A model generated the notes under the pieces. It made no database searches and was not told where the DNA came from. It worked only from the letters and a program-made list of their open reading frames with translations. Positions 1 to 64,000 of a stretch of 64,000 nt of DNA are shown here, in pieces. Location of the stretch: the NCBI RefSeq assembly GCF_000747525.1, contig NZ_CP009278.1, positions 124,001-188,000 on the forward strand, read 5' to 3'. Every line of letters starts with the position of its first letter. Position 1 is the stretch's first letter. Both the position numbers and the translations under genes were made by a program. The stretch comes from Sphingobacterium sp. ML3W. GTDB taxonomy: Bacteria > Bacteroidota > Bacteroidia > Sphingobacteriales > Sphingobacteriaceae.

Positions 1-96
1 ATATTATTTATCTCGTTCCTCCTTACTGTATAAGCGATGTAGATCTAGATTATATATACGAGGTAATTACGGTCGCTTTACACCTATAATAAGGGT

Positions 97-146
97 GTAT
101 TTAATAAATAAGAGGGTGTTTATTCTCCTTCTTATTTATTAAATAC
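97..146. repeat. 16-bp perfect inverted repeat
   Basis: The arms at 97-112 and 131-146 are exact reverse complements (first arm GTATTTAATAAATAAG) around an 18-base loop. There is no GC clamp and no T-run, so it is not a normal terminator. It abuts the coding remnant that follows and could be the edge of a lost element. This is inferred from position only. Confidence 0.6.
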
Positions 147-295
147 CATCTCAAAATAATGCTTTTAAAGCAGCGCTAGACGCATCCCAAGCGAAATATT
201 TGCCTTTAGAAACTATAAACAATAGCACATATCTTCTTCCTAATAGCGCTACTCCATTATCATCTGACGATAAAAGAGCAGAACGTTTCAATTAA
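143..295 (+). pseudogene. C-terminal remnant of an unidentified protein
   Basis: From 143 to the TAA at 293-295 one frame reads about 50 codons of protein-like, non-repetitive sequence. It contains the segments AALDASQAKYLPLE and SDDKRAERFN, with a stop directly upstream at 140-142 and no start codon. The composition looks like a real C-terminus rather than chance AT-rich sequence. The inverted repeat at 97-146 begins where the frame is broken, so the rest of the gene was probably deleted or displaced. I do not recognise the family. The rest of 1-531 holds only the promoter and operator described next. Confidence 0.4.
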
Positions 296-450
296 CTTGA
301 AGGCTGTTTAAGGGATGTTTCCATCGATATTTGAAGCTTCAAAAATATGTAAATCTGATAATTTTGACATAAAAAACAGTCAAAAACCTAAATTGGAACT
401 CACAAGTTAAAATAAGTAATAATATTTCATACTATTATAAACTTAAAAAT

Positions 451-470
451 GTATGTTTGCACACATACAA
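451..470 (+). promoter_or_regulatory. Promoter and possible operator of the XRE-like gene
   Basis: TATGTTTG at 452-459 matches the Bacteroidota minus-7 element TAnnTTTG. It overlaps a small dyad (GTATGT at 451-456, ACATAC at 463-468) that also reads TTTGCACACATACAAA. A dyad over the minus-7 box, upstream of a predicted DNA-binding protein, suggests autoregulation. This is an inference. Confidence 0.45.
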
Positions 471-531
471 AAGAGCGATAGTATGAGTTTGTCATCTATC
501 ACGTAATTATAGTAAAAACAATCCAAACAAG

Positions 532-912
532 ATGTCTATTACATACAACGAACGTTTCTTTCTCCTGTTTGAGGATTTAAAGAAAAAAGGCGAATTAAAA
601 ACATATGTAGAACTCGGTAAATTAATCAACGAATCGAAAGCTGGAATCAATGATTTAAAAACTGAGCGAAAAAAAGTGAGTATCCAACACATTCATGATA
701 TGAAAATATCATACAATTCCATCAATACGGACTATCTAATAGGCGCTAGTAATCAGTTGTATTTGTCGGCAAACGAAATTCCTCAATTAACCACGACGAC
801 AATTTCAGATAACTCGGGACAGCAAGAAACGATACTCGCGCTCAAAGAAACCATCGAGGCAAAAAACGAAACCATCGCCGTGCTAAAAGCGCTCTTAGCT
901 CACAAGAAATAA
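532..912 (+). CDS. XRE/phage-repressor-like transcriptional regulator
   Basis: A 126-residue cytoplasmic protein. The first 80 or so residues have the pattern of the small Bacteroidota XRE-type helix-turn-helix proteins: a short N-terminal helix, then KTYVELGKLINESKAGINDL in the place of the two HTH helices, then a SINTDYLIGASN stretch resembling the 'nxxWLLtGeG' end of that domain. A serine/threonine-rich linker follows, then a heptad-like tail rich in ETI, EAK and LKA at residues 98-124 that probably forms a coiled coil for dimerisation. No peptidase S24 domain is present. A minus-7 box with a dyad lies 72 bases upstream. The target genes are unknown. The family call is by pattern, not alignment. 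Confidence 0.55.
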   Translation: MSITYNERFFLLFEDLKKKGELKTYVELGKLINESKAGINDLKTERKKVSIQHIHDMKISYNSINTDYLIGASNQLYLSANEIPQLTTTTISDNSGQQETILALKETIEAKNETIAVLKALLAHKK

Positions 913-934
913 AGTGCTAAAAATATTAGCTAAA

Positions 935-978
935 AAAAGAGCTGTTTTTCAAAGAATAAAAAAACAGCTCTTTTGAAC
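935..978 (+). terminator. Rho-independent terminator after the regulator
   Basis: AAAAGAGCTGTTTT at 935-948 pairs with AAAACAGCTCTTTT at 961-974, just downstream of the regulator. The remaining sequence up to 1209 shows no gene or clear promoter. Confidence 0.75.
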
Positions 979-1209
979 TTTTTTTAATCTGCACCGATAC
1001 CCTCCATCAACTTCGACTGTTAAATTTTCTTACCCCTGAAGTCAGCTTTTATTTGGACGATTAGATTCAAAGATCATATGTCATCTTTCAAATACCTATT
1101 CTTCAAAATCCCAACAGTTTTCGTAATTTTATTTATCAGGACATGATAGTTAAGAACGGTATTTTCAAAATTTGTTCGTAAACTTAGGGCATCAATCTAA
1201 ATCAATAAT

Positions 1210-1953
1210 ATGCGTGTAGGATTATTTATCCCTTGTTATATCGACGCCATTTATCCGGAAGTGGGTGTCGCTACACTAGAACTTCTGGAACGCTTAGGAG
1301 TGGAGGTCGTCGTACCCTTAAATCAGACGTGCTGCGGACAGCCCATGGGTAACGAGGGTGACCAAAAAAATGCTGCTTCTTCGGAACAACTTTTCTGTGA
1401 CAACTTTGAAAGCTTTGATTACATCGTAGGACCAGCAGGAAGCTGTGTCAAGCATGTGCGCATGCACTTTGATGCCATTCCACAAACTGACAAAGTACAG
1501 CATGTGCGGAAAAGCACCTATGAACTGGTCGAGTTTCTAACCGATGTTTTAAAGGTGAAATCATTCCCTTGGGCTACATACAACCACACAGTGGCCATCC
1601 ATAATAGTTGTAGTGCTATCCGTGGTCTACATATACAATCCCGCTCAGAATGGCAAGAACCTTATTTCAATAAAACGGAACAGTTGCTGAGCATGGTAGA
1701 AGGGGTGACCATCAAACAGATTAGCCGTCCAGATGAATGCTGTGGCTTTGGTGGCACATTCTGCGTCACAGATGAGGCCGTAAGTGTCAAGATGGGACAA
1801 GACAAGGTTGCGGATTATATGAATCATCAAGTAGAATGCATCGTTTCGCCCGATATGTCTTGTCTCATGCACCAAGAAGGCATCGCTAAACGCGGAAAAG
1901 CTCCTCTGCAATTTGTACATATAGCGCAGGTATTGAATAATGGTCCCTTTTAA
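1210..1953 (+). CDS. lutA: L-lactate oxidation iron-sulfur protein LutA (LldE)
   Basis: First gene of a lutABC set, the iron-sulfur L-lactate oxidase that converts cytoplasmic L-lactate to pyruvate. The 247-residue length fits LutA. It carries the two cysteine-rich CCG repeats of this family: NQTCCGQPMGNEG (Cys41-Cys42) and DECCGFGG (Cys177-Cys178), plus Cys9 and a CLMH segment near the end. These cysteines bind Fe-S or heterodisulfide-reductase-type clusters in homologues. The ATG at 1210 follows a leader without a Shine-Dalgarno, as is usual in this phylum. lutB starts 12 bases after the stop and lutC overlaps lutB, so the three are one transcript. Confidence 0.93.
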   Translation: MRVGLFIPCYIDAIYPEVGVATLELLERLGVEVVVPLNQTCCGQPMGNEGDQKNAASSEQLFCDNFESFDYIVGPAGSCVKHVRMHFDAIPQTDKVQHVRKSTYELVEFLTDVLKVKSFPWATYNHTVAIHNSCSAIRGLHIQSRSEWQEPYFNKTEQLLSMVEGVTIKQISRPDECCGFGGTFCVTDEAVSVKMGQDKVADYMNHQVECIVSPDMSCLMHQEGIAKRGKAPLQFVHIAQVLNNGPF

Positions 1954-1965
1954 AAGAACGTTAAA

Positions 1966-3351
1966 ATGAGTAAAGTTAGAGTTGACCAAAATGCGGCTGA
2001 TTTCATCTACATGGATGATATACACCAGCCGACACATGATAAAAACCTTTGGAACGCACGTATGAAACGTGACCTGGCGGCTTCGGGCATTCCAGAATGG
2101 GAACACATGCGCGATCTAGCCTCACAGATAAAAGAGCATACGCTCACGCATCTAGATCAATATGTAGCCCAATTTGTAACGGAAGCGACAAAACGTGGCG
2201 TAATCGTTCATTTTGCAAAAGATGATGTAGAACACAACCAGATTGTATATGATATCCTAAAAAGCCATAATGCGACCAAAATAGTTAAGAGCAAATCGAT
2301 GCTGCAGGAAGAGTGTGAAATGGGGGCATTCCTTGAAGCGCGGGGCATCGAATTAATCGAAACAGATCTTGGAGAGCGCATTCAACAGCTATCGGGGGAG
2401 ATGCCTAGCCACATCGTGATGCCTGCCATCCATAAAACAACGGCAGATGTCGCTGAACTTTTTGCACGAACAATAGGTACTGATCCGAATGAAGACGATC
2501 CTCTTCAATTGACGGAAGCCATGCGGAATAATGCCCGTCCCAAATTCTTAGAAGCGCATGCTGGTCTTACTGGAGCTAATTTTGCGATTGCGGAAACAGG
2601 GGCTTTTGTCGTGTGCACCAACGAAGGAAATGCAGATCTAACGGCAAGCATACCACCACTTCATATCGCCAGTATCGGAATAGAAAAAATACTTCCGAAA
2701 TCAAGAGATTTAGGATTATTTATCCGCCTGCTATCTCGTAGTGCACTGGGGACTCCTGCGACTCGATATACCTCGCACTTTATGGGCCCTAGAGAACCGG
2801 GTACTGAAATGCATATTGTACTGACAGATAATGGCAGAAGTCGACGCTTGGGAATGGAGGATTTTTGGAAATCTTTGAAATGTATTCGCTGTGGCGCTTG
2901 TATGAATACCTGTCCTGTATACCGCCGCAGTGGTGGTTTAGCATATGGAGCCACTTACTCAGGTCCGATCGGAATCATTATCGACCCAACCTTTGATGAA
3001 ACAAAATTCAGCGAACTACCTTTCCATTCGTCGTTGTGTGGTTCTTGTTCGGAAGTCTGTCCTGTACGCATTAATATTGCAGAGCAAATAGGATTATGGA
3101 GACAACGGATGGTAAAAATCAATGAATCTTCAAAAGCACTTCACTATGCCTTTGGCGCAGTAGAAAAAGTATTTGCTAATCCAAAATTATTCAGATTGGC
3201 AGAAAAAGCAGCTTATTACGGTATGAAGCTCACTCCGAACTGGGTATTATATAATAAAAAACTAAATGCCTGGGGAATACATCGCGAATTGCCAGAAATC
3301 AAAAAAGAAACTTTCCGTGATTGGTACATTAAAAATAGATTGAAAAAATGA
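1966..3351 (+). CDS. lutB: Lactate utilization iron-sulfur protein LutB (LldF)
   Basis: A 461-residue LUD-type protein with a ferredoxin-like module. The N-terminal two thirds is the LUD fold. The 4Fe-4S motif CIRCGACMNTCP lies at about residues 306-317, followed by CGSCSEVCP at about 358-366, together enough for two clusters. It is the electron-transfer subunit of the lactate oxidase and presumably hands electrons to the quinone pool. The C-terminal 90 residues (AFGAVEKVFANPKLF onward) match the tail normal for LutB. The stop overlaps the lutC start as ATGA, which implies translational coupling. Confidence 0.93.
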   Translation: MSKVRVDQNAADFIYMDDIHQPTHDKNLWNARMKRDLAASGIPEWEHMRDLASQIKEHTLTHLDQYVAQFVTEATKRGVIVHFAKDDVEHNQIVYDILKSHNATKIVKSKSMLQEECEMGAFLEARGIELIETDLGERIQQLSGEMPSHIVMPAIHKTTADVAELFARTIGTDPNEDDPLQLTEAMRNNARPKFLEAHAGLTGANFAIAETGAFVVCTNEGNADLTASIPPLHIASIGIEKILPKSRDLGLFIRLLSRSALGTPATRYTSHFMGPREPGTEMHIVLTDNGRSRRLGMEDFWKSLKCIRCGACMNTCPVYRRSGGLAYGATYSGPIGIIIDPTFDETKFSELPFHSSLCGSCSEVCPVRINIAEQIGLWRQRMVKINESSKALHYAFGAVEKVFANPKLFRLAEKAAYYGMKLTPNWVLYNKKLNAWGIHRELPEIKKETFRDWYIKNRLKK

Positions 3352-3941
3352 GTTCATTAGACGAATTATTAGCGGCTATCCGTCAAAATCTTCCTGATCA
3401 AAAGGTGGATTACCCAGAGTTGCCGACTTTTGAAAAGCAAGGTACAAATCTGAAAGAACAATTTATCGTAAATCTTGGGCTTGCGGGAGGGGATACCTAT
3501 GATGTCTCCAGCATTGCTGAGGCACAGCAAATCATGCGCGATACCCTTCCAAATGCAGCGGTTACTTGTTCTGCTACACTAGAATGGGAGGGGAACAAAA
3601 AACTCACGGCTATCGCACACCCTCGAGATTTAGACGATGTAGACCTTGGTATCATCAGAGCGGAATTTGGCGTGGCGGAAATGGGTATGGTCTGGTTGAC
3701 TGAAAATTCGCTGCAGGTGAACTCCCTTGGATTTTTATCACAACATTTGGCTATTTTACTAGATCCTGATTTAATTACAGAAAATATGCACACAGCATAC
3801 CGAGAGATTGATTTTAAAGCTTCGACCTACGGTTGTTTTGTGATGGGCCCTTCGGCCACAGCAGATATCGGAGCTTATTTGGTGCGTGGTGCACAGGGGG
3901 CTCGAAGTCTAACCGTATTCTTCTTGAAACCAAGCGAGTAA
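3348..3941 (+). CDS. lutC: Lactate utilization protein LutC (LUD domain)
   Basis: A 197-residue single-domain LUD protein, third subunit of the LutABC lactate oxidase. The C-terminal half carries the family pattern: GVAEMGMVWLTENS (about residues 107-120), where LUD proteins have the AETGT/S-like segment, and a terminal GPSATADIG...GAQGARSLTVFFL. It has no cysteine-rich motif, as expected. Its ATG shares four bases with the end of lutB. No regulator of the GntR/LutR type lies beside the operon; the XRE-like gene upstream is separated by a terminator. Confidence 0.92.
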   Translation: MSSLDELLAAIRQNLPDQKVDYPELPTFEKQGTNLKEQFIVNLGLAGGDTYDVSSIAEAQQIMRDTLPNAAVTCSATLEWEGNKKLTAIAHPRDLDDVDLGIIRAEFGVAEMGMVWLTENSLQVNSLGFLSQHLAILLDPDLITENMHTAYREIDFKASTYGCFVMGPSATADIGAYLVRGAQGARSLTVFFLKPSE

Positions 3942-4016
3942 TGGTCTAAGAATTCAATTGTCTTGTTATATGCATTTGCATAAGAGGATACACACAATAA
4001 AAGGGAACATCGTATA

Positions 4017-4071
4017 CCCTTCTAATAAAAATAGCAGACCCCACTGGGGTCTGCTATTTTTATTAGAAGGG
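4017..4071. terminator. Bidirectional terminator between lutC and the S41 peptidase
   Basis: A perfect 27-bp inverted repeat around a single central base. The GC-rich core GCAGACCCC/GGGGTCTGC is flanked by A-runs on one side and T-runs on the other in both directions. It lies between convergent genes and should stop transcription from both. The stem is unusually long. Confidence 0.85.
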
Positions 4072-4077
4072 GTCTTG

Positions 4078-7000
4078 TTATTTCAAATCCTTTAATATTT
4101 CCTGTACAGCTCTTTCCAACTGTGGGTCTTTATCTTCAGTTCTATCCTGTATGGTATTTTTAACAAGGATATCAGGAGCTACACCTGTATATTCCAAATC
4201 TTTACCATCTAATGTATAACAACCCCATGCAGGTAAACGATAGCTCGAACCATCTACCAATCCTTTTGCTGAAGTGAAAATAATCCATCGGTAGGTTTCG
4301 TTTCCGATGATTTTCCCTAGTTTCAACTCTTTGAATCCTGCTGCGGTCATCTCTGCGTCACTTAAAGACTGTTCATTGATCAAGAGAACTATCGGCTTTG
4401 CTGCAGGCGCAAAATTACTTTGTGGTGCCATCTGACCTCCGCGATACTGCCATTTCAAATAAGGGCGCTGCGAAAGAAAGCGCAACACCTCATCATGAAC
4501 ATTGCCTCCTGTATTATAACGAAGATCTAATATTATTCCATCTTTATTATTTTCCTGCTCGGCCATATCAATCAAAAAACGTTGTAACTCTGATCCAGAC
4601 ATATTTTTCATATGCGAATAAGCAATACGGTTCTTACTCCATTCATCTACTTTCCCACGATTGCTTTTCATCCATTCATCATAAATGAGATCCTTAAATG
4701 CTGTACTTGACAAAGGACGAATATTGACCTGCATCTCCTTACCCGACCGCTTTACTGTTAATTGTATTTCTTCAGCTAGGGATGGCCATGTAAAATAAGT
4801 ATCACGATCTACTTTTGGATCTATTTTTTGACCATTGATAGCGATGATTTCATCACCTTCTTTCAGATTGATTTCCTTACGTGATGCTGGACTATTAGCA
4901 ACTACACGAGCTATGTGAAAAGGATTGTCCTGCTGAAATAACACTCCGATTTCATTGGTCACATATCCAAATGGTTTGCGCTCTTCAACTCCCATTGAAG
5001 TAAAACCTAAGTGAGAAGAATTCAATTCGCCCAACATATCATTCAATAAAATCCTTAAATCGTTGCGGTCATTGACTCCTGTAAGATAGGGTTCATACTT
5101 TTTTTTCATCGCAGCCCAGTCGATGCCATGAAATGTACTATCATAGTAATTCTCCTCTAAACCAGCCCAAGTTTCATAAAACATTTGCTTAAACTCGTTC
5201 TCCAAATCACGGTTAAATCTGAAATTGAAGCTTACGCCGTCCAATTTATTTTGTTCGAGATTGTATTTTTGAATCGTACCCTTATTCAGTATAAAATATT
5301 TCCCGTTAGCCTCCGTAAACTGAGCGATTCCTCCATCGATTACTTTCTCCGTTTTGGTACCCTCAAAAGGTTCGTAAATGGTTCGGTATAATCCGTACTT
5401 TCCTTCATGATTAGACGAGAAGAACATATAGTTCTTTTCTCCTTTTTGGATCGTTATAGGGTCCGACTGTGTTCCAAAAGCTGGACTTACTTGCTCAATT
5501 CGGTCACGTAAGCCCTTTATATCTATTGTAATCAATAGTTTCTTTTTATCCTGCTCTACTGTTGAGTCTTTTACCTTTTCTTCACTTCTACCCTTATCGC
5601 GGTTTTTATCATCAAGCTTTTTTTCCGATACAGAATCTTTCTTAACAGGTTGGCTAAAAAGTTCGTCGAATTTATTGCTTCGATAAGGTTCGTCAAAATT
5701 CTCCAATGCCATTCTGAAAATACTCGAATTCTGCATTCCTGTAGGGAAAGCTGGTTTCGTACGGTTACTTGCGAAATAGATATATTTTCCATCTGGAGAC
5801 CAAGAAGGGGAGGTTTCGCTCACTCCGGTATTGGTCAAGTTTATGGTTTGATCTGTGCTCAAATTATGAACAAAAATATCTTGTTCGAAATTGCGAATGG
5901 CCGTAAATAGGATATACCTTCCGTCTGGAGAAAAGGATGGAGTAGCATTTTGAAAGCCCCAAAGCTCATCTTTTACAACTGTCTTACTTTTTAGACTCGC
6001 CAAATCCAATACCCGCACCTCATCTCGACCACTTAAATAAACCGCTTTTGACAAATCTGGGCTAAATGCAATCTCCCTGTTATTGCGGAGATCCTCTGTC
6101 AGTTGCTTCACTTCACCAACACCATCCGCCCTCCGACTGTACCAATTGAGATAGCCCTGATAAGTTTGACTATAGAGTAACGTTTTGCTATCCTTCAGCC
6201 ATTTCACCTCCATAACACGCTGACCTTGACTAGGCATTTGGCGAACAAACTTCCCTTCGCTGTCGGAAACAAAGAGCTCCCCTCTGGAAACAAAGGCCAT
6301 CTTTTTACCATCTGCAGCAACGTCAAAATAACTAATGCTGTTATTGACATTAAATTCTTTACTCTTACTCAGTACCTGATTTCTACTTAAGGCGATGGTT
6401 GGTTGCGTCACCTTTTTGGATGCAACATCATAAAGGAAAATTTGGTATCCTTTTTCAAAAGCTATTGTTTTACCATCTGCAGCTACATATGGTCTTTTGA
6501 TCGACTCTGAGAATTTTGTCAAGGCCACCGGCTTGTCATTTCGAATCTGATACAGGTTATATTCTGAGTTCTCTTGATCAGAAACAAAATAAATAGTTCC
6601 ATTTTGATCAACAGTAGGCCAAAAATCTTTTCCGTTATAATCTGTGTATTGCTTAAATGCTTTAGTTTTGGGATTGTATGATTTGATATCTGGATTGAAT
6701 GCTCCTTTATACCGCTTTCGATTGGCTGAACTATAGCCTTCCCAACTATCGTTGAATAACAACTCGCCGGATGGTGTCTCTACAACTTGACTGATGTAAT
6801 TAAAAAAATGTGGGAATAAGCGTTTAGCGGTACCACCAGTTGCACTTACTTGGTAACTGCTCATCCGATTGTAGCGAGTAGAGGTAAAGTAAACGGATTT
6901 ACTATCCCAACTCCAGCTATCAATCTCATCAGATCCTTCATGATGGGTCAATTGTCTAATGTCACCGCCTGCTAATGGCATAATATAAATATCCATATTG

Positions 7001-7263
7001 CCATTTTGATTCGCTGAAAAAGCCAGCTGTTTACCGTCTGGTGATATCCGTGGATTTATCTCATTCCCCTCCATCCCCGTTAATCTTACGGCAACTCCGC
7101 CCTCAACTGCTACTTTCCAAAGGTCACCTTCAAAACTAAATACAAGAACTTTCCCATCTGGACTTAGTGTGGGATGTGATAGAAATGTGGGTTGTTGCTG
7201 CCCATAAGCAAACGTACCGCCACTAAAGGCCAGACAGGCACCCATTAATAATTTTTTAATCAT
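4078..7263 (-). CDS. Secreted tricorn-like S41 peptidase with beta-propellers
   Basis: From the ATG at 7263 the product has 1061 residues. A signal peptide ends near FAYGQQQ. TolB/WD40-like propeller repeats follow (HPTLSPDGK, RISPDGKQLAF, SWSPDGKYIYF) to about residue 540, then a charged Lys/Asp/Glu linker (about 541-585), a second mixed domain, a PDZ domain (about 760-820) and the S41 core. Catalytic candidates are His in NSSHLGF (about 749) and Ser in NEQSLSDAE (about 965). This is the tricorn protease architecture, here probably periplasmic and degrading peptides. A longer GTG start at 7311 is rejected because TAACTTTG at 7299-7306 (minus strand) is a promoter box inside that extension. 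A paralogue lies at 29424-32723. Confidence 0.9.
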   Translation of the reverse strand: MIKKLLMGACLAFSGGTFAYGQQQPTFLSHPTLSPDGKVLVFSFEGDLWKVAVEGGVAVRLTGMEGNEINPRISPDGKQLAFSANQNGNMDIYIMPLAGGDIRQLTHHEGSDEIDSWSWDSKSVYFTSTRYNRMSSYQVSATGGTAKRLFPHFFNYISQVVETPSGELLFNDSWEGYSSANRKRYKGAFNPDIKSYNPKTKAFKQYTDYNGKDFWPTVDQNGTIYFVSDQENSEYNLYQIRNDKPVALTKFSESIKRPYVAADGKTIAFEKGYQIFLYDVASKKVTQPTIALSRNQVLSKSKEFNVNNSISYFDVAADGKKMAFVSRGELFVSDSEGKFVRQMPSQGQRVMEVKWLKDSKTLLYSQTYQGYLNWYSRRADGVGEVKQLTEDLRNNREIAFSPDLSKAVYLSGRDEVRVLDLASLKSKTVVKDELWGFQNATPSFSPDGRYILFTAIRNFEQDIFVHNLSTDQTINLTNTGVSETSPSWSPDGKYIYFASNRTKPAFPTGMQNSSIFRMALENFDEPYRSNKFDELFSQPVKKDSVSEKKLDDKNRDKGRSEEKVKDSTVEQDKKKLLITIDIKGLRDRIEQVSPAFGTQSDPITIQKGEKNYMFFSSNHEGKYGLYRTIYEPFEGTKTEKVIDGGIAQFTEANGKYFILNKGTIQKYNLEQNKLDGVSFNFRFNRDLENEFKQMFYETWAGLEENYYDSTFHGIDWAAMKKKYEPYLTGVNDRNDLRILLNDMLGELNSSHLGFTSMGVEERKPFGYVTNEIGVLFQQDNPFHIARVVANSPASRKEINLKEGDEIIAINGQKIDPKVDRDTYFTWPSLAEEIQLTVKRSGKEMQVNIRPLSSTAFKDLIYDEWMKSNRGKVDEWSKNRIAYSHMKNMSGSELQRFLIDMAEQENNKDGIILDLRYNTGGNVHDEVLRFLSQRPYLKWQYRGGQMAPQSNFAPAAKPIVLLINEQSLSDAEMTAAGFKELKLGKIIGNETYRWIIFTSAKGLVDGSSYRLPAWGCYTLDGKDLEYTGVAPDILVKNTIQDRTEDKDPQLERAVQEILKDLK

Positions 7264-7298
7264 ACTTTTCAGGAGGCTAATTGATTTTTGCCCTATAA

Positions 7299-7306
7299 CA
7301 AAGTTA
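7299..7306 (-). promoter_or_regulatory. Minus-7 box for the S41 peptidase gene
   Basis: On the minus strand this reads TAACTTTG, an exact TAnnTTTG match, 35 bases before the chosen ATG. It decides the start codon because the upstream GTG would precede transcription. Confidence 0.6.
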
Positions 7307-7463
7307 ATCACGAACCTCCTAAAAAACGATATTATTTGCTAGGTATTTGCAATATTACAAAAGCAGAATATCTCTTTTACAAAAGACTAAACCACCGTTA
7401 TATATTCACAAAAACTCGAAGCAACCCGTATATTTATTACATTATTACTTATGTGCTAATGGA

Positions 7464-7964
7464 TTATGTCTTTTGTCCACGAAGCCACTCTTCTAGATTG
7501 TCTAACGCCATAGCGTACCCTTCTTGAAAACCCATATCAATCAGCTGCTTCATGTCTTCTTCTTTACTAGAAGTCAACACATTTACTAAATTCGTACCTT
7601 CTTTCTCTTCCAATCTGATTTCCCAATGCGTAGATGGGAAATCATTATTAACCCTTCCAGATTCATCACAAAACGCATCCGTTATAGCAAAACCTACTTG
7701 TGGTTTTATATCATGAAAAGTGATTAAACCCCAACTGCGTTCTCCTGCAGGGCCGCACATACAGTAGAGTCGCTGGCCTTCATTAGCAAACAGCATCTTT
7801 CGGGTTTCTGATTTCCATGGTTTTGGCGCCCACCACTTATCCAAAATAGCCGCCTCCGTCCACGCCTTCCATACCAATGGTAGAGGAGCGTTAAAATGAC
7901 GGGTTATTTCAACTGATTTTTTATCCTTAGAAAAGGTAAAAGTAGCTTTATTCGAAGTATCCAT
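7464..7964 (-). CDS. SRPBCC (AHSA1-like) domain protein
   Basis: A 166-residue cytoplasmic protein of the START/SRPBCC superfamily, AHSA1 branch. It shows the hallmark ITRHFNAPLPLVWKAWTEAAILDKWWAPKPW near the N-terminus and the closing QGYAMALDNLEEWL helix. The fold is a hydrophobic ligand pocket, and the family has no single known function in bacteria. There is no partner ArsR regulator next to it, although such pairs are common. It lies alone between the S41 peptidase promoter region and the divergent MFS gene. The gaps at 7312-7463 and 7965-8182 hold nothing else that I can recognise. Confidence 0.85.
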   Translation of the reverse strand: MDTSNKATFTFSKDKKSVEITRHFNAPLPLVWKAWTEAAILDKWWAPKPWKSETRKMLFANEGQRLYCMCGPAGERSWGLITFHDIKPQVGFAITDAFCDESGRVNNDFPSTHWEIRLEEKEGTNLVNVLTSSKEEDMKQLIDMGFQEGYAMALDNLEEWLRGQKT

Positions 7965-8182
7965 AATAGATTGAATTAACTATGCATGTAAGGAAAAAAT
8001 ATCCTATTCCCATTTTATTGAACGGGAAAATCGATAGTTTGTTATAGTAAATAGTTGTTTTTTCGTAAAACTGTTTTATAAATTAACTGTTCTGTATCAA
8101 TCAGTAACTATCAAAAGCTAATCAAAACACTAAATAAAATACCGTGTACAAACCAATCGCTGAAAAATTAAATTCTTCCATG

Positions 8183-8190
8183 TAACTTTG
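8183..8190 (+). promoter_or_regulatory. Minus-7 box for the MFS transporter gene
   Basis: TAACTTTG, an exact TAnnTTTG match, 20 bases before the ATG at 8211. The predicted 5' leader is only about 14 bases. No good minus-33 element is visible. Confidence 0.5.
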
Positions 8191-8210
8191 CTCACTCATA
8201 ACCATCAACA

Positions 8211-9386
8211 ATGGACGCAGCCTTAATAAACTCTGAAGAAGAGCTATATAAAAATCGCAATCGCATCCGGATTGCAGTATCACTATTTTACTTTTGCCAA
8301 GGTCTAGCATTTGCCTCTTGGGCAAGTCGTATCCCAATTATCAAGGAACGCTTAGCGCTCACTGAAGGTCAATTGGGAACGATTCTACTGATGTTGCCTG
8401 TAGGACAATTGGTGACCATGGCCCTATCGGGAAAATTGGTAACCACCTATGGTAGCGCTAAGGTTTTACGTATTGTAGCCATCATCTATGCGATGATCTT
8501 ATGCTTGGTTGGATTTGCTCGTAATGCTTGGGAACTCGGAGCAGTGCTGTTTTTCTTTGGCGTTATAGGAAACATGTGCAATATAGCGGTCAATACACAA
8601 GGTGTAGCTGCTGAAAAAATTTTTAGAAAGTCGATTATGTCTTCCTTCCACGGGGCTTGGAGCATTGCTGGTTTTACGGGAGCACTTATTGGCTTGCTTA
8701 CTATGAATATAGCGGTAGATACCATTCCTCATTTTATGATTATCTTCGTACTCATCTTAGCCAATACCCTTATAAACCAGCGTTATTTAATACCTGGTAT
8801 TGCAACACAGGCTAAAAAAACTTCATTTTTCTCGAAACCAGAAAGCAGCTTGGTACAATTGGGCATCATTGGATTCTTTAGTATGGCTACAGAAGGAGCC
8901 ATGTTTGATTGGAGTGGTGTATACTTTAAGGAAATTGTTCATGCTCCGGAGCATCTAATTATCGTAGGTTACGCCTCATTTATGGTGATGATGGCATTAG
9001 GTAGATTTATTGGCGATGCGGTCATCGTTAGGCTCGGTCGTAAACGTACATTACAAATTAGTGGAATATTGATGTTTTTAGGAATGATGACTTCCGTTAT
9101 ATTTCCATATTTCTATGTCTGTACGCTTGCCTTTATGATGGTAGGTATAGGTGTAGCCTGCAATGTTCCAACGGTATATAGTATGGCCGGACAAAACAAA
9201 GTAATTCCCTCAGGAGTGGCCTTAGCGATGGTGTCGAGCATCAGCTTCCTCGGGTTCTTAATGGGGCCACCGTTAATCGGCTATATTGCAGAACTGACTA
9301 GTTTACGTTATTCTTACGGCGTATTTGCTTTCTTTGGCATTATGTTGTTTATTATGGCATCGAAACTGAAAGTATTTAGACAATAA
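8211..9386 (+). CDS. MFS transporter (YbjJ-like)
   Basis: A 391-residue integral membrane protein with about twelve hydrophobic segments. It starts with a charged N-terminus (YKNRNRIRIAVSLFYFCQGLAFASWASRIP) and has the MFS loop-2/3 signature GKLVTTYGSAKVLRI (about residues 64-78) and a second copy GRFIGDAVIVRLGRKRT (about 264-280). The FASWASRIP segment is characteristic of the YbjJ branch, whose substrates are unknown or sugar-like. The gene is monocistronic: a short-leader promoter precedes it and a strong hairpin follows 30 bases after the stop. The substrate cannot be named from sequence. Confidence 0.85.
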   Translation: MDAALINSEEELYKNRNRIRIAVSLFYFCQGLAFASWASRIPIIKERLALTEGQLGTILLMLPVGQLVTMALSGKLVTTYGSAKVLRIVAIIYAMILCLVGFARNAWELGAVLFFFGVIGNMCNIAVNTQGVAAEKIFRKSIMSSFHGAWSIAGFTGALIGLLTMNIAVDTIPHFMIIFVLILANTLINQRYLIPGIATQAKKTSFFSKPESSLVQLGIIGFFSMATEGAMFDWSGVYFKEIVHAPEHLIIVGYASFMVMMALGRFIGDAVIVRLGRKRTLQISGILMFLGMMTSVIFPYFYVCTLAFMMVGIGVACNVPTVYSMAGQNKVIPSGVALAMVSSISFLGFLMGPPLIGYIAELTSLRYSYGVFAFFGIMLFIMASKLKVFRQ

Positions 9387-9415
9387 ATGGCGAAAATTAT
9401 TTATCAGAAAAACGA

Positions 9416-9452
9416 AATCAGCTCTTGAAATGTACAATTTCAAGAGCTGATT
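9416..9452. terminator. Terminator between the MFS gene and tRNA-Arg
   Basis: A perfect 16-bp stem (arms 9416-9431 and 9437-9452) with the 5-base loop GTACA. It lies between the convergent MFS gene and tRNA-Arg and can serve both. Confidence 0.75.
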
Positions 9453-9462
9453 ATTCATTAAG

Positions 9463-9534
9463 TAGCCCCGAGCAGAATCGAACTGCTATCTAATGTTTAG
9501 GAAACATCTATTCTATCCGTTGAACTACGGGGCC
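9463..9534 (-). tRNA. tRNA-Arg (anticodon CCT)
   Basis: Read on the minus strand this is a full cloverleaf. The acceptor stem GGCCCCG pairs with CGGGGCT (ending in one G-U pair), the D-stem is GTTC/GAAT, the anticodon stem is GATGT/ACATT around TTCCTAA giving CCT, and the T-arm contains TTCGATTC. The discriminator is A and CCA is not encoded. It decodes AGG. Confidence 0.93.
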
Positions 9535-9625
9535 AAAAGGTTATGCAAATATTTTAAATATATCGCGCAATCCCAAACTTATTTCAAATAAAATATTGAT
9601 AAAAAAAAGGAGAGAAAAAATACTG

Positions 9626-9706
9626 TGGGGGGAGAAGGATTCGAACCTTCGAAACCGAAGTAACGGATTTACAGTCCGTCCCATTTGACCGCTCTGGAAC
9701 CCCCCC
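9626..9706 (-). tRNA. tRNA-Tyr (anticodon GTA)
   Basis: An 81-base class II tRNA with a long variable arm. The acceptor GGGGGGG pairs with TCCCCCC, the anticodon stem-loop is CGGAC-TGTAAAT giving GTA, and the T-arm is GAAGG-TTCGAAT-CCTTC. CCA is not encoded. It is about 90 bases upstream of tRNA-Arg on the same strand, so the two are probably co-transcribed. Confidence 0.93.
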
Positions 9707-9913
9707 AGTATAATTTTGTGAAATATAAGGGCTTAAAATTTATTGAATCTCAATTCCCTTATGGAACGCTACAAAGCGTATCAATTTGTCTGATATATCC
9801 AAAATAATTTTTTCAAAAAAAATATCGATAAAAGTTATTGTTGCAGCAATGTAAAAATAGATTTTAACGATACCTCATTGATAAAATCGATTCGTTTTTA
9901 CCCAATTTTCAGG

Positions 9914-9921
9914 TATCTTTG
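9914..9921 (+). promoter_or_regulatory. Promoter of the peroxiredoxin gene
   Basis: TATCTTTG is an exact minus-7 match. TTCG at 9889-9892 is about 21 bases upstream, a fair minus-33 position. The transcript would start near 9927, giving a leader of about 20 bases. Confidence 0.6.
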
Positions 9922-9946
9922 TATCAACAAAAAAGAAAGATATATT

Positions 9947-10579
9947 ATGAGTTTTACAGGTAAAAGTTTTCCAAGCATCACCGTAGATGCGATCGATTAT
10001 TTAGGTGATAATTTGCAAATAAACATTTTCGAAAAAGCAGTTCAAGAAGGTAAAAAAGTATTATTGTTTTGGTATCCAAAAGATTTCACTTTTGTTTGTC
10101 CAACAGAATTACACGCTTTTCAAGAGGCTTTACCAGAATTCGAAAAACGTAACACAATCGTTATTGGTGCATCATGTGACACGAACGAAGTTCACTTCGC
10201 TTGGTTAAATACTGCAAAAGATAACGGTGGTATCGAAGGTGTAACTTACCCAATTTTAGCGGATACTACACGTAACTTATCTTCTGTATTAGGTATTTTA
10301 GACATTAAAGAAGTAGAGCATCCAGAGTACGGTACTTTAGTTGAAGGTTCTGCAGTTGCTTACAGAGCTACATACTTAATCGACGAAACAGGTCGCGTAT
10401 TCCACGAATCTGTAAACGATATGCCATTAGGTCGTAATGTAAAAGAATACTTACGTTTAATCGACGCTTATGCACACGTTCAGAATTTCGGTGAAGTATG
10501 TCCTGCTAACTGGGAAGAAGGAAAAGAAGCAATGAATGCGACTCGTGACGGTGTAGCTAGCTATTTAGCTGGTAACTAA
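9947..10579 (+). CDS. Peroxiredoxin (AhpC-type 2-Cys)
   Basis: A 210-residue cytoplasmic thiol peroxidase that reduces hydrogen peroxide and alkyl hydroperoxides. The peroxidatic Cys51 lies in DFTFVCPTE and the resolving Cys185 in GEVCPANW, the pattern of typical 2-Cys AhpC proteins; a conserved Arg follows in AYRATYLID. The ATG at 9947 is preferred over an in-frame TTG 23 codons upstream, which would precede the promoter. The codon use is strikingly regular and ACA/TTA/GGT-rich, as in highly expressed genes. A thioredoxin and a DUF6952 gene follow and probably act as its electron donor and accessory, although a hairpin separates them. Confidence 0.93.
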   Translation: MSFTGKSFPSITVDAIDYLGDNLQINIFEKAVQEGKKVLLFWYPKDFTFVCPTELHAFQEALPEFEKRNTIVIGASCDTNEVHFAWLNTAKDNGGIEGVTYPILADTTRNLSSVLGILDIKEVEHPEYGTLVEGSAVAYRATYLIDETGRVFHESVNDMPLGRNVKEYLRLIDAYAHVQNFGEVCPANWEEGKEAMNATRDGVASYLAGN

Positions 10580-10590
10580 AACAATACTTA

Positions 10591-10640
10591 AAGACTTGCA
10601 CAAGTCTTTAACAAAGGGGATAGTCCTTATCCCCTTTGTT
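10591..10640 (+). terminator. Double hairpin after the peroxiredoxin gene
   Basis: A small hairpin (AAGACTTG/CAAGTCTT, 10591-10606) is followed by a stronger one (arms 10610-10622 and 10628-10640, core AAAGGGGATA/TATCCCCTTT) running into T-rich sequence. It may terminate or only attenuate, because no convincing promoter precedes the thioredoxin gene. Confidence 0.65.
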
Positions 10641-10674
10641 TATTCATCTTTCTCAATACATAAACATAATAATC

Positions 10675-10989
10675 ATGGTACAAGAATTAGAAAACGATAA
10701 TTTACAAGAAATTGTAAACAGCAATGATATAGTAATGGTTCAATATGCGGCTACTTGGTGTGGTAACTGTAAAATTATGAAACCAAAATTCAAAAAATTG
10801 GCAACAGAAAATGAAAATGTAACTTTCGTAATCGCTGATGCCGAGAAATTTCCAGAGTCTAGAAAATTAGCAAACGTAAATAACTTACCTACTTTTGCGG
10901 CTTTCAAAAATGGTAAATTAGTAAATCAAGTACAAACAAATAAATTTGACGCCTTAATCGACTTATTCAATGAAGCTTCCAGTAATTAA
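10675..10989 (+). CDS. Thioredoxin family protein
   Basis: A 104-residue thioredoxin-fold protein without a signal peptide. The active site is ATWCGNCKIM (Cys29 and Cys32, CGNC rather than the usual CGPC) and the cis-proline loop is NNLPTFAAF. The ATG at 10675 is chosen over an in-frame start 13 codons upstream that would lie in the terminator region. Its position between a peroxiredoxin and a DUF6952 gene suggests that it reduces the peroxiredoxin. It overlaps the next gene by 20 bases, indicating tight co-expression. Confidence 0.9.
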   Translation: MVQELENDNLQEIVNSNDIVMVQYAATWCGNCKIMKPKFKKLATENENVTFVIADAEKFPESRKLANVNNLPTFAAFKNGKLVNQVQTNKFDALIDLFNEASSN

Positions 10990-11224
10990 ACATATCACAG
11001 AATTTATCGAGCAAAACGATGTTGACTATGTATTAGAAACTATTGAGACATTAGAATCTTTAGTTGAAGCGCCTTTAAAAGATGAAGAACTTGATGTAAT
11101 AGGTGAGTTAATCTCTAATCTTTATGGTGCAGTTGAGGTCGATAAATTGGTCAAAGAAGGAAATAGCAAGAAAGACGCAATGAACATGTTTATGAAGCGT
11201 GTGCTAGGTTCAATCGATAAATAA
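10970..11224 (+). CDS. DUF6952-like small protein
   Basis: An 84-residue acidic, mostly helical protein with no cysteines and no membrane segment. I place it in the DUF6952 family, small proteins found beside thioredoxin and peroxiredoxin genes in Bacteroidota; this rests on recognition, not a search. Its ATG lies inside the last codons of the thioredoxin gene (20-base overlap), which implies translational coupling. The conserved-looking block is VIGELISNLYGAVEVDKLV. The function is unknown; a structural or adaptor role in the peroxide-reduction unit is a guess from context. Confidence 0.7.
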   Translation: MKLPVIKHITEFIEQNDVDYVLETIETLESLVEAPLKDEELDVIGELISNLYGAVEVDKLVKEGNSKKDAMNMFMKRVLGSIDK

Positions 11225-11355
11225 TTTTTATTTTAGCATTTAGTCTATCTAAGTTTCTGCAATAAGGCCCTCATTTTTAGTGTGAAAATGTTTATAAGCC
11301 TATTTTTGTGGAAAACTTGTTTTAAATTAATGCTAAACTGCAATAAAGATTATAC

Positions 11356-11487
11356 TATCTTTAGCGGTAATAAAGGTTACCACTTAAAGAATTTGCTATC
11401 CCCAAAAACAAACTAAAAGGATAGATTTTAAGAAAATATTTTAATTGTTAGAAACGGAAATTCTCCCCACGGAATTTCCGTTTTTTA
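11356..11487 (+). ncRNA. Possible small RNA or terminated leader
   Basis: TATCTTTA at 11356-11363 is one base off TAnnTTTG. A clear terminator (AAACGGAAATTC at 11452-11463, GAATTTCCGTTT at 11472-11483, then a T-rich tail) follows about 90 bases later with no open frame between. A transcript of about 115 bases would result. Alternatively, the hairpin ends the 3' UTR of the peroxiredoxin-thioredoxin unit. No minus-33 element is evident, so confidence is low. Confidence 0.3.
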
Positions 11488-11517
11488 TTTAATCACAGAA
11501 TTAATTACCTTTAATCT

Positions 11518-13974
11518 ATGCTAAAATCAATTCTATTTACCAACGTACTAATATGCTGGGTATTTCTTCATCATGCCCATGCTCAAAAAGCAACAACAAG
11601 TTGGAATAGTGCGCTAATCAAATCCAAGTTAGAAAAATTAGAAGTCTTAGGTTCGGTCTTGTATTTTGCGGCCCATCCAGATGATGAAAACACCAAATTA
11701 ATCGCATGGCTAGCCCAAGAAAAACACCTCAGGACGGGTTATCTATCGCTCACTAGGGGCGATGGTGGACAAAACTTAATTGGTACAGAGCAGGGAATTG
11801 AACTTGGCCTCATCCGAACACAAGAGCTTCTAGCTGCACGAAAAATCGATCTGGGCGAGCAATTTTTTACCTCAGCATTTGATTTTGGGTTTTCTAAGAC
11901 TTCTGAAGAAACATTTAATTTTTGGGATAAAGAGCAGGTTTTGAGAGAAGCTGTTTGGATCATTAGAAAATTCCGTCCCGATGTAATCATTACGCGATTT
12001 CCGCCAGATTCAAGAGGTGGACATGGCCATCATCAAGCTTCGGCTATCCTAGCCAAGGAAGCATTTCTTGCAGCGGCAGACCCAACAAGATTTCCAGAAC
12101 AACTCAAGCTTGTAAAACCTTGGCAAGCGACTCGGTTGCTATGGAACACCTATAATTTCAGTAGCCTGAATACTATAAACGATAGTCAGATGCAAATTGA
12201 AATTGGGCAATATAACCCCTTGATTGGCAAATCTTACGGCGAAATATCAGCAGAAAGTCGCTCCTCGCACAAAAGTCAAGGATTCGGAAGTGCTGCTCAA
12301 GTTGGAAAAGCGCAAGAATATTTTGAATTTGTAGCCGGTAAACCTGCTAAAAAAGATATTTTCGAAGATATAGACCAAACTTGGTCAAGAATAACGGATG
12401 GGAGAACTATCAGTCAAAAAATAAAAGAGATTAATGCGGATTATCGGGTCGACTCTCCCGATAAATCAATTCCTAAGCTGTTCGAAGTTTTGGAATTGGT
12501 CGATAAAATTGACAATCCATATTGGAAAGAACAAAAAACAAATGAGATCAAAGACTTAATACTCGCTTGTGCTGGTATTAGAATCGAAAGTATAGCAGAT
12601 TCTCCGCATTACTCCAATGGCGACGCTATAAAAGTAACAAATGAGATTATTATCAGGACAGATGCTACTCCAATACAACTTACTGCAATAAATGGACAGA
12701 ACATTAGCCAGTCTTTGGAAAGTAATACCTTGATGAGTTTTCAAAGTACCTTTCCAGCGGTGTCTACCACGCAGCCCTATTGGTTAAATGCGCCTAGTAG
12801 CATCGGTCGTTTCCACTTCTCTGATTTTAACAAAACTGGAGAACCTGAAAATCCAGATTATCCATCGGTAACATTTGGTTTAATTATACATGGAAGGGCC
12901 TTTAGCTATACCAAACCGATACAATATAAATATACCGATCCTGTTAGGGGTGAAATCTATAATCCGATTGCCATTTCTCCCGCAATAACCGCATCGTTAG
13001 ATCAATATGTAGTGCTAAGCCAAAACAATAAAGCACAACAAATAACGCTAACTTTTACAAATCAAAGCAATACAAAAGATAGAACGGAAACTGTCAAGCC
13101 AATTATCAATGGGAATTGGCAAATTTCACCAGGTGATCTAGAATTAAAATTTACTGAAAGCACAGCACAAATAAGTAAGGAAATCACCATACAAGCGCTG
13201 TCAAAAGAGACCCGATTAGACACTCTATCATTTATTTTTGGTAGCACTAATGAAAAGGTCAAAATCAACCGTGAGATTCATTATGAGCATATTCCAACCA
13301 TTACCTGGTTTCCAGATTTAACAATAAAAGTAAGCAACCTACAATTGGATGTACCGATTAAAAAAATTGGTTACTTAGTAGGAGCTGGAGACCTTATCCC
13401 TGAATCGCTAAAGGCAATAGGGATATCGGTAGACTTATTGACCGAAGCGCAAATCCTGCATCAAAATCTATCACAATATGACGCAATCATTGTAGGAATA
13501 AGAGCTTTCAATGTATTGAAAGCTATGCAAAAGATAAGCCCCAAGATTCTTGAATATGTTAAAAATGGAGGTACGGTCTTGGAGCAGTACAATGTGAACA
13601 ATAAATTGCTGTCGAATCAATTTGGTCCCTATCCGTTCAGAATCGGGAATAGTAGGGTGACGGATGAATTGGCAGAAGTACATTTTGACGAACAAAACCC
13701 TGTTTTCAATTACCCTAATAAGATTGTGAAAGCAGATTTTGATCACTGGGTACAGGAAAGAGGTTTATATTTTGCCGAAGATATCGATAGCCATTACCAA
13801 ACACCGATAAAGTTACAAGACAAAGATGAACCGCTACACAAGGGATCGCTCTTGATTACTAACTATGGAAGTGGTAGATTTGTCTATACATCATTGTCAT
13901 TTTTCAGACAATTGCCTGCTGGAGTTCCCGGAGCTTACAGATTATTTGTAAATTTGTTATCAAAATCAAAATAA
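11518..13974 (+). CDS. Secreted PIG-L family N-deacetylase with Ig-like and amidotransferase-like domains
   Basis: An 818-residue protein with a signal peptide ending near HHAHAQ. The PIG-L/LmbE domain (about residues 35-260) has the metal-binding AHPDDENTKL and the second motif GGHGHHQAS. LmbE-like enzymes remove acetyl groups from N-acetylglucosamine-type sugars. The middle (about 360-600) is beta-rich and Ig-like. The last 200 residues (KKIGYLVGAGDLIPESLKAIG onward, with YDAIIVGIRAF and a terminal GRFVYTSLSFFRQL) resemble the class I glutamine-amidotransferase-like/ThuA fold without an obvious catalytic cysteine. A symporter gene lies shortly downstream, so it may process a substrate that is then imported. 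The exact substrate is unknown. Confidence 0.87.
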   Translation: MLKSILFTNVLICWVFLHHAHAQKATTSWNSALIKSKLEKLEVLGSVLYFAAHPDDENTKLIAWLAQEKHLRTGYLSLTRGDGGQNLIGTEQGIELGLIRTQELLAARKIDLGEQFFTSAFDFGFSKTSEETFNFWDKEQVLREAVWIIRKFRPDVIITRFPPDSRGGHGHHQASAILAKEAFLAAADPTRFPEQLKLVKPWQATRLLWNTYNFSSLNTINDSQMQIEIGQYNPLIGKSYGEISAESRSSHKSQGFGSAAQVGKAQEYFEFVAGKPAKKDIFEDIDQTWSRITDGRTISQKIKEINADYRVDSPDKSIPKLFEVLELVDKIDNPYWKEQKTNEIKDLILACAGIRIESIADSPHYSNGDAIKVTNEIIIRTDATPIQLTAINGQNISQSLESNTLMSFQSTFPAVSTTQPYWLNAPSSIGRFHFSDFNKTGEPENPDYPSVTFGLIIHGRAFSYTKPIQYKYTDPVRGEIYNPIAISPAITASLDQYVVLSQNNKAQQITLTFTNQSNTKDRTETVKPIINGNWQISPGDLELKFTESTAQISKEITIQALSKETRLDTLSFIFGSTNEKVKINREIHYEHIPTITWFPDLTIKVSNLQLDVPIKKIGYLVGAGDLIPESLKAIGISVDLLTEAQILHQNLSQYDAIIVGIRAFNVLKAMQKISPKILEYVKNGGTVLEQYNVNNKLLSNQFGPYPFRIGNSRVTDELAEVHFDEQNPVFNYPNKIVKADFDHWVQERGLYFAEDIDSHYQTPIKLQDKDEPLHKGSLLITNYGSGRFVYTSLSFFRQLPAGVPGAYRLFVNLLSKSK

Positions 13975-13987
13975 AACATACAATACA

Positions 13988-14188
13988 ATGGAAAATCAAG
14001 TTGAAAACAACACATGTGCACCAAGTCCAAAAGGATTAATCGTATTAATCGGTGTCATATTTGGAGCTTTAATTTCATTCACTGCAAACGAAACTTTTTT
14101 AAGTATTATAGGTGGGGCTGTAGTTGGTTTAGTTATTGCCATTCTCTTCAATAACTTCTTTTATGCTCAAAGACCAAGTGACAGATAG
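13988..14188 (+). CDS. Small two-helix membrane protein
   Basis: A 66-residue protein. A polar N-terminus (MENQVENNTCAPSPK) is followed by two hydrophobic helices (about residues 18-35 and 40-58, containing the small-residue pattern IGGAVVGLVIAILF) and a short basic tail. It starts 13 bases after the PIG-L stop and overlaps the next small gene by 26 bases, so it belongs to the same operon as the deacetylase and the symporter. I do not recognise a family. A helper or stabilising role for the symporter is possible but only inferred from position. Confidence 0.65.
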   Translation: MENQVENNTCAPSPKGLIVLIGVIFGALISFTANETFLSIIGGAVVGLVIAILFNNFFYAQRPSDR

Positions 14189-14297
14189 GAGCAATACGTT
14201 TATATCGACCAAATGGAAACGCTATTATAGCCTAGTTGCTTGTAGTCTTTTTCTGGTCATACTATTACTCTATCTATTCACGAAATATTTTTCATGA
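14163..14297 (+). CDS. 44-residue single-pass membrane protein
   Basis: A short frame (ATG at 14163, TGA at 14295-14297) encodes a polar N-terminus ending in KWKRYY, then one hydrophobic helix (SLVACSLFLVILLLYLF) and a short KYFS tail. The positive charges before the helix predict an N-in orientation. The start lies inside the preceding 66-residue gene, and the stop overlaps the symporter start as ATGA. This double overlap is the arrangement of translationally coupled genes and fills exactly the gap between its neighbours, the best evidence that it is real. No family is recognised. Confidence 0.55.
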   Translation: MLKDQVTDRSNTFISTKWKRYYSLVACSLFLVILLLYLFTKYFS

Positions 14298-15994
14298 GTA
14301 CGATTGATTGGATAGTTCTCATTCTGACACTTTTGACCATCGTGCTGTATGGCATGTACAAGAGTCGAGGAATCAAAAATATTGATGGGTATCTTCTTGG
14401 CAACCAATCTTTGCCCTGGTACCACGTTGGACTTTCGGTGATGGCCACTCAGGCGAGCGCCATCACCTTTCTTTCTGCTCCTGGGCTTGCATATAGTTCG
14501 GGAATGAGCTTTGTCCAATTTTACTTCGGTCTACCATTGGCCATGATTGTGCTTTGTATCACTTTCGTACCTATCTTTCATAAACTTCGCGTATTTACGG
14601 CTTACGAATTCTTAGAAAAACGCTTTGATATTCGAACCCGAGGGTTGACTGCTTTGCTATTTCTGATTCAGCGTGGTATTTCAACAGGTATCAGTATTTT
14701 TGCTCCTGCACTTATTATCGCAAGCATTTTGCACGTTAATTTATCATTAACAACAATATTGATTGGAAGTATTGTCGTGATGTATACGACATATGGTGGA
14801 ACAAAAGCGGTTTCCCATACACAAATGCTTCAAATGAGCATCATATTTGGAGCGCTATTGGTGGCTGGTATACTTGTCGTAAAACTATTGCCAAGCGATA
14901 TTGGTCTATTTAAAGCGCTTCATATTGCCGGAAAATCGGGTAAGACCAATGCCATAGATTTTACATTTGATCTGAATAATCAATATACTGTGTGGACAGG
15001 GATCATTGGTGGTTTTTTCTTACAACTTTCGTATTTCGGAACAGATCAAAGCCAGGTAGGTCGTTACTTAACAGGCTCATCGATAAAAGAAAGTAGAATT
15101 GGCTTATTAATGAATGGTCTGCTGAAAATACCCATGCAGTTCTGCATCTTGCTTATCGGAGTGCTTGTTTTTGTCTATTATCAATACCATACGCCTCCCA
15201 TATTCTTTAACCAAGTAGAGATAGATAAGTTAAAGCAAAGTGAATACAGCAGCTCATATCGTGCTCTAGAAGAAAAACAAGTTGCAATAAGTAATGAAAA
15301 AAGGGTTACTATCGATCGTTTGACAACAGCTATTGACCGGGATGACCAGTCTGCAATAGATGAAGCAAGAACAGCACTCCAACAGTCAAATGAAAACTTT
15401 GATGATATTCGCACTGAGGTAGTCGATTTAATCAAGAAAAACAATCCTACTGCAGAGACCAACGATAATAACTATATATTCCTATCCTTTGTCACCAACA
15501 CCTTCCCCAAGGGCTTAATTGGCTTGCTTATCGCAGTCATCTTTCTTGCCTCCATGGGTTCAACAGCCAGTGCAATCAATTCATTGGCGTCCACCAGTAC
15601 TGTTGACATTTACAAAAGATTTATCAATAAACAATCTACAGAACATCAGGATCTCTTTTGGTCCCGTATGTTTACTTTGTTTTGGGGAGTATTCTCCATT
15701 GCTGTGGCGCTATATGCCAGCAAGCTCGGCAATCTTCTCGAAGCGGTCAATATATTGGGCTCTTTATTTTATGGTACTATACTCGGTATTTTTATTGTTG
15801 CTTTTTACATGAAAAGGGTAGGAGGAAGAGCCGTATTTTATGCGGCAATTCTATCTGAAGTCATCGTTTTTACCATTTGGAAGATGGATGTTATTGCCTT
15901 TTTATGGTTGAATGTGATTGGATGTCTCTCGGTGATGCTCTTGGCATACGTAGCCGCAACAATGGACCGTAAAAAAAGCTACCCAATCGGATAG
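14294..15994 (+). CDS. Sodium:solute symporter (SSS family)
   Basis: A 566-residue inner-membrane transporter of the SSS/SLC5 family with about 13 helices. It has the N-terminal DGYLLGNQSLPWYHVGLSVMATQASAITFLSAPG segment typical of the family and a later SMGSTASAINSLASTSTVDIYKRF sodium-site region. A polar, coiled-coil-like insert of about 95 residues (roughly 303-397) interrupts the helices; such inserts occur in Bacteroidota SSS proteins. Its start overlaps the 44-residue gene, which links it to the secreted PIG-L deacetylase and suggests uptake of a deacetylated sugar or related sodium-coupled substrate. The substrate is not deducible from sequence. Confidence 0.87.
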   Translation: MSTIDWIVLILTLLTIVLYGMYKSRGIKNIDGYLLGNQSLPWYHVGLSVMATQASAITFLSAPGLAYSSGMSFVQFYFGLPLAMIVLCITFVPIFHKLRVFTAYEFLEKRFDIRTRGLTALLFLIQRGISTGISIFAPALIIASILHVNLSLTTILIGSIVVMYTTYGGTKAVSHTQMLQMSIIFGALLVAGILVVKLLPSDIGLFKALHIAGKSGKTNAIDFTFDLNNQYTVWTGIIGGFFLQLSYFGTDQSQVGRYLTGSSIKESRIGLLMNGLLKIPMQFCILLIGVLVFVYYQYHTPPIFFNQVEIDKLKQSEYSSSYRALEEKQVAISNEKRVTIDRLTTAIDRDDQSAIDEARTALQQSNENFDDIRTEVVDLIKKNNPTAETNDNNYIFLSFVTNTFPKGLIGLLIAVIFLASMGSTASAINSLASTSTVDIYKRFINKQSTEHQDLFWSRMFTLFWGVFSIAVALYASKLGNLLEAVNILGSLFYGTILGIFIVAFYMKRVGGRAVFYAAILSEVIVFTIWKMDVIAFLWLNVIGCLSVMLLAYVAATMDRKKSYPIG

Positions 15995-15995
15995 C

Positions 15996-16871
15996 TTAAT
16001 ACTTTTGATATAAATTGTATAGGACACTTTTGTCGTATACGCTGAGTTCGGGACTTACATCATTGACGATAAACTTCCTTTTAAAAGCTACAATTGCAGC
16101 CTTCAAATTCCTCGTATCGTATCCAATAATTTTTAGAGCATCTATCGGATTGAAATTGTCTGGAGCGGATACCAGTTCACTCGGATTGTACCACAACCCA
16201 AAACCCCTATCTGCCAATCTTTTCCAAGGAAAATAAACGCTTGGATCATTTTTTCTGGCCGGAGCAATATCAGCATGGCCAATGAAATTAGAAGAGGGAA
16301 TGCCATAATTTGATTTCAAAGTATCTAAAACTTGTATCAATGCTTCAATTTGGGCATCGGGAAAAGTTTCTTTCCCATTATTATCTAATTCGATTCCGAT
16401 AGAAATCGAATTCATATCAGTGATACTACCCCATTTAGAAAGACCCGCATGCCATCCTCTCACATAATCATTCAGCATCTGAACAATTATACCATCGCGA
16501 CTAATAACATAATGAGCGCTTACTTTTGTATGCTCAACCTGAAATGTTCTTATTGTTTGATTAAGACTATTTTGGGCCGTATGATGAATAATGACATAGT
16601 TGGGTTTACGAATATCATAATGAATGGCTGTTTCTTGTCGCACATCATTATGAAGACCAGCCTTTTCCAATGTCCATACTTTGTGTTCACCTAAACTCAG
16701 TTTAGGAATCGTATCATGTACGACTACCGTCTTGATAACCGTATCTAATTTAACGGATACAATTGGAGCCACAAGTACCTTCTTGGCCATACTTGACTTG
16801 CTCTTGCAACCGATAACGGCTACAGCAAAACAAAATATGGTCAGAAAGGCAATTTTATTTTTAAAAAGCAT
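15996..16871 (-). CDS. Lipoprotein N-acetylmuramoyl-L-alanine amidase (Amidase_2)
   Basis: A 291-residue zinc amidase that cleaves the lactyl-amide bond between MurNAc and the peptide stem. A lipobox ends in VIGC at residue 22, so it should be membrane-anchored in the periplasm or outer membrane. The catalytic domain shows NYVIIHHTAQNS (first zinc His), SISIGIELDNNG, and FIGHADIAPARKNDPSVYFPW (second zinc His and the Asp/Lys region). The C-terminal 60 residues contain a small helical segment like a peptidoglycan-binding repeat. It starts within the stop of the DUF3078 gene (TAATG). It is convergent with the symporter, with one base between the two genes. Confidence 0.9.
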   Translation of the reverse strand: MLFKNKIAFLTIFCFAVAVIGCKSKSSMAKKVLVAPIVSVKLDTVIKTVVVHDTIPKLSLGEHKVWTLEKAGLHNDVRQETAIHYDIRKPNYVIIHHTAQNSLNQTIRTFQVEHTKVSAHYVISRDGIIVQMLNDYVRGWHAGLSKWGSITDMNSISIGIELDNNGKETFPDAQIEALIQVLDTLKSNYGIPSSNFIGHADIAPARKNDPSVYFPWKRLADRGFGLWYNPSELVSAPDNFNPIDALKIIGYDTRNLKAAIVAFKRKFIVNDVSPELSVYDKSVLYNLYQKY

Positions 16872-17899
16872 TATCGAGGGAGGTTAAAAACTAATCCCAA
16901 CGCTAATGTTTCACTTAATTGAACTCTTGAGATAATATCCGAATCGTATATCAAAACTCCATTCAAGTTCACATTAATAGCTCTTGATACCTTAGCCGTA
17001 ACCGTTACATCCAGACGATGAGATGGATCATTCAATTTCTTATAATTTGCAAATAAATTATAACGTGCTTTTACGTTCAATTTATCCGTGAAATTTTTAT
17101 CCATATTTCCAGTTATCTGAAAAGCGAGGTCATTTTTGAACATCTTTCCTCCTTCAACTCCAAAGCGTTCTTGATCATTTTCAATTGGATCACGATCAGG
17201 GTATCTTTGACTGTATTGTTCAACAGTTAAGGGTTTGATACGATTATCTAAAATAAGAGTCTGTCTGGCCGTCCCCGTACCAAAACGAATAGAATAAGAA
17301 TTACTTGGCTTATACTCAAAACCCAGCGATTCGGTTATATAAGCTGGCGCCATAAAAGCGTTCTCTATATAATCGATCGTATCTTTTCCATCCTTTGTCG
17401 TATACTTAAATCCATCATCAAATTGCGATTCAAATGTTAAAGAGGTATACAGGGCCCATTTAGGAGACAATTTATAAGACAGCTTATTGTCCCAAAAGAT
17501 ACGGTCATTATTTTTCTTCGCAATTTGACTTTTATTTTTAATCTTACCATATCTCAAATCCACTTCAGTAACAAAGTTGAAATTATCTCTGGTATAATCC
17601 GATTTATGATTTGCAATTAATCCAACTGCGGTAGAACCAACTCCTCCTCCTTTCCAGTCATCATTGAAAGCAGCTTGATTAATATTGATCCCAAATCTTG
17701 TCCAATGTTTCCAATAATCTACTTGCAATTCTAATTTAGGAACTATTGGTCTAATATTTTTTAAGGAGATATTTTCTTGTTTATTCTCCGAAATAACTGA
17801 ATCAGGCTTTACTCTAAGGTCTTTCAAATTAACCTGAGCATGGACCGTGCCACACGATAAGCCAAGAATTAATAAGGCAAATAAGGATTGTAACTTCAT
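16871..17899 (-). CDS. DUF3078 outer-membrane-type protein
   Basis: A 342-residue protein with a signal peptide (cleavage near VHAQ). It contains the DUF3078 hallmark FGININQAAFNDDWKGGGVGS. The rest is made of alternating amphipathic strands (RYGKIKN, FDDGFKYTTKDG, YSIRFGTGTARQTLIL) and ends in an aromatic-poor strand LALGLVFNLPR, as expected of an outer-membrane beta-barrel. The function is unknown in the family. It is coupled to the amidase by a one-base overlap, hinting at a shared envelope role. Confidence 0.85.
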   Translation of the reverse strand: MKLQSLFALLILGLSCGTVHAQVNLKDLRVKPDSVISENKQENISLKNIRPIVPKLELQVDYWKHWTRFGININQAAFNDDWKGGGVGSTAVGLIANHKSDYTRDNFNFVTEVDLRYGKIKNKSQIAKKNNDRIFWDNKLSYKLSPKWALYTSLTFESQFDDGFKYTTKDGKDTIDYIENAFMAPAYITESLGFEYKPSNSYSIRFGTGTARQTLILDNRIKPLTVEQYSQRYPDRDPIENDQERFGVEGGKMFKNDLAFQITGNMDKNFTDKLNVKARYNLFANYKKLNDPSHRLDVTVTAKVSRAINVNLNGVLIYDSDIISRVQLSETLALGLVFNLPR

Positions 17900-17928
17900 A
17901 ACAAGCGACGCTTTTTCTTTTCTTAAAT

Positions 17929-18687
17929 TTAAGGTACTAAAATAGGATTTATTGTTGGTAATGGATCAATAAAATATCGCGCAGGATTTTTTCGATATTT
18001 TTCATAGCTGTCTTTGATGTAATTTGTCAGTTCATACTGACTGCTACTGATGATAAAAAAGTAGCTCGGTTTAAATATTCTCCTAAATTTATGGAGCTCA
18101 TCACCTGTTAATCCTGTCGTACGACTGACCAATGTTTCCGAAAACTTATAATCAATGACATTGTCTTTATAATCGCTCTCGATCACTTTCTTTAATCTTT
18201 TCGCATTTTTAGCCTCTTTACTAAAAAGACTATAGATAGAATTGATACTCAATCCTGCTCCATTCTGTCCTACAGAAAATAAATCGCCAGGATCAGAAAG
18301 TCTAAAGGCTTTTTCATAATCATATTTCGCTCTTTTTAATACCTCATCAGGATCTTTTTTTGCAACCACAGAAACCTCATCTATATAAATAGATTCGCGT
18401 TTCAGATGAAATAATATGACTAAAGATTTGTCAATGAGAACCGTATCTGCAAAATATTCCTTGGCTGTAGCGATTAATATATCGCCCTTTTCAGCAGAAA
18501 TAGAGAACTCCCCTTTAATATTATTAAAGACTTCTTCCTTGGTCCTCGGATTTCTAATTGTTACTTTGGAAATTCTTTGTTTTGTATTGATATCGGAAAC
18601 AATACCTTCTATTTTCTTTTGTGCCAAGACCGTAGATCCTAAGGCAATCAAAAAAAACATTAATACAATATTTATCAGAGTCTTCAC
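17929..18687 (-). CDS. Carboxypeptidase-regulatory-like domain protein
   Basis: A 252-residue secreted protein. The signal peptide ends at VLAQ, directly followed by a CarboxypepD_reg-like beta-sandwich (KKIEGIVSDINTKQRISKVTIRNPRTKEEVFNNIKGEFSISAEKGD, about residues 24-70). In Bacteroidota this module is found at the N-terminus of TonB-dependent receptors and in free-standing envelope proteins. The remaining 150 residues are helical and unassigned, ending in YRKNPARYFIDPLPTINPILVP. It precedes the DUF3078 gene by 29 bases on the same strand. The function is unknown. Confidence 0.75.
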   Translation of the reverse strand: MKTLINIVLMFFLIALGSTVLAQKKIEGIVSDINTKQRISKVTIRNPRTKEEVFNNIKGEFSISAEKGDILIATAKEYFADTVLIDKSLVILFHLKRESIYIDEVSVVAKKDPDEVLKRAKYDYEKAFRLSDPGDLFSVGQNGAGLSINSIYSLFSKEAKNAKRLKKVIESDYKDNVIDYKFSETLVSRTTGLTGDELHKFRRIFKPSYFFIISSSQYELTNYIKDSYEKYRKNPARYFIDPLPTINPILVP

Positions 18688-18745
18688 TCTCGTAAAACTA
18701 CGTTTTAGCTTGCCAAAAGAGAAATATTTAACATCTTTTGATTAT

Positions 18746-19573
18746 TTACTTCGAAATCACCAAAAGTTGCCCTACCGATAAATTGGTATCAATCAAGCCA
18801 TTTAACTCTTTTATTTGATCCACCGAAATTCCATAAATCTTACTTAATGAGTATAATGTATCTTTCCCTTGTACTTCATGTATACGCATGGCAACGGGGC
18901 TCTTGATCTGTTCTGTTTGAGCTACGGGTACTTCAATCGTATTGTGAATGATTTCTTTCTCTACGATAACTTCCCTTTTCTCTTTCTCCACCCGTGTTTC
19001 TATTCGGTCAAATTGATAAAGCTCATACCGCTCTATCATATCGATCAACAAATCTGGATATCTAGGATTGGTGGCATATCCTGCCGCCTTAAGTCCTTTT
19101 GCCCAACCTTTGTAATCATTCTTATTGAGTAAAAATAGATCAGAATAACGTTTACGCAATAAAAATTCGGAGTGATCGCGAAAAGATTGCTCAGGACTTT
19201 CGTAAACACGAAAGCAATCATTGATATGATCATCAGGTCGTGTAATTGACTTTCCTTTCCAAACACCACCACACTTGATCCCAAAATGATTGTTAGCCTT
19301 AGTCGCCAAATAACTATTACCATTGCCCGATTCCAATAATGCTTGAGCAAGTTTGATACTGGCAGGAATACCATACCTGTTCATTTCAGAAATCGCAATT
19401 TCTTTATATTTCTCAACATAGGCATTTCCTGAAACAGCTGGTCTTAACTTACCCGGTTTATTTTTTGTCGTATTGCCACGATGTGTACTACCTTTATATA
19501 CAGCGCTTTTTTTCGAGGAACACGAACTAAAAAAAACAGTAAAAGCAAGTAAGATAAAAGCAAGTTTCTTCAT
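18746..19573 (-). CDS. Lipoprotein glucosaminidase with LysM domain
   Basis: A 275-residue peptidoglycan hydrolase. A lipobox (VFFSSC) makes it a lipoprotein. The glucosaminidase (FlgJ-type) domain spans about residues 52-190: YKEIAISEMNRYGIPASIKLAQALLESGNG with the catalytic Glu in LLESG, then ANNHFGIKC and a terminal KAAGYATNPRYPDLLIDMIE. After a Glu/Lys linker, a LysM domain (about 232-275, containing DTLYSLSKIYGIS) binds glycan. It cleaves beta-N-acetylglucosaminyl bonds of the sacculus, for growth or separation. It is a paralogue of the next gene. Confidence 0.9.
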   Translation of the reverse strand: MKKLAFILLAFTVFFSSCSSKKSAVYKGSTHRGNTTKNKPGKLRPAVSGNAYVEKYKEIAISEMNRYGIPASIKLAQALLESGNGNSYLATKANNHFGIKCGGVWKGKSITRPDDHINDCFRVYESPEQSFRDHSEFLLRKRYSDLFLLNKNDYKGWAKGLKAAGYATNPRYPDLLIDMIERYELYQFDRIETRVEKEKREVIVEKEIIHNTIEVPVAQTEQIKSPVAMRIHEVQGKDTLYSLSKIYGISVDQIKELNGLIDTNLSVGQLLVISK

Positions 19574-19586
19574 TTTCTATGTGGAA

Positions 19587-20114
19587 TTACTTTAAAGCGG
19601 AGAGTCTCTTATTTTTGTTGGAAGAGTTATCGTCAAAACTATCTAAATTATACAATTCGATTGTTCTGATCACCTTTGAAGACCAATCTTTAGTTCTTGA
19701 GTATCCTGCCTTTGCTAAAGCGCCTACCCAAGCTTTGTAGTTCTGTCCCCGATTTTCCTCAAATAAGGAAGATGTGGTTTTCTTTCGTTTTACCAATGAT
19801 ATAAAGTCATTATAAGAATCAAGAACTGATTTATAACCTTTATATGCTGAACGAATCACTTTGCTATTATTTTTCCCTTTAATACCGAAGTGATTGTTTA
19901 AATTTTTCGCTATCTTACTATTACCATGTGCACTTTCATGCATAGCAATCGCTAAAATAACGGACGCTGGAACACCATGTTCCTGCATCATTTCTTGTGC
20001 TATGGGGCTGTATTTATCAATATAAAATTGATTGCTCTGAGCTAAAGTAGCTGTATAACTACCTAAGATCAAAATTAATACAGCAACATAGTTTTTTAAT
20101 GTTTTAAAATTCAT
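19587..20114 (-). CDS. Secreted glucosaminidase
   Basis: A 175-residue signal-peptide protein (cleavage near TLAQ) that is essentially one glucosaminidase domain: YSPIAQEMMQEHGVPASVILAIAMHESAHGNSK with Glu in MHESAHG, NNHFGIKGK, and LAKAGYSRTKDWSSKVIRTIE. Compared with the paralogue 13 bases downstream it lacks the lipobox and LysM and would be soluble in the periplasm or secreted. The pair looks like a tandem duplication followed by divergence of targeting. Confidence 0.87.
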   Translation of the reverse strand: MNFKTLKNYVAVLILILGSYTATLAQSNQFYIDKYSPIAQEMMQEHGVPASVILAIAMHESAHGNSKIAKNLNNHFGIKGKNNSKVIRSAYKGYKSVLDSYNDFISLVKRKKTTSSLFEENRGQNYKAWVGALAKAGYSRTKDWSSKVIRTIELYNLDSFDDNSSNKNKRLSALK

Positions 20115-20136
20115 AAAGAATCATTTAGTCCACTAA

Positions 20137-20772
20137 TCACTTTTTGCGTAATACAAAAAGTCCATCTCGAATTGGTAACAAAACCTTTTCGATGCGCTGG
20201 TCCTGAGCTAATTGTTCATTCAAATCTATGATTTGCTTTGTTTGATTGTCTGGATTTTCATCTAATACTTTGCCTTTCCACAAGACATTATCGATTAAAA
20301 TCAGCCCTCCAGACGGGACTCTATCTAAGATTAATTCGTAATAGTAATGATTCCGCTTCTTATCTGCATCTATAAACACGAGGTCAAAGCTTCCTTGAAT
20401 AGTTGGAATTACTTCTGCCGCATCTCCTATGTGATAGGTAATTTGTGAAGCATATTCAGACTGATCAAAGTACCCCTGCACACGTTCTTCCTGTTCGGCA
20501 TTGATATCTATTGTATGTAGAACACCATTTTCCGACAAGCCTTCAGCTAAACAAAGCGTAGCATATCCAGTAAACGTACCGATTTCCAAAATAGTCTTTG
20601 GGCTGATCAATTTACTTAACATTGCAAGCACTCTACCTTGGTAATGTCCAGATAACATATGGGGCATCGTTTCCTTCAAATAAGTCTCCCTGTTTACGCT
20701 TTTAAGCAACGAATTTTCATCGTCACAAGTGTGCTCTAAGTAGGATTCTAACTGCTCATTACAAATGTCCAT
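20137..20772 (-). CDS. O-methyltransferase (class I SAM-dependent, family 3)
   Basis: A 211-residue enzyme related to caffeoyl-CoA/catechol-type O-methyltransferases. SAM-binding motif I is TILEIGTFTGYATLCLAEG, followed by IDINAEQEERVQGYF, and the metal-binding DLVFIDADKKRNHYYYE and ILIDNVLWKG. An upstream in-frame ATG at 20793 exists, but TAATTTTG (minus strand, 20785-20778) is an exact minus-7 promoter box located between the two ATGs and 5 bases before the second one, so I prefer 20772. The natural substrate is unknown. Confidence 0.85.
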   Translation of the reverse strand: MDICNEQLESYLEHTCDDENSLLKSVNRETYLKETMPHMLSGHYQGRVLAMLSKLISPKTILEIGTFTGYATLCLAEGLSENGVLHTIDINAEQEERVQGYFDQSEYASQITYHIGDAAEVIPTIQGSFDLVFIDADKKRNHYYYELILDRVPSGGLILIDNVLWKGKVLDENPDNQTKQIIDLNEQLAQDQRIEKVLLPIRDGLFVLRKK

Positions 20773-20950
20773 AACAACAAAATTACTGAACATGATTTAT
20801 AAACCGAAAAAATAAAACATAACTATTTAAAAATCAGCCAACTAATATTTATGTATGTATTATGACAAAAATCAAAACTAGCTTTATGAACCAGAAAAAC
20901 ACTTTCATAAGATTGACTGTTTTTACAAAAGTTTAATTTTAAAAGAAAAA

Positions 20951-20982
20951 AAAGCCCAATCTTTTTTGAAAGATTGGGCTTT
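20951..20982. terminator. Terminator of the pterin operon
   Basis: A 12-bp stem (AAAGCCCAATCT/AGATTGGGCTTT) with A- and T-runs on both sides, placed after folE. The transcript from the minus strand ends in a U-run. Confidence 0.8.
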
Positions 20983-21005
20983 AAATTTTATCATTTATTA
21001 TTGAA

Positions 21006-21635
21006 TTACATCAAATTTGCTGTAATTAACTTTAAGAATTCTGAACGTGTTACATCATTTTGAAAAGCTCCCGTAAAAGCAGACGTTGTAGTCACCGAAT
21101 TTTGTTTCTGGATACCGCGCATTGCCATACACATATGCTTACATTCAATAACTACAGCCACCCCCTTAGCACCTAGGGTTTCCTGTATACAATCGCGAAT
21201 TTCATTTGTTAAACGTTCTTGAACCTGTAGTCTTCTTGCAAAAATATCCACTACACGTGGAATTTTACTCAAACCCACAATATGTCCATTAGGAATGTAT
21301 GCAATATGTGCTTTTCCAAAGAAAGGTAACATGTGGTGTTCGCACATTGAATAGACCTCGATATCCTTTACTACAACCATTTGGCTATAGTCCTCTTCAA
21401 ACATGGCACCTTGCAATATTTTAGCCGGATCAATATTATTACCGTGCGTTAAAAATTGTAATGCTTTTGCCACACGTTCTGGCGTTTTCAACAACCCTTC
21501 ACGATTTGGATCTTCACCCAGAGATTCTAAAATATCTGTATAATGTGCTGCAATACGATCGACTTTTTCTTGATTGTATTGATCGATTTTAACGTAGCCG
21601 TCTAACTCTTCTTCTTCAAATGAGTGATTACTCAT
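21006..21635 (-). CDS. folE: GTP cyclohydrolase I
   Basis: A 209-residue enzyme that makes 7,8-dihydroneopterin triphosphate from GTP, the first step to folate and other pterins. The zinc/catalytic motif [11 protein letters not shown] is present, as are [26 protein letters not shown] and the closing EFLKLIT. The length fits the family. It lies 27 bases after the pyruvoyl-tetrahydropterin synthase gene on the same strand, and both share one promoter and the hairpin downstream. Supplying that neighbour's substrate is its obvious second role besides folate. Confidence 0.95.
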
Positions 21636-21662
21636 AGTTATTAAATAAATTAGTGTATAAGA

Positions 21663-22076
21663 TTAGTCGCCAAAATATTCGACGTAATTATTTTCTGTTT
21701 CGTGAAGACGAATACAGTGCAATTGCACTTGTTCTTCCTCAAATAATGGTTTCAAAACTTCAAAGATTGCTATGGCAATGTTCTCCGTTGAAGCCATCTT
21801 ATCTTTCATAAAATCGACATCAAGATTTATATTTTTATGATCAACTTTATTTACGATATGTTCCAATATAATGGTTTTCATCAATTTTAAATCAATCAAG
21901 AAACCTGTTGTTGGATTTACGTCACCTTTGACCGTTACAAACAAATCGTAATTATGACCGTGCCAGTTAACATTCGAACAGTTGCCGAAAACATTTTCGT
22001 TTTTTTCAATACTCCAATCTTCCCGGTAAAGCTTATGTGCAGCGCAAAAGCGCTCACGACGAGTGATATATACCAT
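21663..22076 (-). CDS. 6-pyruvoyl-tetrahydropterin synthase (mammalian-like PTPS type)
   Basis: A 137-residue zinc enzyme of the COG0720 family. Zinc ligands are His14 (CAAHKLY), His39 and His41 (WHGHNY), and the catalytic Cys33 precedes HGH by five residues (GNCSNVNWHGH). E. coli QueD has three residues there, whereas human PTPS has five and also the segments DHKN-L, STENVA and a C-terminal ETDNN-V-Y like DHKNINL, STENIA and ETENNYVEY here. This points to tetrahydrobiopterin-type synthesis from the FolE product rather than queuosine. The ATG at 22076 is preferred over a TTG ten codons earlier, because a minus-7 box sits 7 bases before it. Confidence 0.85.
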   Translation of the reverse strand: MVYITRRERFCAAHKLYREDWSIEKNENVFGNCSNVNWHGHNYDLFVTVKGDVNPTTGFLIDLKLMKTIILEHIVNKVDHKNINLDVDFMKDKMASTENIAIAIFEVLKPLFEEEQVQLHCIRLHETENNYVEYFGD

Positions 22077-22083
22077 AATACCA

Positions 22084-22129
22084 CAAAGATACGTCTTTGT
22101 AAGCAAAATATCACTTTCAGAAAAGTGAT
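22084..22129 (-). promoter_or_regulatory. Promoter and dyad upstream of the pterin operon
   Basis: The minus strand reads TATCTTTG at 22091-22084, 7 bases before the ATG, predicting a nearly leaderless mRNA. Immediately upstream lies an 8-bp dyad (ATCACTTT at 22110-22117, AAAGTGAT at 22122-22129), suitably placed to be an operator. It also precedes mqnB on the other strand. Confidence 0.5.
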
Positions 22130-22182
22130 TACAATCACATTTGCGTAAATTATTGATTAATATTGTGCAAAGGTTCTTCCGT

Positions 22183-22812
22183 ATGAAAACACTTATAGTA
22201 GCAGCAACACAGTTTGAAATTCAACCCTTTATTGACCGAATAGATCAATATCCCGACACCGAATATTTGATTACTGGTGTTGGAATGGTTCATACTGCTT
22301 ATGCGTTAGGTAAACACCTCGCTAGAAATAAATATGATCTGATTATCAACATTGGTATAGGAGGATGTTTCAACCGCTCACTGTCTATTGGAGACGTCGT
22401 TTCAATTGATCGAGATGTATTTTCCGAATTAGGAGCGGAAGATGATGACCAATTTATCTCCATCAATGAACTTGGCTTTGGCCAGTCCATTTATTTTGCT
22501 CAACAAAATAAAAATACCATTGAATTAGTGAAAACATTACCGTCAGGCCTGGGAATCACAGTCAATAAAGTACATGGGAATGAATCTGAGATTAAAAAAT
22601 TGCGGACTCAAATCCCAGAAGCGCTCATAGAATCTATGGAGGGAGCAGCGGTATTTTTAGTGGCCATGGAGACTCCGTGCCAAAGCATACAGATACGTGG
22701 TATATCCAATTATGTAGAGAAACGTAATCGTGCCACGTGGAACATCCCTTTAGCAATAAAAAATAGTAATAGGACCCTTTTTCAAATTCTAACTGAAATC
22801 TATCCGGATTAG
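22183..22812 (+). CDS. mqnB: Futalosine hydrolase
   Basis: A 209-residue nucleoside hydrolase of the MTA/SAH-nucleosidase superfamily, in the branch that hydrolyses futalosine in the alternative menaquinone pathway. Features are the N-terminal LIVAATQFEIQPF, TGVGMVHTAYALG, INIGIGGCFNRSLSIGDVV and the catalytic ESMEGAAVFLVA. ATG 22183 is preferred over a TTG 14 codons upstream. A 14/16 parS-like match lies in its C-terminal coding sequence. The other mqn genes are not in the window. Confidence 0.87.
   Translation: MKTLIVAATQFEIQPFIDRIDQYPDTEYLITGVGMVHTAYALGKHLARNKYDLIINIGIGGCFNRSLSIGDVVSIDRDVFSELGAEDDDQFISINELGFGQSIYFAQQNKNTIELVKTLPSGLGITVNKVHGNESEIKKLRTQIPEALIESMEGAAVFLVAMETPCQSIQIRGISNYVEKRNRATWNIPLAIKNSNRTLFQILTEIYPD
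22729..22744. other. Intragenic parS-like site
   Basis: CGTGCCACGTGGAACA matches 14 of 16 bases of the palindrome TGTTCCACGTGGAACA, the symmetric form of the ParB-binding parS sequence. It lies inside mqnB. ParB sites are often intragenic, but two mismatches leave this uncertain. Confidence 0.4.
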
Positions 22813-22912
22813 AATTGATTGAAATTGCATATTTCGCCATCCTTTTATTAAAAAATGACATAAAAGAGGATATTAAGAAGGGAATGACCCTCAAAATATC
22901 AATAATAAATAG

Positions 22913-22920
22913 TAGATTTG
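22913..22920 (+). promoter_or_regulatory. Minus-7 box for pdhB
   Basis: TAGATTTG is an exact TAnnTTTG match, with the ATG 31 bases further on. No convincing minus-33 element is visible. Confidence 0.5.
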
Positions 22921-22951
22921 TAATCTAAAATTTGACACTATTTTACAACTG

Positions 22952-23938
22952 ATGAGAGAGATACAATTCAGAGAAGCACTTCGTGAAGCAATGAACGAAG
23001 AAATGCGTAAAGACGAAACAATATTTTTATTAGGAGAAGAAGTTGCAGAATACAATGGTGCTTATAAAGTAAGCCAAGGTATGCTGGATGAATTCGGAGC
23101 TAAACGCGTAATAGATACACCTATTGCAGAATTAGGTTTTGCTGGTATCGCAGTTGGTGCTGCGATGAACGGTTTGAAACCAATCGTTGAATTCATGACA
23201 TTCAACTTCTCTTTAGTTGCTATTGACCAAATTATCAATGCTGCTGCTAAGATCCGTTCTATGAGTGGAGGTCAATTCTCCATTCCGATAGTATTCCGCG
23301 GTCCAACTGGTAATGCAGGACAATTGGGAGCTCAACACTCTCAAAACTTTGAAAACTGGTATGCAAATACTCCAGGTTTAAAGGTTGTTATTCCTTCCAA
23401 TCCTTATGATGCAAAAGGTTTATTAAAATCTGCTATCATCGACCCGGATCCAGTTATTTTTATGGAATCGGAAGTTATGTATGGTGATAAAGGTCATGTG
23501 CCAGAAGAAGAATATTACTTACCTATTGGTAAAGCGAATATTGTAAAAGAAGGTACTGATGTTACAATCGTATCTTTTGGTAAAATGGTTCCACGTGTTG
23601 TATTACCAGCTGTTGAAGAACTAGCAAAAGAAGGTATCAGTGTGGAAGTAATTGACTTACGTTCGGTTCGTCCCATTGATTACCCAACGATTATCGAGTC
23701 TGTTAAGAAAACAAATCGTTTAGTTATTGTGGAAGAGGCATGGCCATTGGCATCTATTTCTTCTGAAATAACCTATTCCGTACAACGTAATGCATTTGAT
23801 TATTTAGATGCACCTATCGTTCGTATTACAGCAGCAGACGTACCTCTTCCTTACGCAGCTACATTAATCGAAGCAGCACTTCCAAATGTAGCAAAGGTGG
23901 TAAAAGCGGTAAAAGAAGTTTCTTACATCAAAAAATAA
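22952..23938 (+). CDS. pdhB: Pyruvate dehydrogenase E1 component, beta subunit
   Basis: A 328-residue transketolase-like subunit of the alpha2beta2-type E1 of the pyruvate dehydrogenase complex. It shows FLLGEEVAEYNGAYKVSQGM, the TPP-region MTFNFSLVAIDQIINAAAK, FRGPTGNAGQLGAQHSQ and the C-terminal domain starting VTIVSFGKMVPRVV. The alpha subunit (pdhA) and E2 are not next to it, so the complex is encoded at more than one locus. Regular, AAA/GGT-rich codon use suggests high expression. A strong terminator follows. Confidence 0.93.
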   Translation: MREIQFREALREAMNEEMRKDETIFLLGEEVAEYNGAYKVSQGMLDEFGAKRVIDTPIAELGFAGIAVGAAMNGLKPIVEFMTFNFSLVAIDQIINAAAKIRSMSGGQFSIPIVFRGPTGNAGQLGAQHSQNFENWYANTPGLKVVIPSNPYDAKGLLKSAIIDPDPVIFMESEVMYGDKGHVPEEEYYLPIGKANIVKEGTDVTIVSFGKMVPRVVLPAVEELAKEGISVEVIDLRSVRPIDYPTIIESVKKTNRLVIVEEAWPLASISSEITYSVQRNAFDYLDAPIVRITAADVPLPYAATLIEAALPNVAKVVKAVKEVSYIKK

Positions 23939-23963
23939 AAGCATTTTATTGCTTAATTCTACG

Positions 23964-23996
23964 AAGTCCTTTGGTAATACCAAAGGACTTTTTTAA
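23964..23996 (+). terminator. Terminator after pdhB
   Basis: AAGTCCTTTGGT (23964-23975) pairs with ACCAAAGGACTT (23979-23990), followed by T-rich sequence. Confidence 0.85.
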
Positions 23997-24026
23997 TTTA
24001 GGCTATATTATACTAACTAATTCAAC

Positions 24027-24770
24027 ATGATCAAAACCTTATCACTCGCATTTTTGTCTTTTTTTATAATTTCAACCCTAATTGCTCAAGACAAAGTGCT
24101 ATTAAGACTGAAACCAGACCTCGATAATCCCATTGCGCAGAAATTACATATGACAGTCGATATCAATGCGGGTGCACAAAGCACTATGGTCGATGCTATC
24201 ATGCTATCACAGACCACTAATACCGCTTCTACGGATAGCACATTGACCTATTCGACCATGTATACACAAATGATTATGGAAATGGATGCTGGTATGATGA
24301 CGATTAATTATGATTCCGAAAATCCAGATGCTAATGAGTTTTCTAAACAGATACATGAAAAGGTTAAAAACATGTTGAATAAACCTATCGTAGCCATTAT
24401 GGCTTTAGATGGTAAAGTAAAAGATGTCGAAAATATACCTGAAGGTAATGAGCTATTCGATCCCAATATGCTTAAAGAGGCATCTTTTGAATATCCGAAC
24501 CGTGAGTTAAAAATCGGGGAACAATGGAAGGCAATAAATAATAATAAAACTTTGGGTCCAATAGAACAAACCTATACCCTTAAAAGTATTTCAGCAGATG
24601 GAATTTCCATTTCATCTGAGGGAAACATAAGTGCAGATGGCGAGTCTATTGGGTCGATTATAGGTAGTTACATTTTAAATCCAAAAACACATTATATAAA
24701 AGCCGCTACCATCGAAACAAAAGTTAAAAAAGATGATATTGATGTTAACAGTAAATTAGAAATACAATAA
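24027..24770 (+). CDS. DUF6263-like secreted protein
   Basis: A 247-residue protein with a signal peptide ending near LIAQ. It begins KVLLRLKPDLDNP and ends with a beta-rich domain (EQWKAINNN...PIEQTYTLKSIS...SSEGNI). I assign it to the DUF6263 group of Bacteroidota exported proteins by this pattern; no function is known. It has no cysteines and no membrane segments beyond the signal. It stands alone between two terminators, convergent with gcvH. Confidence 0.6.
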   Translation: MIKTLSLAFLSFFIISTLIAQDKVLLRLKPDLDNPIAQKLHMTVDINAGAQSTMVDAIMLSQTTNTASTDSTLTYSTMYTQMIMEMDAGMMTINYDSENPDANEFSKQIHEKVKNMLNKPIVAIMALDGKVKDVENIPEGNELFDPNMLKEASFEYPNRELKIGEQWKAINNNKTLGPIEQTYTLKSISADGISISSEGNISADGESIGSIIGSYILNPKTHYIKAATIETKVKKDDIDVNSKLEIQ

Positions 24771-24777
24771 AACCAAG

Positions 24778-24802
24778 AAGAGCCGTCAAATAACGGCTCT
24801 TT
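24778..24802. terminator. Bidirectional terminator between the DUF6263 gene and gcvH
   Basis: AAGAGCCGT pairs with ACGGCTCTT around a short A-rich loop. Outer AAACCA/TGGTTT bases extend the pairing after an interruption. It serves the two convergent genes. Confidence 0.75.
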
Positions 24803-24832
24803 CCTGGTTTTATTGAACGTAAATGTTAAAAA

Positions 24833-25213
24833 TTACGCGTTGATTTCTTCTTTATATTGATCAGCAGATAATAAAGCGTCGATATCAGCTACATCATTCA
24901 ATTTGATACGAATAATCCAACCTTCGCCATAAGGATCAGAATTCACTAACTCTGGAGAAGCATCAATTGCTTCATTAACAGCTAATACAGTTGCTGTAAC
25001 TGGAATGAATAAATCAGAAACAGTTTTTACAGCTTCGATTGTTCCAAAAATTTCGTTTGCAGCCACCTCTTCACCAATCGTGTTGATGTCTACAAATACG
25101 ATATCCCCTAACTCACGTTGCGCGAAATCAGTAATACCAATAACGGCCTCATCACCTTCAACACGAATCCATTCGTGATCTTTAGTGTATTTTAATTCTG
25201 CTGGAAAATTCAT
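24833..25213 (-). CDS. gcvH: Glycine cleavage system H protein
   Basis: A 126-residue lipoyl carrier that shuttles the aminomethyl group between the P, T and L proteins of the glycine cleavage system. The lipoylated Lys63 lies in GTIEAVKTVSDLFIPV. The N-terminus (KYTKDHEWIRVEGDEAVIGITDFAQRELGDIV) and the closing DPYGEGWIIRIK are normal for the family. The gene stands alone; gcvP and gcvT are elsewhere. Confidence 0.95.
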   Translation of the reverse strand: MNFPAELKYTKDHEWIRVEGDEAVIGITDFAQRELGDIVFVDINTIGEEVAANEIFGTIEAVKTVSDLFIPVTATVLAVNEAIDASPELVNSDPYGEGWIIRIKLNDVADIDALLSADQYKEEINA

Positions 25214-25322
25214 TTTTACTTTTTTTTTAATCGTATATTTAATTACGCCATGAAGTTACAAAATATATTTATATCATAAAAATCTTGTGTATTCTATCAT
25301 AATTTGTCACTACTTTTAAAGG

Positions 25323-26516
25323 ATGAACTTCATGATTGAAAAGCTTTACGAAATTGCAAAAAAAGATACTCGTTATGTCATCGGACTCATGTCAGGAACA
25401 TCTTTGGATGGACTTGATATTGCCCTTTGCAAAATAAGAAACAGCGGTAAATCTACTGAGATAAGCTTAGCACATTTTATAACAAAAGATTACGACGACG
25501 AGTTTAGAAGGCATGTAAGAGGCATCTTTGCGAAAAGGTCGATCGACCAACAATTGTTATGCGGTCTTCATGCTTACATTGGCAATGTCCATGCTACACT
25601 CATCAATCAGGCTCTTCTTGATTGGGGAATACCCAATGAAGCTATTGATTGCATAGCTAGCCATGGACAAACGGTCTTCCATGCCCCACAAAGCCTGACA
25701 AAAGACATTTACCTTCCCAATAGCACGCTCCAAATAGGGGATGCGGATCATATTGCCGTAAAAACTGGCATCATAACTATTGCTGATTTTAGACAAAAGC
25801 ATATTGCTGCAGGTGGGGAGGGAGCGCCTTTAGCGGCCTATGGTGATTATTTACTTTTCTCACACCCTTCAGAAAATCGTTTTTTATTAAATATAGGCGG
25901 AATCGCCAATTATACTTTTATCCCCAGCCAAAACAGTGCTTTGCAAGCATTTGCCACGGACATTGGTCCTGGAAACACCATCATGAATCAATTTGCAAAA
26001 GAAGTATTTGATATCGAAATGGATCAAGATGCCTTGATTGCAAAGAAAGGAACGGTAAATGAGCAGCTTTTAAAACAGCTCCTTCAAGAACCTTTTCTAA
26101 AAGACAAATTTCCTAAGACTACAGGACCCGAATTATTTAATTTGGCTTATCTGCAAAAATGTATAGCGGAATCAAAGTGCGATCATATCAGTAATGAAGA
26201 TATTATGGCAACATTAAATCAATTTACAGCAACAAGCATCGTTGAAGCAATAAGTGTACAAGCACAAGGTTTGACCAATGTACACATCTATATCAGTGGA
26301 GGAGGCCTTCACAACCCCTTGTTAATAGCTAAAATTAAAACCGGTCTCCCACAATATACGGTATCATCTTTTGAACATCTAGGCATAGACCCTGATGCTA
26401 AAGAAGCTGTCTTATTCGCCCTTTTAGCAAACGAAACGTTGGTAGGTAATAAAGAAAACGTTACCCAAATAAAAGACTCACCAGCAGTCTGTATGGGGAA
26501 AATCAGTCTTCCATAA
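25323..26516 (+). CDS. anmK: Anhydro-N-acetylmuramic acid kinase
   Basis: A 397-residue sugar kinase of the ASKHA fold. It phosphorylates and opens 1,6-anhydro-MurNAc released by peptidoglycan turnover, giving MurNAc-6-phosphate. The N-terminal ATP motif GLMSGTSLDGLDIALC (about residues 21-36), ASHGQTVFHAP, NIGGIANYTFIP, ATDIGPGNTIMNQF and ISGGGLHNP are all present. Although it stands alone, it fits with the cell-wall hydrolases at 16-20 kb as the recycling step. There is an in-frame second Met at codon 4. It is convergent with the DUF2461 gene. Confidence 0.93.
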   Translation: MNFMIEKLYEIAKKDTRYVIGLMSGTSLDGLDIALCKIRNSGKSTEISLAHFITKDYDDEFRRHVRGIFAKRSIDQQLLCGLHAYIGNVHATLINQALLDWGIPNEAIDCIASHGQTVFHAPQSLTKDIYLPNSTLQIGDADHIAVKTGIITIADFRQKHIAAGGEGAPLAAYGDYLLFSHPSENRFLLNIGGIANYTFIPSQNSALQAFATDIGPGNTIMNQFAKEVFDIEMDQDALIAKKGTVNEQLLKQLLQEPFLKDKFPKTTGPELFNLAYLQKCIAESKCDHISNEDIMATLNQFTATSIVEAISVQAQGLTNVHIYISGGGLHNPLLIAKIKTGLPQYTVSSFEHLGIDPDAKEAVLFALLANETLVGNKENVTQIKDSPAVCMGKISLP

Positions 26517-26523
26517 ATAACCG

Positions 26524-27195
26524 CTAATCATTATCAATCGCTTCGTGTAAATATTGCTTTAAAGGGAGCATTGCTTTATAAGAAGCGATTATATTACCTA
26601 AAGCATCTTTACCGGTCAATACAGTATCTGCTATATTTTTATGTGTTACAAAGCTTTTTAACTTCAAGAATTCTATCTCCGGATGTGTGGCATCGTAACC
26701 TGCTGGAGGTCGTTTAAGTTTATCTTCAGTCTCTAAAGATAGGTCATGCTGTTGTTTCAGATCTTCAACTATTGAATTAAAGCTGTCGCCATTATAATCG
26801 ATTTCCTGACGAATAGCATCCAAATGCTTTTTGGCTGGTCGCCAGTAACCACATGCTATAAATGATTTACCTGGGGATATATGAATATAATATTCAGGAC
26901 CGTCCAATTTTCTTCCATCAATAGAAATCCCTGCTCCAAACCAATTCTTATAAGGTGTTTTATCTTTTGAAAAACGGGTATCACGGTAGATACGAAATAA
27001 ACATTTATTTGCTTGAATATCTGTTGTAATATGTGGATCAAACTGAGACAATTCAGTAATCAAGTCACCTACAAACTGACGTACATCAGCCAATGCAGTT
27101 TCATATCGATCTTTTTCTTCAGCAAACCATTCGCGTGTATTGTTATTTTGCAAATCCTCTAAAAAGGTGAAGGTATTTTGGTTTAAATGTCCCAT
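26524..27195 (-). CDS. DUF2461 domain protein
   Basis: A 223-residue cytoplasmic protein of the DUF2461 family (TIGR02453 type). The hallmarks NTREWFAEEKDRYE, FRIYRDTRFSKDKTPYKNWFGAGIS, GYWRPAKKHLDAIRQEID and the closing FVTHKNIADT are visible. The function is unknown; homologues are widespread and single-domain. It lies 10 bases after the cdsA stop on the same strand and probably ends the CPBP-DUF2007-cdsA operon. Confidence 0.85.
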   Translation of the reverse strand: MGHLNQNTFTFLEDLQNNNTREWFAEEKDRYETALADVRQFVGDLITELSQFDPHITTDIQANKCLFRIYRDTRFSKDKTPYKNWFGAGISIDGRKLDGPEYYIHISPGKSFIACGYWRPAKKHLDAIRQEIDYNGDSFNSIVEDLKQQHDLSLETEDKLKRPPAGYDATHPEIEFLKLKSFVTHKNIADTVLTGKDALGNIIASYKAMLPLKQYLHEAIDND

Positions 27196-27205
27196 ATATT
27201 TATTC

Positions 27206-28006
27206 TTAATTTACTAACAATAAAAGTAAATAAACTAAAGGTGCGGCGATCAACAAACCATCAAATCTGTCCAAAAACCCACCGTGTCCTGGTAAGATAT
27301 GACCCGAATCTTTCACATTTAAGCTACGTTTCAGCATAGATTCCACCAAGTCACCTAATGTACCAAACACAGCAATGATCACGGCTACAAGTATCCATTG
27401 CCACTGTGGTATAGTGCCAAAATACTGAGCAAGGAATACTGATACCAGTACCGCTAAAATAATGCCCCCCAAAAAGCCTTCCCAAGTTTTCTTCGGAGAA
27501 ATGCGTTCAAATAATTTATGTTTTCCTAAAGACCTTCCTGCCAAATATGCACCGGTATCACTCGTCCATAATAGAATCATGAATCCTAAGGGGATAAAAT
27601 GATTAAATTCTGCATCAATAAAACCTAATCGTGTAAAACAATAAAACGGAAATCCGACATAAAGAATACCTAAAAGAGTAAAACCAATATCGTTAAAGGG
27701 AAATCCTCTTTTTTGAAAAAGAGCCTGTATATAAATTCCTAAGAGAAACGGAATAGTTAACAAAATAAATTTTGCCTCCAACAAACCCAAACTAAATAGG
27801 GCAGTAGTGATAAATAAAACAAAAGTGGTCAATATGCCTAAAAACTGATTGGGTTTTCTTTCATCAGAACTCACAATACCATAAAACTCATATAGGCACC
27901 AAGCGGTTAATACAGTAAAAAAACCTAAGAACACACTTGCACCCAATAGCATGGCACCCACCATGATAATAATGAAGAAAAATCCAGTAATAGCTCTAGT
28001 TTTCAT
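27206..28006 (-). CDS. cdsA: Phosphatidate cytidylyltransferase
   Basis: A 266-residue membrane enzyme that makes CDP-diacylglycerol from phosphatidic acid and CTP, the precursor of all phospholipids. Eight or so hydrophobic segments precede the CDS signature SMLKRSLNVKDSGHILPGHGGFLDRFDGLL at the C-terminus (about residues 222-251), with SDTGAYLAGRSLGKHKLFERISPKKTWEG upstream. The ATG at 28006 is preferred over a TTG ten codons earlier that would lie inside the DUF2007 gene. One base separates it from that gene. Confidence 0.94.
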   Translation of the reverse strand: MKTRAITGFFFIIIMVGAMLLGASVFLGFFTVLTAWCLYEFYGIVSSDERKPNQFLGILTTFVLFITTALFSLGLLEAKFILLTIPFLLGIYIQALFQKRGFPFNDIGFTLLGILYVGFPFYCFTRLGFIDAEFNHFIPLGFMILLWTSDTGAYLAGRSLGKHKLFERISPKKTWEGFLGGIILAVLVSVFLAQYFGTIPQWQWILVAVIIAVFGTLGDLVESMLKRSLNVKDSGHILPGHGGFLDRFDGLLIAAPLVYLLLLLVN

Positions 28007-28007
28007 G

Positions 28008-28223
28008 CTAATTTTCTTTTTCTGTCGTTGAATCAATAAGACTTATTGCCTGCTCTTCATCTTCCTGATTGACATAAAGCTCGATCTTACCAAAAACAAG
28101 ATAAGATGAATCTTGCTTATTCAACACAATAGCAGGTATACCGCTTTCTTCTAACATTTGTTTGACGATTTCAGCTTCTATTGCATTTGCATAGATTTTA
28201 ATCTTCTTCCAGCCTTGTTCCAT
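28008..28223 (-). CDS. DUF2007 small protein
   Basis: A 71-residue protein. The pattern KIKIYANAIEAEIVKQMLEESGIPAIVLNKQDSSYL...GKIELYVNQEDEEQAISLI is the DUF2007 (putative signal-transducing) domain, a beta-alpha-beta fold resembling PII-like and ferredoxin-like domains. It overlaps the upstream CPBP gene by 26 bases and sits one base from cdsA, so the three are tightly coupled. Its role is unknown. Confidence 0.85.
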   Translation of the reverse strand: MEQGWKKIKIYANAIEAEIVKQMLEESGIPAIVLNKQDSSYLVFGKIELYVNQEDEEQAISLIDSTTEKEN

Positions 28224-29136
28224 GTACTATTTTTTTAGTTGAATGATAATATAATATTACAAAAATAGCAGTAAATATTAAGCTTGCAAGATAAACCCAA
28301 TTTGGTTCTTGTTCAAAAACATTCATTTCCTCAAAACCCATTCCTTTTCTTGTGTAGTAGAATGCAATAACCGTGGCACTTGCATTATTGATAAAATGCC
28401 CGAAAATCGGTAAATAGATGTTTTTACTCCACACATAAAGATAGCCAAAGAAAGCGCCAAGCAACATTCTCGGGAAGAATCCAAAGAATTGCATATGAAA
28501 GGCACTAAATAATATGGCTACTACCCAGATGACGACATGCTTATTGGCAATCCAGCGTCCAAATATATTTTGAAGACAACCTCTAAAAACCATCTCTTCC
28601 CCAATAGCAGGCACAACTGCTAATATAAAGAGATTGATAAAAAGCCCCGACCACGTAGACTCCTCTACAATCTTTTTTGTCATAACAGCAGCACTATCCT
28701 CGCTCGCTCTCATCCATTGTTGCACCCCTTGAAGACTTTCTGGCAATTGCATCGACTCATTCCAATATGAAATAACAGACATCATCGGGATAAAGCACAG
28801 CATCGCAGCAAAGACAAAAAGATACTGTCGCAAGGAAACCTGTTTAAGTCTTTCAAAATATAGGTTAGCTCCCAATTCTGTACGATATAAAAGCCAAGCA
28901 GGTAAAATAAAAGTAGCAATACTACTGCTGAGCAGCAGCATCTTAAGAGCACCCGAGCTATCTTGTAAAAAAGAAAAACTGAAAGAATTATCAGGATGCA
29001 AAATTTTCATATACAGCCCGACCAACCCCATAAATAATAATTGAATGCTCGTGCCTAAAACAATCATATATAACAATAATTTAATTAATGATTTTCCGGG
29101 GCTAATCTTGGTTGTTAATTCTTCCATGTAATACAT
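28198..29136 (-). CDS. CPBP family intramembrane metalloprotease
   Basis: A 312-residue polytopic membrane protein with about eight helices. The CPBP/ABI motifs are clear: GEEMVFRGCLQN (the catalytic Glu pair near residue 180), FSAFHMQFFGFFPRMLLGAFFGYLY with a metal His, and IYLPIFGHFINNASA with another. In eukaryotes such enzymes cleave prenylated proteins; in bacteria the targets are mostly unknown. There is a second Met at codon 4. It heads an operon with DUF2007, cdsA and DUF2461. Confidence 0.88.
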   Translation of the reverse strand: MYYMEELTTKISPGKSLIKLLLYMIVLGTSIQLLFMGLVGLYMKILHPDNSFSFSFLQDSSGALKMLLLSSSIATFILPAWLLYRTELGANLYFERLKQVSLRQYLFVFAAMLCFIPMMSVISYWNESMQLPESLQGVQQWMRASEDSAAVMTKKIVEESTWSGLFINLFILAVVPAIGEEMVFRGCLQNIFGRWIANKHVVIWVVAILFSAFHMQFFGFFPRMLLGAFFGYLYVWSKNIYLPIFGHFINNASATVIAFYYTRKGMGFEEMNVFEQEPNWVYLASLIFTAIFVILYYHSTKKIVHGTRLEED

Positions 29137-29363
29137 TCCTTTTTTTGATAAACTTAAATAAATTAGATTAGATTTCCGATATCATTGCAGCGATATAACT
29201 GCTTATTCTTGGTTTTTATATGTTGTAAACATCTTTACAAGACCCTAGAAGGATGCTAATACTTAATATGCATAAAAATGAGGTATTAGCTATTTAAAAT
29301 TGAGCGATTTCTCTCCCGTTTTGTAAATAGTATAAATCAACTTGAAAGCGTGCAATAGCTACA

Positions 29364-29410
29364 TATAAAAATGGCCCGTTTCATACCATATGAAACGGGC
29401 CATTTTTATA
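29364..29410. terminator. Strong terminator after the second S41 peptidase gene
   Basis: A perfect 22-bp stem (arms 29364-29385 and 29389-29410) with core ATGGCCCGTTTCATA and a 3-base loop, and with A/T-runs on both flanks. Apart from this hairpin, the stretch 29137-29423 shows nothing recognisable. Confidence 0.85.
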
Positions 29411-29423
29411 TTAAATTATCAGA

Positions 29424-32400
29424 TTAATTGACACGAACAGGATCCGCGGGCTTTTTCAAATCTTTGTATGGATAAGTTTTCATTTCTTCCAACAAGATTT
29501 GAACGGTTTTCTCCAACTGAGGATCGCGACCTTCAATTAAATCTTTTGGTGTTTGCTCGATAAAAATATCTGGCGCAACTCCCTCATTCTCGATAATATA
29601 ATTCCCTTTCAAATCATAAACTCCGAAATTTGGTGATGTAATCTTTCCACCATCTAACAATGGAGGATAGCCACTGATCCCAACCAAAATGCCCATGGTG
29701 GTACGACCTACCAATTTACCCAATCCTTTATGGCGGAACATATAAGGCATCATGTCACCACCAGAACCCGCATTTTCATTGATGATCATCGCTTTTGGAC
29801 CATATATACCATTACCTGGTGTATTGAACCCTTTTCCATCACGAATTCCCCATCCTGCTATTAAATCGCGGGACAACAGATCAATCACATAGTCGGCAAC
29901 CCAACCACCACCATTATTACGTTCATCAATCAAAACGGCTTTTTTATCCATTTGAGAGAAGTAATAGCGATTAAATGCAGTATATCCTTCAGCACCTGTA
30001 TTGGGCATATAGATATAGGCAATCTGACCTTTACTCAAGTCTTCTACACGTTTTCTATTTCGCTCCATCCATTCTGTACTCCTCAAGCTCATCTCATCAG
30101 AAAATGATATCGGTTTCACAACATATTCTTTAGCACCAACTAAACTAGGTTTCGTATTGACTTTTATACTCACTTGTTTACCTACTGTATTATCAAATAA
30201 ACTGTAAAAGTCCACATCCGCCGTTACTGCGCTACCATTAACTGCAACTAGATACATCCCTGTTTTAATGTTTAATCCAGGTTCTGATAATGGAGCCTTG
30301 AAGGATGGATTCCAGTCCAATCGCGTAAAGATTTTATCAATTTTATAGAATCCTTTATCAACCGAATAATCTGCTCCCAATACCCCTACACTCACTGAAG
30401 GTCCACTTGGCTGGTCACCAGGATAGATATAATTATGACCTACAACCATCTCACCCATCATCTCATTCAGTAGATAACCTAAATCAGAACGATGACTGAC
30501 ATACGGTAGAAACTTTTGGTACTTTTCTTTAATGGCATTCCAATCTGCACCATGCATATTTTCAACATAGAAATAATCTTTCTGCATTGCCCATACCTCA
30601 TCAAAGATCTGCTTCCACTCAGCAACAGGGTCAACCAATTGTTTGATATTATCTAACTTCAACGCTCCTGTAGTTGGGCTTGCAACCTTCTGACCGGCAT
30701 TGACAATATTGATACCAGCACTGGTTTGAATGATCATCTTCTTACCATCTTCACTGATCGCATAAGAACGGATACCTGCAACAAGATCCTTTTCTTTCAA
30801 ATCTGTAAAATCAAAAGCATTTAAGGTCCCATTTTTCACATAGGTCAATTGATTTGCTACTCCTCCATTGATGCCGTAGATCCCTTCACCAATTGGAAGT
30901 GCAATAATGCGATTGTTGATATTATCAAAATCTATGGCCGTAGGTTGAACAGCCAATTTAGCAGCTTCCTTCTTTGGCTCTTCTTTCTTATTCTCTTTCC
31001 CCTTTTTATCAGCTTTTGTTGTTTCTTTCGATTTTTCTATTTCATCTTTATCTTCCTTTACAGTTTCTTCATCGCTTTCATTCTTGAAAATAGAGGCCGT
31101 TTTACTGGATAAAATAAATGCATATGCCGAGTAGTTTGCACGTCTCTCTGTCGCTGACATATGAAGTCCAGAATTTGTCAAACCGACATTAGTACTTGCC
31201 GTAAAAAACAAATATTTACCATCCCTACTAAAAGAAGTTGCTCGTATAGCACTCATACCATCAGTAATCTGTGTGCTTTTTTTACTGTCGATATGATATA
31301 AAAACATAGCAGGAACCGCATTTGGGAGTGTCTTTATATAAGAAATCCATTTCGAATCAGGTGACCAGCTAGGCTGAAAATGATTATATACACGCCCCGT
31401 TTGCGCACTTTCAATATCTGCATCTACCTTGACAATTTTTCTCGTATCAATATCAATGTAAAATAGATTTAAATGTGAATCGTTATAGAACAGTTTTTTC
31501 GAATCTGGAGACCATGTCGGTTCAAAATAAAAATTAGATTCGCCTAATGTATAAGTTAAAGGCTCATCTTTTCCAAATTGATCACGCAATTGGAGTACAT
31601 ATTTTCCTTTCTCACTCGAAATATAAGATATCCATTTACCATTGGGAGACCAACTCGGAAAGCGTTCATGGACTCCAGGTGAATTTGAAATGTTACGCGC
31701 ATCACCTTTTTCTTTTGGCACTGAGAAGATCTCACCTCTCGCTTCAATCAACGCACGTTGCCCCGTAGGTGAAATTGTGAGACTACGTATATCAGCACGC
31801 ATGTTTTCATAATGCGGTCTTTTATACAATGCATCTCCACTCACATCGATTTTCAAAGCTGATGCTGATTTAGCATTGATATTATAGATATGGATTTTCC
31901 CTTCTTGTTCAAATGTCAATTCCGAGCCATTACCAGCTAAGGTCCTAACATCATAATCAGTGAAATTTGTTAATTTCTCCACTTTTTTTGTTTTTACATC
32001 ATAAGAGTAGATATTGACAATTTTATCACGATCAGAGAGGAAGTAAACTTTAGAATCTAGCCAAACCGGCTTTACGTCATTAGAGCGCTCTCCTGGGATT
32101 GTTTCAATTTGGTTGGTCTTAGTGTCGAAAATCCATATGGAAGGCATCCCGCCGCCTCTATAGCGCTTGAAAGCTACGCGATCGCGCTCTGTAGGGTCTG
32201 TATTTTTAATATAAGCCCAGTAACGCCCATCTTTGGAAGGACTTCCTTGGTAGGCCTCGGGCATTGGTAAAGATTTATCAAGTGTAAGCCCTGTTACCGA
32301 GGACACGTATAGACGCGGACTCAATGCATAATTAAATTCACGCGTGGTTGTATAATACACCTCATTATTATTTAACCAGCCTCTCAACACATCCGACGAA

Positions 32401-32723
32401 GGATGAAATGTAATTCTTTTCGGTTCACCTCCACTAATAGGCATGACATACACATCAGTATTACCGTCATAATTGCCAGTAAAAGCTATATTTTTACCGT
32501 CTGGGGAGATTACAGGATTTTGTTCAACTCCTGGATTTGTTGTTAATCTTCTTGGATTGGCTCCAGATTTATCCGAAATCCAGATATCTCCACCATAAAC
32601 AAAAGCAACATTTTCAGCACTAATACTGGGACTTCTCAATAGCAAAGTTTCTTGTGCTTCCACCGAGAAAGCACCTGATAATGCCACTACTAATCCTAAA
32701 AATTTAAGTTTAGTCTTTAACAT
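29424..32723 (-). CDS. Secreted tricorn-like S41 peptidase
   Basis: A 1099-residue paralogue of the product at 4078-7263. The signal peptide ends at SVEAQ. Propeller repeats (NPVISPDGKNIAF, PSWSPNGKWISYI, PTWSPDSKKLFY) run to about residue 540. A Glu/Lys-rich linker (about 547-590) joins them to a further domain, a PDZ-like segment and the S41 catalytic domain. His in VVGHNYIY (about 761) and Ser in NAGSGGDMM (about 983) are the catalytic candidates. It is probably a periplasmic peptidase for oligopeptides. A minus-7 box TATTTTTG lies on the minus strand at 32770-32763. Confidence 0.9.
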   Translation of the reverse strand: MLKTKLKFLGLVVALSGAFSVEAQETLLLRSPSISAENVAFVYGGDIWISDKSGANPRRLTTNPGVEQNPVISPDGKNIAFTGNYDGNTDVYVMPISGGEPKRITFHPSSDVLRGWLNNNEVYYTTTREFNYALSPRLYVSSVTGLTLDKSLPMPEAYQGSPSKDGRYWAYIKNTDPTERDRVAFKRYRGGGMPSIWIFDTKTNQIETIPGERSNDVKPVWLDSKVYFLSDRDKIVNIYSYDVKTKKVEKLTNFTDYDVRTLAGNGSELTFEQEGKIHIYNINAKSASALKIDVSGDALYKRPHYENMRADIRSLTISPTGQRALIEARGEIFSVPKEKGDARNISNSPGVHERFPSWSPNGKWISYISSEKGKYVLQLRDQFGKDEPLTYTLGESNFYFEPTWSPDSKKLFYNDSHLNLFYIDIDTRKIVKVDADIESAQTGRVYNHFQPSWSPDSKWISYIKTLPNAVPAMFLYHIDSKKSTQITDGMSAIRATSFSRDGKYLFFTASTNVGLTNSGLHMSATERRANYSAYAFILSSKTASIFKNESDEETVKEDKDEIEKSKETTKADKKGKENKKEEPKKEAAKLAVQPTAIDFDNINNRIIALPIGEGIYGINGGVANQLTYVKNGTLNAFDFTDLKEKDLVAGIRSYAISEDGKKMIIQTSAGINIVNAGQKVASPTTGALKLDNIKQLVDPVAEWKQIFDEVWAMQKDYFYVENMHGADWNAIKEKYQKFLPYVSHRSDLGYLLNEMMGEMVVGHNYIYPGDQPSGPSVSVGVLGADYSVDKGFYKIDKIFTRLDWNPSFKAPLSEPGLNIKTGMYLVAVNGSAVTADVDFYSLFDNTVGKQVSIKVNTKPSLVGAKEYVVKPISFSDEMSLRSTEWMERNRKRVEDLSKGQIAYIYMPNTGAEGYTAFNRYYFSQMDKKAVLIDERNNGGGWVADYVIDLLSRDLIAGWGIRDGKGFNTPGNGIYGPKAMIINENAGSGGDMMPYMFRHKGLGKLVGRTTMGILVGISGYPPLLDGGKITSPNFGVYDLKGNYIIENEGVAPDIFIEQTPKDLIEGRDPQLEKTVQILLEEMKTYPYKDLKKPADPVRVN

Positions 32724-32762
32724 ATATTTAAATTATATATAATAGGGTATTTTATTGAGTTG

Positions 32763-32770
32763 CAAAAATA
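32763..32770 (-). promoter_or_regulatory. Minus-7 box for the second S41 peptidase gene
   Basis: Read on the minus strand as TATTTTTG, an exact TAnnTTTG match, with the ATG at 32723 about 40 bases downstream. Confidence 0.5.
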
Positions 32771-32825
32771 ATCAATAATTTAGCATTCAGCTGCTATAAG
32801 CTATTTATATCAAATAAGTTGCAAT

Positions 32826-32856
32826 AAAAAAGCCCCAATTTTTCAATTGGGGCTAT
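32826..32856 (-). terminator. Terminator of the zinc-ribbon/Nif3 operon
   Basis: AGCCCCAATT pairs with AATTGGGGCT around TTTC. The U-run is on the minus-strand transcript, in line with the operon upstream of it. Confidence 0.85.
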
Positions 32857-32877
32857 AAATATCAATATGTATGGTCC

Positions 32878-33630
32878 TTAAAAACCGTAATCTTGTTCAA
32901 TTTCTAAAACAACACCTTCATCCACTAATACACGTCCACAGTGTTCACAGATAATTATTTTCTTACGCTGACGGATTTCAGATTGTAATTGTGCAGGAAT
33001 CTTATTGTGACATCCAGAACAGCTATCGCGGTCGATTGAAACAACTGCTAAACCATTTTTGAATGAATTACGTAAGCGGTAATATACTTTATTTAAACGC
33101 TCATCAATGTCACCTTCAGCTTTTGCAGCCTTAGTTAACAAATCATCTTCGTCTTTTTGAGTTTCAGAAGTAATTGTTTCCAATTCTTTCTTTTTACCTT
33201 CTAACTCACTTTTATTATAATCTAAATTAGATACTGTCGTATCGTAGTTTTCTGTTTTGTTACGAATTTCGAATTCAAATTCTTTAATTCTTTTTTCACA
33301 AACTTGGATTTCTAATCCTTGAATTTCAATTTCTTTCGATATAGCATCATATTCACGATTGTTCTTTACTTCGTTCAATTGGCTTTCATATTTCTTGATT
33401 GCCGCTTGAGCGTCTTTAATCATGTTCTTACGCTTAACGATAGAATCTTCTAACTCATCTAAGTCTGTTCTGATCTTTTCGATACGTGTTTCTAAACCCG
33501 CAATTTCATCTTCAAGATCTGCAACCTCGATAGGTAATTCTCCTCTAATTTGGCGAATTTTATCTACTTTAGTATGTATGGCCTGTAATAACCATAATGC
33601 TTTCAATTTTTGTTCTACGGTTTGTTCCAT
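32878..33630 (-). CDS. Coiled-coil zinc-ribbon protein (CT398-like)
   Basis: A 250-residue cytoplasmic protein. About 190 residues of heptad-like helices (EVADLEDEIAGLETRIEKIRTDLDELEDSIVKRK...) form a long antiparallel coiled coil, ending in a C4 zinc ribbon with SCSGCHNKIPAQ and IICEHCGRVL. It resembles the CT398/FlgZ-like and 'zinc ribbon domain' proteins found next to Nif3 in many bacteria; the function is unsettled, possibly nucleic-acid related. Its ATG overlaps the Nif3 stop (TGATG), so the two are translationally coupled. A TTG two codons upstream is ignored. Confidence 0.85.
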   Translation of the reverse strand: MEQTVEQKLKALWLLQAIHTKVDKIRQIRGELPIEVADLEDEIAGLETRIEKIRTDLDELEDSIVKRKNMIKDAQAAIKKYESQLNEVKNNREYDAISKEIEIQGLEIQVCEKRIKEFEFEIRNKTENYDTTVSNLDYNKSELEGKKKELETITSETQKDEDDLLTKAAKAEGDIDERLNKVYYRLRNSFKNGLAVVSIDRDSCSGCHNKIPAQLQSEIRQRKKIIICEHCGRVLVDEGVVLEIEQDYGF

Positions 33631-34730
33631 CAACAATAGTGTTTTATAGGATTTGTATCTACTTCTGTTATTAGGACTGCAAAGTTAGGAAATTTTTCTG
33701 TAATTATATCGAACAATAATTCTTGCGTAAATTGTTCGCTTTCATAATGTCCAATATCTGCAATCACAATTTCATTCTCAGCATCAAAAAACTCATGATA
33801 TTTATAATCTGCAGTGACAAAAAAATCAGCTCCAGAGCGTTTGGCAGCATTTAATAAAAAGCCCCCTGAACCACCACATACAGCGACTCTGGATACAGGC
33901 TTTCCTTGTAAAGCCGTGTGCTTAATAACGTGAAGATTCAAATTATTTTTCAAATAAGCTAAAAAGTCTAATTCGGACATCGGATTTTCTAAATTTCCAA
34001 TGACTCCAGCGCCCACTTCCTGATCTTTATTTTCCAATCTAATAGCATCATATGCCACTTCCTCATAAGGATGGGAAGCATACATAGCAATCAGTACTTT
34101 ACGTTCTATTGCCTTCGTATAGATGACTTCAATCCGAGTTTCTTCTACTCTTTCCTGTACTCCAATTTCTCCAATAGTTGGCTCTGCACCTCGATTAGGT
34201 CTAAAGGTACCATAACCTGCGGTATTGAAGCTGCATTGATCATACTTAGCCCCAACTCGACCAGCACCAGCTTCGAAAAGTGCTTCTCTCACCGATTCTA
34301 CGTGGCTCCTTGGAACATATACCACGAGCTTATATAAAAGATTAGATTTTGGTTCTAAAATTGCTTGATTTTGCAAGGCCAATAGAGTAGCTATCTTAGA
34401 GTTTACCCCCCCAGTTACGTTATCCAAATTTGTATGGATAGCATATAAAGCAATGTTATTTTGAATTGCTTTGATCACTGTTCTTTCTACATAATTGTTT
34501 CCATTGAATCTTTTTAATCCTTTAAAAACAATAGGGTGGTGGGAGACAATCAAATTACAACCTTTGGCAATTGCATCAGCTACTACAGCTTCCGTACAAT
34601 CCAAAGAAATCAATATTTTTGAAACCTCCTGATCTGGATTACCAACAATCAAACCCGAATTGTCATAGGATTCTTGTAGATCCAATGGCGCTATCTGTTC
34701 CAAATAAGATGTAATTTCTTTAATCTTCAT
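33630..34730 (-). CDS. Nif3-like dinuclear metal centre protein
   Basis: A 366-residue protein of the Nif3/YqfO family. The metal ligands are in IVSHHPIVFKG (about residues 60-70), YAIHTNLDN (about 96-104) and the C-terminal DIGHYESEQF. The middle section (about 130-240, YKLVVYVPRSHVESVREALFEAGAGRVG...) is the PII-like insertion of long Nif3 proteins. GTP cyclohydrolase type 2 activity was annotated historically; the real function is uncertain. It overlaps the upstream DUF4328-like gene by 11 bases and the zinc-ribbon gene by one. Confidence 0.9.
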   Translation of the reverse strand: MKIKEITSYLEQIAPLDLQESYDNSGLIVGNPDQEVSKILISLDCTEAVVADAIAKGCNLIVSHHPIVFKGLKRFNGNNYVERTVIKAIQNNIALYAIHTNLDNVTGGVNSKIATLLALQNQAILEPKSNLLYKLVVYVPRSHVESVREALFEAGAGRVGAKYDQCSFNTAGYGTFRPNRGAEPTIGEIGVQERVEETRIEVIYTKAIERKVLIAMYASHPYEEVAYDAIRLENKDQEVGAGVIGNLENPMSELDFLAYLKNNLNLHVIKHTALQGKPVSRVAVCGGSGGFLLNAAKRSGADFFVTADYKYHEFFDAENEIVIADIGHYESEQFTQELLFDIITEKFPNFAVLITEVDTNPIKHYC

Positions 34731-35217
34731 GTGTCTTTTCTAATTCTTCTTGTGATCTGAAAGTATTGTGTTGCTCTAATATACGTTTATAATTATTTAT
34801 TTCAATCCAATAGTTGATCATAGTGATGAAATGAAAGATAAGAGCTAGAGCAGCAATAGGATAAAGAGGTATATTCGTAGCTAAATATACCCAACTATAG
34901 AGAGAACCCTTTTTATAGCTAGGTGCCTCTTCAGTCGCAATCTTACGGTCATAAAATTCATTAATCAAAGAATCTCTCAAATGCTTTGCCACTTCAAAAT
35001 TCCAGTAAATATTAAAAAATGGAATAGCTATTCCAAATACTTGATTGGGTTTTATACATTGATTTTCTATCGCAATCAGTTTTAAAGTCTTTCTGATCGT
35101 ATTGGCAAAAAATAACCAGATAATAATACGGACAGTCCATACCGCAATCACTGTATAAATAAACTCAGGCTTAGAAATTTCTTTCAATAGCTGTTCTTGT
35201 AATTCTGCTTGATCCAT
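34720..35217 (-). CDS. DUF4328-like membrane protein
   Basis: A 165-residue protein with about three hydrophobic segments (IYTVIAVWTVRIIIWLFFA, VFGIAIPFFNIYWNF, and LIFHFITMINYW). The segment NQVFGIAIPFFNIYWNFEVAKHLRDSL resembles the core of DUF4328 proteins, which share this short motif; the assignment is tentative. The function is unknown. It is upstream of and overlaps nif3, and a small candidate gene ends 5 bases before it. Confidence 0.6.
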   Translation of the reverse strand: MDQAELQEQLLKEISKPEFIYTVIAVWTVRIIIWLFFANTIRKTLKLIAIENQCIKPNQVFGIAIPFFNIYWNFEVAKHLRDSLINEFYDRKIATEEAPSYKKGSLYSWVYLATNIPLYPIAALALIFHFITMINYWIEINNYKRILEQHNTFRSQEELEKTHED

Positions 35218-35222
35218 TTATG

Positions 35223-35384
35223 CTAATTCTCTTTATGAAGTAAATATACCAATTCTTTTAATTTCTTTAACTGTGAATAACGAGGTCCTGACTTTTCTAT
35301 GATTTTTTGCGTCCTTTTTCTTTTGCTATTACATAATAGTAATATCGAGCCTGATTTTACCGTCATCTCGGTAAATCTACGCAT
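35223..35384 (-). CDS. Possible 53-residue basic small protein
   Basis: An ATG-started frame encoding MRRFTEMTVKSGS and then a strongly basic helix-forming part (SKRKRTQKIIEKSG, LKKLKELVYLLHKE). It ends 5 bases before the DUF4328-like ATG on the same strand, as an operon gene would. I recognise no family, and a chance frame in a 557-base gap cannot be excluded. If real, the charge suggests a nucleic-acid-binding or regulatory peptide. Confidence 0.3.
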   Translation of the reverse strand: MRRFTEMTVKSGSILLLCNSKRKRTQKIIEKSGPRYSQLKKLKELVYLLHKEN

Positions 35385-35405
35385 ACTTTTTTTTCGATAA
35401 ATCCA

Positions 35406-35567
35406 CTATAATTGCATCTTCGGGACCGCCGTAGAGTAGGGTGCAGCTTCCCCTTGCATAACCACAAAACCACTGACCTGATTAACAGCAAATTGAACAC
35501 TAAATGTTAAAACAAAAGTAGATATAAATAGAATAAAAACCTGATAATCAGCGCTATGACAAATAGA
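35406..35567 (-). other. 53-codon open frame with no usual start codon
   Basis: Between stops at 35568-35570 and 35406-35408 the minus strand encodes a hydrophobic stretch (YQVFILFISTFVLTFSVQF) followed by a polar tail (VSGFVVMQGEAAPYSTAV). This looks like a signal-peptide or membrane-anchor design. Apart from one Met three codons before the stop there is no ATG, GTG or TTG. It may be a remnant, a frameshifted gene or chance. The rest of the gap 35218-35774 holds no recognised feature. Confidence 0.25.
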
Positions 35568-35774
35568 CTAAAAAATATTCTCTTTAAGAATTATAGAATG
35601 AGCAAAATATCACGAAAAAAGAAATATATTTTGGAAGCTCTTTTTGTATTAATAACATGTAATTGATCACTCACTTACTTTCTAAAATAGTCTTTAAATC
35701 TATTAAAAGATGATTAACCATATTAATCATGAGCAATTTTCAAATAGGGTAGGGGAGAACTTCCATGTAGGCTG

Positions 35775-36482
35775 CTAAAACATTAAAAAGATTGCTGGTC
35801 TTTTATGAAAATCATCGGTTCTCTTTTTCCATTGATCAATAGTCATCGTTTTAATAAATTCATTCTCATCCGTGATATCACATGCAACACATAGGTTGGT
35901 TTGCCCTTTACACGTTTTCAAAAGTTCTGCCAAAAGCTGATTATTACGGAAAGGAGTTTCAATAAAAATCTGAGTCTGTTTCTCTTTCGTAGCCTGAAGC
36001 TCTAATTCCTTTATTCTTTTAGAACGATCAACTTTATCAATTGGCAAATAACCTTGAAAAGCAAATTTTTGTCCGCTAAATCCAGAGGCCATTAGTGCCA
36101 ATAAAATAGAACTCGGACCTACCAAAGGGACTACTTTAATTCCAACACGATGAGCTTCCGCCACAATATCTGCTCCTGGATCAGCAACACCAGGACAGCC
36201 TGCCTCAGACATCAGTCCGACATTCTTACCGGCTAATAGCCCCTTAAAAAAATCCTTTATATTTCCTTTATCTCTAGCATGTTTACCGTAATCATAAATG
36301 GTCAAGTCATTTTGCGGAATCTTTAAACCTGCTTGTTTCAAAAACTTGCGAGCAGTTTTTTCATTTTCAACAATGTACTCGTCCAAACTATTGATCGTAT
36401 CTACTAAATAAGAAGTAAATGATTTTGAAGATGCCTCCTCACTTAGTGGTACTGGAATCAAAAATAATGTGCCTTTTTCCAT
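35775..36482 (-). CDS. RsmI-like SAM-dependent methyltransferase
   Basis: A 235-residue tetrapyrrole-methylase-fold enzyme of the RsmI family. It starts GTLFLIPVPLSEE, has the SAM motifs VGLMSEAGCPGVADPGADIV (about residues 88-107) and VVPLVGPSSILLALMASGFSGQKFAFQGYLP, and a QIFIETPFRNNQLL motif. True RsmI methylates C1402 of 16S rRNA. This shorter Bacteroidota-type version may have a different target, as many genomes of the phylum also carry a second, canonical RsmI. A minus-7 box lies 5 bases before its ATG. Confidence 0.85.
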   Translation of the reverse strand: MEKGTLFLIPVPLSEEASSKSFTSYLVDTINSLDEYIVENEKTARKFLKQAGLKIPQNDLTIYDYGKHARDKGNIKDFFKGLLAGKNVGLMSEAGCPGVADPGADIVAEAHRVGIKVVPLVGPSSILLALMASGFSGQKFAFQGYLPIDKVDRSKRIKELELQATKEKQTQIFIETPFRNNQLLAELLKTCKGQTNLCVACDITDENEFIKTMTIDQWKKRTDDFHKRPAIFLMF

Positions 36483-36487
36483 ATATA

Positions 36488-36495
36488 CAAACCTA
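36488..36495 (-). promoter_or_regulatory. Minus-7 box for the RsmI-like gene
   Basis: Reads TAGGTTTG on the minus strand, an exact TAnnTTTG match, with only five bases between it and the ATG. The mRNA should be leaderless or nearly so. Confidence 0.55.
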
Positions 36496-36607
36496 CTAAA
36501 ATGTCATCCATATTGGCGATATTTTTCAATTTAATGTAAAACCTTTTCATTTTTTCAGTATTTTATCTCATTATTAGTAACTTAGTTGCACAGCAGAAAA
36601 TACGATT

Positions 36608-36994
36608 ATGACGACTCAAATAACAGAAGGAATAAAAATTTCAGTAGCATGCATTTTTCAACCTGAATATTCGAATCCCGAAAGAGAGCATTTTATGTTT
36701 GCTTATCAAATAAGTATTGAGAACTTAAGTGATTCCAGTATTCAGCTTATCAGCAGATATTGGAACATCTTCGATTCGGTTGGTGATCATAATGAAATTT
36801 ACGGAGATGGCGTGGTTGGCGAACAACCCATAATAGCGCCCGGACAAATACATCAGTATACATCTGGTTGTAATTTAAAAAGTGAAATAGGGTATATGGA
36901 GGGATATTACAACATGGTCAAATTGATTGATGAAACAACTTTCCAAGTCGATATACCAAGATTCAATTTAATAGCCAACTACGTATTAAATTAA
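36608..36994 (+). CDS. apaG: ApaG domain protein (Co2+/Mg2+ efflux protein ApaG)
   Basis: A 128-residue beta-sandwich protein of the ApaG/DUF525 family. It shows the family course FAYQISIENLSDSSIQLISRYWNIFDSVGDHNEIYGDGVVGEQPIIAPGQIHQYTSGCNLKSEIGYMEGYY. The historical name suggests Co2+ resistance; the molecular role is not settled and the fold is fibronectin-III-like. It is transcribed divergently from the RsmI-like gene and stands alone. Confidence 0.92.
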   Translation: MTTQITEGIKISVACIFQPEYSNPEREHFMFAYQISIENLSDSSIQLISRYWNIFDSVGDHNEIYGDGVVGEQPIIAPGQIHQYTSGCNLKSEIGYMEGYYNMVKLIDETTFQVDIPRFNLIANYVLN

Positions 36995-37064
36995 ATCAAT
37001 ATCACCTGCATTTCATCTTATCACTTCTTCTCCAAAGATTACATACAAAAAGGTGGAAATTGCT

Positions 37065-37457
37065 TACTTTTGCAACATATATCATTCAGTATAGATTATG
37101 ATTTAATTAATCAAGCTGATTCATGCAAAGATTCATCGTGCCTATTTTTAAATAAGCATAAGATAATCGAATTGTTATGCATGCAGTTGTTAAAGAACAA
37201 CGTTTAAAAACTCTTAATAAAATGACTATAGTCATTTATTCTTTATAAAATAATAATGTTAGCCGATGCGCTAACTATTGCATATAATTTATTTCATACT
37301 CAGTATTCGATACTGCAGTATACACATATAAATACTCAATACGCTCAATGCGTAATGAAAACACATAAAAACACACAATAACCTGATTACCAGTGTTATA
37401 TAAGGTTTTCTATGTGCATATGCAATTTATTTATTAAATGAAAATTAGGAAATTAAC
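37065..37457 (+). promoter_or_regulatory. Promoter and long structured leader before the ABC-F gene
   Basis: TACTTTTG at 37065-37072 is an exact minus-7 match. From a start near 37079 a leader of about 380 bases precedes the ABC-F gene. It contains several stem-loops: GCATAA/TTATGC (about 37157-37182), GTTGTT/AACAAC (about 37187-37202) and AAATGAC-TATA-GTCATTT followed by T-rich sequence (about 37220-37242), the last terminator-like. It matches no riboswitch class I know. Either a regulatory leader (attenuation is known for ABC-F genes) or a separate small RNA ending near 37245 would explain it. The stretch holds no other gene. Confidence 0.4.
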
Positions 37458-39320
37458 GTGAGTATATTAGCAACTGAACAAGTAAGTCATTCATTTCATG
37501 ACAGATGGCTTTTTAAAGATTTACATTTTGGACTTCTTAAAGGGGATAGAGTAGCCTTAGTAGGTATTAACGGAACAGGTAAATCAACCCTTCTCTCCAT
37601 ATTAGGTGGCAAATTAGAGCCTACCTCCGGCAAAGTTGTTAAAGAGAAAGGTATAAAAATAGGCTTTCTGAATCAAGACCCCAAGTACGATGGCTTGACT
37701 TCTATCAACGATTTTATTTATTCTACAGACAACGAAGAGCAACGACTTATTAGAGATTACGAAGAGGTATTAGCTATGCCTGAAATTGATCAGGACAAAC
37801 TAGCGGAACTTACTGATAAAATAACGAACCTGAATGCTTGGGAATATGAGTACAATATTAAGACTATTCTAAACCGTCTCAATATTGTCGATTTTCAACA
37901 AGACATCAAAAGCTTATCAGGAGGACAGCGAAAACGATTAGCTCTGGCCAAACTTTTAATTGATGAACCGGATGTATATATTTTAGATGAGCCTACCAAC
38001 CATTTGGATATTGAGACCATTGAGTGGTTAGAAAAATTACTAACCACAGGAAATAAGACCGTTTTATTAGTAACCCACGATCGCTATTTTCTAGATAATA
38101 TCTGTACAGAAATTAGAGAATTGGATAGGGGGAAACTGTTTAGTTACAAAGGAAATTATTCCTACTTTTTAGAGAAAAAGTCTGAACGTGAAGCCATCGA
38201 TTCTGTGATGGTAGAAAGAAGTCAAAACCTTTTACGTCGCGAACTTGAATGGATGAGGAGACAACCCCAAGCACGTGGTACAAAATCCAAATCTAGAATA
38301 GATGCGTATTATGAGCTTGAAGAAAAATCGAAAGGTCAAAAAGCAAATGACTCTGTTCAACTAAGCGTCAAAATTAGTAGACAAGGATCAAAAATATTAG
38401 AGCTTGAGCATGTCTCTAAAAACTATGGAGACAAAGTAATCATAAGTGATTTTTCCTATGTGTTCAAAAAAGGAGATCGTATTGGTTTAGCTGGTAAAAA
38501 CGGAACCGGTAAGTCTACATTTTTAAATTTAATAACACAGAATGAGGAAGCCACTAGCGGAAGTATTGCGGTAGGAGAAACGACTGTTTATGGTTATTAC
38601 AAACAGGGCGGTTTAGAAGTCAACGAAGGAGACCGAGTACTTGACGTTGTTAAAAATGTAGCAGAGTATATCCAAATGGCAAATGGTGATGTCATCACGG
38701 CCTCTCAGTTATTGACTCACTTTTTATTTCCGCCAGAGAAGCAATTTGGCTTCGTTAATAAATTGAGTGGGGGCGAACGCAAGCGTTTACAATTGATGCG
38801 TATCCTAATGTTGAACCCAAACTTCCTTATTCTAGATGAGCCTTCTAATGATCTCGATATTGACACCTTGAATGTACTCGAGGATTTCTTGATGAACTAT
38901 GGTGGGGTTCTTATATTGGTTTCTCACGATAGGTATTTATTGGATAAACTAACCGAGCAATTATTCATATTTGAAGGAGAGGGTAAAATTGACATCTATA
39001 ATGGTAATTATGCAGATTACAAAATCGAACAAGATATTTTAATCAAAGAGCAGAAATTAAAGAAAGATCAACCAGTCCAAAAAATAGAAACTGTAATAAA
39101 AGAAGAGAAGAAAAAGCTATCCTATAAAGAGCAACTGGAGTACGATAAACTGGAAAAAGAAATACAGCATCTTGAAGAACTATTGGTAGAGAAGAACAAC
39201 ACGCTTCACCAGACCGTAGATCATGTACAGCTTTCTAGTATTGCACAAGAGATAGAAGATATACAAAGTAATATTGATAAAAAGTCTGAAAGGTGGTTAA
39301 GCCTTGCGGAATTAATGTAA
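37458..39320 (+). CDS. ABC-F ATPase (Uup-like)
   Basis: A 620-residue soluble protein with two ATP-binding cassettes and no membrane domain, acting on ribosomes or in DNA-related processes. Cassette 1 has GINGTGKST, LSGGQRKRLAL and DEPTNHLD. Cassette 2 has GKNGTGKST, LSGGERKRLQLM and a slightly altered DEPSNDLD. The inter-domain linker (residues about 240-310) is rich in Arg/Lys. The C-terminal 90 residues (KLSYKEQLEYDKLEKEIQHLEELLVEKN) form the coiled-coil C-terminal domain seen in Uup. It starts with GTG at 37458; the nearby ATG at 37438 is out of frame. The leader is unusually long. Confidence 0.88.
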   Translation: MSILATEQVSHSFHDRWLFKDLHFGLLKGDRVALVGINGTGKSTLLSILGGKLEPTSGKVVKEKGIKIGFLNQDPKYDGLTSINDFIYSTDNEEQRLIRDYEEVLAMPEIDQDKLAELTDKITNLNAWEYEYNIKTILNRLNIVDFQQDIKSLSGGQRKRLALAKLLIDEPDVYILDEPTNHLDIETIEWLEKLLTTGNKTVLLVTHDRYFLDNICTEIRELDRGKLFSYKGNYSYFLEKKSEREAIDSVMVERSQNLLRRELEWMRRQPQARGTKSKSRIDAYYELEEKSKGQKANDSVQLSVKISRQGSKILELEHVSKNYGDKVIISDFSYVFKKGDRIGLAGKNGTGKSTFLNLITQNEEATSGSIAVGETTVYGYYKQGGLEVNEGDRVLDVVKNVAEYIQMANGDVITASQLLTHFLFPPEKQFGFVNKLSGGERKRLQLMRILMLNPNFLILDEPSNDLDIDTLNVLEDFLMNYGGVLILVSHDRYLLDKLTEQLFIFEGEGKIDIYNGNYADYKIEQDILIKEQKLKKDQPVQKIETVIKEEKKKLSYKEQLEYDKLEKEIQHLEELLVEKNNTLHQTVDHVQLSSIAQEIEDIQSNIDKKSERWLSLAELM

Positions 39321-39324
39321 TAAC

Positions 39325-39356
39325 CTCCCACACGTTTCACGTGAAACGTGTGGGAG
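39325..39356. other. parS-like site 1, a 32-bp palindrome
   Basis: A perfect 32-bp palindrome centred between 39340 and 39341. Its inner 14 bases GTTTCACGTGAAAC match the core of the ParB site TGTTTCACGTGAAACA (14 of 16 with the flanks). As a GC-rich hairpin after the ABC-F stop it may also terminate transcription, although no strong T-run follows. With site 2 it marks this as a likely segregation locus near the origin. Confidence 0.75.
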
Positions 39357-39385
39357 TATAATAAAACAAGAATAATCATTTTCCA

Positions 39386-39401
39386 CGTTTCACGTGGAAC
39401 T
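39386..39401. other. parS-like site 2, upstream of mnmG
   Basis: CGTTTCACGTGGAACT carries GTTTCACGTGGAAC, the core of the classical parS variant (reverse complement GTTCCACGTGAAAC). It is 46 bases from site 1 (centre to centre about 53) and 16 bases before the mnmG ATG. Confidence 0.75.
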
Positions 39402-39416
39402 TCGAAATAAATTAAG

Positions 39417-41276
39417 ATGTTTAAAAAATATAACGTTATCGTAGTTGGTGCTGGCCATGCAGGATGCGAGGCAGCAGCAGCAGCAGCAAATCTTGGTTCA
39501 TCGGTATTGCTCATCACGATGAACATGGGCGTAATTGCTCAAATGAGCTGTAACCCCGCAATTGGTGGTGTAGCAAAAGGTCAAATAGTAAGAGAAATAG
39601 ATGCTATGGGTGGGTACACAGGTATCATTGCCGATAAATCTACTATCCAATTCCGCATGTTGAACTTATCCAAGGGCCCCGCAATGTGGAGCCCAAGAAC
39701 ACAAAATGACCGGATGCGATTTGCAGAAGAATGGCGATTACAACTTGAAGCAATCCCAACATTGGATATGTGGCAAGATACAGTGAAAGAAGTCATCGTG
39801 AAAAATGGCAGAGCTTGTGGTGTGATTACTTCTTTGGGAATAGAAATTGAAGCGGATGCAGTTGTATTAACCAACGGAACATTTCTTAATGGAGTTATAC
39901 ATATTGGAGAAAAAAGATTCGGAGGTGGTAGAACAGGAGAGAGAGCAGCAACTGGTTTAACCGAACAATTGGTTTCATTAGGATTCGAGTCTGGTAGAAT
40001 GAAGACTGGTACACCCCCAAGAATTGATGGAAGAAGTCTGAACTATGGACTGATGGAAGAACAGTGGGGCGACGAAAAAAGAGGTAAATTTTCATATTCA
40101 GATGTACCATTACCAACAGAACAACGCTGTTGTTGGATAACCTATACCAACGAAAAGGTGCACGAAATGCTAAGAACTGGCTTCGAAAAATCACCTATGT
40201 TTACGGGTAGAATTAAAGGTTTAGGACCTCGCTATTGTCCTTCAATTGAAGATAAAATCAATAGATTTGCAGAGCGTGAAAGACATCAAATTTTTGTTGA
40301 GCCAGAAGGATGGCATACAGCTGAAATTTATGTTAACGGTTTTTCTACATCATTACCAGAAGATGTTCAACAGAAAGCATTGCGTTTAATACCAGGTTTC
40401 GAAAATGCAAAAATGTACAGACCAGGCTATGCCATAGAATATGATTTCTTTCCACCAATGCAACTTGATTTAACATTGGAAACCCTTATCGTAAAACACC
40501 TATTTTTCGCAGGTCAGATTAACGGTACAACGGGATATGAAGAAGCCGCAGCACAAGGATTCGTTGCAGGTATCAATGCGCATCAACGCATCAATAATGA
40601 CAAAGAGCTAATTCTTAAAAGATCGGAATCTTATATTGGTGTACTAATTGACGACCTTGTAACTAAAGGAACTGATGAGCCATACCGTATGTTTACGTCT
40701 CGAGCAGAACATCGCTTACTATTGAGACAAGATAATGCAGATATCAGGTTGACTCCAATTGCTCATAAATTAGGATTAGTAGGAGATGACCGATACAATA
40801 AAGTTCAGGATAAAATAAAAAATGCCGACCATATTATTCAGTATTTAAAACAAAATTCGACAACAGTAGATAAGATGAACCCCATCTTAGAACAAGCCGG
40901 ATCGAGCTTAATATCTCAAAAAACAAAATTGTCAAATCTATTGGGAAGACCGCAAATTGGTATTTATGATTTAGCAAAAGGCGATGAAGACTTTGGTTCA
41001 TACCTAAATCAGTATGATAGAGAAACCATAGAGCAGGCTGAAATAAAAGTCAAATATGAAAGCTATTTTGAAAAGGAAATGGAAATAGTTAATAGAATGA
41101 AAAAAATGGAGGATAGAGAAATTAATCCAGAATTTGATTATTCTTCTCTTGTATCACTATCTATAGAAGCCCGACAAAAATTAACGCAAGTCAAACCACG
41201 AACTTTAGGACAAGCATCCCGAATTTCAGGTGTGTCCCCGTCAGATATAAGTGTTTTAATGGTACACATGTCGTAA
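39417..41276 (+). CDS. mnmG: tRNA uridine-5-carboxymethylaminomethyl modification enzyme MnmG (GidA)
   Basis: A 619-residue FAD enzyme that with MnmE forms the cmnm5 group on the wobble uridine of several tRNAs. The FAD-binding motif [16 protein letters not shown] (about residues 9-24) includes the conserved Cys17, followed by [48 protein letters not shown]-like [17 protein letters not shown] and the C-terminal [24 protein letters not shown]. The length is normal. mnmG is commonly near the chromosomal origin together with parAB or rnpA, which agrees with the parS-like sites just upstream. Confidence 0.96.
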
Positions 41277-41354
41277 CATTTTGATTTTCAATAAGTTACA
41301 GTGAATAACACAACAGTGTAAAATAAAGCGATATAAAGTAATATTATTTCATTT

Positions 41355-43037
41355 ATGACTCTACATTCAAAAAAAAATAAAACAAGCTTAAAAAGCTCAA
41401 AAAGCACTCTAATTTCAAGAGTAGGCCTTCTAAGCTTGTTTTCCTTGCTGATTTTACTTACAGTACAATGTGCAAGCATAAAACAACCCACAGGTGGACC
41501 AAAAGATTCGATAGCACCTGTGGTGTTAAACGAATTTCCAGCGAATTTTTCTAAAAACTTCAAAGAGAAAAAAATTGAGATTACTCTAGATGAATATGTC
41601 AAATTGAATAACCAGCAGAAGGAATTTAGTATTTCTCCTGATATGGATAAACCACCTCAATTTAAAATCAAAAAGAAAATACTAGAAATTACTTTACCTG
41701 ATTCGCTAGAACAAAATACAACCTATACGATTAATTTTGGTAAAGGGCTTGTCGATTATAATGCCAGTAATCCTATCGTAAATTATAGCTACGTATTTGC
41801 GACAGGTGATCAAATAGATTCTTTATCTATTTCAGGAAATGTGACCAACGCATTAACAAAAGAAATAGAAAAAGAAGTACGTGTACTCCTTATTCCTACC
41901 AGTCAAGATTCCATATTTGGAAAAAAGAAAGCTAATATTTTTGCGCAAACTGATACTTTAGGTAATTATAAAATCAGCAATTTACGAGAAAATACGTATC
42001 GGATATATGCCTTAAAGGAAACTAATAACGACCGAATATATAATAATCCTGATGAACTGATTGGCTTTCTAAAAGATTCAATTGTATTGGATAAAGACTT
42101 AACCCAAGTCAATCTACAAATATCAAAAGGCACTCCCATTAAATTTAGAGTCCTAGATAAAAAAATAGAGAATACAGGACGCATTCAGCTAACGTTTAAT
42201 AGAGGTGTTAAAGATCCAGGATTAACATTAATAAATGATGATGAAAATGATAAAAGCAAAATTGTACAATATTCACAGGCTCAAGATTCAGCATTTATAT
42301 ACATGAATAATCTGGACAGAGACTCCATAAAGTTCATTTTAACAGAACAAAAATCAGTACTCGATACGATACTTATTAGAAAATCAAACTTAAAATTAGA
42401 CAGAGCTATTATCCCCATTTTAGTACCCTCAAATGGTAAAGTAGATCGCGTGAAACACCTTACGCTATCATCATTGACACCTATCAAATCGGTCGATAAA
42501 AGTAAAATAAAATTTATAGAAGATAGTATTGCCAAAACAAATTTTCAACTACAATTAGATACTACCGTATCCAATTTATACCATATCCGGTATAACTGGA
42601 GAAAACAAAAAAACTATGAAATCATACTCGAAGAAGGGGCAATGAAGGGTTATTTTGGTGAGGAAAATAAAGAGAAAAAAATAAGCTTGAGCTACGATGA
42701 TAGTGACAATTATGGTGATATTACTTTTACATTTACCGGCATTGATACTACCAAACAATATATAGTGGAGCTCATCGATGAGAAAAAAGAAAAAGTATAT
42801 AGAAAAGATGTTCTAGATAATGCTCTTGGTAAAGTAGCCTATAAAGAATTCCCAGGGGGTAAATATACGCTAAGAATTATCCTTGATGACAACAAGAATG
42901 GTATTTGGGACCCTGGAGAAGTTTATCAATTAACACAACCAGAATCCCTTATTTATCTAAATAAAATATTTACCATTCGTGCCAACTGGGAACAAAATGA
43001 GTCATTCAATCTACAAGAACTGAATAATCTAAATTAA
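41355..43037 (+). CDS. Ig-like (SbsA-type) domain lipoprotein
   Basis: A 560-residue protein. A hydrophobic signal and lipobox ending in TVQCAS (Cys at about residue 39) direct it to the envelope. The segment PTGGPKDSIAPVVLNEFPANFSKNFKEKKIEITLDEYVKLNN is the start of an SbsA-like Ig domain common in Bacteroidota surface lipoproteins. Several further beta-sandwich repeats follow; the last (YKEFPGGKYTLRIILDDNKNGIWDPGE) resembles a carboxypeptidase-regulatory repeat. The function is unknown; adhesive or scaffold roles are typical. The 3' end overlaps the convergent hexapeptide gene by four bases. Confidence 0.75.
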   Translation: MTLHSKKNKTSLKSSKSTLISRVGLLSLFSLLILLTVQCASIKQPTGGPKDSIAPVVLNEFPANFSKNFKEKKIEITLDEYVKLNNQQKEFSISPDMDKPPQFKIKKKILEITLPDSLEQNTTYTINFGKGLVDYNASNPIVNYSYVFATGDQIDSLSISGNVTNALTKEIEKEVRVLLIPTSQDSIFGKKKANIFAQTDTLGNYKISNLRENTYRIYALKETNNDRIYNNPDELIGFLKDSIVLDKDLTQVNLQISKGTPIKFRVLDKKIENTGRIQLTFNRGVKDPGLTLINDDENDKSKIVQYSQAQDSAFIYMNNLDRDSIKFILTEQKSVLDTILIRKSNLKLDRAIIPILVPSNGKVDRVKHLTLSSLTPIKSVDKSKIKFIEDSIAKTNFQLQLDTTVSNLYHIRYNWRKQKNYEIILEEGAMKGYFGEENKEKKISLSYDDSDNYGDITFTFTGIDTTKQYIVELIDEKKEKVYRKDVLDNALGKVAYKEFPGGKYTLRIILDDNKNGIWDPGEVYQLTQPESLIYLNKIFTIRANWEQNESFNLQELNNLN

Positions 43038-43543
43038 TCAAACCAAGAGCTATAAAGCACATAATTATGCGGTAACTGTTGTAACATATTTCTTTGTTCA
43101 TCAGTTATCGCTTTTATCTTTTTTGCAGGTACACCTGCATATAAATATCCCGTCTCACACACAAAATTTTCCAATACAACTGCACCTGCAGCTATAATCA
43201 CATTACTTTCTATAATAGCATTGTCCATAACAATAGCTCCCATACCGATAAGTACATAGTCATGTATAATACAACCATGCACCATCGCTTGATGACCAAT
43301 ATTCACATAGTTACCAATCGTTGTACCCGATTTCATATAGGTACAATGGATAACAACACCATCTTGGATATTGGTATAGTTGCCTATACGAATAAAATTA
43401 ACATCGCCTCTTATAACAGCATTGAACCAAACAGAACAATGTTCACCTAATTCTACATCACCCACTATGGTACAATTAGGTGCTATAAAGCAATTTTCAC
43501 TATACTTGGGGCTAATACCCTTTACTGGTAATATACAGGCCAT
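43034..43543 (-). CDS. Gamma-carbonic-anhydrase-like hexapeptide protein
   Basis: A 169-residue left-handed beta-helix protein of the gamma-CA/PaaY/YrdA family. The hexapeptide repeats (NCTIVGDVELGEHCSVWFNAVIRGDVNFIRIGNYTNIQDGVVIHC) run from about residue 20 to 140 and are closed by a C-terminal helix. The metal ligands of gamma-CA can be traced to His71 region (VVIHC), HQAMVHG and HGCIIHD. Enzymatic activity is uncertain in this subgroup. It lies 6 bases after nadB on the same strand, so it is probably co-transcribed with it. Confidence 0.88.
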   Translation of the reverse strand: MACILPVKGISPKYSENCFIAPNCTIVGDVELGEHCSVWFNAVIRGDVNFIRIGNYTNIQDGVVIHCTYMKSGTTIGNYVNIGHQAMVHGCIIHDYVLIGMGAIVMDNAIIESNVIIAAGAVVLENFVCETGYLYAGVPAKKIKAITDEQRNMLQQLPHNYVLYSSWFD

Positions 43544-43549
43544 ATCGTT

Positions 43550-45142
43550 CTAAAATAAAGTATCTTTTAATGTATCAGCATGTTGCGGATAATCTGTCGT
43601 GAAATGTAAACCCCTACTTTCCTTTCTTAATAAAGCAGATTTAGTAACAATAAAAGCTACCTGGATTACATTTCTCAATTCACACAATTTAACGGATAAT
43701 TTAGTATGTCTATAAAAATCTTCTGTTTCTCCATATAGTAAATGCAATCGATTGAGTGCACGTTCTAACCTGAAATCAGAACGAACGATACCAACATAAT
43801 CACTCATTACTTTCTGACATTCGCGAAGGTTGTGCGTAACCAAAATATCTTCATTAGAGAGTTTAGCTTTTGAATCATCCCATTCCGGAACCCCTACTGC
43901 ATAAACAGCATTTGACAAAGTTTTAGCCGCATCCAAATAAATTCGATGCGCATAAACCAAAGCCTCCAAGAGCGAATTTGAAGCCAATCGGTTCGCACCA
44001 TGCAAACCTGTTGACGAACATTCACCACACGCATATAAATTTTTGATACTACTTCTACCATAATCATCCACATAAATACCTCCACATAAATAGTGAGCAG
44101 CTGGGGTAACTGGAATAAAATCTTTGCTCATATCCAATCCAATCGATAAACATTTTTCATAAATATTTGGAAAATGCTTTATAATATCTTCCTTTTTACG
44201 ATGCGTTATATCCAAATACACATAGTCAATACCTGATTTTTTCATCTCTGAATCAATCGCCCTGGCAACGATATCACGAGGTGCCAACGAGGCTCTTTCA
44301 TCATATTCAAGCATGAAATCTTCACCATTGACACGTCGCAAAATACCCCCAAATCCACGTACTGCTTCCGAAACCAAAAAGGCCGGTGAATCGCTAGGAT
44401 TATATAATGATGTAGGATGGAATTGCATAAATTCCATATTTCGCACCTTCCCTTTTGCACGATAAACCATCGCGATTCCATCACCTGTTGCTATGGTTGG
44501 ATTGGTCGTACTTGCATAAATATGACCAGCACCACCCGAAGCCATAACCGTAATCTTGCTTAAAATCTTATCGACCACATGTGTATCGGTATTAAAAGCA
44601 TAGATACCAAAACACTTAATATCTTCCCTTTGCTTGTCTACAAACTCGCCCAAATGATGCTGTGTTATTAAATCTATAGCAAAATAATGCGTCAACATCT
44701 CAATATTTGGATGTTCATGTACTTTTTCAAGCAGCGATCTTTCTATTTCATATCCCGTAATATCTTTATAATGTAATATTCTATTTGCCGAATGCCCCCC
44801 CTCTTTCGCTAAATCATAAACTCCAGAATCTGACTTATCAAAAGAAGTTCCATAAGAAATAAGCTCTTCAATACGCTCCGGAGCTTCCCTAACTACGTTT
44901 TCCACAATTTCAACATCACACAATCCATCACCAGCTATCTGAGTATCAGTTATATGCTGTTCAAAACTATCAGATTTATCCACAACTGCAGCCACCCCTC
45001 CTTGCGCATATTTTGTATTTGATTCATCTTCATTTGACTTTGTGACAATCAATACTTTACCGTGATCAGCTGCTTTTAAAGCAAAACTTAACCCCGCTAT
45101 TCCAGATCCAATGACAAGGAAATCTACCTTTCTTTCTGACAT
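43550..45142 (-). CDS. nadB: L-aspartate oxidase
   Basis: A 530-residue flavoprotein that oxidises L-aspartate to iminoaspartate, the first step of de novo NAD synthesis. The N-terminal FAD motif is FLVIGSGIAGLSFALKAA (about residues 9-26), then NEDESNTKYAQGGVAAVV, ASGGAGHIYASTTNPTIATGDGIAM, FMQFHPTSLY and the substrate-site RGFGGILRRVNGEDFM, HYLCGGIYVD. Its partner nadA lies divergently 2.26 kb away, the two separated by the AT-rich candidate origin. The pair is normally adjacent in a single operon in many bacteria. Confidence 0.95.
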   Translation of the reverse strand: MSERKVDFLVIGSGIAGLSFALKAADHGKVLIVTKSNEDESNTKYAQGGVAAVVDKSDSFEQHITDTQIAGDGLCDVEIVENVVREAPERIEELISYGTSFDKSDSGVYDLAKEGGHSANRILHYKDITGYEIERSLLEKVHEHPNIEMLTHYFAIDLITQHHLGEFVDKQREDIKCFGIYAFNTDTHVVDKILSKITVMASGGAGHIYASTTNPTIATGDGIAMVYRAKGKVRNMEFMQFHPTSLYNPSDSPAFLVSEAVRGFGGILRRVNGEDFMLEYDERASLAPRDIVARAIDSEMKKSGIDYVYLDITHRKKEDIIKHFPNIYEKCLSIGLDMSKDFIPVTPAAHYLCGGIYVDDYGRSSIKNLYACGECSSTGLHGANRLASNSLLEALVYAHRIYLDAAKTLSNAVYAVGVPEWDDSKAKLSNEDILVTHNLRECQKVMSDYVGIVRSDFRLERALNRLHLLYGETEDFYRHTKLSVKLCELRNVIQVAFIVTKSALLRKESRGLHFTTDYPQHADTLKDTLF

Positions 45143-45597
45143 AACATAAAATTAGCATGTGACAAGCACATTTTGACTTTTCAAATTAACAAAAAATGTG
45201 GAAAACGTGTAGATAAAAGGTTAAATAAAAATGATAACTTTTTTTTTTTTGTTCAAAACCTCTTTTTACTATCAAATTCCTAAAAGTTACCACCATAAAA
45301 CTGACGGTTTATCAACATAAATTAACATCTAAACAACACACATTTTTCTATTGAAAATTAAATCGAGTAAAAACCACAGTATTAAAAATCAGGGCTTTAA
45401 AATGAATTTTATGTTAGTAAATTGTTAATAACTTTATAAAATCTTCAAATCAAAATAAAAAACAACACTTTTATCCCCATTTTCCACACACTAATAAACA
45501 ATAAGACTTCTTTATATAAAAAAGATTATTAATTATTATAAAAAGAGAATGTGGAATACGTTTGATTTTCTTTGTTTAGTTTTGTCAAGTTGAATTT

Positions 45598-47047
45598 GAG
45601 GCTTTGAGAATTTGATTGTTGGTTAGGATTTGAAACCAATATCAAATATTCAATTGTCAGGGGCTTCATTTGATATTTTTTTTATTTAAACCCTTTTAGA
45701 ATGCAATAAAATTTATTTTTTTCCTTTTTACACCGAATAATCAAGTGTTAAACAGCTTATTATGCTATTTAAGGCCATAAAATTCTCAATTTTCAAATTT
45801 TTTAATTTGTAAATTGAAAAATTAAGACTTTGACTGAGAAATAATTTCTGCCTAATTTCTGATTTTGATGAATTTTATTCAATCAAACTATCTGTAAATC
45901 GGTTATTTTTTTTGAAAATTTAATTTTGAATTTGAAGTCAATCTCATTGCCTCTAAAATGCGAATTAAAGCTTTGAGAATTGATTATTTTAGGAAATGAA
46001 TCTTATTCTTTTTTAAATGGATTCTTAGAGGCTTTCTTTACTGAAATTTATTTTGTTCACAGAAACAGCAGTTTTAAAAGCTTTTTAGCTTATGAATTTT
46101 TATTGTGAGAATTGAAAAAATATAGATTTTCAATTTCAAATTTTTTATTTGTGGCCTTGTGAATGCAGTATTTACTATTTTTTTTAAAATATTAAATACA
46201 TTCAATTCATACTTGATATAAATCCAATTTTGTGGCTCTGACAATTCAATATATTTTTTAATTTTATTTATTTGATGAATATTAAATTCTTAATGACTTT
46301 GAAGTTGAAACAAGTTTTTGTCTCTAACTTTTATTCAAAATTTTTTATATTTTTCTTGTTTTAAATCCATTTTGTATGCCTGCCAATTCTGTATTTATTT
46401 TTTAAAATATGAAATATAATTTATCACATTCTCAGCGGGTATAATTTCAATTTTTAGGTCTTTACAATTCGTTATTCAAATTTTTAGCATATTATTTTCT
46501 AAATATTGAATTGCTTAAGCTCTTGTTTTTTTCTGTATGAATTTTTGAAAGCATTGATTTTTTATTTTTTGTTATCCATTGGTTCATAAATTTCCATTTT
46601 GATGATCGTTATCAAAATTTCATAAACGGAGAATCATATTTCTAATAAATTTTAAAATTCTTCTATTAGCCCTAATTAGATCAGTTTTTTTTGAAATTTC
46701 TATTTTCGCTTCCGTTTATGCGATTTATAAGCGCTTTATATCAAAATTTAACTCCCTTACATTTAAATATTTGAAAATTTTGTGGATAACTTTTCGCACA
46801 AGATATTTGTATAGCCTCAAAATAGTTTAGCTTTGTCTTATTGATTTGAGCTAATTAATTTATAAAATTTAGATTTATGGCTTATTATCACTCACTCTTT
46901 GATATCCTCGCTACTTTCTTTTTCTTTGGAACTGTTAGCATCAATCATTAATACTTCAATATTTGAAAATCGGAGAATTCAATTTTCAAATATTCAATTC
47001 TAAGAGCCTTTATTTAGCAATTTGAGCCCTTTACAATTCGATATTTA
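45598..47047. repeat. Degenerate 25-bp repeat family in the candidate origin
   Basis: Related units recur in direct orientation, core GCCTTTACAATTCGATAT followed by TTA. The clearest copies are at 46150-46174, 46231-46255, 46373-46397, 46454-46478 and 47023-47047; more diverged copies start at 45598, 45969 and 46028. Spacing is irregular (about 80 to 550 bases). The conserved part is G-C-CT-TT-(A/G)-CAATTC-nn-TATT. No known repeat of this type is familiar to me. Confidence 0.45.
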
Positions 47048-47141
47048 TAATTCTGTGGATAACTATGTTAAATATTTAAATCTCAAACCATTTTTTAAGA
47101 TGGTTTATTGGCTTAAAACACGGTTTAAATTCACCTTTTAA

Positions 47142-47271
47142 GAAATGTTGATAAGTCTGTTAATTAGCTTTATTACTGAATGTTACAGGATGAATTTAAC
47201 TTGATTTTACCCACTTATTAACATAGAGTAAAATTAGGACACAATGAAATGTTGATAAGTATGTTAATTAA
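47142..47271. repeat. 26-bp direct repeat carrying DnaA-box-like sequences
   Basis: GAAATGTTGATAAGT-n-TGTTAATTA occurs at 47142-47167 and 47246-47271, identical except for two bases and 104 bases apart. Each copy contains TGTTGATAA, the complement of TTATCAACA. Between them lies another near-box, TTATTAACA (47215-47223). Confidence 0.7.
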
Positions 47272-47366
47272 CTGAATAGTAGCATTATAATTTGATATAT
47301 CAATGTGTTATATTCGTATTTATAAACATCATTTTTGATTAGAAGGGTTTATTGAAGAACTATTAT

Positions 47367-47374
47367 TAATTTTG
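47367..47374 (+). promoter_or_regulatory. Minus-7 box for nadA
   Basis: TAATTTTG, an exact TAnnTTTG match, 30 bases before the nadA ATG. It marks the right-hand edge of the candidate origin. Confidence 0.5.
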
Positions 47375-47404
47375 TAATGTAAATCAAATTAAGAAGAAGA
47401 ATTA

Positions 47405-48400
47405 ATGGATTTAGTAAATTACGATATTGAAGCGAAGGGTTATATTGATATTCCTATAGACCCGAGCTTGGATTTGATTGAAGAGATCAAACGTCTTAAA
47501 GAAGAAAAAAACGCCGTTATTTTAGCACATTACTATCAAGAAGCCGAAATACAGGATATCGCTGATTATATCGGTGATAGTTTAGGCTTATCACAGGAAG
47601 CGGCTAAAACGGATGCAGATGTAATTGTTTTTGCAGGAGTACATTTTATGGCAGAAACAGCCAAGATACTTTCTCCCTCAAAAAAGGTATTGCTACCTGA
47701 TGCTAAAGCAGGGTGCTCACTTTCGGATTCATGTCCGCCGCATTTGTTTGCCAAATTTAAAGAACAGTATCCCGATCATTTGGTTATTACATATGTAAAT
47801 TGTACTGCGGAGTTGAAAGCACTTTCAGATATTGTATGTACTTCAAGTAATGCGGTAGAGATCGTTGAGAGTCTCCCAAAAGACCAAAAGATTATTTTTG
47901 GTCCAGACCGCAATCTAGGGGCATACGTGATGAAGAAGACAGGAAGAGACCTTGTGCTTTGGAATGGAGCATGTATGGTACACGAAATTTTCTCTCAGGA
48001 TAAGATTGATCAATTAAAAGTAACCTATCCGGATGCAAAATTTATTGCTCATCCAGAATGTGAAGATCATATTTTGGCAGGTGCGGATTATGTTGGCTCT
48101 ACTTCAGGAATGTTGAAGTATACGATGAACGATGAGGCTACAACTTATATCGTGGCTACAGAGTCTGGAATCATTCATCAGATGCAAAAGGCTAGTCCAG
48201 GTAAAACGTTCATTCCTGCACCTCCAAACAACGCTTGTGCGTGCAATGATTGTCCACATATGAAATTGAATACGCTGGAGAAGCTATATAATTGTTTGAA
48301 ATACGAAAGTCCGGAAATCATACTTGATGAGGCGGTCATAGCAAGAGCACAAAAACCTATTGAGCGTATGCTTCAGTTATCTGCACAATTAGGATTATAA
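47405..48400 (+). CDS. nadA: Quinolinate synthase
   Basis: A 331-residue 4Fe-4S enzyme that condenses iminoaspartate (from NadB) with dihydroxyacetone phosphate to quinolinate. It shows [31 protein letters not shown], the cluster/active-site regions [51 protein letters not shown] and the C-terminal [21 protein letters not shown]. The length is typical. It is transcribed away from nadB, and 20 bases separate it from thiL, so the two are likely co-transcribed. Confidence 0.96.
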
Positions 48401-48420
48401 TAGTAAAATTAAAGACAGGT

Positions 48421-49467
48421 ATGTTAGAATTTGATAATACAGAAAGAACAAATTTAGGAGAATTGGGTGAGTTTGGTTTAATTTCTTATTTAACTAAGGC
48501 TGTCGAAATAAATGAACCAAGTACCATCAAAGGTATTGGCGACGATGCCGCTGTTTTAGATTTTGCTAACAAAAAAACGTTGATATCAACGGATCTTTTA
48601 TTAGAAGGTATCCATTTTGATCTGCGCTATGTACCCTTGAAGCATTTAGGCTATAAAGCGGTTCAGGTAAATCTGAGCGATATCTATGCGATGAACGGAA
48701 AAGCGTCTCAGATAACTTTTTCAATTGGTTTATCATCTAAATTTCCTTTAGAAGCCGTTGAAGAAATCTATCAAGGGGCATTGATTGCTTGTAAGAAATA
48801 TAATGTAGACTTGGTAGGGGGAGATACATCTGCATCTGTCCAAGGTTTAGTTATTTCTGTGACGAGTATTGGTTTTGTTGATGAAGATAAGATTGCCTAT
48901 CGTTCAGGCGCCCAAGAAGGCGATTTACTATGTGTTTCAGGCGATTTGGGAGCTGCATACATTGGTTTACAGCTATTGGAGCGCGAGAAGAATATCTTCT
49001 TGGAAAACCCCAATATTCAACCAGACCTAGAAGGCAAGGATTATATTGTAGAACGTCAGCTGAAACCTGAAGCAAGAAGGGATATTGTAGAGTTATTAGC
49101 AGAAATTGGAATAAAACCGAATGCTATGATTGATGTGTCGGATGGTTTAGCATCCGAGATCATCCATATTTGTGAGGCATCCAATAAGGGATGTAAGTTG
49201 TATGAAGATAAAATTCCTTTAGATTCGATGACATATGAAACAGCTCGTGAGTTTGGAATTGACCCTACAGTATGTGCTTTAAATGGTGGAGAAGATTATG
49301 AATTGCTATTTACAGTCCCACAATCTGATTACGATAAGATAAAAGGATCGATGGATATCACGGTCATTGGTCATATTACAGAAGCTAGTGAAGGTTGCCA
49401 TATGATTTCAAAATCTGGAAAAGTATATCCAATAACTGCCCAAGGGTGGAATGCATTTAAGGATTAA
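48421..49467 (+). CDS. thiL: Thiamine-monophosphate kinase
   Basis: A 348-residue AIRS/PurM-fold kinase that makes thiamine diphosphate from thiamine monophosphate. Signature segments are KGIGDDAAVLDFANKKTLISTDLLLEGIHFDL, LSDIYAMNGKASQITFSIGL, DLVGGDTSASVQGLVISVTSIG, LCVSGDLGAAYIGLQLLE and MIDVSDGLASEIIHIC. The product is the cofactor of Dxs and of PDH E1, both encoded in this window. It is followed by a strong terminator shared with convergent scpA. Confidence 0.94.
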   Translation: MLEFDNTERTNLGELGEFGLISYLTKAVEINEPSTIKGIGDDAAVLDFANKKTLISTDLLLEGIHFDLRYVPLKHLGYKAVQVNLSDIYAMNGKASQITFSIGLSSKFPLEAVEEIYQGALIACKKYNVDLVGGDTSASVQGLVISVTSIGFVDEDKIAYRSGAQEGDLLCVSGDLGAAYIGLQLLEREKNIFLENPNIQPDLEGKDYIVERQLKPEARRDIVELLAEIGIKPNAMIDVSDGLASEIIHICEASNKGCKLYEDKIPLDSMTYETAREFGIDPTVCALNGGEDYELLFTVPQSDYDKIKGSMDITVIGHITEASEGCHMISKSGKVYPITAQGWNAFKD

Positions 49468-49483
49468 GCATATAAAGCTGATA

Positions 49484-49515
49484 AAAAAGGGGATAATTAT
49501 TATTATCCCCTTTTT
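49484..49515. terminator. Bidirectional terminator between thiL and scpA
   Basis: AAAAAGGGGATAAT pairs with ATTATCCCCTTTTT around a four-base loop, with A- and T-runs on both sides, between convergent genes. Confidence 0.85.
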
Positions 49516-49517
49516 CT

Positions 49518-50312
49518 TTATAGTGCAAATTCTTCTTCTTCTATATCGACCAGGTCGTACTCATCTTCATTTCTTTTTCTAATGTTAAAATCATTATATC
49601 CAAGACCAATTTCTATCTGTAATAATTTTTGCTGCAGCATCTCAAGAATAGCTAAGAAATTGTAAACAAATTGTACTTTGTTTTCAGAATTTTTCAAGAT
49701 ATATTGAAAATCCAATTGGTTGTTAATTGCAATTAGATCTGCTATTGCTTTTTTCTGTTGTTCTATCGTATAGGGATGTTTTATCACCGTATGTTTCACC
49801 TCTTGTGGCCTATTTGCGTACTGAAAGATCATACGTTCATAAACCATCATAAGCTTGTAAAGATCAAAGCTATTTAATTCTTCCCCATTATTTGATTCAG
49901 GTCTTGCAAGTTGGATATCATAATTAATATTGCCTCGTTTATAAAGTTTTAAACGCTCTGACTCCAATAATTTTAAATCCTCACATGTATCTTTAAATTG
50001 TTTATATAAAATCAATTTTTGGACAAAGTCTTCTTGAGGATCAATTTCATTATCATCATCATCCAATTCGAGACGAGGAAGGAGCATCTTTGCTTTGATC
50101 CGCATTAAAGTGGATGCGACAAAGATAAATTCACTTGCCATTTCCATATCCAGTGCCTGCAGCTGATTGACATAGGATAAAAAATCATCTGTTATTTTTG
50201 AAATCGGAATTTCATGAATATTCAATTCATCTCTTTCAATAAAAAATAAGAGGAGGTCAAATGGACCTTCAAATTGCGGTAACTTTATTTCGTATCCTTC
50301 TTCTACTTGCAT
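49518..50312 (-). CDS. scpA: Segregation and condensation protein A
   Basis: A 264-residue kleisin that bridges the SMC head domains in the bacterial condensin. The N-terminal KLPQFEGPFDLLLFFIERDELNIHEIPISKITDDFLSYVNQLQALDMEMASEFIFVASTLMRIKAKMLLP is the family hallmark. An acidic stretch (ELDDDDNEIDPQED) follows and the C-terminal part is helical. scpB is not adjacent. SMC-ScpAB is loaded at parS by ParB in other bacteria, so its position between the candidate origin and dnaA fits the local segregation theme, though scpA is not generally origin-linked. Confidence 0.92.
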   Translation of the reverse strand: MQVEEGYEIKLPQFEGPFDLLLFFIERDELNIHEIPISKITDDFLSYVNQLQALDMEMASEFIFVASTLMRIKAKMLLPRLELDDDDNEIDPQEDFVQKLILYKQFKDTCEDLKLLESERLKLYKRGNINYDIQLARPESNNGEELNSFDLYKLMMVYERMIFQYANRPQEVKHTVIKHPYTIEQQKKAIADLIAINNQLDFQYILKNSENKVQFVYNFLAILEMLQQKLLQIEIGLGYNDFNIRKRNEDEYDLVDIEEEEFAL

Positions 50313-50478
50313 ATCAAAAGCAAAATTACATAATTATATAAACATTTTTATTTCAAACTATTAAAACTAAATGCTTCTATAGCTGTTCACTTTCTAATAC
50401 AAAAAGTTTGATATATACCCTAGTTGTGATAAATAAGTTGTTATTTTGTATCAATATTTTAAAGTAATTAGCAATACT

Positions 50479-52407
50479 ATGCAGTTTGATGCTGGAGAAT
50501 TATTAAGTAAAATCAATGATCCCTCTGATCTGAAAAAACTCAAGGAAGACCAATTAGAACAAGTTAGTCAAGAGCTACGTCAATATATAATTGATTTAGT
50601 TTCTGTTAATGGGGGTCACTTTGCAGCTAGTTTGGGAGTCGTTGAATTGACAGTGGCATTACATTATGTCATGAATACGCCCTACGACCAATTGATATGG
50701 GATGTGGGTCATCAGGCATATGGTCACAAAATCTTGACCGGACGTCGTGATTCTTTTCATACGAATAGAATTGTCAATGGGATATCTGGTTTCCCAAAAC
50801 GAGGCGAGTCAGAATATGATGCATTTGGCGTAGGTCATTCATCCACCTCTATATCGGCAGCTTTAGGTATGGCCGTTGCATCCCAGATTAAGGGAGAAAA
50901 GGATCGTCAGCATATCGCTATCATTGGCGATGGTGCGATGACTGGTGGTATGGCTTTTGAGGCGCTGAACCATGCAGGTATCGAGAAGTCAAATCTGTTG
51001 GTTATCTTAAATGATAATTGCATGTCCATAGATCCAAACGTAGGAGCCCTAAAGGAATACTTAACAAGTATCACCACCTCCAAGCGATATAATCGTTTTA
51101 GAGACGATATTGCAGCTGTTCTATCTAAGATATCAGAAATGGGACCCAATGCCTTAGGGGCCGTTAAAAAGATTGAGAAAAGCATTAAGGGAACCTTACT
51201 TAAAAACGCAAATTTATTTGAATCTTTAAATTTCAGATACTTTGGACCTGTTGATGGTCATGATGTTAAAAAGTTAGCAAAAACGCTAGAAGATTTACGT
51301 CATATTCCAGGACCGAAATTATTGCACTGCGTAACCGTTAAGGGTAAAGGTTATGCATTAGCAGAGAAGGATCAAACCAAATGGCATGCACCGGGTCTGT
51401 TTGATAAGATAACGGGTGAAATAAAAAAATCCGTAGTTGTGAAACCAACTGCACCTAAATATCAAGATGTATTTGGAAATACCTTAGTTGAATTGGCAGA
51501 GAAAAATGATAAGATAGTAGGGATTACACCAGCTATGCCTTCAGGTTCTTCTATGAATATCATGATGAAAGCTTTTCCTAGTCGATCTTTTGATGTTGGG
51601 ATAGCAGAACAACATGCTGTTACTTTTAGTGCGGGATTGGCAACACAAGGGCTTATGCCGTTTTGCAATATTTATTCATCTTTCATGCAAAGAGCATTTG
51701 ATCAAGTTATTCATGATGTTGCATTACAAAATTTGAATGTTGTGTTTTGCTTAGATCGTGCAGGTGTGGTTGGATCAGATGGTCCGACACATCATGGTGC
51801 TTATGATATTGCTTTTATGCGATGTATACCGAATATGACTGTTTCAGCTCCAATGAATGAAGAGGAGTTAAGAAACTTGATGTATACTGCACAACTAAAG
51901 GATAAGGGTCCATTTGTGATCCGATATCCTAGAGGTAATGGCGTAATGGTCGATTGGAAGAGAACTTTTAAAGAAATTGAAATAGGTAAGGGTAGGTTGG
52001 TCCAGGATGGTGAGTCAGTAGCCATATTGACTTTCGGAGCCATCGGTAATGAGGCTAGTAAGGCAATATTACAATTGGCAGAAGAAGGCATACATCCTGC
52101 ACATTATGACCTGCGATTTGCAAAACCTTTGGATGAGGAGCTTTTACATAAGGTCTTCCAAAAATTTGAACATATTATTACAGTTGAAGATGGTTGTATA
52201 CAAGGAGGTGTAGGTTCTGCTGTTTTAGAATTTATGGCCGATCATCATTATAGCAGTACCGTAGTCAGATTGGGTATTCCAGATACGATTATAGACCATG
52301 CTGAACAAGCAGATCAATGGAGTATTGCGCATTATGATGCGAAAGCAATTGCTATGGAATGTCGTAAATTAGTTAAGGGTATTAAAACCGATTCTTTGGT
52401 TAGTTAG
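50479..52407 (+). CDS. dxs: 1-deoxy-D-xylulose-5-phosphate synthase
   Basis: A 642-residue TPP enzyme that condenses pyruvate and glyceraldehyde-3-phosphate, the first step of the MEP isoprenoid pathway. Features: GGHFAASLGVVELTVALHYVMNTP, WDVGHQAYGHKILTGRRD, the TPP motif IIGDGAMTGGMAFEALNHAG...LNDN, the transketolase site DRAGVVGSDGPTHHGAYD and the C-terminal FGAIGNEASKAI. ATG 50479 is preferred over a TTG 11 codons upstream because it aligns with the usual N-terminus. A perfect GCAA-loop terminator follows. Confidence 0.95.
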   Translation: MQFDAGELLSKINDPSDLKKLKEDQLEQVSQELRQYIIDLVSVNGGHFAASLGVVELTVALHYVMNTPYDQLIWDVGHQAYGHKILTGRRDSFHTNRIVNGISGFPKRGESEYDAFGVGHSSTSISAALGMAVASQIKGEKDRQHIAIIGDGAMTGGMAFEALNHAGIEKSNLLVILNDNCMSIDPNVGALKEYLTSITTSKRYNRFRDDIAAVLSKISEMGPNALGAVKKIEKSIKGTLLKNANLFESLNFRYFGPVDGHDVKKLAKTLEDLRHIPGPKLLHCVTVKGKGYALAEKDQTKWHAPGLFDKITGEIKKSVVVKPTAPKYQDVFGNTLVELAEKNDKIVGITPAMPSGSSMNIMMKAFPSRSFDVGIAEQHAVTFSAGLATQGLMPFCNIYSSFMQRAFDQVIHDVALQNLNVVFCLDRAGVVGSDGPTHHGAYDIAFMRCIPNMTVSAPMNEEELRNLMYTAQLKDKGPFVIRYPRGNGVMVDWKRTFKEIEIGKGRLVQDGESVAILTFGAIGNEASKAILQLAEEGIHPAHYDLRFAKPLDEELLHKVFQKFEHIITVEDGCIQGGVGSAVLEFMADHHYSSTVVRLGIPDTIIDHAEQADQWSIAHYDAKAIAMECRKLVKGIKTDSLVS

Positions 52408-52420
52408 TCTTCAGGCCACG

Positions 52421-52468
52421 AAACAAAAAAAGAGGAATTATAGCAATATAATTCCTCTTTTTTTGTTT
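52421..52468 (+). terminator. Terminator after dxs with GCAA tetraloop
   Basis: A perfect 22-bp stem (AAACAAAAAAAGAGGAATTA with TA, and its complement) closed by GCAA, a stable GNRA tetraloop, ending in a T-run. Confidence 0.85.
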
Positions 52469-52778
52469 AACTTAGATAAAATCTACGTAATAACAATTTA
52501 TATTTCCTGCATATTGTCATAGTTTCTTTATGAAGAATCTAGTTGGTTCATTAGATATTCCAATGCAAATATTACGTTTAAAATAGCGAAAAAACTACAA
52601 AATGTATAAGAAAGTAACAAAAAATTTGGAATGTTAATAAAAAAAAACAGCGTCAGATTTAGATCTTAAAAAATGATGTTTTTTTAAGCTAACTCATTGG
52701 TATATAATGATTTTAAATAAATTTTAAATTTTAGTTTTTTACCTGATTTTTTTTTGTCATCTTCGTCTTACGAGAAAG

Positions 52779-52787
52779 TTATCAACA
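52779..52787 (+). promoter_or_regulatory. DnaA-box-like site upstream of dnaA
   Basis: TTATCAACA, one base off TTATCCACA, 46 bases before the dnaA ATG. The same variant occurs three times in the candidate origin. Such a site would allow autoregulation of dnaA. The rest of 52469-52832 is AT-rich with no gene recognised. Confidence 0.5.
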
Positions 52788-52832
52788 TAATATTGGTCGC
52801 TTATTGGAAATCAACTTATTAAGAATTTTAGA

Positions 52833-54257
52833 ATGGAAAAAACGAGTACAAGTGTTTGGAATAATTGTCTTGCGATCATCAAAGACAATATACCTGCGCA
52901 AAGTTTTAAAACCTGGTTTGAGCCTGTGAAAGCAGTACGTTTGGAGGGTGACGTTTTGACTATTCAAGTACCTAGTTTATTTTTTTACGAATGGTTGGAA
53001 GAACACTATGTGGGTATCCTTCGTAAGACCGTAAAAAAGTTTTTAGGTGAGCAAGGTAGGTTGGAATACAATATCGTAGTAGAGAAGTCATCGGCTTCTA
53101 TTCCTTACACAACGAATATTCCTTCTAATGGTAATGGAGCGGAAGGTAAGAAGCAATCTATACCTGTTCCAGTATCTTTAAATAAGGATATTAAAAATCC
53201 ATTTGTTATTCCTGGATTGAAAAAATTACAGGTTGATCCGCAATTGAACCAAAACTATACATTCGATAATTTTATTGAAGGAGAATGTAACCGTCTTGCA
53301 CGTTCTGCGGGCTTTGCTGTTGCAAACAAACCTGGTGGTACGTCATTCAACCCATTGATGATTTATGGGGCTGTAGGATTAGGCAAAACACACTTAGCGC
53401 AAGCTATTGGTAATGAGATCAAAAGAAATTTACCGGATAAGTTGGTGATTTATGTTTCCTGTGAGAAATTTTGTCAACAATTTGTAGATTCATTAAAGAA
53501 CAATACCATTAATGATTTTGTGAATTTTTATCAAGCAATGGATGTTATCATTATGGATGATGTGCATAATTTTGCTGGTAAAGAAAAAACACAAGATATA
53601 TTTTTCCATATCTTCAATCATTTGCACCAATCTGGTAAACAAGTTATCTTAACTTCCGATAAAGCTCCTAAAGACTTAGCAGGATTAGAAGAACGTTTAT
53701 TAAGTCGTTTCAAATGGGGTCTTTCAGCTGATATTCAAATTCCCGATCTTGAAACTAGAATGGCAATCTTGAAAAAGAAAATGTATTCTGATGGCATTGA
53801 ATTACCTGAAAATGTAGTTGAGTACGTTGCCAATCAAATTGATAACAGTGTTCGTGAATTAGAAGGAGCTATGGTATCTTTATTAGCGCAATCGACATTG
53901 AATAAAAAAGAGATTGATTTGAATTTAGCTAAATCAATGCTTAAGAATTTCGTTAAGAACACACATAAAGAAATATCAATGGAATTCATTCAAAAGCTTG
54001 TATGTGAGTATTTTGAAGTTCCTGTTGAAATGGTTAAATCAAAAGTTCGTAAAAGAGAAATTGTACAGGCAAGACAAATCTCCATGTATTTAGCCAAAAA
54101 TCATACAAAATCTTCTTTAAAAACGATCGGTTCATTCTTTGGAGGAAGAGATCACTCTACAGTAATCTACGCTTGTCAGACAGTGGAAGATTTAATAGAA
54201 ACAGATAAGAAATTTAAAACTTATGTAAATGACATTATGAAAAAGCTAAAAGCTTAA
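52833..54257 (+). CDS. dnaA: Chromosomal replication initiator protein DnaA
   Basis: A 474-residue AAA+ initiator that binds 9-mer DnaA boxes and melts the origin. Domain I is at the N-terminus (WNNCLAIIKDNIPAQSFKTWFEPVKAV, about residues 6-32). The AAA+ domain starts at PQLNQNYTFDNFIEGECNRLARSAG. Walker A is YGAVGLGKTHLAQAIG (about residues 178-193) and Walker B is VIIMDDVHNF. Domain IV carries the signature GRDHSTVIYA near residues 437-447, which contacts the box. It lies 5.4 kb right of the candidate oriC; separation of dnaA from oriC is known in other bacteria. Confidence 0.97.
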   Translation: MEKTSTSVWNNCLAIIKDNIPAQSFKTWFEPVKAVRLEGDVLTIQVPSLFFYEWLEEHYVGILRKTVKKFLGEQGRLEYNIVVEKSSASIPYTTNIPSNGNGAEGKKQSIPVPVSLNKDIKNPFVIPGLKKLQVDPQLNQNYTFDNFIEGECNRLARSAGFAVANKPGGTSFNPLMIYGAVGLGKTHLAQAIGNEIKRNLPDKLVIYVSCEKFCQQFVDSLKNNTINDFVNFYQAMDVIIMDDVHNFAGKEKTQDIFFHIFNHLHQSGKQVILTSDKAPKDLAGLEERLLSRFKWGLSADIQIPDLETRMAILKKKMYSDGIELPENVVEYVANQIDNSVRELEGAMVSLLAQSTLNKKEIDLNLAKSMLKNFVKNTHKEISMEFIQKLVCEYFEVPVEMVKSKVRKREIVQARQISMYLAKNHTKSSLKTIGSFFGGRDHSTVIYACQTVEDLIETDKKFKTYVNDIMKKLKA

Positions 54258-54280
54258 TATCATTTTTTAAGTCTATACAA

Positions 54281-54316
54281 TAAAAAAGGGATTCTAATAT
54301 TAGAATCCCTTTTTTT
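54281..54316. terminator. Terminator after dnaA
   Basis: AAAAAAGGGATTCTAA pairs with TTAGAATCCCTTTTTT around a 2-base loop, between dnaA and a convergent small gene. It can act in both directions. Confidence 0.8.
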
Positions 54317-54350
54317 ATCCAAATGGATAATCTTATGAACAAGTTCTTTA

Positions 54351-54764
54351 TTATTGTGTGTTATTTGATTCCTCTGTATTTTCTTTCTGCTCTTCTTGCA
54401 CGGGTTTAGGAGCTACCTCTGGCACTACCTTAGCCGGTCTTTCTGTTACTACCTTTTTGAATAATTCTTTCTGGTCTTCTGTTAATAAAGCATTTACTTT
54501 AACATCTGCTTCAGCTTGCAATTTATTATATTGCTCCACCAATACTTCTTTAGTTGTGGTTGTATTTTCAAGTAATGCAGCTTCAGCTTTTGCTTGATCT
54601 AAAGTGATGGTGTAAGCTGCTGTTTTTTGCTCATCTGTTAAACTTAATTTTTGAGTTAGTTCTGTTGTTACTTGCGTAGCCTGCTCTTCTGGAGTAACCT
54701 GTTGTGCAAATGTTAAACTTAATGCTAAGAAAAATCCGATTCCTGTTAAAAATAATTTTTTCAT
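54351..54764 (-). CDS. Small secreted Spy/DUF4890-like protein
   Basis: A 137-residue protein with a signal peptide ending at FAQQ. The mature part is a helical, charged domain with the segments TTELTQKLSLTDEQKTAAYTITLDQAKAEAALL and ALLTEDQKELFKKV, resembling the LTxxQ-type repeats of Spy/CpxP-like and DUF4890 periplasmic proteins. A Pro/Val/Glu-rich tail follows. A chaperone-like role is possible. A second protein of similar design lies 207 bases upstream on the same strand. Confidence 0.6.
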   Translation of the reverse strand: MKKLFLTGIGFFLALSLTFAQQVTPEEQATQVTTELTQKLSLTDEQKTAAYTITLDQAKAEAALLENTTTTKEVLVEQYNKLQAEADVKVNALLTEDQKELFKKVVTERPAKVVPEVAPKPVQEEQKENTEESNNTQ

Positions 54765-54910
54765 GATTGCTATTTTTAGTTTAAATATTCAATTACTAAA
54801 TTCTACAACTAAAACTCATGAGTTGACCCATTTATTGTATCAAACCTGTTACTTTAACAAATATTTAACAAATTATAACATTTAAAACATTGATAATTAG
54901 TATTATAAAT

Positions 54911-54945
54911 AAAAAAGGTCCAACGGAAATATGTTGAACCTTTTT
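54911..54945 (-). terminator. Terminator of the upstream Spy-like gene
   Basis: Arms GGTCCAAC/GTTGAACC pair only with one G-U wobble on the minus-strand transcript, not on the plus-strand transcript, and it ends in a U-run there. It therefore terminates the minus-strand gene beginning at 55355. Confidence 0.75.
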
Positions 54946-54971
54946 AGTTGTTTTTATTACTATCTAATCAA

Positions 54972-55355
54972 TTATTTCTTTTGTCTTTGTTGTCTGCGCT
55001 GTTGCATTTCTTCTTGCATACGATCGTAAGACTTACTTTGTTCCGGATTTAAGAATGACTTGATCTTAGCATCAGTAGATTGTCGGACAGTTTTAATATT
55101 TTCAAATGCTGCTTTCCGATCGGTAGTATTTTTGAATATCTCCTGTTGCTTTTTGGAGAGGTCCAATGCATATACATAAATTGAATCTTTTTGATTTTGT
55201 GACAGTTTTAGTTCTTTATCGAGTCTTTCAATCCTGTTTTTCGTCTGGTCTTCAGGAGATTGTTGCTGTCCGCCATTTCTTTGTTTTTCTTGAGCCATAA
55301 CGGTGACACCCAATAGCATTAAAGTTGCTATTAAACCTGATTTTAAATTTTTCAT
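54972..55355 (-). CDS. Small secreted DUF4890-like protein
   Basis: A 127-residue protein. The signal peptide ends near VMAQ, then a Gln/Asn-rich linker (QRNGGQQQSPEDQTKNRIERLDKEL). The two segments KLSQNQKDSIYVYALDLSKKQQEI and FLNPEQSKSYDRMQEEMQQRRQQRQKK resemble the LTxxQ layout of Spy-like periplasmic proteins. The function is unknown. It shares the design, not close identity, with its downstream neighbour. Confidence 0.6.
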   Translation of the reverse strand: MKNLKSGLIATLMLLGVTVMAQEKQRNGGQQQSPEDQTKNRIERLDKELKLSQNQKDSIYVYALDLSKKQQEIFKNTTDRKAAFENIKTVRQSTDAKIKSFLNPEQSKSYDRMQEEMQQRRQQRQKK

Positions 55356-55449
55356 AGCTTTTATATTAGTTTAACTATTATTTGGTTACCAAACAGTAAC
55401 TAGTATAAAGACAAGCAATGCTTTGTTAAAGTTTAAACAAAATTAAAAT

Positions 55450-56505
55450 TTAAGATTCATTAACACTTCTCTCACAGATGGATAGCAATTGTTGTTGTAC
55501 GCTTTTGCTAATCGATTTGTCTTCGAAAGCAATTTCAATAGGAATATAAGCAACTGGTATATTATTTAGGATATTTAAAAATTCGGGGGTACGAATTCGT
55601 TGTGCATCCTTTTCTGTTGTAATGATTATTTTAGATCGATTCTTTATTTGTTCAAATCTTTGTCTAATGGTCAATATATCATTTCTAGTAAAAGCATGGT
55701 GATCTGAAAAAGCAAGATGCTCCATGTCATTTATAAGAGGTTTGAGGTACTTGATCAATGGTTTTGGATTAGCGATACCAGTAAGCAGTAAAACGGTTGT
55801 ATTTGGCGTTATTTTAGCCTCCAGCTCATTGATGGAAATGAGGTTGCCATAAACTATGCTCGTAAAGTAAACATTTGTTACAGCGCTTTTTTGGATTAAT
55901 TTATTTTTAATGAGCTCTTTTTCACTATCCGATGCATCGGAAGGTGTTTTAGTCACCACGAGCATATTTGCTCGTTTTGATTCTGCAGGAAGATCTCTAA
56001 AATTGCCCATTGGCAGTACAAACATGGGGTGCAGACAAGAACTGTATTCAAATAACAGTATGGAGAAAGTTGGTTTCAACCTGCGATGTTGAAAAGCATC
56101 ATCGAGTACAATGACATCGTGGCTATTCATTAAAGTTTCTACACCATTACATCGGTCTTCACAGACAGAGACTGTGATATTAGGAAATTTGTTTTTGAAT
56201 TGTAGTGGTTCGTCACCTACTTCGTCAGCTGTAGATGCAATATTGACATATTTAAACCCTTTAGTCTTACGTCCATATCCACGACTCAATGTAGCAACTC
56301 TATATTTATCTTTAAGGACTTGAATGATAAACTCAGTCATGGGACTTTTACCCGTACCTCCAACGGCAAGATTACCCACCACGATAGTTGGGATCGTATA
56401 ATTCTTGGACTTTATAATTTGTAAATCAAATAGTCTATTTCTAATCCAAATAACTATTCCATAAACTATTGAGAAAGGAAATAAGAGTAATCGCAGCTGC
56501 TTCAT
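55450..56505 (-). CDS. lpxK: Tetraacyldisaccharide 4'-kinase
   Basis: A 351-residue membrane-associated kinase that adds the 4'-phosphate in lipid A synthesis. The N-terminal part has a hydrophobic helix (LLLFPFSIVYGIVIWIRN) followed by a P-loop VGNLAVGGTGKSPMTEFI (about residues 44-61) and SRGYGRKTKGF, then VLDDAFQHRRLKP. The C-terminal domain contains LLLTGIANPKPL and FSDHHAFTRNDI. It shows that the organism makes lipid A. It starts immediately after gldH (one base), so the two form an operon with ricT and holB upstream. Confidence 0.94.
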   Translation of the reverse strand: MKQLRLLLFPFSIVYGIVIWIRNRLFDLQIIKSKNYTIPTIVVGNLAVGGTGKSPMTEFIIQVLKDKYRVATLSRGYGRKTKGFKYVNIASTADEVGDEPLQFKNKFPNITVSVCEDRCNGVETLMNSHDVIVLDDAFQHRRLKPTFSILLFEYSSCLHPMFVLPMGNFRDLPAESKRANMLVVTKTPSDASDSEKELIKNKLIQKSAVTNVYFTSIVYGNLISINELEAKITPNTTVLLLTGIANPKPLIKYLKPLINDMEHLAFSDHHAFTRNDILTIRQRFEQIKNRSKIIITTEKDAQRIRTPEFLNILNNIPVAYIPIEIAFEDKSISKSVQQQLLSICERSVNES

Positions 56506-56506
56506 T

Positions 56507-56971
56507 TTACTTGCTGGTAATATTCAGTCCGATATCTGTAACCTCCAAGAGTGGATTATCTCGCATATTTTGTTCGAAAGTGAAATGATATAGACCTGTG
56601 TCAGGAAAGCTATAATCTTTATGGATAAGACTTCGCTTTGTATACAAAGAACCTGCAGTATTACCGGTCCACTTTCCATATGAATCGGCTAATTTAAGCT
56701 CTTTTTTGTAGGTGTAAAGCTTCGTGTTAGCACCTTTTTGATGCACTAAAATAAATAGGTTTGAGTAGGGGTAATGCGAGGTATGACGAACGTTTAACCA
56801 TACATCATATTTTTTAGAAATATCTGAAATGTGAACATCAAAGGTTGGTTTATTAGCATGGGCCCACGCATTTTTATAAATATTTACATTTTCATCCATG
56901 ATTGTATTTGAATCACATGAAACAAATAGTGATATCGTCATACAGCCTATTAGGAATGTACTTTTTTTCAT
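56507..56971 (-). CDS. gldH: Gliding motility lipoprotein GldH
   Basis: A 154-residue lipoprotein: signal peptide with lipobox LFVSC at about residue 19. The segments ANKPTFDVHISDISKKYDVWLNVRHTSHYPYSNLFILV and PDTGLYHFTFEQNMRDNPLLEVTDIGLNI fit GldH, a protein required for gliding in Flavobacterium. Its presence does not prove motility, because Gld proteins occur in non-gliding Sphingobacteriaceae. It is one base from lpxK on the same strand. Confidence 0.85.
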   Translation of the reverse strand: MKKSTFLIGCMTISLFVSCDSNTIMDENVNIYKNAWAHANKPTFDVHISDISKKYDVWLNVRHTSHYPYSNLFILVHQKGANTKLYTYKKELKLADSYGKWTGNTAGSLYTKRSLIHKDYSFPDTGLYHFTFEQNMRDNPLLEVTDIGLNITSK

Positions 56972-57034
56972 TCTTATTTAAGTATATAATATTGGCGAGA
57001 ATGTTCATCCTCGCCAATAATCGAAATCAACTTA

Positions 57035-58420
57035 CTATTCTGCTGAAGGAGCAGTATTATTACCTTTATTTCTATTGTTTCTATTCTTATTAAACCTTCT
57101 TTTTGGCTTACTCACCGCGCCCTCTTTATTTTGACTTGGAGGAGTGTTTTTATCGGTATTCACCGTTTTAGGCCCTTTTTCTTGTTTTTGTTGCGGTTTC
57201 TCGACTTTAGCTGGTTGCGCTTTAGCAACTTGCTCAGGAGCCACCTTTGCACGAACGTTGGGTTTTGATTTACTTTTACTACTTCTTTTTCTTTTATTTT
57301 TTTCGTCCAGACGTGTTAAGCTATCTTGGCCGACCACATTTTCGTAATCGTAATTAACAATTTTTTCTTCTTTGATTTCATCCTCTACTGTTGAAATCAA
57401 CTCGTCAACTTTAATACCCTGTTTATTTTTTTCGATAAGTTCTTTCACTTGATCCACAGGTAACGGTATCCAATTTTCAGCTCCAGGGTAAGAGAACCAC
57501 ATCATTTTTTTGAAAATGTCTGTTTTCTGCAAATATGCATTACCCTTAGTTGTCTCGATACGATCGATATTATTTGGTATGTCTTTTAAAGCATCCATAT
57601 AACTATCCAGTTCGTAGTTCAAGCAACATTTCAATTTACCACATTGACCCGCTAATTTTAGGGTATTGAGGGATAGGTTCTGATATCTTGCTGCAGACGT
57701 AGAGACAGTTTTAAAATCTGTCAGCCAGGTAGAGCAGCATAATTCACGACCACAAGAGCCAATACCGCCTAGGCGACTTGCTTCTTGCCTCATTCCTATC
57801 TGTCGCATCTCAATGCGGATACGGAAAGATTCCGCCATTCTTTTGATCAATTCACGGAAATCCACACGACCTTCAGCCGTATAGTAGAACGTCGCCTTAG
57901 TCTTATCACCTTGATAGTCTACATCCGATATTTTCATAGAAAGACCTAATTCTAAAGCTAGATTTCTAGCCTTATGCATGGTCTCCCATTCCAAATCTTT
58001 GGCGATATTGAATTTTTCAACATCAGCCTCTGTAGGTTTGCGATAGATTTTCTTGGTGACACTTTCTAAACTTACATTGTTTTTCTTCAATTGTAAGCGA
58101 ACCAATTCTCCCGTAAGAGAAACATGTCCAATATCATATCCGCCTGTAGTAGGTTCTACAGCAACCATTTCACCAATTTCTAAATATAAATTGTCAGAAT
58201 TGATAAAGAAATCCTTTCGAGATCCTTTAAATCGAACTTCTACAATGTCAAAAGGTTTATAGTTGGATGGCATATCCATATCAGATAGCCAGTCATATAC
58301 ATCTAATTTATTACATCCGCTAGTCATGCAAGAACCATTATTTTGGCAACCTGCTGGAGTACCGCCCACTGTCGTCGTACTTCCACAACCTCCGCCGGAT
58401 GAGCAACTGCCACATCCCAT
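57035..58420 (-). CDS. ricT: RicT/PSP1 domain protein (YaaT-like)
   Basis: A 461-residue protein. The PSP1 core has NSDNLYLEIGEMVAVEPTTGGYDIGHVSLTG near residue 75, VTKKIYRKPTEADVEKF, and conserved cysteines in GIGSCGRELCCSTWL and CGKLKCCLNYELDSY. In Bacillus, RicT belongs to an Fe-S complex acting in RNA processing. The first 40 residues add nine cysteines (MGCGSCSSGGGCG...CQNNGSCMTSGC), suggesting metal or cluster binding. The last 95 residues are a Lys/Asn/Pro/Gln-rich, probably disordered basic tail. It lies 6 bases after holB on the same strand. Confidence 0.9.
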   Translation of the reverse strand: MGCGSCSSGGGCGSTTTVGGTPAGCQNNGSCMTSGCNKLDVYDWLSDMDMPSNYKPFDIVEVRFKGSRKDFFINSDNLYLEIGEMVAVEPTTGGYDIGHVSLTGELVRLQLKKNNVSLESVTKKIYRKPTEADVEKFNIAKDLEWETMHKARNLALELGLSMKISDVDYQGDKTKATFYYTAEGRVDFRELIKRMAESFRIRIEMRQIGMRQEASRLGGIGSCGRELCCSTWLTDFKTVSTSAARYQNLSLNTLKLAGQCGKLKCCLNYELDSYMDALKDIPNNIDRIETTKGNAYLQKTDIFKKMMWFSYPGAENWIPLPVDQVKELIEKNKQGIKVDELISTVEDEIKEEKIVNYDYENVVGQDSLTRLDEKNKRKRSSKSKSKPNVRAKVAPEQVAKAQPAKVEKPQQKQEKGPKTVNTDKNTPPSQNKEGAVSKPKRRFNKNRNNRNKGNNTAPSAE

Positions 58421-58426
58421 AGTTTT

Positions 58427-59569
58427 CTATATATATTGAGTTCCTTTCGGAAACGTTTGGTATTTAAACATTAATACTAATTGCAAAGATAAATCTAAAA
58501 ATAATATTTTAGGATTTGCATTTCTTTCAACACTATAATGTGTTGACTCAAACAAATTGATTGTTTCTTCAATTTGTTCGAGGGTATAATGAACAGCAAA
58601 CTTGTTTACAAAATCAAGTTCTTGAGCAGGAAGGAACACTAAGCTGGATAGGTCTTGTTTTATTAAAACGATTTGACGCATGATATTAATGGCATACATT
58701 AAAAATGTCTTCTGGTTTTCTCGACCTAGCTTTGCAATTTCGTCTTCACAGATGCTGATAATATTTAGACCCGAATCTTGAACAATAAGGCGCAACCACT
58801 TAACCAGTAAAATAAAATGGTTATTGGTGTTGAGATTAATCATATTGATTGCCTCTTGTAGGTTGCCATCTGCTATAAAAGCAATTTCCCTAGCTTCTTG
58901 TTCTTCGAGTTGTTTGTTTTCTATTAAATATGACGTAATCGCTTGATGGCTTAACTTATTGATTTTTATAAGTTGCGTTCTAGAAATAATCGTGTTCAAT
59001 ATTTTATCTTGATTTTCAGCAACCAAAAGAAACAATGTTTTTTCTGGAGGTTCTTCGATCAATTTTAAGAGTGCATTACCTTCTTTTTCCAAATATTCAG
59101 GTAACCACATAATCAATACCTTGTAATCAGCCTCAAAAGATTTTAAACTTAATTTTTTGATTATTTCATGTGCTTCAGCAATATTGATATTGACTTGTTT
59201 ATTTTCTGCATCCAATTGTTGGCGCCAGTTTTCTAAACTCAAGTATGGATTGTCCAAAAAAGCTTTACGCCAATTTTCCATAAATGTAGCCGCATTATCC
59301 TCCTTATGTTTTGCAATAAATGGATAAGAAAAATGTAGATCAGGGTGAATCAGTTTAGCATATTTGCGACAAGAAGGGCAAATGGCGCAACTATCACTTT
59401 CCAGCTTATTTTCGCAGTTTATAAATTGTGCGTAAGCCAAAGCTAAAGCCAATGAGCCAGATCCTTCAGGTCCCAAAAACAACTGAGCATGGCTAACACA
59501 GTTTTCACGAACTGTGCTAATCAAATGAGCTTTAACTAAATCATGTCCAATTATTTCCTTAAATTGCAT
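58427..59569 (-). CDS. holB: DNA polymerase III subunit delta prime
   Basis: A 380-residue clamp-loader subunit of the AAA+ fold. The N-terminus FKEIIGHDLVKAHLISTVRENCVSHAQLFLGPEGSGSLALALAYA contains a degenerate P-loop in which GKT/S is replaced by GSL, so it probably does not hydrolyse ATP, as is usual for delta prime. A zinc module CAICPSCRKY is present, then LLKLIEEPPEKTLFLLVAE and a SRTQ sensor-like motif. It loads the beta clamp encoded just downstream on the other strand (dnaN). TACATTTG (minus strand 59596-59589) is its minus-7 box, 19 bases before the ATG. Confidence 0.88.
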   Translation of the reverse strand: MQFKEIIGHDLVKAHLISTVRENCVSHAQLFLGPEGSGSLALALAYAQFINCENKLESDSCAICPSCRKYAKLIHPDLHFSYPFIAKHKEDNAATFMENWRKAFLDNPYLSLENWRQQLDAENKQVNINIAEAHEIIKKLSLKSFEADYKVLIMWLPEYLEKEGNALLKLIEEPPEKTLFLLVAENQDKILNTIISRTQLIKINKLSHQAITSYLIENKQLEEQEAREIAFIADGNLQEAINMINLNTNNHFILLVKWLRLIVQDSGLNIISICEDEIAKLGRENQKTFLMYAINIMRQIVLIKQDLSSLVFLPAQELDFVNKFAVHYTLEQIEETINLFESTHYSVERNANPKILFLDLSLQLVLMFKYQTFPKGTQYI

Positions 59570-59588
59570 ATACTACTCCTAGTCTATA

Positions 59589-59596
59589 CAAATGTA
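59589..59596 (-). promoter_or_regulatory. Minus-7 box for the holB operon
   Basis: TACATTTG on the minus strand, an exact match, 19 bases before the holB ATG. Confidence 0.5.
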
Positions 59597-59793
59597 ATAA
59601 ATTATAGACAGCATTTATTTATAAACAAAATATAAATGCCTGAAATTTGCTTTTTTTTATTGAATTTCAATTGTTTAGTAGCGTGAATAACGATTCAATA
59701 GCGAATGCTATTTTTCCACTATTTGCATATCTAGCGTTTAAAAATGTAGATTCTTTTGCGTAATATTGCAGATATAATTCATAATTTTAGGAA

Positions 59794-60918
59794 ATGAGAT
59801 TTATAGTATCCACATCGATTTTATTAAAACAACTTCAAGCTATTAATGGCGCTTCAAGTAGTAGTACAGTTCTACCTATTTTAGAGAACTTTCTTTTTGA
59901 AATAAAAGACAATACGTTGACAATTTCTGCTACAGATCTGCAGACTAGTATGGTCACGTCATTGCAAATTGAGGCTAAAGAAGAAGGAAAAGTAGCGATG
60001 CCTTCTAAAATTCTAATCGAAACATTAAAGACATTGCCAGATCAACCTGTTGCTTTTTTCGTCGATAACAATACATTGGCGATAGAAATTAGTGCAGGAG
60101 ATGGAAAATATAAATTGAGTGGTGAAAATCCTGAGGATTTCCCTAAGATTCCTGTAATCGACAATGCGCACACGGTTAATATGCCTGCTCCAATATTAGC
60201 AGAAGCGATTAGTAAGACGATTTTTGCGGTTAGTAATGATGAATTGAGACCAGCGATGTCAGGTGTATTGGTACAGTTGGGCGATAAATCGGTTACTTTT
60301 GTATCAACAGATGCACATAAATTAGTGCGATATAGACGTTCTGATATTGGAGTAGAAAAACCTGCTTCATTAATCCTACCTAAAAAAGCATTGTCTTTAT
60401 TAAAGTCGTCTCTACCTTCTGAAGATATTAATGTTTCTATTGAATATAATTCAACAAATGCATTTTTCAGTTTTGGTAATATCAATCTAATTTGTCGTTT
60501 GATTGATGAACGTTACCCTGACTACGAAGCTGTAATTCCTCAAGTGAATCCGAATAAGCTAACTGTTGATCGCCTATTATTCTTAAATACACTGCGTCGC
60601 GTAGTTATTTTTGCTAATAAAACAACGCACCAAGTACGTTTAAAGATTTCGGGTAGTGAATTGAATATCTCAGCCGAAGACTTGGATTTTTCTAATGAAG
60701 CGCATGAGCGTTTAGGTTGTCAATTTGAAGGTGAAGATATGGAAATTGGCTTCAACGCTAAATTTTTAGTGGAGATGTTGAATAATCTAGCTAGTGAAGA
60801 AGTCGTGATAGAGATGAGTACGGCTAACCGTGCAGGCTTATTGATTCCGGCTGTAGCTGATGAGAATGAAGATATATTAATGCTGGTTATGCCGGTTATG
60901 TTAAATAACATTGGTTAA
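59794..60918 (+). CDS. dnaN: DNA polymerase III beta subunit (sliding clamp)
   Basis: A 374-residue three-domain ring protein that tethers the polymerase to DNA. The N-terminus MRFIVSTSILLKQLQAINGA, the central LAEAISKTIFAVSNDELRPAMSGVLVQL (domain 2), FVSTDAHKLVRY and the C-terminal peptide-binding-site end VADENEDILMLVMPVML are typical. dnaN here is not next to dnaA (5.5 kb apart), unlike the classical dnaA-dnaN order. A DedA gene follows 11 bases downstream. Confidence 0.96.
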   Translation: MRFIVSTSILLKQLQAINGASSSSTVLPILENFLFEIKDNTLTISATDLQTSMVTSLQIEAKEEGKVAMPSKILIETLKTLPDQPVAFFVDNNTLAIEISAGDGKYKLSGENPEDFPKIPVIDNAHTVNMPAPILAEAISKTIFAVSNDELRPAMSGVLVQLGDKSVTFVSTDAHKLVRYRRSDIGVEKPASLILPKKALSLLKSSLPSEDINVSIEYNSTNAFFSFGNINLICRLIDERYPDYEAVIPQVNPNKLTVDRLLFLNTLRRVVIFANKTTHQVRLKISGSELNISAEDLDFSNEAHERLGCQFEGEDMEIGFNAKFLVEMLNNLASEEVVIEMSTANRAGLLIPAVADENEDILMLVMPVMLNNIG

Positions 60919-60929
60919 TTCGAGCAGAT

Positions 60930-61589
60930 TTGGACGTTATAGCGCATATTATAGATTTTGTTCTTCATATTGATAAGCACTTACTAGAAATTGTAAATGA
61001 TTATAAAACGTGGACCTATCTCATCTTATTCCTGATTATTTTTGTTGAGACTGGTATTGTTGTGATGCCATTCTTACCAGGAGATTCTTTACTTTTTGCA
61101 GCAGGTATGTTAGCAGCACAACCTAATGAACTCAATGTCTGGTTGATGATTGTTATTTTATTGGTGGCAGCGATATCTGGAGATTCACTTAATTATTCCA
61201 TCGGTAAACGCTTTGGCATGCAGATAACCAAGTTTAAGCTTTTTGGTAAGCAGGTTATTAAGGACGAACAGATTCAGAAGACACATTCGTTCTATGAAAA
61301 ATATGGAAGTAAAACTATTGTAATTGCTCGATTTGTACCCATCGTTAGAACTTTAGCTCCATTTGTTGGAGGAATCGGTAAAATGAATTATGGTACTTTC
61401 ATTACCTATAATGTCATAGGCGCACTTCTTTGGGTAATTGGGATTACACTGGCAGGTTATTTCTTAGGGAATATACCCATTATAAGAGATAATTTTTCAA
61501 AAGTCGTACTGTTAATCATTTTAGTATCGGTGTTACCGATAGTGTACGAAGTGATAAAAGAAAAAATTAAAAGAAAAAAGGAAGCTTAA
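60930..61589 (+). CDS. DedA family membrane protein, copy 1
   Basis: A 219-residue membrane protein of the DedA/SNARE-associated family. It starts with TTG: the translated MDVIAHIIDFVLHIDKHLLE aligns residue for residue with the ATG-started MEIITTLIDFILHIDKHLLQ of the second copy, which decides the start. It has the VETGIVVMPFLPGDSLLFAAG re-entrant segment and the F-ARFVPIVRTLAPFVGGIGKMNYGTF amphipathic signature, with conserved charged residues. Members move undecaprenyl phosphate or phospholipids across membranes, or support the proton-motive force. A hairpin overlaps its last codons and ends the transcript. Confidence 0.9.
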   Translation: MDVIAHIIDFVLHIDKHLLEIVNDYKTWTYLILFLIIFVETGIVVMPFLPGDSLLFAAGMLAAQPNELNVWLMIVILLVAAISGDSLNYSIGKRFGMQITKFKLFGKQVIKDEQIQKTHSFYEKYGSKTIVIARFVPIVRTLAPFVGGIGKMNYGTFITYNVIGALLWVIGITLAGYFLGNIPIIRDNFSKVVLLIILVSVLPIVYEVIKEKIKRKKEA

Positions 61590-61604
61590 GAGCTTCCTTT
61601 TTTT
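61574..61604 (+). terminator. Terminator overlapping the end of DedA copy 1
   Basis: AAAAAAGGAAGCT pairs with AGCTTCCTTTTTT around TAAG, the first arm lying in the last codons of the gene, followed by T-rich sequence. Confidence 0.8.
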
Positions 61605-61641
61605 ATGGCTATCATCTTTTTATCGTTAAAACGATGCAGTT

Positions 61642-61683
61642 ATAATATCTAAATCAACTGAATTCAATTGATTTAGATATTAT
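61642..61683. repeat. 42-bp near-perfect palindrome upstream of DedA copy 2
   Basis: Centred on GAATTC at 61660-61665, with one mismatched pair (C58/A67 in the last two digits). It lies 15 bases before the ATG of copy 2 and has no T-run. It could be a regulator-binding site or an RNA hairpin in the leader. Confidence 0.65.
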
Positions 61684-61698
61684 TCAAGTTCATTTCAA

Positions 61699-62346
61699 AT
61701 GGAAATCATCACAACACTGATTGACTTTATTTTACATATCGATAAGCATTTGCTTCAAATCGTTCATGAATATGCAGGATGGACTTACCTTGTTTTATTT
61801 TTAATTGTGTTTTCAGAAACGGGGTTGGTTATTGCACCATTTTTACCTGGAGATTCTGTTTTGTTTGCATTGGGAGCCATTATTGCCAGACCAGAGAGCG
61901 GCTTGTCCTTGGTTTTATTTTGGCTTGTACTAGTTTCGGCAGCGGTGCTGGGTGATTTTGTAAACTATGAAGTGGGTAAATACTTTGGACATAAAGTCTT
62001 TAAGCCCGATGCTAAAATTTTTAGATCTGCTTATTTAGAGCGAACCCAAGCATTTTACCTAAAGCATGGTACAAGGACTATTGTTTACGCTCGTTTTGTC
62101 CCTATTGTTCGCACATTTGCACCATTTGTCGCAGGGATATCCCATATGGCCTATCGAAAATTTGGTACTTATAATATCTTGGGAGGTTTTTTATGGGTAA
62201 CCTTATTTCTATTAACAGGATATTACTTTGGACAAATTTCATTTATCAGCAATAATTTCTCCCTAGTAGTACTATTCGTGATTTTGATCAGTATAGCACC
62301 TGTTTTGGTACAGGCGATAATCAGTAAAAAATCAAAATCGGTCTAA
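61699..62346 (+). CDS. DedA family membrane protein, copy 2
   Basis: A 215-residue paralogue of the previous product: same N-terminus (LIDFILHIDKHLLQ), SETGLVIAPFLPGDSVLFALG, VYARFVPIVRTFAPFVAGISHMAYRKFGTYN, and a membrane-helix C-terminus. The two copies are tandem but have diverged strongly in the central and C-terminal helices, so the duplication is old. They may have different lipid substrates or expression. A long palindrome sits in the leader of this copy. Confidence 0.9.
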   Translation: MEIITTLIDFILHIDKHLLQIVHEYAGWTYLVLFLIVFSETGLVIAPFLPGDSVLFALGAIIARPESGLSLVLFWLVLVSAAVLGDFVNYEVGKYFGHKVFKPDAKIFRSAYLERTQAFYLKHGTRTIVYARFVPIVRTFAPFVAGISHMAYRKFGTYNILGGFLWVTLFLLTGYYFGQISFISNNFSLVVLFVILISIAPVLVQAIISKKSKSV

Positions 62347-62391
62347 ACCTATTATCTTTTTTAAAGTCTATTTTGACTTAAACAAATTTAC

Positions 62392-62961
62392 ATGAAGTAT
62401 CAGCTCGTTATTTTTCTCAGTTTATTATTTTCATTTTCATCAGCACAAGTGCGATTAGAAAAAAAGCAGGCTAAGGCTGCTTTTGAACATTTAAATGATA
62501 TTCGTAAAAAACCCGAAAAATTTAAAAAGAAACTTGGACTATTCAATTTGAATAAGGTGACCAGAAAACACTTGAACTGGAATAATCAATTAGCAAAAGT
62601 TGCGGAAGCCCGAGCAAAGGATATGGCAAAGCGCAATTATTTTGACCACGTAAATCCAGATGGCAAAGGACCAAATTATTACATTCAAAAATCCGGATAT
62701 AAGTTAAATCCAAATTGGTTGAAAAATAAAAAAGCAAATAATTTCGAATCTATTGCTTGGAATTGGCCAACGGCCAAAGCTGGTATAGAAGGACTGATAA
62801 TAGGGAAGGAAGCACCTGGTTATTATCATAGAAAGCATTTATTGGGGATGGATGAGTGGAATTCTTCTTTATATGATATCGGAATTGGTTTTGTTACAGT
62901 AGGGAAGAAGGGCAAGCAAGAAAGTTATTTATGCGTTATTATTGCCAAGCATGATTCGTAA
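62392..62961 (+). CDS. CAP domain secreted protein
   Basis: A 189-residue secreted protein: signal peptide ending at FSSAQ, then a CAP (SCP/PR-1) domain with FEHLNDIRKKPEKFKKKLG, LNWNNQLAKVAEARAKDMAKRNYFDHVNPDGKGPNYY and the later HRKHLLGMDEWNSSLYDIGIGFV. His and Glu residues of the CAP cavity are visible in FDHVN, NFESIAW and YHRKHLLG. Most bacterial CAP proteins have unknown functions. It stands alone before yicC. Confidence 0.88.
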   Translation: MKYQLVIFLSLLFSFSSAQVRLEKKQAKAAFEHLNDIRKKPEKFKKKLGLFNLNKVTRKHLNWNNQLAKVAEARAKDMAKRNYFDHVNPDGKGPNYYIQKSGYKLNPNWLKNKKANNFESIAWNWPTAKAGIEGLIIGKEAPGYYHRKHLLGMDEWNSSLYDIGIGFVTVGKKGKQESYLCVIIAKHDS

Positions 62962-63008
62962 AATAAGCAATTTATAGTCTTGATACTATGCATTATTGGA
63001 ATGTTTCT

Positions 63009-63016
63009 TACCTTTG
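63009..63016 (+). promoter_or_regulatory. Minus-7 box for yicC, 3 bases before the ATG
   Basis: TACCTTTG, an exact TAnnTTTG match, with only CAT between it and the ATG at 63020. The transcript would start at or within the start codon region, so the mRNA should be leaderless. Confidence 0.6.
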
Positions 63017-63019
63017 CAT

Positions 63020-63895
63020 ATGATAAAATCAATGACAGGATACGGCACTGCTGTAAAAGACAATGGAAAAGTTAAGTACAGCGTTGAGATTAAATCCTTG
63101 AATTCTAAATTTCTTGAACTGAATTTGCGTTTACCTAAAGCAGTTTCAGATAAGGAATTAACTTTGCGTACAGAGTGTAGCAAGCTTATCGAGCGCGGTA
63201 AGGTCAATCTGTATGTCAACGTTGAATATACTGATCAAACGGCAAAAGCATCTACTATAAATGCCGATTTGTTAAAAAAATACTATACCCAATTACAGCA
63301 AATTGCATTTGAGTTAGGAGATAAGCAAGTTTCCCTATTTCAGATGGCTCTTAATATGCCAGAAGTAATCGCTAATAATGATGGTGAGGTTGACGAAGAA
63401 GAATCTAAACTGTTATTGGAAGCTTTTTATGCTGCGGTAGAACAATTTAATATTTTCAGAGCTGATGAAGGAGCTGTTCTTTCACAAGATTTAACGAGTA
63501 GAGTAGAATTGATTTTAAGCTATTTAACTGAAGTTGAGGCTGTTGAAATGGACCGTATTCCTTTGATACGCGAACGTATCAATCATTATTTAGAGGAGTC
63601 TGTGGGCAAGGAAAACGTCGATAAGAATCGCTTTGAACAAGAATTGATTTATTATATTGATAAATTGGATATTACAGAAGAGAAGGTACGCTTGCGCTCG
63701 CATTGTAGTTATTTTCAAAAAGCATTAACAGCATCTGATTCTAATGGTAAGAAATTAGGGTTTATATCCCAAGAAATGGGAAGAGAGATCAATACTTTGG
63801 GCTCTAAAGCCAATCACGCTGGAATTCAACAGATCGTGGTAAAAATGAAAGAAGAATTAGAAAAAATTAAAGAGCAATTGCTCAATGTATTATAA
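63020..63895 (+). CDS. YicC/YloC family endoribonuclease
   Basis: A 291-residue protein of the YicC family, recently shown to be an endoribonuclease in E. coli. The hallmarks MIKSMTGYGTAVKDNGKVKYSVEIKSLNSKFLELNLRLP at the N-terminus and the DUF1732 end GKKLGFISQEMGREINTLGSKANHAGIQQIVVKMKEELEKIKEQLLNV are complete. ATG 63020 is chosen over a TTG eight codons upstream, which would precede the promoter box. gmk follows 2 bases after the stop, the conserved yicC-gmk pair of many bacteria. Confidence 0.93.
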   Translation: MIKSMTGYGTAVKDNGKVKYSVEIKSLNSKFLELNLRLPKAVSDKELTLRTECSKLIERGKVNLYVNVEYTDQTAKASTINADLLKKYYTQLQQIAFELGDKQVSLFQMALNMPEVIANNDGEVDEEESKLLLEAFYAAVEQFNIFRADEGAVLSQDLTSRVELILSYLTEVEAVEMDRIPLIRERINHYLEESVGKENVDKNRFEQELIYYIDKLDITEEKVRLRSHCSYFQKALTASDSNGKKLGFISQEMGREINTLGSKANHAGIQQIVVKMKEELEKIKEQLLNVL

Positions 63896-63897
63896 GG

Positions 63898-64000
63898 ATG
63901 GCAGGTAAGTTAATTATATTCTCAGCGCCATCGGGTGCCGGTAAAACAACAATCGTAAAAAATTTATTAGGTAAGCATAGTGACAAACTGGAATTTTCCA
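63898..64000 (+). CDS. gmk: Guanylate kinase, N-terminal part (runs off the window)
   Basis: The first 34 codons encode KLIIFSAPSGAGKTTIVKNLL, the P-loop of guanylate kinase, which phosphorylates GMP to GDP. The ATG overlaps no gene but lies 2 bases after the yicC stop, in the conserved yicC-gmk order. The gene is cut by the window end, not truncated biologically. Confidence 0.9.
   Translation, partial: MAGKLIIFSAPSGAGKTTIVKNLLGKHSDKLEFS

Follow-up and report, generated by a model that had tools for sequence, protein, structure and literature searches.

A short conserved gene beside an SSS-family sodium symporter gene of Sphingobacterium, and the proposed role of its single-helix product as an accessory subunit

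A short open reading frame (the small ORF) ends on the start codon of an SSS-family sodium symporter gene in the window, by which we mean the whole 64,000-nucleotide stretch of Sphingobacterium sp. ML3W DNA that was analysed. This ORF is a real coding gene under purifying selection. It is genetically linked to one SSS subfamily, co-occurs with it in a near-strict manner and persists in genomes where the linkage has been lost. By analogy with known systems we propose, with a probability of about 0.7, that the product of the small ORF is a dedicated single-pass accessory subunit of this subfamily, which would act on its symporter in the manner of MAP17 on SGLT2. The features of the locus to which we refer are as follows.

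11450..11485, + strand: terminator-like hairpin of 15 pairs just before the PIG-L gene (consensus scan only)
11518..13974, + strand: first gene of the apparent cluster, for an 818-aa PIG-L-family protein whose N-terminus is signal-like (PF02585, E 4e-16 at 48-182)
13988..14188, + strand: lineage-restricted protein of 66 aa, two hydrophobic segments, present at 71 of 80 Sphingobacteriaceae loci
14178..14297, + strand: small ORF, proposed single-pass SSS accessory subunit (conserved start, purifying selection, phylum-wide profile matches beside SSS genes, predicted helix 6-38)
14178..14188, + strand: 11-nt overlap GTGACAGATAG, with the small-ORF start and the stop of the 66-aa gene (sequence, related loci)
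14294..14297, + strand: ATGA, with the small-ORF stop and the symporter start (sequence; kept in 79 of 80 Sphingobacteriaceae loci)
14294..15994, + strand: SSS-family sodium symporter, 566 aa (PF00474, E 6e-37; TIGR00813, 225 bits against a cut-off of 184; fold Z 25-35)

The small ORF, its product and its neighbours

The earlier note had read the small ORF as a 44-codon frame starting at the ATG at 14163. The sequence bears out most of that description, since the frame is present and open from 14163 to 14297, shares 26 bases with the 66-aa gene (13988-14188) and joins the symporter gene (14294-15994) as ATGA. The start assigned to it is probably wrong: not even the closest relatives (L062 and L063) keep ATG 14163, and it was dropped for this lack of conservation. 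The N-terminus shared by the relatives is (M/V)-T/I-D-K/R, which corresponds to GTG 14178 in the window and to ATG or GTG elsewhere. Because this is the conserved start, the product is probably 39 aa long rather than the 44 aa obtained from ATG 14163. The segment GTGACAGATAG is read in two frames, as S-D-R-stop at the end of the 66-aa gene and as M-T-D-R at the beginning of the small ORF. The 66-aa gene ends in H-D-R or S-D-R at nearly all Sphingobacterium and Parapedobacter loci, depending on whether the small ORF starts with ATG or GTG, and this C-terminus is conserved because the 11-nt overlap carries the small-ORF start. A shorter form of 30 aa, without the N-terminal part, is found in the S. 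multivorum group.

Neither loss of the frame nor a broken overlap, the two outcomes which the earlier note had named as contrary to its proposal, was what we found, as both the frame and the ATGA junction are kept in 79 of the 80 Sphingobacteriaceae loci. The exception is L088, where the ORF ends 76 nt upstream. In the phylum sample the ATGA junction is present in about a third of cases; many lineages have no overlap between the small ORF and the SSS gene, and the gaps there reach up to 88 nt.

The last 31 codons of the frame are open in all 80 related sequences, whereas the other two frames contain stops in 77 and 72 of the 80. By a counting method the in-frame dN/dS is 0.10 for pairs 70-85% identical and 0.16 for pairs 85-97% identical, as against 1.2-1.6 in the other two frames. 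A blind rule (at least 25 codons, one hydrophobic segment, and a stop at -100 to +8 of the start of the downstream gene), for which the chance rate was estimated on the window and the related loci, selected an ORF before 90 of 100 SSS orthologues, to which the profile described below adds two more; for other genes the figures were 1 of 46 (window) and 25 of 366 (related loci). The shortness of the ORF, together with the fact that no Pfam or NCBIfam model covers its product, could be taken to mean that this is a chance open frame without a product, however the in-frame selection and the conservation across the phylum (profile matches with E down to 1e-17), as well as the near-absence of the small ORF from genomes that have no SSS orthologue, make the probability of such a frame negligible, and we regard it as ruled out.

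The prediction of a single helix after a basic N-terminus agrees with the sequence, in which the 39-aa form has one strong hydrophobic stretch, at residues 17-35 (mean KD 2.3), and with the AlphaFold model, which has a single helix at 6-38. Across 59 members Y17 is invariant and W13 is more than 90% conserved, and in the wide alignment PP before the helix and FT after it are conserved more loosely. Lysine and arginine are commoner on the N side in 56 of the 59 members (mean 2.9 versus 0.6), which by the positive-inside rule suggests that the N-terminus lies inside. SSS proteins have their N-terminus outside. On this topology the small protein would end on the side on which the symporter begins, like one additional helix of the symporter that has come away from it. 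Among solved chains none matches the small protein convincingly.

The downstream gene belongs to the SSS family by both its models and its fold, which matches NIS, SiaT and SGLT at Z 25-35; the nearest solved relatives are SiaT, SMVT, NIS and SGLT, of which SiaT ranks first by sequence among PDB entries. The AlphaFold model of the symporter is moderate (pLDDT 67). In a confident part of it, residues about 300-390, a helical-hairpin insert of ~85 residues is predicted between two membrane helices; helix counting would put the insert on the non-cytoplasmic side, and there it could come into contact with the secreted PIG-L protein. The genome measures 5.33 Mb, the SSS protein of S. faecium, the closest relative that carries a name, is 91% identical to that of the window, and plasmid records held no SSS relative at E 1e-60. 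At three Pedobacter-type loci the symporter gene is followed, on its own strand, by a gene that by eye appears sialidase-like (at L127 it lies 1687-2740 from the SSS start), a hint that the substrates may be amino sugars or sialic acid.

On the upstream side the PIG-L gene is present at all 80 related loci. Further upstream is the gene of a DUF6952 protein (10970-11224, E 3e-22), separated from the cluster by the strong terminator-like hairpin at 11450-11485, which judged from the sequence is likely to be the upstream boundary of the cluster. No Rfam family was found near the locus. Eight Pedobacter-type loci lack the 66-aa protein, and it was not found at L088; outside Sphingobacteriaceae it has weak relatives in some genomes of one family (f25), and the search of most other families detected none. 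The 66-aa protein is not a constant partner.

Association with one symporter subfamily across the phylum

In 296 genomes of the phylum we searched with a profile made from 36 Sphingobacteriaceae members only (A1). Each of the 30 matches fetched, of which one is the window itself, was immediately followed by an SSS orthologue, with an identity of roughly 40-70%. SSS orthologues were called at E 1e-80, giving 114 positive and 182 negative genomes, and 3 kb around 100 of the orthologues was read for neighbouring ORFs. A wider profile of 59 members (A3), which is less independent than A1 since it was partly built from the genomes searched, matched in 99 of the 114 SSS-positive genomes and in 1 of the 182 SSS-negative ones (Fisher p ~5e-61, uncorrected for relatedness). 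In 94 of those 99 genomes the small ORF is adjacent to the SSS gene and on the same strand, and the pattern of co-occurrence recurs in many family-level groups.

Among the 15 SSS-positive genomes without an A3 match, 11 have a diverged one-helix ORF in place and four have none. These four (G273, G224, G247 and G255) show neither a small ORF near the SSS gene nor a profile match, and in the last three the PIG-L and SSS genes overlap directly as ATGA; the small ORF is therefore not universally needed. The sole SSS-negative genome with a small ORF, G140 (L307, G140:C19:28500-34500), retains the PIG-L gene, an intact small ORF and, of the SSS gene, only the start and the C-terminal end, so that its symporter seems, from the sequence, to have suffered an internal deletion. 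At one Sphingobacterium locus (L277, G018:C1 about 4690019-4691753) the SSS gene is in three frames with a stop beside an intact small ORF, which could reflect a pseudogene or a sequencing error. Another genome carries two copies of the small ORF and SSS pair (G405:C1:21445-23162 and 3845700-3847474), the second SSS copy having three stops.

The genome of the window contains a single copy of the small ORF and 11 SSS matches, which indicates that the small ORF is specific to one SSS subfamily. A concern is that a conserved operon order, taken by itself, is also compatible with two proteins acting separately in one pathway. The small protein could, for example, be a single-pass protein that does not bind the symporter and instead anchors the periplasmic PIG-L protein or a cytoplasmic enzyme whose substrate is the imported compound. 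The PIG-L gene adjoins the small ORF in many families, and the W and Y conserved at the cytoplasmic edge could be a binding site for another protein. In four families (f30, f43, f57 and f67), however, the PIG-L gene is not adjacent and the small ORF stays with the SSS gene, so that the partner is the symporter rather than the PIG-L protein; moreover, the part of the small protein outside the membrane amounts to only a few residues, too little for holding a periplasmic enzyme. We consider a role of this kind, without binding to the symporter, unlikely.

In five genomes from two families the small ORF is intact and lies 14-108 kb from the SSS gene, the largest distance being that in G386 (108 kb). 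The SSS genes of G139, G151, G165 and G211, which belong to one genus, have no adjacent ORF, and the ORF is found 14-15 kb off, behind a WbqC-like gene. In G286, a linked genome of the same genus, the order is WbqC-like gene, small ORF, SSS gene. At L280, L281, L272 and L273, which lie in four genomes of one genus, there is ~15 kb between the small ORF and the SSS gene with the WbqC-like gene still upstream; the separation at these loci is likely to have arisen by one insertion or rearrangement event. The unlinked copies of four genomes have pS of 0.04-0.33 and pN of 0-0.048, which is a trend based on few substitutions.

These unlinked copies bear on the possibility that the small ORF is a translational-coupling leader, for which the arrival of ribosomes at the symporter start matters and the peptide does not. 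There is a precedent in the cbrX gene of Pseudomonas putida, which encodes 58 aa and overlaps cbrA, the gene of a protein with an SSS-type membrane domain; the two are translationally coupled and the identity of the CbrX peptide was reported as unimportant (PMC6591292). The likeness is that a small ORF of membrane type runs into the start of a gene whose product has an SSS-type domain, and the frequency of ATGA in Sphingobacteriaceae and in the wider sample speaks for a leader. CbrX differs in having two predicted helices, where the small protein of the window has one in 39 aa, and it is known in Pseudomonas and Azotobacter. Overlap or abutment of the cbrX type is present in Sphingobacteriaceae and absent in many other families, and the peptide sequence is conserved phylum-wide, in contrast to the reported indifference to the CbrX peptide. 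Since intact copies are kept far from the SSS gene, with synonymous changes dominating in four of the five genomes, and since gaps before the SSS gene reach the length given above, it is the peptide itself that appears to be retained and not a mere leader. On this evolutionary evidence, which includes purifying selection on the unlinked copies, the small protein does not appear to be a dispensable peptide of the CbrX type, and a role as a coupling leader is quite unlikely.

The proposed accessory subunit

We envisage that the small protein resides in the inner membrane with its N-terminus in the cytoplasm and its C-terminus at the outer face. It would be made just before the symporter from the same mRNA, in many lineages with coupling through ATGA, and would insert beside the symporter and pack against it as one extra helix. 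Contact may be made by the conserved W-x3-Y motif at the cytoplasmic edge together with one face of the helix, and the effect would be to stabilise or activate the transporter, as MAP17 does for SGLT2. Mean-field DCA of the small protein against the SSS protein (139 pairs, Neff 65) was given no weight, since several of its top pairs fall in the C-terminal helix of the SSS protein, which is variable, at positions which are also prominent within the SSS protein itself; no natural fusion of the helix to an SSS protein, which would be a sign of contact, was seen among the loci read.

A regulator of the MgtS/MntS kind, which inhibits its transporter or controls its turnover, could be of the same size, as other transporters are known to have regulators of 30-50 aa with one helix (PMC10710835). 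The small protein is, however, encoded directly before its target and is often coupled to it in translation, so that constant co-production fits better than conditional inhibition, and we hold such a regulator to be very unlikely in comparison with a constant structural subunit.

The earlier note had proposed that the small protein, with the neighbouring 66-aa protein, could form an accessory part of the symporter. As regards the symporter as partner of the small protein this is strongly supported by the tracking of one subfamily across the phylum and by the overlap that has been kept. The case for the 66-aa protein as a second subunit is weaker, because it is missing from eight Pedobacter-type loci and was undetected in most other families, while the 39-aa protein stays. 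It is an even call whether a broader statement holds, namely that throughout Bacteroidota one SSS subfamily consists of two-component transporters, with a single helix of 30-50 residues as the second subunit, a bacterial counterpart of MAP17-SGLT2, with a few lineages having lost the need for it.

This partner of a transporter recurs across a phylum and has escaped the family models probably because it has fewer than 50 codons. If it is a subunit, then expression, substrate assays and structures of the symporter made without the small protein may fail or mislead, as with SGLT2 in the absence of MAP17. For the effect of a one-helix subunit on an SSS transporter, ready test cases exist in the unlinked copies and in the small number of natural losses.

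Comparison with known systems

The literature searched contains no mention of the small gene, and a review of the SSS family has none of the small-subunit terms in its text (PMC7918813). Several known systems resemble the arrangement in part.

Small membrane genes lie directly beside SSS genes in the case of DUF485/YjcH with ActP and of DUF4212, the small subunit VC_2705. A DUF3311 gene is likewise found beside MctP (PMC9100948). All three share with the small ORF the position next to an SSS gene; they are two-helix proteins with models of 61-88 positions, in contrast to the one helix and 39-41 positions of the small protein. DUF485/YjcH (PF04341) had no match in the whole genome, the locus of the window included, with positive controls in 4 genomes, and the same was true of DUF4212 (PF13937), with positive controls in 2 genomes. 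The sole match of DUF3311 (PF11755) was below threshold and elsewhere in the genome, inside a 554-aa frame. By these models the small protein is a member of none of the three families.

KdpF is a single helix of 30-50 aa that acts on a transporter. AcrZ and MgtS are further single helices of this length with such an action (PMC10710835). The small protein is like all three in size and in its single helix, but they serve other transporter families and have no significant sequence match to it; one member of its family touched the KdpF model at E 0.046, which is not significant.

The closest likeness in kind is to MAP17 (PDZK1IP1), a small one-helix membrane protein whose partners, human SGLT2 and SGLT1, are sodium symporters of SLC5 and thus of the same SSS superfamily. 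In SGLT2 the single helix of MAP17 packs against TM13, and stabilisation of the fixed scaffold is the role suggested for it (PMC10803289). MAP17 differs in being eukaryotic, in being encoded far from its transporter and in having parts outside the membrane on both sides, and no sequence relation between the two was found. The small protein nevertheless shares two features of a MAP17-like class. It has one transmembrane helix, as judged by its hydrophobic segment and predicted helix, and it has an SSS-fold partner with which it is co-inherited, the co-occurrence being uncorrected for relatedness.
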